A stretch of 23,316 nucleotides of DNA, taken from the IMG/VR virus record IMGVR_UViG_3300035232_000751, positions 1-23,316 of that record; one strand, written 5' to 3'. The translations under genes and the position numbers were made by a program. The notes beneath the pieces are model-generated. The model was not told where the DNA came from. It did no database searches and saw only the letters and a list, made by a program, of their open reading frames with translations. Positions 1-23,316 of the stretch are shown here, piece by piece. Position 1 is the stretch's first letter. The number at the start of each line of letters is the position of its first letter. Source of the DNA: a virus.

Positions 1-30
1 TTTAAAGATACAACATTTTTATGATATATC

Positions 31-3000
31 TTAGAATAAAGATTTGATTTTTCTTACTGCGTTCTTCATACTATTTTTACTCTTGTTTGTTTGCTCTTCT
101 ACTTTCTCTTTAGTTGACTCTGATTTGTTCTCTATATTATCTAATATACTATTAGCTTTATTTATAAACTTTATCTTTTTTGTTCTAACTCCTCTCTGTA
201 ATAACTCTTCTGCCTTCTTAAGGTTTCTATTAATTTGTATCGTTCTTTTATTTATATCTATGTTATCTATTTCGCTACCTATATTGTCTGTAAGTTGAGT
301 CATTCTGTCTTGTAGTTCTATAAGACCACTTTCAAATCCAGTCATCGTTTCTAGACCGAACTCTCTTACAGATTGTGCATGCTGTTTAGATTTAGAATGA
401 TCGTATGTTATTCTTTTAGATAGCTGGTTAGGCACATAAGTATAAGAAGATTTATCTAAATGACGTTCTTTATAAACCTTACGGCCTTCTGCGAAACTAG
501 TAGGAGTAATAGTCATATACCCTTCAGAGGTTTCGTCTAAATCTACAAAAGACTTAAGAACATTATCAAATCCTTTATTGTACGCATTGTACAACATATT
601 TGTTTTTGTTTGATCACTTAAATCATGATCTTTAAAAAGTCTATTAATTAAATCTAAATTTAAAGCATGTACTATAGCTGTACCCCTGCTCGCGCCCGCG
701 GGAGTATACAATGTATTAGGATCAGAAATTCCATAGTGATCAAATAAAGTCTTAGTGTGTTCTTGTCTCATATATTGTTGATGCTTAATCTGAGTCATTC
801 CCTCACTTAAGTCATCCATGTTTAGAGTCCCTTCTGTAAAACTTTTAGGCAACAGACTTAGAGCTAGGTTAGGAGTACTAGAATTCCAGCTCGGATCATC
901 GTTCATTTCTTTGTATCCTCTTAAAAATTCCCTAGACCAATCTTTATAATTATACCTAGATCCTTCTCCAAAAGTAGATTCTGCACCAAACGTACCGTAT
1001 GACGCGTTTGCTATTAGACTGCTATCTCCATCGCTGAAATTAAAATCACTTTGTATATCAGGCATTGTTAGCGTTAAATTATTTAAATACTCAGATGATA
1101 ACTCTCCGTTCCAGCCTTTAGCTTTATTCTCATCAATATCTAGTTCTACATCGTTATATGTAAACCCAGGAATTAATGCTGACTCATATTTAGGTCTGTA
1201 TCCTCCTACAACCATTACTTGATGCCCATTACTTATTCTTTGATCTGCTAATAATTTATCTAAAGGATCAGAGTACCATGTTCCGCTTATATTGTGAGTC
1301 ACATAAAGTTTTCCATTTTTTTCAGTTACTTTACCGACATGAGAATTCATATTAGAACCAAGTCCGTCTCTAACTGCTTCGTTTTGATAACTAGATCCTG
1401 CATAATAAAGATCGACAAAATCTCCTATTTGAAGAGTTGCTTCATCTAAACTAGCTTGGTTTCCTAACTGAGAACGCGCATTATTATATCTGCTAAACAA
1501 ATAATTACCTGTAGCCTCATTAGGATTAGATCTTAAAAAATCTGTATCCATAAAGTCAGAGTAATTAAATAAACTCATACCTCCTGATGTTACAACATTA
1601 TTGTGCATTTCCCAAGCGTCCCCTCTTATACCATTAATATTTCTTACTCCGTTTTTACTTAAATCTGTATTAAATTCCATCGCTAGCTGCAATCCTCCTG
1701 AGCATCCTGTTTGTAACTTTCCATAAGCAACACATTTCTCTCCTGTTTCTTTATGAAGATTTGGAATATCCATTTTAGTTGCAAAAGTAGTAGAGTAAAA
1801 AGGAACAGGAGATATTTTTGAAGAGTTAGACTGAGATATTACTTCTGGTAACATTCTATTAATCATCCCGTCCTCTGGATTTTTTCCTTCTAAATAATAC
1901 TGATAAATTTCAGGATCAGAATAATTAGGATATTTAATTTGAAAATCTCTATTTGTCTGCTCCAGTCCCTCTTCAATATCTACAGAGTATATATCATCTT
2001 CTGGAGGATCTGTAGGAACTTCCCCTCCGTCTTCGAATCCTCCAAAAGAGTTTGGACCTACCATAGTATTATCTTGTCTTGCTACATGCCTCTTTTGACC
2101 CAAAATATTTGCAGGTACAATAGGAGCTTCTGGATTTCGGATCTCAGGTCTCCACTCATTTACCATTGGCTCTATCATACTTTTATAAAAAGCAGTATTC
2201 CTTTGGTTTGGTTTATCATTATACTCTTCTCTAGATCCTTCAAGTACTACATTTTTCCAATCTTTATTTACAACAGCTTTTGTAAAAGAAGGGAATTTTG
2301 TCCAAACATTTCCTCTGATATTATACTGAATATCTAATAAAGAATTTTGTTGTAAAGTAGATAAATTTTCCCACTCAGGTACATTTTTTGCTAAAAGATC
2401 TGTATGCACTTTCATGTCTGACTTTAACAAGTCGTCTACTTCTGTTTGTGTAAGACCATCTTTATAATCAGCTTTAGTTTTTCCAGATGATCCAATATTA
2501 TGACCGTATCCAATAGTCCAGATTCCTTTATTATCTTTATGAGGATACCATTTCATTTCTCCTTCTTTATTTTTTTTATATCCTGAAGCAATTCCATTTT
2601 CAGTAAACTTTAAATAATCTAACATACCTTCGGAAGTAGAACCATCAAACGTTACTTGATCCATAGTAGCCTGATCTTGATCTCTATACATATTAGTAAA
2701 TTTAGTATCCATCTCAGCAGTGTTTGGTTCTGGGATAAAATCAGGAATTGTAACTTGTGTACCGTCTTGGTACTGTTGGATAGGAAGTTCTCCTTGCTGA
2801 AAATTAAAAGCAGGGGTCGTATCGTTAGGCATAACAGTGTTTTTATAAAAAGGACTATTATAAATTAAATCATTTCCCATGTATAAGTGCTCAATTCTAT
2901 TAGGCTCATTATTAAATTCTGAGTGTATTCTAGAAGTTGGGTGCATATTATGGATAGTAGGAGTATAACTTCCGTTATCCCCCCATGTACCCCCGTCATA

Positions 3001-5709
3001 TTCTGATCTATTATCTTCTTCCCCTTCTGGAAGTTCATAGTTTTTAGCATACTTAGATTGTTTGCTAAAAGTAACATGATTTGGTTTTTTCCATCTGTCA
3101 GATCCATGTCCATCTGAATCTGTATTTTGGTAGTCTCCTGATTTCCAAAATCCTTGAATATCATAAGCTCCTTTATCCATATCTAACTTACGAAGTTCTT
3201 GATCTATGTCTGTTTTATTTAATATAGACCTTCTTTTTGATAACTCATCTTTCCAAACATAGTAGTCTAAAAGTTCATCTGCCGTAAGTTCTGTATTATA
3301 TAAATCTAAAAAGAATAACTCAGCGTCTTCTCCTAAAGTATGTTCATCTCTATAAGGCTTTCTATTTTGTATAAAATCTACATAGTCTAATTCTTCATGC
3401 GAGAACGGACTCTGATTATCTTGTGGAGGAGTTTGCGGAGCTTGTATATCTAAATTTGGTTCTTGTATTTGAACATCAGACCCGTGGTTATATTTAGCAG
3501 GGCCTCCATATCTCGACATACCTGCTGGCATTTGCTCTCCTAAATCAGCAACTGTATTATTAAATTCTACTAAACTCTTGTTGTTAAAAAATTTAAAGTT
3601 TCTATCGTTTATTAAACTAGGGCTAGGATTTTCTTTTATATGATTTTGATACTTTTCTAGAATCTCGTTTGTCATTGGAGTTTCTCTGTAGTCATAACCT
3701 ATAGTGTTAAACATTTTCCACCTTAACGCATCAAGATCTGCTTTTCTTTCGTGAGGCGCATTGTCATGCGAATCAAGTGTACTTCTATCTACACCGCTTT
3801 CATCCATTAATCTATGGATAGTATTTTGATCAGTCTTATTAAGACCAAAATCTTTTCCTAGTACTGCTCCTGACATATGTCCAAGCTCGTGTGCAGAAAT
3901 TTCATCTAAACTACTTTTAAGCTGCTGCGTGCTTCCATCTCCTCCGAGGTCAATATTAATTTGCTGAGCCTGCCTTGGAGATACAACTAGCTTACCTTTA
4001 TTATCTCCTTCATGTCCTACGTAAGCTCTGGATCCAGTTCCTCCAAATATTATCTTATCTCCTAGATGTTTTCCCATTTGGAAATTTCTTCCGTTCCTTG
4101 CCCAGAATAAAGCGTCTTCTTCTCCTTTATTAAAAAATCCATGTTTAGTAGGAGGGGCTTCATCTCCAATTGGAGTATAATCATTCCACGCGCTTAGAGA
4201 CCCTTTAAAGTCTAACTCTTTACCGTCTTGATTATAAAGATCTGCTAATAAGAATCTCTTATCGTTAACACTAAACATTCTGTTATTGTGTACTTCGTAA
4301 GCAGGATCAAATTTATCTTTTTTCAAATCACTATCTGGACCTCCCCGCATGTCTACTGACTCATCCATAAAATTATCAGCAGAGTCTTCATAGTTCATAG
4401 TAGACGTAGATAAATGATTTTCTCTTTTCTTTATTATATCATCTACATTGTCATATCCCTGGTTAACTAATTTCTGTCTATATAAATCAGAATTAATTCC
4501 GCCATTAAAAAAGTCTTTTTGTAGATTAAAGTCTTCTTGTTTAAAAGGCATTACTTTATCTTCAAAAACTTTTGTAAATTCCTCCTCTTGAAGACTAGAT
4601 AAAACTTGAGGATGAAATCGATCTCCCGCTTTGTATCTTTCTACAAATTCTTTTTTAGACATCTTTCCAAAGCCTGGTTTCTTTTTATAAGTTTTATAAA
4701 GCTTCTTTAAGCCTTTCTCATCAAACTCTTGAAATCCTTTAGTATTCCAGTCTATTGGACCATCACCATCATCTTCAACAAAAGTTCTATATTTAGTTTT
4801 GTCATTATATCCCATGTTGTTTCCAGCAACTATCCCGTCTTGCCCCCAACCTGAAGATGATCCTTCTGTCCATTCTGACGCCCATCTTCCTCCGTCTGGT
4901 ACATTATTCGGAGCATCTTCTGCGTTAGTTCCAAAAGGACGTAAATATCTTTGTGATCCTATCTGTTGTTGATACTCAGGTTTTATAGTACCATCTGCAT
5001 TATATACTTTATTTATTAGCCCTTGATGGTATCTACTTTTATTCTCGTCTCTTAATCTTTCATCATCCCAGACTAAAGGGTGGTCCATATAAGACGGACT
5101 TTCAGCTGGCTTTGTCATATGAGGATTATTAAAATAAGATTTAGCAGGAGTATCTTTCCACTCCATACCTTCATATTGTCCTGTTTTATAATAGGTATAT
5201 GGATCAAAATTTCTATCATACCAAGCAGGATCGTGAACTCCTGTATTTATTTGATCTTCATAAATACGATTACCGTCTGCATCGTCTCCTGTATGGACTC
5301 GAGCAGTATATTCAAATTCTCCTTGGGGTACTTCAAAAAATGACTGAGGAATACTTTCATAAGTCGAATAAGCCATTCTATATCCTTGAGAAGGATCGTA
5401 TACTACTTCTTCGGTTTCTTTTTCTACAGGATCTGTTTGATTAGGAACTACTTCAGTACCTGATTCCATTATTTCTGGAGCAGGGATTTCATCTATACGG
5501 CTTGCAGCAAAAGTATCTATAGTTTCTCCAGGATTTAATATACCAACATACGAATTATCCGCGTACACGCGTACGGGATAAGATTGACGTCCTTCGAGTT
5601 TACGTCCTTTATGGTCTGTGTATATAAGAGAAGCAGAGGTACCAGGCTTGGCCCCCTCTAAGCCTTTGTTTCGAGCTTGTGCGGTAGTTGCATTTATATG
5701 CCTTCTCAT
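31..5709 (-). CDS. Giant multidomain virion-associated protein: metallopeptidase + lysozyme + NlpC/P60-like peptidase
   Basis: An 1892-aa protein with three apparent enzyme domains. (1) A zinc metallopeptidase of gluzincin type: HELGH at residues 607-611 and a downstream E654-R-K-A-D658 (ExxAD) as third-ligand motif. (2) A T4-type (GH24) lysozyme: E1037 in FTENG, D1059, and T1065 in IWTIGYGHN; the D-to-T spacing of 6 equals that of T4 lysozyme, while the E-to-D spacing is enlarged by about 13 residues. (3) An NlpC/P60-like cysteine peptidase: C1336 in GCSGGLQ, an IGDFVDLYY strand, H1457 in SHVGKV, and H1472. Around 845-890 is a YDIQGFWKSG...KKPNHVTFS motif that I recall from other phage structural proteins. 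The last 100 residues are charged and coiled-coil-like. It is the last gene of the left operon here and its start overlaps the portal stop by 1 nt. Its position next to the portal and its size suggest a virion component that digests cell wall or processes the virion, rather than the free endolysin. The domains are well supported; the role is inference. Confidence 0.85.
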   Translation of the reverse strand: MRRHINATTAQARNKGLEGAKPGTSASLIYTDHKGRKLEGRQSYPVRVYADNSYVGILNPGETIDTFAASRIDEIPAPEIMESGTEVVPNQTDPVEKETEEVVYDPSQGYRMAYSTYESIPQSFFEVPQGEFEYTARVHTGDDADGNRIYEDQINTGVHDPAWYDRNFDPYTYYKTGQYEGMEWKDTPAKSYFNNPHMTKPAESPSYMDHPLVWDDERLRDENKSRYHQGLINKVYNADGTIKPEYQQQIGSQRYLRPFGTNAEDAPNNVPDGGRWASEWTEGSSSGWGQDGIVAGNNMGYNDKTKYRTFVEDDGDGPIDWNTKGFQEFDEKGLKKLYKTYKKKPGFGKMSKKEFVERYKAGDRFHPQVLSSLQEEEFTKVFEDKVMPFKQEDFNLQKDFFNGGINSDLYRQKLVNQGYDNVDDIIKKRENHLSTSTMNYEDSADNFMDESVDMRGGPDSDLKKDKFDPAYEVHNNRMFSVNDKRFLLADLYNQDGKELDFKGSLSAWNDYTPIGDEAPPTKHGFFNKGEEDALFWARNGRNFQMGKHLGDKIIFGGTGSRAYVGHEGDNKGKLVVSPRQAQQINIDLGGDGSTQQLKSSLDEISAHELGHMSGAVLGKDFGLNKTDQNTIHRLMDESGVDRSTLDSHDNAPHERKADLDALRWKMFNTIGYDYRETPMTNEILEKYQNHIKENPSPSLINDRNFKFFNNKSLVEFNNTVADLGEQMPAGMSRYGGPAKYNHGSDVQIQEPNLDIQAPQTPPQDNQSPFSHEELDYVDFIQNRKPYRDEHTLGEDAELFFLDLYNTELTADELLDYYVWKDELSKRRSILNKTDIDQELRKLDMDKGAYDIQGFWKSGDYQNTDSDGHGSDRWKKPNHVTFSKQSKYAKNYELPEGEEDNRSEYDGGTWGDNGSYTPTIHNMHPTSRIHSEFNNEPNRIEHLYMGNDLIYNSPFYKNTVMPNDTTPAFNFQQGELPIQQYQDGTQVTIPDFIPEPNTAEMDTKFTNMYRDQDQATMDQVTFDGSTSEGMLDYLKFTENGIASGYKKNKEGEMKWYPHKDNKGIWTIGYGHNIGSSGKTKADYKDGLTQTEVDDLLKSDMKVHTDLLAKNVPEWENLSTLQQNSLLDIQYNIRGNVWTKFPSFTKAVVNKDWKNVVLEGSREEYNDKPNQRNTAFYKSMIEPMVNEWRPEIRNPEAPIVPANILGQKRHVARQDNTMVGPNSFGGFEDGGEVPTDPPEDDIYSVDIEEGLEQTNRDFQIKYPNYSDPEIYQYYLEGKNPEDGMINRMLPEVISQSNSSKISPVPFYSTTFATKMDIPNLHKETGEKCVAYGKLQTGCSGGLQLAMEFNTDLSKNGVRNINGIRGDAWEMHNNVVTSGGMSLFNYSDFMDTDFLRSNPNEATGNYLFSRYNNARSQLGNQASLDEATLQIGDFVDLYYAGSSYQNEAVRDGLGSNMNSHVGKVTEKNGKLYVTHNISGTWYSDPLDKLLADQRISNGHQVMVVGGYRPKYESALIPGFTYNDVELDIDENKAKGWNGELSSEYLNNLTLTMPDIQSDFNFSDGDSSLIANASYGTFGAESTFGEGSRYNYKDWSREFLRGYKEMNDDPSWNSSTPNLALSLLPKSFTEGTLNMDDLSEGMTQIKHQQYMRQEHTKTLFDHYGISDPNTLYTPAGASRGTAIVHALNLDLINRLFKDHDLSDQTKTNMLYNAYNKGFDNVLKSFVDLDETSEGYMTITPTSFAEGRKVYKERHLDKSSYTYVPNQLSKRITYDHSKSKQHAQSVREFGLETMTGFESGLIELQDRMTQLTDNIGSEIDNIDINKRTIQINRNLKKAEELLQRGVRTKKIKFINKANSILDNIENKSESTKEKVEEQTNKSKNSMKNAVRKIKSLF

Positions 5710-8216
5710 TATTTAGAATCTGTCTTTTTAGCAGCTTGTTTTTCTTTAGATTTTCTGTCAGCTTCTTTTTCTTTACGGTCCTCTCTCATCTTTTTATCTG
5801 CCTGTTGATCTTTCATAGAAAGTTCTTTTTCTTTGACATCTAATTTACGATTCTCAAGGTCCATCTTTTTATCAGTGTTTTGAACTTGTATCTTAAGTTT
5901 TTCAATTTCTAACTGATCAGGTATTTGATTACCATTTATATCTTGATCTTCTTTTCCTCTAAAAGCATTAATCTCTGCAACTTTAATTTTGGTATCGTTA
6001 TCTTCGTCAATCTCATATTTCTTAAGTTGAGTTTTAGCAGCTTCGATTTCTTTCTGAGCTTCAATCTGCATCTGACCCTGCTGCTGTTGTTGATTCATTT
6101 GTTGCTCTTCTCTTGCTTTTCTACTATCTTCAGATTTTTCAAGAAGAGTTTTAATCTCAGCAGTAGAGTCTGTAGATAACATTTTAATTATATCAGATAA
6201 CTCTGCAGTTTGATTTTGCACTGCTGCGTGTGCTAATTGTTTCATAGTTAAATAAAGCTCTCTATCTTTTGAAGAATCTGAAACAAAGATTCCAAATGAA
6301 GATTCTGGAAGAGCAATAGGATCTACTGTTAATAAATGAGTAGTCATGTCATCTAAGATATACTGGATTTTTTTGGCTTTGCCATCACCCCAAGCAACCT
6401 TAGCTGTATCTAACAACGCCTCTAGGACCCTCCCTTTAATAGAATTGTGTGTGTAAAATAATTCTTCAGTAATTGCTGAAGATTGAACAACTGCTTGTTC
6501 AGTATTTCCTACCAGTTCGTTTGGTCCAACCTGGCCTTCTCGTTGTTTTGTTATTCCAGATACTTCACTACATTGCGCTTCTAGATATTCTAATAATCCA
6601 ATTTTCTGTTGGATAGTCTGCGACATTGATAGATCAATAGACTGCCATTGGTTAAAGTGATTCTGTTCTCCTCTTTTACCTTCTTCTTTAGGATTAATAA
6701 ATGCTATCCCTAAAGCGTCAAAGTAATATAACCACTTTTCCATGTCAATACCCATTGAAGATGGTATCTGATTAATATCAGCTAAGAATTTTTTACCCTT
6801 ATCTGATGCTAAATCTAATTCTAATCTATACATCATAATGTTGTACAGATATTGGTAAGGTTTCATTCTATCTATTAAAGATACAGGATAAGCATTTAAA
6901 TTATTATAAGTTGATCCAACATATCCTAACTTACATGAATATAAATTATCTATATCTTTAGATTGATTTGGTTTTGGACGTATATTACAATATACATCAT
7001 CACCTATTTTAGTACCTTCCCATACTTCAGGAATCCATTCCCATTTAATTTTAATGTCTCCTCCTGCTTTATTTAACGTATAAGTCTCATCAACTATAGT
7101 CTCTTGTTCAGAAAAATCATCATCTACAAATGTTAGAAATCCTATTTTTTTCAGAGATCTCCATTCACAGTGTATTACATTAATGTAACCAGTTGTGCTG
7201 GAGTCTCTAGTACTCGCGGGGTCCCAATCTGTATGGAAAGACTCTGAGAATAGTTGGTTCGCATCATAGGAATATTCCTTGGAACCAAGAGGGTGGGACG
7301 TGCCTGAAGCGGCAGAATCGGAGTATAGGTTTTTAATTTGTACTGGAGTTAAGTATTCTCCAAAGCTATCCACTACAGATCCTGGAGTCATTCTCATAGC
7401 ATACTTTGCCCATTGTCCATCTTCTATATAATCTATATCAGGATCTTTATCGTGTGTAAAGTATAAAGGATTTACTGTATTAACTACAGGCTCTCCATTA
7501 ATTATACCTACATAATAAACTTCTTCAGATGTTATAAGGCCATGCTTCCATCCTTTTACAAATTTTTCTCTTATTTTTTGCTCTCTTCTCAGATACCCTA
7601 AGATTTGATTACCCATTATTTCTCTTTGATCTTGGTAATCTCTTTTCATGTACTCTTCAATCTGAGGAGGAGTCATCTGTGCTTGTATCTGTTGCATTTG
7701 CTGCTGCTGCTGTTGCATCATTTCTGGATCTTGAGAATCCTGAGGTCCTCCTTCAGGATTTATTCCAGCTTCTTGCATAGCTTGTTGAATCTGTGCTTGC
7801 ACTTTTTGTTGCATATATTCTCGCAACATATCAGCTTGTGCGTTTTCTCTTTCTGTAATAGCCTCTGGATTAGTAGCTACAACTTTATAATTAAATGGTC
7901 TTTTTATTTCCTCACCAAATAACACACGTAGTTTAGGAGATATAATATCATAATGTCTAATCTCTGCAGGAAGTTCTCCTACTCCATCTATTCCATAAGG
8001 TTTACATACATACTCGAAGTCTTTAACGTTTAATATTCCATTAAATAGATCATAGTTTATTCTCTTACGTGTTTCAGCACCTTGGAACCCAGCTGAAGAA
8101 GATTGTTCTGTTCCGTATAGTTCAAGAGCATCTAGTGTATCTTTACCCCATTGGAAATCATTTTTCTTCTTAGCACTATGGCTTAGCCTTTGTTGTGGAA
8201 ATGTATATGATGACAT
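5709..8216 (-). CDS. Portal protein
   Basis: An 835-aa protein directly downstream of the large terminase, the usual place for a portal. The portal forms the ring at the capsid vertex through which DNA is packed and ejected, and on which the packaging motor docks. The body contains the NPLYFTHDKDPDIDYIEDGQ stretch and long mixed alpha/beta segments that I recognise from portals of Bacteroidota and crAss-like phages. Two low-complexity parts stand out: a glutamine-rich insert at about residues 150-190 (runs of Q and M), and a long charged coiled-coil C-terminus, from about residue 690, rich in Q then K/E/D, ending in alternating lysine and acidic residues. The upstream gap to terL (48 nt) is the largest one between the two big genes and carries a promoter-like element. 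The assignment rests on length, context and remembered sequence, without an alignment. Confidence 0.85.
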   Translation of the reverse strand: MSSYTFPQQRLSHSAKKKNDFQWGKDTLDALELYGTEQSSSAGFQGAETRKRINYDLFNGILNVKDFEYVCKPYGIDGVGELPAEIRHYDIISPKLRVLFGEEIKRPFNYKVVATNPEAITERENAQADMLREYMQQKVQAQIQQAMQEAGINPEGGPQDSQDPEMMQQQQQQMQQIQAQMTPPQIEEYMKRDYQDQREIMGNQILGYLRREQKIREKFVKGWKHGLITSEEVYYVGIINGEPVVNTVNPLYFTHDKDPDIDYIEDGQWAKYAMRMTPGSVVDSFGEYLTPVQIKNLYSDSAASGTSHPLGSKEYSYDANQLFSESFHTDWDPASTRDSSTTGYINVIHCEWRSLKKIGFLTFVDDDFSEQETIVDETYTLNKAGGDIKIKWEWIPEVWEGTKIGDDVYCNIRPKPNQSKDIDNLYSCKLGYVGSTYNNLNAYPVSLIDRMKPYQYLYNIMMYRLELDLASDKGKKFLADINQIPSSMGIDMEKWLYYFDALGIAFINPKEEGKRGEQNHFNQWQSIDLSMSQTIQQKIGLLEYLEAQCSEVSGITKQREGQVGPNELVGNTEQAVVQSSAITEELFYTHNSIKGRVLEALLDTAKVAWGDGKAKKIQYILDDMTTHLLTVDPIALPESSFGIFVSDSSKDRELYLTMKQLAHAAVQNQTAELSDIIKMLSTDSTAEIKTLLEKSEDSRKAREEQQMNQQQQQGQMQIEAQKEIEAAKTQLKKYEIDEDNDTKIKVAEINAFRGKEDQDINGNQIPDQLEIEKLKIQVQNTDKKMDLENRKLDVKEKELSMKDQQADKKMREDRKEKEADRKSKEKQAAKKTDSK

Positions 8217-8232
8217 AATAGTATATATAAAC

Positions 8233-8269
8233 GGTAATTACAAAGATAATTAAAAAAAGTTTAATTACC
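8233..8269 (-). promoter_or_regulatory. Inverted repeat flanking a TATCTTTG box upstream of the portal
   Basis: The gap between terL and the portal holds a perfect 8-bp inverted repeat: GGTAATTA at 8233-8240 and TAATTACC at 8262-8269. It encloses, on the minus strand, TATCTTTG (8241-8248), which fits the Bacteroidota -7 consensus TAnnTTTG. The terL stop codon lies inside the right arm. I see no clear TTG -33 box at the usual spacing. It could be a portal promoter with an operator, or an intercistronic RNA hairpin. Confidence 0.35.
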
Positions 8270-10334
8270 TACGTTTTCTACCAAACATTTTAGTTATATT
8301 AGTTACTAGATACTCGGAAGCAAGACTATGTGAAGGTTCAGAAACAATTTCGGAGTCATACCTCTCTTCTATAGAGAACATTAATTGCATAAATGCCATT
8401 ACTCTATCAAAGTTTCCTAGTCTATGATATTGAATTAATTCTTCTAACAATCCTGCTGAAGGTATTAAATCCATATTATAAATCATACTTCCGTCTTCGT
8501 TTTTACCTCTTTCTGTCCATAACCATCTGAGTATAAATTTCTCTCCTGCATCTTTCATTTTGTCATTCATATGACATCCTTTTATACGAGCTACAGTAGA
8601 TTTTTGTATTACTTTAGAAATAACATTATCAGGTTGATCAGAAAGTAGCGCAAGCTTACCTCTTCTTTTAAAATAAGACATAACTTCTCCCCTGTCATTC
8701 TCAAACATTATTTGTGCTCCTCCATAATATTCAGATAATAGCTCTAAATTTCTATTATAAATTTCAATATTATCTGGTCTTCCTACATACTCTGCTACAA
8801 TTTCATCATACCCATGATCAAACTTTTGAAATGATTTATATACATAACAAGCATTTAATGATTTACTTCCTGATTTATCGAAAGCAACAGGGTCTAATCC
8901 TATCTTATATAAACCAAAAGGTATGTCTTCTGGGGGATGTTGATACACTACAATACATCCTTCTTGTGGATCTTTTATACTATGAGGATGCTTTATAATA
9001 GGATATAGTTTCTTTGCAAGATCAGGTTTAAACCTAACCTCTCCTTCTTCTTCATACAGCTCTCCTGGATTTCCTAACTTTTTATACCTGTCATCTGATT
9101 TTAGTTTTGCAAGAACATTGTATAATTCTACTGTCGGAAATATAGATCCTTCGTTTCTTAAGAAAGCTTCTTTTGGATTATGAGGGTGCTGAGTAACCAT
9201 CATATTATAAGCTTTAGGATCTGCTTTTTTCTTTTCTTCTCTTTCTAAATCTATATCTTCAACTGCTTTTTCTCTAAGAGCATTACCTGCTTTATCGACA
9301 AAAGGTTCTCTGTACCAGGCGTCATCTACAAACCAGCCTGCTTCTCCTACTGCGTTTTCATCATATATATTTTCGTATGCTCTTAACCCATAAGCAGAAG
9401 GATTATAAAACATTTCTTCAAAATCTGCGTTTGTACCATTTTTATTATTACCCCCTGTTCCATATATAATAGGAATACCAATCATAATGTTACCATCTTT
9501 AAATAGAGGATACGAACGTTGATATGCTTGTAATAATCCTGGCCAATCTCCAGCTTCCTCAAAAAGCATTCGTTCAGCAGTACGTCCTACAGATTTTTGT
9601 GGTGAATCTTTAAATGATAATGCAAGTACTTCAGATTTATATCCTTTTTCAATATTAATCCCTGAGATTTTATCTTTTTCTACGTACCCTGCTTTAAATG
9701 CATCTTGTCTATCGTGTAAAAATCCTTTAGCCCAATCTGTATTTTCATTAATAAAGTTGACCATATTTTTGGTCATCTCCATTGTATTTGCCCAGAAAGT
9801 TTTTTCAAATGCTGCTAATATAGAAATAGAAAAAGGAAACCAATTATATTTCCAAGCCATACCAAAAGCATTCTTGTATGAAAACCCCTTACGTCTGGCT
9901 TTTACAACGATCATTCCCTGACCATTTTGTTCAGCTTGTTCTAGTTCATGGTACCAATAATAGTCCATGTCTAGAAATTTAGGAAAGGTATCGATTTTTC
10001 TTTGTCTCTTACCGTCATTTACAGTAGCAAGAATACGCCCAAAATTTAAATAAGCGTAATGCTCTCCTGTTATACGAACACCTCCTACAGTATATCCGTT
10101 CTTACATCTCTCTTCCTCTTTATCCCAGAATTCAATATACTCAGAAGTTCCCATAGGAGCATGAGTATATACCCCATGCTTTAAAAAATACCTAGAAGTT
10201 TCACTAAAAATCTGAGTGTTAATAAATTTTAAATAATCCTGTGTTGTATGTCTTACAGGATTATCTTTATATTGTTCTAAGTCTTCCCAAGGTTGAGCAA
10301 TTATTATATCGGATCGTCTGTGTTTATCTTCCAT
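8265..10334 (-). CDS. terL: Terminase large subunit (packaging ATPase/nuclease)
   Basis: A 689-aa protein that drives DNA into the procapsid and cuts the concatemer. ATPase half: a Walker-A-like VVKARRKGFSYKNA at about residues 143-156, and Walker B with catalytic glutamate MLFEEAG at 256-262. Between and after these lie typical terminase strands such as SILAAFEKTFW and a GTGG turn near 292-295 that could be the coupling motif. Nuclease half (RNase H fold): a first acidic residue at D481 in KIGLDPVAFD and a second in MFENDRGEV (E545/D547), with a late acidic cluster expected near the C-terminus. Length is normal for this enzyme. The start overlaps the upstream UVR-motif gene by 31 nt and the portal follows, the classic terL-portal order. 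No small terminase subunit is recognisable in the window, although one of the small upstream genes could be it. Confidence 0.93.
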   Translation of the reverse strand: MEDKHRRSDIIIAQPWEDLEQYKDNPVRHTTQDYLKFINTQIFSETSRYFLKHGVYTHAPMGTSEYIEFWDKEEERCKNGYTVGGVRITGEHYAYLNFGRILATVNDGKRQRKIDTFPKFLDMDYYWYHELEQAEQNGQGMIVVKARRKGFSYKNAFGMAWKYNWFPFSISILAAFEKTFWANTMEMTKNMVNFINENTDWAKGFLHDRQDAFKAGYVEKDKISGINIEKGYKSEVLALSFKDSPQKSVGRTAERMLFEEAGDWPGLLQAYQRSYPLFKDGNIMIGIPIIYGTGGNNKNGTNADFEEMFYNPSAYGLRAYENIYDENAVGEAGWFVDDAWYREPFVDKAGNALREKAVEDIDLEREEKKKADPKAYNMMVTQHPHNPKEAFLRNEGSIFPTVELYNVLAKLKSDDRYKKLGNPGELYEEEGEVRFKPDLAKKLYPIIKHPHSIKDPQEGCIVVYQHPPEDIPFGLYKIGLDPVAFDKSGSKSLNACYVYKSFQKFDHGYDEIVAEYVGRPDNIEIYNRNLELLSEYYGGAQIMFENDRGEVMSYFKRRGKLALLSDQPDNVISKVIQKSTVARIKGCHMNDKMKDAGEKFILRWLWTERGKNEDGSMIYNMDLIPSAGLLEELIQYHRLGNFDRVMAFMQLMFSIEERYDSEIVSEPSHSLASEYLVTNITKMFGRKRR

Positions 10335-10630
10335 TTAGTAGTTTGAAATAAGTGACTAAGTTTGTTCTTTGCTTCTTTTCTTTCAATCTGTGCCTTTAGA
10401 TCTCTTAGCTCTGCACATTTTTCATAGTCTTCTTGTTCAATAAAATATTCCATAATATTATCTATAGAATCTAAATCATCAAAACCCTCTGGTAGCCAAA
10501 AACCTTCTGATTTTTCAAAGTCCTCATAAGTCTTACGTCCTGTTATTAATAAAAAAGCATTATACATAGCCATGTGTAACGCTTCTTGATTTTCCATTAG
10601 TTTTTTAATTTCATTATTTTCCTTGTCCAC
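10304..10630 (-). CDS. Small protein with UVR (UvrB/UvrC) motif
   Basis: A 108-aa protein just upstream of terL. Residues about 62-90 (YFIEQEDYEKCAELRDLKAQIE) match the UVR helical hairpin found at the UvrB C-terminus, in UvrC and in McsA/ClpC-type proteins, where it mediates protein-protein contacts. No nuclease or helicase domain is present, so it is unlikely to be a repair enzyme itself. The reading frame begins with GTG at 10628-10630, overlapping the preceding gene by 17 nt; an ATG 33 nt further in (M12) is an alternative start. It overlaps terL by 31 nt, suggesting coupled translation and a role tied to packaging, possibly as an adaptor or the missing small terminase partner. That role is speculation. 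Confidence 0.7.
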   Translation of the reverse strand: MDKENNEIKKLMENQEALHMAMYNAFLLITGRKTYEDFEKSEGFWLPEGFDDLDSIDNIMEYFIEQEDYEKCAELRDLKAQIERKEAKNKLSHLFQTTKWKINTDDPI

Positions 10631-10745
10631 GGTATTTTTTTATGTAGTTTTTAGAAGTTTTTGAATTAGATGTCTTGCTCTTTGCGTGCACACCTGGCCT
10701 TTTCTTTTTAGCTGGTTTTGTAAATGTATATACTTTGACTGCCAT
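10614..10745 (-). CDS. Tiny basic protein (43 aa)
   Basis: A 43-aa lysine-rich protein that begins MAVKVYTFTKPAKKKRPG and ends KKYRGQGK. The pattern KRPGVHAKSKTS...NYIKKYRGQG is one I recall as recurrent in small proteins of Bacteroidota and marine phages, near terminase genes. The start ATG overlaps the TAA of the upstream gene by 1 nt (TAATG), so it is probably coupled, and its 3' end overlaps the next gene by 17 nt. The high positive charge (about a third K/R) and lack of hydrophobic core suggest a nucleic-acid-binding tail or a small virion or ribosome-interacting peptide. The function is unknown. The reading frame is convincing because of the tight fit between both neighbours. Confidence 0.8.
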   Translation of the reverse strand: MAVKVYTFTKPAKKKRPGVHAKSKTSNSKTSKNYIKKYRGQGK

Positions 10746-11206
10746 TAGTTCACAATCATGTATTCCATTAAACACTCTGCTGATGTAGTCGCTGAAAACA
10801 CTATATCAATATTTCCTGACCACGGAATAAACATCCAATCATCTTTTTCTAACATACCTATAACGAAATCACAATTCTCATCTCCACTAATTGCTGGAGA
10901 ATATGAAGACCCATCTAGCATTATTTTTAAAGTAACGTTATCTGTTTCTACGTTTTTAACGTATAAATAGTTCTTATGAAAGTTTGTACCAGGAGTAGTT
11001 ACTGCCGTAGATCTTATTACTCCTTTATCAGTAGCTTGAATTGCATACAATCCTCCCGATGCAATTGCTACTCTCATTAATCCTGTAGTTGCATTACAGC
11101 CGTCTCCGTATGGAGCTTTAGCTAAATTTTTACTAATATTAAAGTTTATCTGATCACTTACTAGATCTGTAGTAGCTAGTGTGAATTTTGCGTTTGTTGT
11201 TGCCAT
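10745..11206 (-). CDS. Probable beta-rich virion protein
   Basis: A 153-aa protein with alternating hydrophobic/polar strands, many G, T, S and N residues, and no signal peptide, membrane span or catalytic motif. The composition (TTAVTTPGTNFHKNYLYVKN, IMLDGSSYSPAISG) resembles small jelly-roll or fibre-like structural proteins of phages. It sits between the M15 endolysin and the packaging genes, consistent with a late, probably structural product such as a capsid decoration or small tail/head fibre protein. I do not recognise a specific family. The next gene starts within its stop codon. Confidence 0.6.
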   Translation of the reverse strand: MATTNAKFTLATTDLVSDQINFNISKNLAKAPYGDGCNATTGLMRVAIASGGLYAIQATDKGVIRSTAVTTPGTNFHKNYLYVKNVETDNVTLKIMLDGSSYSPAISGDENCDFVIGMLEKDDWMFIPWSGNIDIVFSATTSAECLMEYMIVN

Positions 11207-11228
11207 TGTTTTTTGCTTTTATTGGTTT

Positions 11229-11699
11229 TTATTTATGTTCTCTGTGTTCGTAAACAGTTCTTCCATTTTTCTTTAAAGCTACTGTTAACTTTTTTCTATT
11301 AGGTCTATGTGTTACAAAACTTACATGGATCCAATTAGGATTTTCGTCATCACCAAACTCCCATATTAATTGATCAAACATTAAATTATCTTTTATGTAA
11401 TGATACATTTCAGCATTTGTTTTATGTCCATACGTATCATCTAGATCTAAAGCTTGGCCTTTCATGTGTTGTGAATTTTTAGATCCACCTATAGCTGTGT
11501 TTACAGGCTCTCCTCTAAACATGCTAGTTATTTTTATTGGTCCTCCAACCCATTCTCTTAATGGCTCAAATAAATATTCGGCAATATCTTGCATGCACTT
11601 TAATTGATCTGGACCAGGAATGTTATCTAACCCTCTCCTTAAAGCTGTAGCGCTTGTAGTTGCTTCTTTGTAACTTATGTGTTGGCTTATATTTTTCAT
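11229..11699 (-). CDS. M15-family peptidase, probable endolysin
   Basis: A 156-aa zinc peptidase of the M15 (VanY/D-Ala-D-Ala carboxypeptidase-like) family. The core is SQHMKGQALD, giving H78 and D85 in the SxHxxGxAxD signature, then E114 in LIWEFG as catalytic acid and H125 in NWIHVSF as the third metal ligand. All four key positions are present. These enzymes cut peptide cross-links of peptidoglycan, and in phages typically act as endolysins at the end of infection. There is no signal peptide and no membrane segment, so it would need a holin or equivalent to reach the wall. No obvious holin is adjacent; the small membrane proteins in the window are in the early arm. The peptidoglycan target is inferred from the family. 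Confidence 0.88.
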   Translation of the reverse strand: MKNISQHISYKEATTSATALRRGLDNIPGPDQLKCMQDIAEYLFEPLREWVGGPIKITSMFRGEPVNTAIGGSKNSQHMKGQALDLDDTYGHKTNAEMYHYIKDNLMFDQLIWEFGDDENPNWIHVSFVTHRPNRKKLTVALKKNGRTVYEHREHK

Positions 11700-11703
11700 A
11701 TTT

Positions 11704-12252
11704 TTAATTTGGGTCTTCTCTGTTACCTTTCATCCGCTGTCCCCGTAGAGAAGCTGCTGTTTGTTGTTCTTTTTCAACTTGAGCTCTTACTTTATGTAAA
11801 GATTCAACAATACCTCCAATAGATTTCAAAGAATTAGTTATATCACTTGGTTTATATACAGGCTTATCTCTGGAATCTCGTTCAGATAAATCAACATGTT
11901 GTAGATAAACAGTTAAGTTATCTACTGTACTTAAAGATGCCATCAGTAATCTCATTGATGGAGTTTCTTGCAGTACCATATACTTCTTCATTGCTAAGCG
12001 GACTGCAGGACAAGGCTCGTAAGCCTCATCCTTTAAAAAGTCCTTAGCAACAACAGCATGTAATTCACCTTCTGATATTCCAGATCTATAAATAGATTTA
12101 TAGTCTGATACGAAATAGACATAACTAAGTTCGGCCATAGCTACTTCTTTATGTTCAGAATTGTCACGATCCCATATCTCTTTAAATTCAGGAATTAAAA
12201 GAGCTTCAGGAGATATAACTACTATCCTGTTCTGTAAATCAAATAAATTCAC
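11704..12252 (-). CDS. Conserved phage protein of unknown function (182 aa)
   Basis: A 182-aa soluble, mostly alpha-helical protein, starting MNLFDLQNRIVVISPEALLI. It has an aromatic, tyrosine-rich middle (ELSYVYFVSDYKSIYR) and a charged helical C-terminus rich in Q, E, K and R (VRAQVEKEQQTAASLRGQR) that could form a coiled coil. I see no catalytic signature and cannot name a family, although the opening and YVYFxxDYKSIY pattern feel familiar from structural modules of Bacteroidota phages. It overlaps the preceding gene by 14 nt and lies 4 nt upstream of the M15 peptidase, so it is co-transcribed with the late operon. Confidence 0.7.
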   Translation of the reverse strand: MNLFDLQNRIVVISPEALLIPEFKEIWDRDNSEHKEVAMAELSYVYFVSDYKSIYRSGISEGELHAVVAKDFLKDEAYEPCPAVRLAMKKYMVLQETPSMRLLMASLSTVDNLTVYLQHVDLSERDSRDKPVYKPSDITNSLKSIGGIVESLHKVRAQVEKEQQTAASLRGQRMKGNREDPN

Positions 12253-12454
12253 TTTCGTCTTCTATGTCTTTCTCTCTAGTTAAGTTTAACTCGTAGTCTA
12301 ACTCTTCTTTTTGAACTACAAGTTTAAATGTTGCCTCTGGATTTCTATCTACATTACAATTTTCTCCAAAATACCCGTAGATAAATGCCTGAACTATCTC
12401 AGGACTGTCAGATTTAACAGTGACCTCAACTATATGAGAATCTTTGTTTGCCAT
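12239..12454 (-). CDS. Small acidic unknown protein (71 aa)
   Basis: A 71-aa protein with a short beta-rich start (HIVEVTVKSDSPEIVQAFIYGY) and a strongly acidic end (EKDIEDESEFI). There are no recognisable domains. Its ATG lies exactly on the stop of the GroES-like gene (1-nt overlap) and its 3' end overlaps the next gene by 14 nt, so it is translated as part of the same late transcript. The function is not known. Confidence 0.65.
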   Translation of the reverse strand: MANKDSHIVEVTVKSDSPEIVQAFIYGYFGENCNVDRNPEATFKLVVQKEELDYELNLTREKDIEDESEFI

Positions 12455-12744
12455 TACTCTACTATTTTAGCAAATAAACTATATTCTTTAAATACGTGAT
12501 ATACAATATTTTTATATACAGTTGGTTGACTCCCGTGTGGAGGTAATAGAACATGATCGCCTGCTTCAAAGTTTTTGACAGCTGGTCCTACACTTACTAT
12601 TTCTCCGTAAAGCTCTGAATGTTCTCTAGCTACTTCTTCAGAAACTATAATTCCTGATTTAGTTTCTTTTGAAGGTGGTTCTACGTAAACTAGGATGTTA
12701 TCATCTACTAGTTTAATATGATTCTCTGTTTCGTTTCTTTTCAT
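12454..12744 (-). CDS. groES: GroES-like co-chaperonin (Cpn10)
   Basis: A 96-aa protein matching the Cpn10 fold throughout: an N-terminal strand LVDDNILVYVEPP, then the region of the GroEL-binding mobile loop (SKETKSGIIVSEEVAREHSE, residues 25-44) with the hydrophobic tripeptide IIV in the right place. This is followed by YGEIVSVGPAVKNFEAGDHVLLPP (residues 46-69), the barrel core with the conserved G-x-V-x-x-V-G-P and GD-x-V-L motifs, and a C-terminal strand SLFAKIVE. GroES caps the host GroEL chamber. Phage versions (T4 gp31 is the known example) adapt it for folding of capsid protein. Its place in the structural operon agrees with that use here. Length is normal and no key element is missing. 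Confidence 0.9.
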   Translation of the reverse strand: MKRNETENHIKLVDDNILVYVEPPSKETKSGIIVSEEVAREHSELYGEIVSVGPAVKNFEAGDHVLLPPHGSQPTVYKNIVYHVFKEYSLFAKIVE

Positions 12745-12754
12745 TTCTTATTTT

Positions 12755-13081
12755 TTACCATTTACCTAAAGGACACTTTTTTTCTGGAGCATAAACGTTC
12801 TGTGGAAATGCACATCCGCACTGACCACATTTATATCCCCTGTGTACTTTATCATTTTTATTAGTTTCAGCAATAGCTGATTGTCTTTGTTTAATAGTTC
12901 TGCCATCAGGAAGCACTCGGTTGAAAATTTTCCAGATGCCTGACGCCACAAGCTCAGGACACTTACCGCATATTTCAGCTCTAGTGTCTGCTAATGCTTG
13001 GACTCCATCAGGAAGACCGTCTTCACTGATAGCAGCATAGTAATTAGACCAACCATCTACAATATTTTTAAATACTCCCAT
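12755..13081 (-). CDS. Cysteine-rich zinc-ribbon-like protein (108 aa)
   Basis: The best start is the ATG at 13079-13081, 4 nt after the upstream stop, giving 108 aa from MGVFKNIVDG. A longer frame from 13141 would overlap the preceding gene by 56 nt and is less likely. Cysteines come in pairs: C38-x2-C41 (ICGKCP), then C85-x2-C88-x-C90 and C103 in YKCGQCGCAF...KKCPLGKW, which together could form one or two structural zinc sites. The conserved-looking C-terminus EKKCPLGKW is one I recall from other Bacteroidota phages. No enzymatic residues are seen. It is probably a small zinc-binding protein in assembly or nucleic-acid binding; the role is unknown. Confidence 0.75.
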   Translation of the reverse strand: MGVFKNIVDGWSNYYAAISEDGLPDGVQALADTRAEICGKCPELVASGIWKIFNRVLPDGRTIKQRQSAIAETNKNDKVHRGYKCGQCGCAFPQNVYAPEKKCPLGKW

Positions 13082-13085
13082 ATAA

Positions 13086-13370
13086 TTAAAATCTAGGTCC
13101 TGTATCAGGAGATAATCCTCCAGTTCTTGTAGGAGATTCACATGAAGTATCTACATTAGCCAGCATTTCATCAAATGTACCTGATTTAGCTTCTGCAATA
13201 AAAAGCTTAAACTGCGCTTTTGTAAATGAAGTGTATCCTTCTTCTTTTCCTCCAACAACTACTTCGTCAGATTCTAGACTCATGTCAACTGCTGGGCAAG
13301 TTTTACAATTTGCGCAGAATGTCATTTGGATAGTTTCTTCAGTTACTACTCTATTCTTAATTCCTTTCAT
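13086..13370 (-). CDS. Small protein with CxxCxxC cluster (94 aa)
   Basis: A 94-aa protein with a compact C19-x2-C22-x2-C25 cluster (FCANCKTC) near the N-terminus, followed by an acidic beta-like segment and a helix (KAQFKLFIAEAKSG). One further cysteine is at about position 76, and the tail is rich in P, G, S and T. Three closely spaced cysteines suggest a metal or Fe-S site, possibly completed by another ligand or by the neighbouring zinc-ribbon protein. I do not recognise a family. It lies 1 nt from the upstream gene and 4 nt from the next. Confidence 0.65.
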   Translation of the reverse strand: MKGIKNRVVTEETIQMTFCANCKTCPAVDMSLESDEVVVGGKEEGYTSFTKAQFKLFIAEAKSGTFDEMLANVDTSCESPTRTGGLSPDTGPRF

Positions 13371-13371
13371 A

Positions 13372-13635
13372 CTATAATCCTTTTAATAGATCAGCTACTT
13401 TATTTTCTAACTCTTTACGAGTTTTTTTGTCAAATAAAGGCGTTACAACATCTCCTCCTACAGATAAAGATTGTAAGATGATGCTTGCTTTTCTCATTTT
13501 TAATTCAGACGTTTGCGCATGTTTTGCAAATTCTGTTGCTTCTTTATGTTCTGCCATTTGTTCTGGTGAAACATATTGGCCTCCTTCAGGAGCTACCATT
13601 TGTGGCGCTGGACCAACCTGTGCTGTTGTACTCAT
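13372..13635 (-). CDS. Unknown helical protein (87 aa)
   Basis: An 87-aa protein. Its first 30 residues are proline/glycine-rich and look disordered (MSTTAQVGPAPQMVAPEGG). The rest is helical with a charged C-terminus (KKTRKELENKVADLLKGL). No motif or membrane span is seen. Its start overlaps the preceding gene by 4 nt (ATGA arrangement), implying coupled translation. The disordered-plus-helix shape is common among small head-tail or scaffold-associated proteins, but there is no specific evidence for that here. Confidence 0.65.
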   Translation of the reverse strand: MSTTAQVGPAPQMVAPEGGQYVSPEQMAEHKEATEFAKHAQTSELKMRKASIILQSLSVGGDVVTPLFDKKTRKELENKVADLLKGL

Positions 13636-13844
13636 TTTAATTTTTTGATTTGATTAATAATAATTTCAGTTTCATGTAGTTTCTTAGCTTGATCTAAAAT
13701 TTTTGAGCTAAGATCTACAGTTGGTTGGTTTTTGATTTCAGAAAGTTCTTGCTGATCATCGATCAACTCTGATAGATCTTTCTGTTGGGCTGCTTTCATA
13801 CTTTCGTAAAAACGCTTAGCCATCTCTTGCGAGTCTTTTGTCAT
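13632..13844 (-). CDS. Unknown coiled-coil-like protein (70 aa)
   Basis: A 70-aa, highly charged, probably all-helical protein (ELIDDQQELSEIKNQ, KILDQAKKLHETEIIINQIK) with heptad-like hydrophobic spacing. There is no recognisable family. It is packed 1 nt from the HU-like gene upstream and overlaps the following gene by 4 nt. Confidence 0.6.
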   Translation of the reverse strand: MTKDSQEMAKRFYESMKAAQQKDLSELIDDQQELSEIKNQPTVDLSSKILDQAKKLHETEIIINQIKKLK

Positions 13845-13845
13845 T

Positions 13846-14136
13846 TTAATAAACTTTATTTCTTATGGACCAAAGATACTTAATTTTTTTAATTAAAGTC
13901 AAGTCTTTTCCCATTTTTTTTCTAAGTCCTTTTATATATCCTTTTAAAAGACCATTAATTCTCCCACGTTTAGTTCTAAAGGTTCCAAAGGAATGCAATA
14001 AAACCCCTCCTGGATCATCTTTTTGAATAGACTGCTTTACATGCCTAAACTGAGATCTAACCACGGTTTTAACTACAATCTCTGGGAGATTATACTTCTC
14101 ACTTAAGTCTTTAATAAAACTTGATTGTCTGTCCAT
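13846..14136 (-). CDS. HU/IHF-like DNA-binding protein
   Basis: A 96-aa protein that fits the HU/IHF (DNABII) pattern in its first 60 residues. Two helices (FIKDLSEKYNLPEIVVKTVVRSQFRHVKQSI) form the dimer body, followed by the turn and strand GGVLLHSFGTFRTKRGR, where HSFGTF (48-53) corresponds to the conserved G-x-G-x-F of the family. The C-terminal part is strongly basic (KGLRKKMGKDLTLIKKIKYL) and replaces the usual beta-arm, so DNA bending may differ from host HU. HU/IHF-like genes are common in crAss-like and other Bacteroidota phages. Its likely role is in packaging, genome architecture or late gene control. It overlaps the upstream gene by 26 nt. Confidence 0.72.
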   Translation of the reverse strand: MDRQSSFIKDLSEKYNLPEIVVKTVVRSQFRHVKQSIQKDDPGGVLLHSFGTFRTKRGRINGLLKGYIKGLRKKMGKDLTLIKKIKYLWSIRNKVY

Positions 14137-14341
14137 CGCTATCCATTATAAAAGCTACATCCATTCCTGAGTATCTTTTAAGTTCATCTAATGCAGATAA
14201 GCCTAACTCTTCTTTAAGAGCAGATGCTGATCCTATATCTAATACTACTAATTCAGGGCGTTCTTCATATTTAAAAATAAAATCCCTCAGCATAAGTGTA
14301 ATTTGATCTCTTACTGTAGTCTCTTGCTCTATATTATTCAT
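14111..14341 (-). CDS. Unknown protein (76 aa)
   Basis: A 76-aa alpha/beta protein (VRDQITLMLRDFIFKYEERPELVVLDI, then GLSALDELKRYSGMDVAFIMD). There is no motif I can assign. It is preceded by an 8-nt overlap with the first gene of the operon and followed by a 26-nt overlap with the HU-like gene, which supports it being real and co-translated. Confidence 0.65.
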   Translation of the reverse strand: MNNIEQETTVRDQITLMLRDFIFKYEERPELVVLDIGSASALKEELGLSALDELKRYSGMDVAFIMDSDGQTIKFY

Positions 14342-14705
14342 GGTCTTTTATTTTAAACACAAAAGATAAAGAGACTTCTTTCTCATTCTTAGGTATCTCA
14401 ATTCTTTTATTTAATTCTAACTGCTTGGTTTCAGGATTGGGCACTAAAACCCCCTTCGTCTTAAAGTACTTTATATAGTTATCTAAATTAGAATGAGTTT
14501 TGAATCCTAGACGTTTACGAACAACAGTCCTTGCTTGAGTACCAAACCTATCTAATTCCACTAAATCCCCCTTCAACTCCATAAATGCCGAAAGCACATC
14601 TATCTCTCGTTGAGTTAACGGATCTGGCAATATGACATTTATCAATTTTAGATACTTCGGGTAAAATGCAGAACTTTTTAATACTTCTTTCTTTACTCTC
14701 TTCAT
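14334..14705 (-). CDS. Putative helix-turn-helix DNA-binding protein, first gene of left operon
   Basis: A 123-aa basic protein. The segment LTQREIDVLSAFMELKGD (about residues 34-51) resembles the first helices of a winged-helix or LuxR-type HTH. It is followed by RTVVRKRLGFKTHSNLDNYIKYFKTKGVLVPN, which looks like a recognition helix plus wing, and then beta strands. First position behind the divergent promoter region suits a regulator of the late operon or a DNA-recognition subunit such as a small terminase. I cannot decide between these. Translation would start about 20 nt after the predicted transcript start of the nearest promoter. Confidence 0.6.
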   Translation of the reverse strand: MKRVKKEVLKSSAFYPKYLKLINVILPDPLTQREIDVLSAFMELKGDLVELDRFGTQARTVVRKRLGFKTHSNLDNYIKYFKTKGVLVPNPETKQLELNKRIEIPKNEKEVSLSFVFKIKDHE

Positions 14706-14730
14706 TATATATTCATATAGTTATACTTTA

Positions 14731-14762
14731 CAAATATATAATATTTATATTTAGTATGCAAG
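14731..14762 (-). promoter_or_regulatory. Bacteroidota-type promoter for the left operon
   Basis: On the minus strand, TATATTTG (plus 14731-14738) fits the Bacteroidota -7 box TAnnTTTG, and a TTG (plus 14759-14761) lies 20 nt upstream, within the usual spacing for the -33 box. Transcription would start near 14725, giving a leader of about 20 nt before the first gene. The surrounding A/T richness means chance matches are possible. Confidence 0.5.
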
Positions 14763-14789
14763 TATATATATAAGTATTTGAGTAGCTAT

Positions 14790-15040
14790 GAGTAGAGACA
14801 CAACACCTTATCCCTCCCGCAAGTGTGTTGTTGAATTCCCAGAAAACCTCAGGAGAGGGGGAGCTGCCTAAAGCTCCATTCTAGACTGAGTTTCTACCTC
14901 AGTCCGTACCCGCTAATTAAAGTGGATGGTGTATGTAGTCTTAAAGAAGTACATACATAAGACGTAGTGGCACCGCTTCATATCCTTTATTCTCATGGCG
15001 ATGTGTCCTTATATACAGTATCTCCTGTATTAAGTGATGG
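14790..15040. other. Cluster of perfect hairpins in the divergent region
   Basis: A 250-nt non-coding block, visibly richer in G+C than its flanks, with at least five inverted repeats. These are ACAACAC 14800-14806 with GTGTTGT 14825-14831; GGAGCT 14860-14865 with AGCTCC 14872-14877; GACTGAG 14884-14890 with CTCAGTC 14898-14904; GTATGTA 14931-14937 with TACATAC 14950-14956; and ATACAG 15013-15018 with CTGTAT 15025-15030, extended by CTTA/TAAG. The strand is undetermined. It could be the structured 5' leader of the minus-strand operon (from the promoter at 15043-15050), a small RNA, or part of a replication origin. Confidence 0.55.
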
Positions 15041-15042
15041 GG

Positions 15043-15050
15043 CAAAGATA
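15043..15050 (-). promoter_or_regulatory. Second minus-strand -7 box (TATCTTTG)
   Basis: The minus strand reads TATCTTTG here, a full TAnnTTTG match, but without a clear TTG -33 box in the T-rich DNA upstream. If used, it would make a transcript whose first 300 nt contain the whole hairpin cluster before reaching the left operon. Confidence 0.35.
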
Positions 15051-15110
15051 TAAAAAAAATATATAATAAAAAAATATAGATAAGAAAATTAAAAAATAAG
15101 TGTCAGTAAT
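15050..15110. other. A/T-rich tract, possible unwinding element
   Basis: About 60 nt almost devoid of G and C, with several A tracts, placed between the hairpin cluster and the leader of the SSB-like gene at the point where the two transcription directions diverge. That arrangement is typical of phage or plasmid origins, but no iterons or initiator gene are seen nearby. Confidence 0.3.
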
Positions 15111-15163
15111 CGAGCGTTTAACCCACTACTAAACAAACTCCCCCGCTAAATTCTGGACGGAAA

Positions 15164-15228
15164 CTACCCCCGTACCTTAAAGAGAGAATGATTCTCCAAC
15201 CTCGGGTAGAGTAACTCTAATACCAATT
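15164..15228 (+). promoter_or_regulatory. Structured 5' leader of the SSB-like gene
   Basis: CTACCC (15164-15169) can pair with GGGTAG (15204-15209), enclosing the hairpin GAGAA-TGA-TTCTC (15184-15196). The downstream AGAG-TAA-CTCT hairpin (15208-15218) competes for part of the same bases. The element ends shortly before the ATG and could modulate translation. Confidence 0.4.
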
Positions 15229-15231
15229 GAT

Positions 15232-15597
15232 ATGGCAACAGAGAACAACACGAGTACTATACTGGCTACAATCGTAGCTCCTATGGTTAAGGAAGCAGGT
15301 CAGGCTTCAGCTCACTCAACTGACGCAGTAACAGTGCAGACTGCATCGAACGGCACACAATATGCGCTCTTCCGCTTTCGCGAAGGCATGGCCTCCAATC
15401 TACCAGCAGGTGTGATAGACTGTAGACCTCAGCGTACTAAGGCTGTGTTCGCAGACCAAGTGCCTATGCCTCTTGACCAGCTTAAGTCAGGCGATGTGCT
15501 AGCGTTCAGTCCTGACACATGGGACTACGCACCAGACGATAGCGAAGGAGACTTCGAAGAGTCTGAGCCTACCAACGATGCTAACGCACCGTTCTAG
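15232..15597 (+). CDS. Putative single-stranded DNA-binding protein
   Basis: A 121-aa protein: about 95 residues of beta-rich sequence followed by a strongly acidic linker (DDSEGDFEESEPTNDAN) ending in APF. An acidic tail with a terminal Pro-Phe is the hallmark of bacterial SSB proteins, whose tip recruits replication and repair partners. The body is shorter than the E. coli SSB OB-fold and I see no clear OB signature, so the assignment rests mainly on the tail and on its place as the first gene of the replication arm. The gene is about half G+C by hand count of its first three lines, against roughly a third in neighbours, with many C- and G-ending codons. That suggests recent acquisition or strong selection for expression. 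Confidence 0.55.
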   Translation: MATENNTSTILATIVAPMVKEAGQASAHSTDAVTVQTASNGTQYALFRFREGMASNLPAGVIDCRPQRTKAVFADQVPMPLDQLKSGDVLAFSPDTWDYAPDDSEGDFEESEPTNDANAPF

Positions 15598-15606
15598 GAC
15601 CATGGA

Positions 15607-15628
15607 CAGCAAGGCTAACGCCTTGTTG
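15607..15628 (+). terminator. Hairpin after the SSB-like gene
   Basis: CAGCAAGGC (15607-15615), loop TAAC, GCCTTGTTG (15620-15628): a 9-bp stem with one G-U pair, starting 10 nt after the stop codon. The following TTCTGCTCC is only weakly U-rich, so it may be a terminator or an mRNA-stabilising hairpin. Confidence 0.5.
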
Positions 15629-15695
15629 TTCTGCTCCACCCAGGCTTAAACAAATACTTTGGGCTAATAACTACTACTATTGCTAGTGTTTTAGC

Positions 15696-15833
15696 ATGCT
15701 CACGTATCAAACAACCTCACTAAATCTTGGCCCATGTGAGTTTGTCACTTACATTTGTCGTTTGAGAGTTCGAGAGCGTTACCTAATGTTCTCAGACCTT
15801 ATATCTACCCTCAATGGGACAACGACAGTATAG
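15696..15833 (+). CDS. Possible micro-protein (45 aa)
   Basis: An open frame of 45 codons from ATG, beginning MLTYQTTSLNLGPCEF and continuing with a basic stretch (YICRLRVRERYLM). It has no recognisable family and no Shine-Dalgarno. It lies in a stretch (15629-15826) that also has RNA-like pairing: TCAAAC at about 15708 with GTTTGA at about 15760, and CTCAC with GTGAG inside. Its stop falls within the 5' strand of the pseudoknot below. It may equally be a chance frame inside a structured RNA leader; I lean slightly toward the latter. Confidence 0.3.
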   Translation: MLTYQTTSLNLGPCEFVTYICRLRVRERYLMFSDLISTLNGTTTV

Positions 15834-15863
15834 ACTCCATTACTATACTATAGCTCTAATGGA
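15827..15863 (+). promoter_or_regulatory. H-type RNA pseudoknot upstream of the 77-aa gene
   Basis: Two perfect 7-bp helices interleave. Stem 1 is AGTATAG (15827-15833) with CTATACT (15843-15849). Stem 2 is TCCATTA (15836-15842) with TAATGGA (15857-15863). Loop 1 is 2 nt (15834-15835), there is no nucleotide between stem 2 and stem 1, and loop 3 is 7 nt (15850-15856). This is the ideal geometry of a coaxially stacked H-type pseudoknot. It ends 20 nt before the ATG at 15884, so a translational control role is plausible. There is no slippery heptamer just upstream, so frameshifting is unlikely. Confidence 0.65.
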
Positions 15864-15883
15864 AAACTAAAATACCTTTTGTT

Positions 15884-16117
15884 ATGGAAATGGATATTAC
15901 TAGTGCAATCTCGGCACTCAAAAAAAGAGACAAATCTATTAAGTCTTTAGACAGAAAATGTTATAAACTTAGTAGACTAGCTAGAACATTACTTAATGGA
16001 CTAGAAGATAGCATTAAACATGAAGAAATGTCTTACGATGATCGTAATGCAATGGACCATGAAAGAGCATCTATTGTTCAAATGCTTGAAGATTCAATCA
16101 CTACTCCTGCGGAGTAG
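15884..16117 (+). CDS. Small helical protein of unknown function (77 aa)
   Basis: A 77-aa protein, mostly helical and highly charged (SALKKRDKSIKSLDRKCYKLSRLARTLLNGLEDSIKHEE). There is no catalytic motif. The alternation of basic N-terminal and acidic C-terminal halves would suit a small coiled-coil adaptor or anti-host protein. The ATG at 15884 follows TTTTGTT with no Shine-Dalgarno; a second ATG two codons later is an alternative. The pseudoknot directly upstream may control it. I do not recognise a family. Confidence 0.65.
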   Translation: MEMDITSAISALKKRDKSIKSLDRKCYKLSRLARTLLNGLEDSIKHEEMSYDDRNAMDHERASIVQMLEDSITTPAE

Positions 16118-16206
16118 TACCAACTATCACTAATCAGATAGAATTATATTGCTATTCACTGTTAACTCAGATGATAACCAAAATAATATCTGCGTGATAC
16201 TCCTCT

Positions 16207-16231
16207 GCTTGAGCATGTGCTTAAGCCTTTT
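16207..16231 (+). terminator. Rho-independent terminator-like hairpin
   Basis: GCTTGAGC (16207-16214), loop ATGT, GCTTAAGC (16219-16226): 8 bp with one G-U pair, followed by CTTTT. It lies 90 nt after the 77-aa gene and about 24 nt before the micro-ORF chain. The short U tract makes it a moderate candidate. Confidence 0.5.
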
Positions 16232-16254
16232 ACTAACCTTTTAAATATTATGCA

Positions 16255-16416
16255 ATGAATATTATTAAACTAAAAGGAAAGATAATCTTTAACTTAGACC
16301 TTGTTCCATTTATAGGTTTAGGTGTAGGAGTAGATTTCTTTAACCAATCTAACAGAGTCATTATACTTCTTCCTTTTGTGAGTATAGAGTTAGGTTATCA
16401 AACTGCTAAATCATGA
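16255..16416 (+). CDS. Micro-ORF chain, member 1 (53 aa, hydrophobic)
   Basis: A 53-aa protein beginning MNIIKLKGKIIFNLDLVPF. It is rich in I, L, V, F and G (PFIGLGVGVDFF, RVIILLPFVSIELGY), suggesting two short membrane-associated or beta segments rather than one clear transmembrane helix. It is preceded by an A/T-rich leader, and its TGA overlaps the ATG of the next ORF in an ATGA arrangement. The chain of overlapping frames is the main evidence that this is a real gene. The function is unknown. Confidence 0.55.
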   Translation: MNIIKLKGKIIFNLDLVPFIGLGVGVDFFNQSNRVIILLPFVSIELGYQTAKS

Positions 16417-16529
16417 TGCGCACATCACAGTACTTAGGCCCAACATACAACTTCAACGGTATTGAATACCGTTTGCGTGGACTATGTTGTAAAACAAATA
16501 AGTATGAATATGTTAAGCTAAATGATTAA
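16413..16529 (+). CDS. Micro-ORF chain, member 2 (38 aa)
   Basis: A 38-aa protein beginning MMRTSQYLGPTYNFNGIEYR and ending KYEYVKLND. It is tyrosine-rich with a CC pair in the middle (RLRGLCCKTNKYEY). It starts 4 nt inside the previous ORF (ATGATG over the TGA) and its stop overlaps the next start by 8 nt. The short beta-hairpin-like composition gives no functional hint. Confidence 0.5.
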   Translation: MMRTSQYLGPTYNFNGIEYRLRGLCCKTNKYEYVKLND

Positions 16530-16632
16530 GTTCATTAAAATGTGCAACCTGTTTGGATTCTGTAGAGTCATGAAAGACCCAGAATATTATCATACCAAAT
16601 ATGATCACATGATAAACGATGGACATTTATGA
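16522..16632 (+). CDS. Micro-ORF chain, member 3 (36 aa)
   Basis: A 36-aa protein beginning MIKFIKMCNLFGFCRVMKDP, followed by YYHTKYDHMINDGHL. It has two cysteines six residues apart and several histidines, so metal binding is conceivable but unproven. It overlaps the neighbours by 8 nt upstream and 4 nt (ATGA) downstream. Confidence 0.5.
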   Translation: MIKFIKMCNLFGFCRVMKDPEYYHTKYDHMINDGHL

Positions 16633-16721
16633 TACAACCATATCAAAAGGGATGGAGCACACCATTTAATAAAAGCCAAATTGTTCCTAGACACAGTGGA
16701 TGCCTAACGGAGTCGCACTAG
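16629..16721 (+). CDS. Micro-ORF chain, member 4 (30 aa)
   Basis: A 30-aa frame beginning MIQPYQKGWSTPFNKSQIVP. The start overlaps the stop of member 3 (ATGA). It is the weakest of the four because it is short and its end runs into bases that can also pair as RNA (AGTG near 16695 with CACT near 16717). The function is unknown. Confidence 0.4.
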   Translation: MIQPYQKGWSTPFNKSQIVPRHSGCLTESH

Positions 16722-16784
16722 AACTCAAACTGTCTCTCTCTATAAGAGTATAACAAATGTATAAACCAATTAAATTATTAAAAC

Positions 16785-17315
16785 ATGGACATGAACACAA
16801 TCAATCCAAATGCAGAACTACAACTAGCTTCTGTAAGACTATCAGGAAAGGCTGATGCACAATTAGTTGACGACAAAGATGGCGTTAACGGTAAACTAAA
16901 TTTAACATCTGATGGCAGAAAATACTACATCGCAATATTTAGAGATCCTTCTAACCCATTTGGCGCAGAAAGAACTAGAGTTATAGCACAAACTACTGAC
17001 TCTGAAGATAATCCTGTATGGAAAGCAGGTAATCCTTCTTTAATCAAACAATTTGTCGGTAAGAATATACCTGGCGACATCGTTACTAAATCTGTTGTTC
17101 CTTATACAGTTGACGGGCGTGAAGTTATGTCTTATACTTCAGTTGTGCTTAAAGGAGAGACTATCACTTCTGTATTTAAGGCGCAAGGCCATGCATTAAT
17201 GACATCTGATGGTGTTATTGCTGGCGAAGCTGCATTTGAAGAGTCTAGTGACTTTGAAGATGCAGATACATCACCATCTACTGAGCAAACTTCTGATGAA
17301 GTATTCGGTAGCTAA
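16785..17315 (+). CDS. Beta-rich early protein with acidic tail (176 aa)
   Basis: A 176-aa protein. Residues about 10-145 are beta-rich (LQLASVRLSGKADAQLVDD, GRKYYIAIFRDPSNPFGAER, VMSYTSVVLKGETITSVFKA) and look like an OB-like or other small beta barrel. The last 30 residues are disordered and acidic with many S and T (EESSDFEDADTSPSTEQTSD), ending VFGS. An acidic tail on a small beta protein in the replication arm suggests a second ssDNA-binding-like or DNA-mimicking protein, but the tip lacks the Pro-Phe of SSB. It is followed 12 nt later by a good terminator and is apparently a single-gene transcript. The function is not established. Confidence 0.75.
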   Translation: MDMNTINPNAELQLASVRLSGKADAQLVDDKDGVNGKLNLTSDGRKYYIAIFRDPSNPFGAERTRVIAQTTDSEDNPVWKAGNPSLIKQFVGKNIPGDIVTKSVVPYTVDGREVMSYTSVVLKGETITSVFKAQGHALMTSDGVIAGEAAFEESSDFEDADTSPSTEQTSDEVFGS

Positions 17316-17327
17316 ATGATATAGATT

Positions 17328-17360
17328 GGGGCACATCCGTGTGTCCCTTTCTTTTCTTCT
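17328..17360 (+). terminator. Rho-independent terminator
   Basis: GGGGCACA (17328-17335), tetraloop TCCG, TGTGTCCC (17340-17347): an 8-bp stem with one G-U pair, followed by TTTCTTTTCTTCTT. It closes the 176-aa gene and separates it from the structured non-coding region. Confidence 0.85.
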
Positions 17361-17399
17361 TGTATTAATTAATAACTAATACTTTACACATATAGTATG

Positions 17400-18060
17400 C
17401 GAACTCTACAGTTGTAGATTTTATTTATTACTATTAGGGCTTAGCCTGATAACCATAGTAATATGGCTAAAGACTGTTACTGTCTACATAAAACGGTAAT
17501 GGTTGCTCTCGCAAGAGAGTCAATCTAAGCAAGCAGGATACTACACGGCACCAATGGACAAATGTCTGAGGGTAAGTGTATCTTCTTTTAGTTAGGAAGA
17601 TGAGCTAGTGATAGCAATAGGAAATAACTGTAGATTTAATTCTGAATTAACTGTCGAGTTAACAAAGAGTATAAGTCAGTATGATGGGCAATCTTAGGGA
17701 ATAAGATATAACCTGAAATACCATAACGATGAAAAGTTATACCTGGGATGTATTGTATTTTGTCTTTCAAAAGAAGACAAAGCAATTGTGGACCAACCAC
17801 ATCCTGGACAATTTATGATATAACAATAACTAAAAAGAACAAGTGTTGGCCTGTTACTACCGAAAGGTGACTAAATCTCCCCGAATAACTCGAGGGAGAG
17901 TGGATGATTTCTCAAAATGATTCTGTTTGCGAGTAAAAGACTGATATAGAGTTTAGCGGCTTTATATTACGTTTGAGTAACTCGTGAGTAAGTAGTAACA
18001 TTAGAAGTGGTTAGTCTAACTAACCGTCACTGCACATTACTATTGGAGACAATAGTGGAT
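17400..18060 (+). ncRNA. Large structured non-coding RNA candidate
   Basis: About 660 nt without a convincing gene but dense in RNA structure. Hairpins with GNRA tetraloops are 17503-17523 (GCAA, with a bulged U), 17604-17615 (GTGA), 17858-17869 (GAAA) and 18039-18056 (GAGA, perfect 7 bp). Other hairpins are 17405-17418, 17580-17601, 17647-17662, 17691-17707, 17876-17899 (9 bp, bulged A) and 18009-18025. A three-way junction spans 17746-17804: GGAT/ATCC closes ATTG/CAAT, which continues to TTTGTC/GACAAA, plus GTGG/CCAC. TTAGCC (17441-17446) can pair with GGCTAA (17465-17470). Repeated GNRA caps are typical of large folded RNAs with tertiary contacts. The size and phage context recall the GOLLD and ROOL classes, but I cannot match it to either. 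I saw no group I or group II intron core. Confidence 0.6.
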
Positions 18061-18135
18061 ACGTTGTAAACTGGACAGAATTAAACAACAAAAGATGTGT
18101 GTATAATGGTGTAATCTCAGCCCATTATATTTTAA

Positions 18136-18255
18136 ATGATGAATAAAGTTAAACTTATTCGAAGACTCAGATGGGAGCTTGCACAATGTAAGCGTACAAT
18201 CCTATTTCACAGATTAGTCATCTGTATTTTAATAATTCTAGTATTTATTTACTAG
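18136..18255 (+). CDS. Single-span membrane micro-protein (39 aa)
   Basis: A 39-aa protein with two ATG codons at the start. A basic N-terminal half (MMNKVKLIRRLRWELAQCKR) is followed by a hydrophobic C-terminal helix (LVICILIILVFIY), giving a tail-anchored or signal-anchor topology with the positive end in the cytoplasm. It is too short for any family call. Small membrane peptides like this in early regions often interfere with host membrane functions or superinfection. A perfect hairpin (ATTCTAC 18264-18270 with GTAGAAT 18295-18301) follows it. Confidence 0.6.
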   Translation: MMNKVKLIRRLRWELAQCKRTILFHRLVICILIILVFIY

Positions 18256-18330
18256 GATTATATATTCTACAATAAACAACTGCCTTCACGTGGCGTAGAA
18301 TGTAAGTAGTTTGCTAACCCCATTACGCAA

Positions 18331-18468
18331 ATGAAACTAAATGTTGGAAATAAAAACTCAAGGTGCTATCAATTACCCAAAGGGCCAAAGGACTATTCTG
18401 CACTGCACTCGATTCTGATAACAGATGACACTGGAAATTATATTGAACAGATACTTGTCAAATTATGA
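18331..18468 (+). CDS. Small soluble protein (45 aa)
   Basis: A 45-aa frame beginning MKLNVGNKNSRCYQLPKGPK and ending GNYIEQILVKL. The mixed polar/beta pattern (SILITDDTGNYIEQILVKL) looks like a genuine small folded protein rather than random frame. It sits between an upstream hairpin and a strong terminator 32 nt downstream, consistent with being the last gene of a transcript. The function is unknown. Confidence 0.6.
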   Translation: MKLNVGNKNSRCYQLPKGPKDYSALHSILITDDTGNYIEQILVKL

Positions 18469-18500
18469 TACCGTACCCGTAGTTTTTATTTTATTAATTT

Positions 18501-18570
18501 AGCCACATTAACAACTATTTCCCTTAGCTCATTAGGGTTTTAGTTGTTATATTTGGCTTTCCTTTTTTTT
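18501..18570 (+). terminator. Long bipartite terminator
   Basis: AGCCA (18501-18505) pairs with TGGCT (18554-18558) and TAACAACTA (18509-18517) with TAGTTGTTA (18541-18549), with a small inner CCCT/AGGG stem. It is followed by TTCCTTTTTTTT. It ends the 39-aa/45-aa transcript. Confidence 0.8.
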
Positions 18571-18598
18571 ATTAACACTATTTAAATTTTGTAAGCGT

Positions 18599-19003
18599 AT
18601 GAAAACACTAAACGAACAACTTAAGGAGATCCAACTCAATCACGATGAAAGCTCACTCCAGAGCTGTTTTAATATTAGTGATGATAAAGTAGAAGAGTTT
18701 GGAAGAACGATGGCAGAAATCGGTAATAAACTGCCAGAGATGCAAATAACTGAAATAATTGAACATGTTTTAACTAACAGCGAGATTAATACATTAGAAG
18801 AATTAATCTGTACAATATTTATTGCAGGTATGGGAACTGCAGAGTCTAAACATAGAGACGGTCTTGAATCAATGAGACAAGATGTATTAGATATGGCTAT
18901 TAGCGCTAAATCTAGAAATGGAGATCCTATTAAACCAGAAGATTTTATTGAACCTGATAAGATAAGAGAGGCAATGGAGAGATCAGATGGTAAGGAGTTT
19001 TAG
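18599..19003 (+). CDS. Unknown acidic helical protein (134 aa)
   Basis: A 134-aa, mostly helical and acidic protein (MKTLNEQLKEIQLNHDE, IGNKLPEMQITEIIEHVL, LEELICTIFIAGMGTAESK). There is no signal peptide or metal-binding pattern. The C-terminus is charged (PEDFIEPDKIREAMERSDGKEF). It follows the strong terminator at 18501-18570, with TTTAAATTTTG just before the start as a possible but imperfect promoter box, so it may start a new transcript. Family not recognised. Confidence 0.7.
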   Translation: MKTLNEQLKEIQLNHDESSLQSCFNISDDKVEEFGRTMAEIGNKLPEMQITEIIEHVLTNSEINTLEELICTIFIAGMGTAESKHRDGLESMRQDVLDMAISAKSRNGDPIKPEDFIEPDKIREAMERSDGKEF

Positions 19004-19058
19004 TATTATATAATTCCTTACATTATAATTAAATAATAATCTTATAAAACAATAATTT

Positions 19059-19457
19059 ATGGCTACAGATTTAGATAAGAAACACCAGCAGTTATTAGAT
19101 CAGCTTAACAGGCTCGATGACAAAATAGCCTTAAAGGGTTATATTATGCAGCTAGCAGCTGCAGCAGAGGATGCATTAAAGTATCCAGACGCTAAAGTAT
19201 ATTGTAAACTACATGTATATGTAGAGCGTGAAAACGATACAGATGTATCTGCTAAAACTCAAATAGACAATATAATGGGCTCAGACTCTCCTGAAGAAAT
19301 GATGAAGATGCTAAAAGAAATAGCAGATGGGAAATCATCAAAGAAAGAAGAAGAGTTAGACCCTATTGTACACGATATTAAACTAGAAATGCTCAGCAAT
19401 GTAGAATTTCTAGCTGTAATGGATTCAATTATTAATAAACTAAAAACAAAACTATGA
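19059..19457 (+). CDS. Unknown helical protein (132 aa)
   Basis: A 132-aa protein that starts with a predicted coiled coil (KKHQQLLDQLNRLDDKIALK), then has an alpha/beta middle (YCKLHVYVERENDTDVSAK) and an acidic/lysine-rich linker (KEIADGKSSKKEEELD). It overlaps the next gene by 4 nt (ATGA), so the two products are probably made together. No family is recognised. Confidence 0.7.
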   Translation: MATDLDKKHQQLLDQLNRLDDKIALKGYIMQLAAAAEDALKYPDAKVYCKLHVYVERENDTDVSAKTQIDNIMGSDSPEEMMKMLKEIADGKSSKKEEELDPIVHDIKLEMLSNVEFLAVMDSIINKLKTKL

Positions 19458-19825
19458 TCACACTATTTAAAAATCTATGGAAATTCGTAACAGGTACTAA
19501 AGGACCTAATTATGTAGAAGCAGTACCTGCTATTACTATTATGCGCGAACAGCAGCTTGCTGAGTATAAAGCATTACACAGGAAAGAAGTACACTCTAGG
19601 CTTAATAGTAGAGGAAAGACAACACTAAATAGATACCCTGAGTTAGAGTATAATCATTTAGTATTTATGACAGTACCTGGATTTAAAGAGCTAGATGGAT
19701 GTGGTCAAAAGACTGCAGAACATCTATATGGCACTATCCAAGATTATTTACGTGGCTTTGATCATGATATGTCTTATTTAGAAGACATAAACAAAGGGGA
19801 TGACTTGGATTTTGACAGATTGTAG
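19454..19825 (+). CDS. Helix-hairpin-helix protein, 3' end shared with tmRNA (123 aa)
   Basis: A 123-aa protein. Residues about 73-97 (TVPGFKELDGCGQKTAEHLYGT) fit a helix-hairpin-helix motif, the PG-x-G-x-KTA type that grips the DNA backbone in ligases, polymerases and repair nucleases. The rest is basic in the N-terminal half and acidic at the end. There is no nuclease motif, so it is probably a DNA-binding accessory in replication or repair. It is coupled to the preceding gene by an ATGA overlap. The last nine codons and the stop (19796-19825) are also the first 30 nt of the tmRNA. Maturation of the tmRNA 5' end would therefore cut this mRNA inside its coding region. Confidence 0.7.
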   Translation: MITLFKNLWKFVTGTKGPNYVEAVPAITIMREQQLAEYKALHRKEVHSRLNSRGKTTLNRYPELEYNHLVFMTVPGFKELDGCGQKTAEHLYGTIQDYLRGFDHDMSYLEDINKGDDLDFDRL

Positions 19826-20204
19826 AAGACTGTACGGCAAGCAACGATGCTTTTTAACTGGCGAAAATAGTTATTCTGTGGTGAAGCTTACTCCGATAGG
19901 AGTTGAGTCTCACTCTAGTGCTCTACCACTACAAAGTGTAGAACTTGCAGTAGCTGCCTAGGTAGTTATTTCAAAAGTGTTTTTATTATGCTGAATTGTC
20001 ACTTAATACAATAGTCTACAGGTTAATAGCCTTATGAACCAGGTGAAGCGGTAACTTCTAAGGGCATATAAAAGATGGAAGTGCGTAAGTAATGCATCAA
20101 GCCCCTTGTCTCGGATGAGGGAATTAAATCCAATTACTTAAAAGCTTGTATATCTGTACTTTAACAACCAATCATGGACGGGGGTTCGACTCCCCCCATC
20201 TCCA
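19796..20204 (+). ncRNA. ssrA: tmRNA (transfer-messenger RNA)
   Basis: tmRNA rescues ribosomes stalled on broken mRNAs and tags the product for proteolysis. The 5' end GGGGATGACTTGGATTTTGA matches the universal tmRNA start (GGGGnTGAnnnTGGnTTCGAC). The 3' end GGACGGGGGTTCGACTCCCC, continuing CCATCTCCA, matches the universal tmRNA end. The acceptor stem is complete: GGGGATG (19796-19802) with CATCTCC (20197-20203), 7 bp with one G-U at the same place as in E. coli; the discriminator is A20204. The T-arm has five G-C pairs (20180-20184 with 20192-20196) and loop TTCGACT. Helix P2 is seen as GATTG/CAATC, GTAC/GTAC and GCAAGC/GCTTGT (19818-19842 with 20144-20173). The next bases are CTA, so CCA is not encoded, as is usual in Bacteroidota. 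A 33-codon tag frame lies between. The length of 409 nt is normal. The overlap with the upstream gene is unusual. Confidence 0.92.
19860..19961 (+). other. tmRNA tag-peptide reading frame (33 codons)
   Basis: The resume codon is taken as GGC at 19860, because the frame then reads GENSYSVV, like the GENNY/GETNY start of Bacteroidota tags. It stays open for 33 codons and ends SVELAVAA before TAG at 19959-19961. A C-terminal LAVAA resembles the ALAA degron read by ClpXP. Usual Bacteroidota tags are about 9 residues, so this one appears to carry an insertion of about 24 between the conserved ends. Confidence 0.75.
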
Positions 20205-20212
20205 CTAAAGTA

Positions 20213-20318
20213 GAGAGGTGAGTATACAGCAGTTAAATCCTATGCCAAGGGTTGCTGCACATAGATAGCATGCTAAAGAGGGTTTTCCTCGCTATCGGTC
20301 TGATTCCGCTCACCTCTC
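20213..20318 (+). ncRNA. Structured RNA element downstream of tmRNA
   Basis: A 106-nt element closed by a perfect 10-bp stem: GAGAGGTGAG (20213-20222) with CTCACCTCTC (20309-20318). Inside are CAGC/GCTG with an inner AATCC/GGGTT; then GATAGC and GCTATC enclosing GAGG-GTTTT-CCTC; and CGG-TCTGATT-CCG just before the closing stem, like a T-arm. The layout resembles a tRNA cloverleaf, but it lacks the TTC loop signature and is too long, so it could be a degenerate tRNA or an unrelated RNA. It starts 8 nt after the tmRNA and is probably co-transcribed. Confidence 0.5.
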
Positions 20319-20351
20319 AAACTTTTTAACACTAACTTTAAAACTAATTAT

Positions 20352-20852
20352 ATGGGAATGGACTTATATGGAAAGGCACCACAAACGCCTAAACAGAATG
20401 TAAAAGAAATAAATAGCATTCGTAAAAAGATTCAACAAGTTATAACTGATCCTGAGATGGACACTGTTGATAAGCATACAACAAAATGGGCGCATGAAGA
20501 ACGCATAGAACAACTATCACCTGGTATATATTTTAGAAATAACATATGGTGGTGGCGCCCTTTATGGATGTATGTATCTGATATTTGTAAAGATATAGTA
20601 ACAGAGAAAGATATGACCTCAGGTACATTTAATGATGGTCATTTTATATCTAAAACTAAATCTAAAAGAATAGCTAAAAGAATACAAGAAGAAGCAGACT
20701 CAGGACGTCTTGATTTGTACTGTACTTCTTATAATTTAGAACAAAAAGAACTACCTGAGGATGACTGGAGAAATGGTTATCCTTTTAGTGTAGAGAATGC
20801 TCTAAAATTTGCAACCTTTGCAGACCACTCAGGTGGCTTTGCAATTTACTAA
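20352..20852 (+). CDS. Conserved phage hypothetical protein (166 aa)
   Basis: A 166-aa protein beginning MGMDLYGKAPQTPKQN. It contains GIYFRNNIWWWRPLWMYV (about residues 58-75) and FNDGHFISKTKSKRIAKRI. The MG-x-D-x-YG start and FRNN-x-WWWRPLW block are a combination I recall from a widespread phage protein family of unknown function, in which the tryptophan-rich core and NDG motif are conserved. It is soluble, with no transmembrane helix. It is the first gene of the compact second half of the early arm, 33 nt after the structured element. Confidence 0.8.
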   Translation: MGMDLYGKAPQTPKQNVKEINSIRKKIQQVITDPEMDTVDKHTTKWAHEERIEQLSPGIYFRNNIWWWRPLWMYVSDICKDIVTEKDMTSGTFNDGHFISKTKSKRIAKRIQEEADSGRLDLYCTSYNLEQKELPEDDWRNGYPFSVENALKFATFADHSGGFAIY

Positions 20853-20878
20853 TTTATAAACCAATTAAATATATTATT

Positions 20879-21043
20879 ATGCACACTATTATCACACATC
20901 CAGACACATGGCCATTTATGTTATTGGCTATAACAGGTATAATGTTTTCATTTATAGCTGTATTAGTATTGTTTAACAAACATGCTAAACTAAGAAATCA
21001 ATTTATTAACCACTTATCAAACACATCATGTCAAAAGAACTAG
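20879..21043 (+). CDS. Single-span membrane micro-protein (54 aa)
   Basis: A 54-aa protein with one clear transmembrane helix at about residues 12-32 (PFMLLAITGIMFSFIAVLVL) followed by a basic tail (KHAKLRNQFINH), which predicts the C-terminus in the cytoplasm. It overlaps the next small gene by 16 nt. It is too short for any family call. It is the first of three consecutive membrane micro-proteins. Confidence 0.7.
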   Translation: MHTIITHPDTWPFMLLAITGIMFSFIAVLVLFNKHAKLRNQFINHLSNTSCQKN

Positions 21044-21171
21044 ATGAATATAAAGAAGTAAGAGATCTACTATCTAAACAAGCCAAAAGTAAAGAAAACG
21101 CACTGTTATTTTTTTATATTGGTGCTGTTGGAATGTTAGTGACTGTGCTTTTTATGTTATTATGTTTGTAA
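21028..21171 (+). CDS. Single-span membrane micro-protein (47 aa)
   Basis: A 47-aa protein. The N-terminal half is a charged amphipathic helix (MSKELDEYKEVRDLLSKQAK) and the C-terminal half is a transmembrane helix (ALLFFYIGAVGMLVTVLFML), giving a tail-anchored shape. It overlaps the preceding gene by 16 nt. The function is unknown; holin-like or superinfection-exclusion roles are possible but untested. Confidence 0.7.
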   Translation: MSKELDEYKEVRDLLSKQAKSKENALLFFYIGAVGMLVTVLFMLLCL

Positions 21172-21189
21172 AGTATAAAACTAATTAAT

Positions 21190-21333
21190 ATGGACTATAT
21201 AGAATTAGAACATCTTGTATTAACTTCTTTCTTTCTTTTAATCTTATTCGGAATGGGATTCGCATTTGGTATGTATTTTTCTAGTCAAGTAGAGAAACAT
21301 ATTGATAAACGATTGAAAGATGGCAATAAGTAA
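21190..21333 (+). CDS. Single-span membrane micro-protein (47 aa)
   Basis: A 47-aa protein with a transmembrane helix at about residues 9-30 (HLVLTSFFLLILFGMGFAFG) and a basic C-terminal tail (EKHIDKRLKDGNK), predicting the same orientation as the first of the three. Its 3' end overlaps the zinc-ribbon gene by 14 nt. No family is recognised. Confidence 0.7.
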   Translation: MDYIELEHLVLTSFFLLILFGMGFAFGMYFSSQVEKHIDKRLKDGNK

Positions 21334-21565
21334 AGAAGACCAAAAAACTTTAGACACTCCTGTTACTGTCCCTGTATATTATTACGAGGACAGTGACGGA
21401 GTGACTATAGATACTGACGCTATGCGTGCAGTACTAGAAGAGATGATTGAACATCTCGAGGAAATAACTATTTGTAAATGTGGTTTTTGTGGAGATACTT
21501 TAGAAGAAGATACTACGTATTGTTCTAAAGAATGTTCCAAGGCCGATAACACCGAAAGAGTATGA
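21320..21565 (+). CDS. Small zinc-ribbon-like protein (81 aa)
   Basis: An 81-aa acidic protein whose C-terminal third carries CKCGFCGDTLEEDTTYCSKE with one more Cys: C52, C54, C57, C68 and C72. C54/C57 and C68/C72 make a plausible four-cysteine zinc ribbon of the type seen in many small phage proteins. The N-terminal part is beta/helix without motif. It overlaps the next gene by 4 nt (ATGA). The role is unknown. Confidence 0.7.
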   Translation: MAISKEDQKTLDTPVTVPVYYYEDSDGVTIDTDAMRAVLEEMIEHLEEITICKCGFCGDTLEEDTTYCSKECSKADNTERV

Positions 21566-21858
21566 CTAAAGAATTAAATAAAAAAGTGAGAAATCATATT
21601 TCTCTAAGATGTAAGGAGCTAGAAAGGCTTCTATTGGAAAAAAACGAAGCTTATGGGAGCAGTGCTTTATTTCCACTTGGTGTCTTCTCTAAAGGAGATG
21701 CTATTGAATCATTGTGCGCACGCATGGATGATAAGTTAATGAGAATTAAAAATTGTGGTATCAATGATACTACAGAGGATACTTTATCTGATCTAGCTGG
21801 ATATATTATTCTTTTACAGATGGCTTTAAACTTACCAGCTGTGGTAGCAGAACGATGA
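21562..21858 (+). CDS. MazG/DUF1599-like nucleotide protein (98 aa)
   Basis: A 98-aa all-helical protein with the pattern of the DUF1599 (nucleotide modification associated) branch of the all-alpha NTP pyrophosphohydrolases. It has KNEAYGSSALFP (about residues 28-39), ARMDDKLMRIKN (53-64) and EDTLSDLAGYIILLQMAL (72-89), where the D/E residues in DDKL and EDTLSDLAGY would bind magnesium and nucleotide. Such phage proteins adjust nucleotide pools or modified-base metabolism. Length is typical. It is flanked by 4-nt overlaps on both sides, in an operon running into the DNA polymerase, which supports a link to nucleotide supply for replication. Confidence 0.75.
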   Translation: MTKELNKKVRNHISLRCKELERLLLEKNEAYGSSALFPLGVFSKGDAIESLCARMDDKLMRIKNCGINDTTEDTLSDLAGYIILLQMALNLPAVVAER

Positions 21859-22373
21859 TTAGTTTTAACCAACATAAAGTACAAGTATTAACTAAAGTTT
21901 TTGCTGATATTAAAGAAAAGGGAGGAATGAACCCTAAACTATTTATCACAGACGTTGATTATAAAAATGTTATACTATCTGTCCCATCAGATCTTATGCA
22001 AATAGATGCATTGCATGAGAAAACTGATGAGGCTTTAAGATATATAAATAAGCAAGCTAGAGCATTGCATGTATCATTCGTATCTGAAGTTAATAAAGTG
22101 CAAATAAAAGAAGATGACCTTACAGCAGAGGAAGTCGAGCAACTAAAGAGTAAAAGAATATCTAGAGAACTAAAAGACAAAATCGATTCAAATAGAGTGG
22201 AAGGCTTAATTGTTAATTCTTTTAGTAAAGCAACAGGTGATGTAGAAAAAGATTTCATGGTTTTTGAGAAAAAAAATGAAACATTTGTGCCTGACAAAAA
22301 TGCTAACGATGCTATGAGATCTTATGAAAATAGCGATCATGCTAAGGATAATAGATTCATAGATATATTATGA
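21855..22373 (+). CDS. Unknown early protein (172 aa)
   Basis: A 172-aa charged alpha/beta protein. It begins with an alpha/beta segment (MISFNQHKVQVLTKVFADIK, LFITDVDYKNVILSVPSDL). The centre is a long helix (EEVEQLKSKRISRELKDKID) and the end is polar and probably flexible. No catalytic or binding motif is seen. It is coupled to both neighbours through ATGA overlaps, directly before the DNA polymerase, so a replication-linked role is likely but unidentified. Confidence 0.7.
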   Translation: MISFNQHKVQVLTKVFADIKEKGGMNPKLFITDVDYKNVILSVPSDLMQIDALHEKTDEALRYINKQARALHVSFVSEVNKVQIKEDDLTAEEVEQLKSKRISRELKDKIDSNRVEGLIVNSFSKATGDVEKDFMVFEKKNETFVPDKNANDAMRSYENSDHAKDNRFIDIL

Positions 22374-23316
22374 TTTATTTTGTAGGTCGTACCAACACAG
22401 GAACTTTAACTACACCGATAGAAGATGTTGTTAGATATTGTGAATCTAAATCTGTACTAGGTGTTGACACTGAAACTACAGGTTTAGATTTTCTATCAGA
22501 CTCGCTAACAATGTTTCAAATAGGAGATGATGCAAATCAATTTGTAATTGATACTCGTCAGGTTTCTATTGAACCACTACGTGAGATATTAGAATGTCAC
22601 GGTATTGTTAAAGTATTACATAATGTAAAGTTTGATTATAAATTTATAAGAAACTCTTATAATATAGAATTAAATAATATTTGGGACACTATGATAGTTG
22701 ACCAAGTTATACATAATGGTAAAAACCTAAGGTTTAGACTTGCTGATCTAACTCATAGGTACTTAGGTGTAGATTTAGATAAAGATGTAAGAAAAGGATT
22801 TATATCTTTAGGTAATAAAGAGTTTACACGTGAACAAATACAATATGGAGCAAAAGATGTAGAACATTTAATAACATTGCGTGAGTTTCAGAAGGCTAAT
22901 GGTATTCCAGCAAATCAGCTAGAACAAACCGTAGCACTAGAAAACAAAACCGCTTTAGCATTAGCAGATATAGAATTTAATGGAGTTGGTCTTGATTCAC
23001 AACAGTGGATGAAGATCGCTTCTAAATCTGTAGAAGTTGCATCTAAGCTTAGAAATAATCTAGACACTTATGTCTTAAATATTCCTGAGTTGTCTCCTTT
23101 TGTACATAAGTATTTACAGACAGATTTATTTGCGTCTATAGATACTATAAGAAAGGTAAATGTTAATTGGGATAGTCCTAGTCAAGTACTTAATGTATTC
23201 AATGAGATAATACCTGCATTAGAAAGTGTAGGAGCATTTGAATTAAGTAATTATAAAGACAAGATTCCTCTTATTAGAGATTATATTAAATACAAAGAGA
23301 GTATGAAGCTCTCTAC
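22370..23316 (+). CDS. Family A DNA polymerase, N-terminal part (cut by window end)
   Basis: The first 315 residues of a polymerase that runs past the right edge. The N-terminal 3'-5' exonuclease (DnaQ/DEDD fold) is complete. Exo I is D33-x-E35 in LGVDTETTGLD. Exo II is N85 to D89 in LHNVKFDY. Exo III is Y159-x3-D163 in QYGAKDVEHL, the DEDDy form. After about residue 180 the sequence (TALALADIEFNGVGLDSQQW) is the typical start of the family A polymerase region following the exonuclease. The ATG overlaps the preceding TGA. It proofreads and very likely replicates the phage genome; the polymerase motifs A, B and C lie outside the window. Confidence 0.88.
   Translation, partial: MIYFVGRTNTGTLTTPIEDVVRYCESKSVLGVDTETTGLDFLSDSLTMFQIGDDANQFVIDTRQVSIEPLREILECHGIVKVLHNVKFDYKFIRNSYNIELNNIWDTMIVDQVIHNGKNLRFRLADLTHRYLGVDLDKDVRKGFISLGNKEFTREQIQYGAKDVEHLITLREFQKANGIPANQLEQTVALENKTALALADIEFNGVGLDSQQWMKIASKSVEVASKLRNNLDTYVLNIPELSPFVHKYLQTDLFASIDTIRKVNVNWDSPSQVLNVFNEIIPALESVGAFELSNYKDKIPLIRDYIKYKESMKLS

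Follow-up and report, generated by a model that had tools for sequence, protein, structure and literature searches.

A one-piece tmRNA gene with a probable extended tag frame in a phage, and tRNA-like-domain-only RNAs in its relatives

The tmRNA gene and its surroundings

A search of the phage collection returned no close DNA match to the window analyzed here, the whole 23,316-base stretch of a virus record. Because its terminase and portal group with those of crAss-like and Flavobacterium phages, a host in the Bacteroidota is likely; the virus itself is crAss-like. Analysis with ARAGORN identified a one-piece tmRNA at 19796-20205 on the + strand, and the Rfam covariance model RF00023 matched the same region end to end (19796-20207, model positions 1-374; 70.8 bits, E 5.8e-26; gathering score 47 bits). 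The features of the locus are listed in Table 1.

Table 1. Coordinates of the tmRNA, its parts and neighboring elements in the window
Feature	Position	Strand	Evidence
GOLLD RNA, conserved 3' part	17743..18123	+	Rfam RF02032, 221 bits, E 1e-61
Upstream 123-aa gene, last 9 codons and stop inside the tmRNA	19454..19825	+	30-nt overlap
tmRNA gene	19796..20204	+	ARAGORN, Rfam RF00023; also in L122 and L123
Acceptor stem, GGGGAUG with CAUCUCC	19796..19802 with 20197-20203	+	Sequence; 7/7 pairs, including G3-U70, in three phages
Outer P2, GAUUG with CAAUC	19818..19822 with 20169-20173	+	Paired changes in three-sequence alignment
Frame-setting sequence UUAACU, A at -4	19854..19859	+	Weight matrix
Predicted tag frame, 33 codons and UAG: GENSYSVVKLTPIGVESHSSALPLQSVELAVAA	19860..19961	+	Phocaeicola homology, weight matrix, three-phage identity
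In-tag hairpin, 17 pairs	19876..19918	+	Consensus fold of three phages
T-arm, GGGGG UUCGACU CCCCC	20180..20196	+	Sequence, RF00023 alignment
Downstream 166-aa gene	20352..20852	+	tblastn

A sequence-only reading of the window had claimed a complete phage tmRNA and had named Infernal and ARAGORN as the check; both searches return the ends that it claimed, 19796-20204. Its structural details also held, including a full 7-bp acceptor stem with the G-U pair, a complete T-arm (T-stem 20180-20184 with 20192-20196, 5/5 pairs), a split P2, and a length of exactly 409 nt for the mature RNA. The discriminator A20204 is followed by an encoded CUA, not CCA, so CCA must be added to the tmRNA. In the RF00023 alignment the tRNA-like domain lacks a D-stem and an anticodon arm and P2 is long, and the features of alanine identity (7-bp acceptor stem, G3-U70 and an A discriminator) are present in the window sequence and the three-phage alignment. 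A permuted, two-piece tmRNA was rejected on the one-piece order; the corresponding model, RF04321, scored just 22.2 bits, under its cut-off.

The same tmRNA is present in two related contigs, L122 and L123. The outer P2 covaries among the three phages, reading GAUUG/CAAUC in the window and CAUUG/CAAUG and CUAUG/CAUGG in the two relatives, and their consensus fold contains 13 pairs changed on both sides. The tag frame including its stop is identical at 98 of 102 positions (96%), the T-arm and acceptor end are 94% invariant, and the pseudoknot region is 49% invariant with compensatory pairs scattered through the PK2-PK4 region; these comparisons rest on three sequences, a number at which tests of synonymous change are powerless. 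This pattern of conservation indicates that the tmRNA is under selection. It is very improbable that the gene is instead a host ssrA copy acquired by chance, an attachment-site remnant or hitchhiker with no phage function. The ssrA gene is a frequent integration site of phages and islands, and the RNA appears Bacteroidota-derived, but the copy is full length rather than a 3' fragment, has compensatory P2 changes, has been retained in three phages despite amino-acid identities of 41-80% among the proteins of flanking genes, and is accompanied by no integrase among the subset of window proteins tested. BLASTN of the tmRNA against phages and plasmids returned little beyond the T-arm and acceptor end, except for a lead to a Phocaeicola tmRNA, and two DNA patterns covering the tag and P2 regions matched just the two known relatives.

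The tmRNA lies in a + strand block facing - strand structural genes, which makes the "phage early region" of the sequence-only reading plausible. The gene directly upstream overlaps the tmRNA by 30 nt in the window, 18 nt in L122 and 30 nt in L123, and its 123-aa product matched nothing in Pfam or PHROG. We hypothesize that RNase P cleavage of a joint transcript would strip this gene of its stop, creating a nonstop mRNA that is itself a tmRNA substrate and possibly a feedback loop. Stop codons lie in several frames of the tmRNA 5' end, and an upstream gene deprived of its own stop would in any case terminate within it. The downstream 166-aa gene is common to tmRNA-bearing phages and to phages that carry the tRNA-like domain (TLD) only, with tblastn identities of 68-73% in L122 and L123 and about 30% in L211, L215, L223 and L228. 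Among 22 related records GOLLD recurs in 8, and two additional TLD-bearing contigs carry it as well. GOLLD reportedly binds ribosomes in pull-down assays (PMC12286853), so the tmRNA/GOLLD region may be devoted to control of host ribosomes. No Bacteroidetes-type promoter (TTTG..TAnnTTTG) was found within the window, and sigma-70-like promoter matches there were at chance level. Two further observations were made in the window. Directly 3' of the tmRNA, a strongly folding element at 20207-20325 (-44 kcal/mol, z -4.6) is closed by the stem GAGAGGUGAG/CUCACCUCUC; it is missing from the two relatives and has no Rfam match. A GroES-like co-chaperonin is encoded at 12454-12744 on the - strand (Pfam Cpn10, E 1.6e-9).

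Resume codon, tag frame and PK1

The sequence-only reading had also noted an open tag frame. The frame exists on the + strand; the tag start called by ARAGORN, at 19902 with 19 residues, is probably wrong, and GGC 19860, the most likely resume codon, would give a 33-residue tag. To score candidate sites, we used a resume-site weight matrix built from 39 other tmRNAs. UUAACU-GGC (19860) scored 8.42 bits, the top of 125 positions and within the range of known tmRNAs, and scores as high as this occur at 0.06% of window positions. All 39 sites in the matrix are ARAGORN's own calls, which build that program's idea of a resume site into the matrix; that it even so prefers GGC 19860 favors this codon. 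The site fits the resume pattern of U/C-A at -5 and -4 and T/C at -1 followed by an open frame with a stop, and the RF00023 alignment places GGC at the same point. In the Phocaeicola tmRNA, UUUUAUCU is followed by GGC AAC GAA AAU UAC GCU CUC GCU GCU UAA, with the context UUAUCU-GGC. GGC 19860 is thus preferred because of the weight matrix, the Phocaeicola and Rfam homology, and the position of ARAGORN's codon within a hairpin. This hairpin, 19876-19918, has a folding energy of -18.6 kcal/mol (z -3.2 versus dinucleotide shuffles).

The 19-residue tag, V/AESHSSALPLQSVELAVAA, would start at 19902 and leave a PK1-like structure in 19843-19901; we regard it as unlikely. ARAGORN calls a 19902-type start in all three phages, resumption there would fall at position 104-107, nearer the usual position, and alanine, the commonest first tag residue, is encoded by GCU at this point in the two relatives. 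However, AUAGGA-G scores -2.96 in the window and 2.98 in the relatives versus 8.42 for GGC 19860, A at -1 occurs in none of the 39 other tmRNAs, the start codon would be buried in the 3' strand of the conserved hairpin, and the GENSY match to Bacteroidota tags would be left unexplained. Conservation among the three phages is as high in the 42 nt preceding ARAGORN's start as in the rest of the tag frame, and structure could explain it as well as coding. The tag predicted here also shows that a standard gene caller can misplace a tmRNA's tag.

Read from GGC 19860, the predicted tag is Bacteroidota-like at its start (GENxY) and its end, with about 24 codons inserted between them. The C-terminus reads LAVAA in the window and L123 and LALAA in L122, a hydrophobic, ALAA-like proteolysis end. 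Long tags of 24-31 residues are present in several other phage contigs, and our search of the literature turned up no account of a Bacteroidota tmRNA tag. We rejected translational bypassing of the tag hairpin after seeing no matching take-off and landing codons around a stop.

A PK1 between P2 and the resume codon is usual in tmRNA, though not strictly defining. Here just 17 nt separate P2 from GGC, leaving no room for PK1, and the window tmRNA as predicted is without it. Among the standard-form phage tmRNAs examined with credible calls, none resumes before position 84, whereas the resume codon of the window is at position 65. PK1 can be replaced in Escherichia coli without loss of activity (PMC2481249), which means that losing it is not necessarily fatal; the tag insert may be a structural substitute for PK1 or may change what the tag does.

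Proposed function and TLD-only RNAs in related phages

We consider it likely that the gene specifies a functional, standard-form tmRNA of a crAss-like phage that uses the alanyl-tRNA synthetase, SmpB and proteases of the host, an activity that we infer from the sequence. RNase P would cut the 5' end and CCA would then be added, after which the host alanyl-tRNA synthetase would charge the RNA through G3-U70. Together with host SmpB, the charged tmRNA would enter ribosomes that have stalled on broken mRNAs, a situation expected to be common during infection. Translation would restart at GGC 19860 and append the 33-residue tag, with (A)GENSYSVVKLTPIG...LAVAA as the expected product; the -LAVAA or -LALAA signal would send this product to host proteases and the stalled ribosome would be freed. 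SmpB was not found in 12 related phage records, all partial genomes, so function would depend wholly on the SmpB of the host. The uses suggested in the sequence-only reading (ribosome rescue, supplementing the host system and altered tagging) are compatible with these data.

Examination of sister phages revealed a second form of the RNA. Full-model RF00023 matches of 83 nt were found in two sister phages, comprising the tRNA-like domain and lacking a tag; they lie 300-400 nt upstream of GOLLD. A covariance model, R1, confirmed the TLD-only form in four GOLLD-bearing relatives and scored full tmRNAs weakly; its alignment, A3, has 21 rows, the first of which is a slightly altered form of the L159 sequence with its D-loop one base short, and the covariation count is independent of that row. 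A DNA pattern for the compact form matched 57 viral contigs, 56 after removal of one chance match. Among 11.3 million genome contigs from bacteria and archaea it matched just two, both belonging to metagenome-assembled genomes. The resulting set comprises 42 distinct sequences of 77-83 nt (including L159/L191, L171/L192 and L204-L262). The 3' acceptor strand is outside the search pattern, and the acceptor stem is 7/7 paired, G3-U70 included, in all 42 RNAs; the T-stem is 5/5 in all but one. A 43rd pattern match (L231) has an unpaired acceptor stem and was discarded as chance. P2 is 95% paired in the 39 aligned TLD-only RNAs versus 53% (maximum 63%) with shuffled partners, and all pair types are present.

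R1 also identified the TLD-only form in five isolated Streptomyces phages, LuckySocke (L275), Alone3, pSt2308, BRock and Shaeky (L275-L279). In these genomes the RNAs lie within or beside tRNA arrays and carry no such annotation. ARAGORN did not report the TLD-only RNA in any of the five, BRock having just an overlapping and much longer permuted call. A full tmRNA and a TLD-only RNA were together in none of the records checked, which are fragments.

The TLD-only RNA probably occupies SmpB and in this way blocks host tmRNA. The window tmRNA could itself be mainly a decoy of this kind, its tRNA-like domain titrating host SmpB or blocking ribosome entry and its tag domain vestigial. Four sister GOLLD-bearing phages have the tRNA-like domain alone, and the TLD-only form of phage DS6A inhibits tmRNA in E. 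coli (PMC4131195, PMC11915505); we nevertheless judge a decoy role improbable for the window RNA, in which conservation outside the tRNA-like domain is highest in the tag frame with its resume context and stop, unexpected if they were vestigial. With the window RNA read as a tagging tmRNA, one scaffold may serve two opposite uses, a proposal we hold at somewhat less than even confidence. Some phages would supply a full, extended-tag tmRNA, and many, the sister phages included, would carry a widespread, largely unannotated family of 77-83 nt TLD-only RNAs, alanine-charged, that block or bypass tagging through SmpB or stalled ribosomes.

Trans-translation is usually seen as a housekeeping pathway of the host. 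A clade that retains the full tmRNA and its 33-residue tag, or else the tRNA-like core alone, points to a contest over ribosome rescue during infection, with phages both supplying and blocking trans-translation. The 42 TLD-only sequences turn the DS6A oddity into a testable family with copies in Streptomyces phages that were isolated on laboratory hosts; this is the more surprising result, and it lies outside the window.

Comparison with known systems

Catalogues of phage tmRNAs have existed for years (PMC4131195, PMC9004378). About 2% of phages carry one, a 2022 survey having counted them in 402 of 18,146 phage genomes (PMC9004378), in line with the sequence-only reading, which had called them uncommon. 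What is new here is a one-piece variant without PK1 and with a 33-residue tag, and the novelty is modest.

Compared with the tmRNA of Phocaeicola massiliensis (OY725991.1, tag GNENYALAA), the window RNA has in common the acceptor stem (G3-U70 in the window RNA), D-loop, T-arm and P2, the context UUUUA-NCU before GGC, a tag that starts G..EN.Y and ends A(L/V)AA, and a UAG/UAA stop. In contrast, the resume codon is at position 65 in the window and 96 in Phocaeicola, the window lacks room for PK1, the tag has 33 residues versus 9 owing to the hairpin-forming insert, and the remaining pseudoknot domain cannot be aligned. The Phocaeicola tmRNA, complete and one-piece, lies on an 81.8-kb circular record labeled as a plasmid ("plasmid 17"), which may be a misassigned chromosome or a phage-plasmid.

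The tmRNAs of mycobacteriophages Bxz1 and Wildcat, Bacillus phage G, Streptomyces phages and OM43 phage Melnitz are, like that of the window, complete and borne by tailed phages. The window differs from them in host phylum, in the nearby GOLLD and in the overlap with an upstream gene. The Melnitz tmRNA is a permuted two-piece RNA under a glutamine riboswitch, whereas the window tmRNA is one-piece. As a separate observation, a tmRNA-like match in Tunturiibacter phage Tunturi_4 (PP885687.1, about 43,300-44,500), called as a permuted tmRNA by ARAGORN, adjoins a gene annotated as an RF-1 domain peptide chain release factor; the two are a possible phage ribosome-rescue cluster.

The TLD-only RNA of Mycobacterium phage DS6A is a tmRNA inhibitor in E. 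coli and the sole phage precedent named in the reports describing it (PMC4131195, PMC11915505). From its published description it has the same tRNA-like core as the window RNA, which in contrast keeps a conserved tag frame. The four sister phages of the window match the DS6A-type TLD-only form, and GOLLD (RF02032) is a separate RNA found in the window and in its tmRNA- and TLD-bearing relatives.
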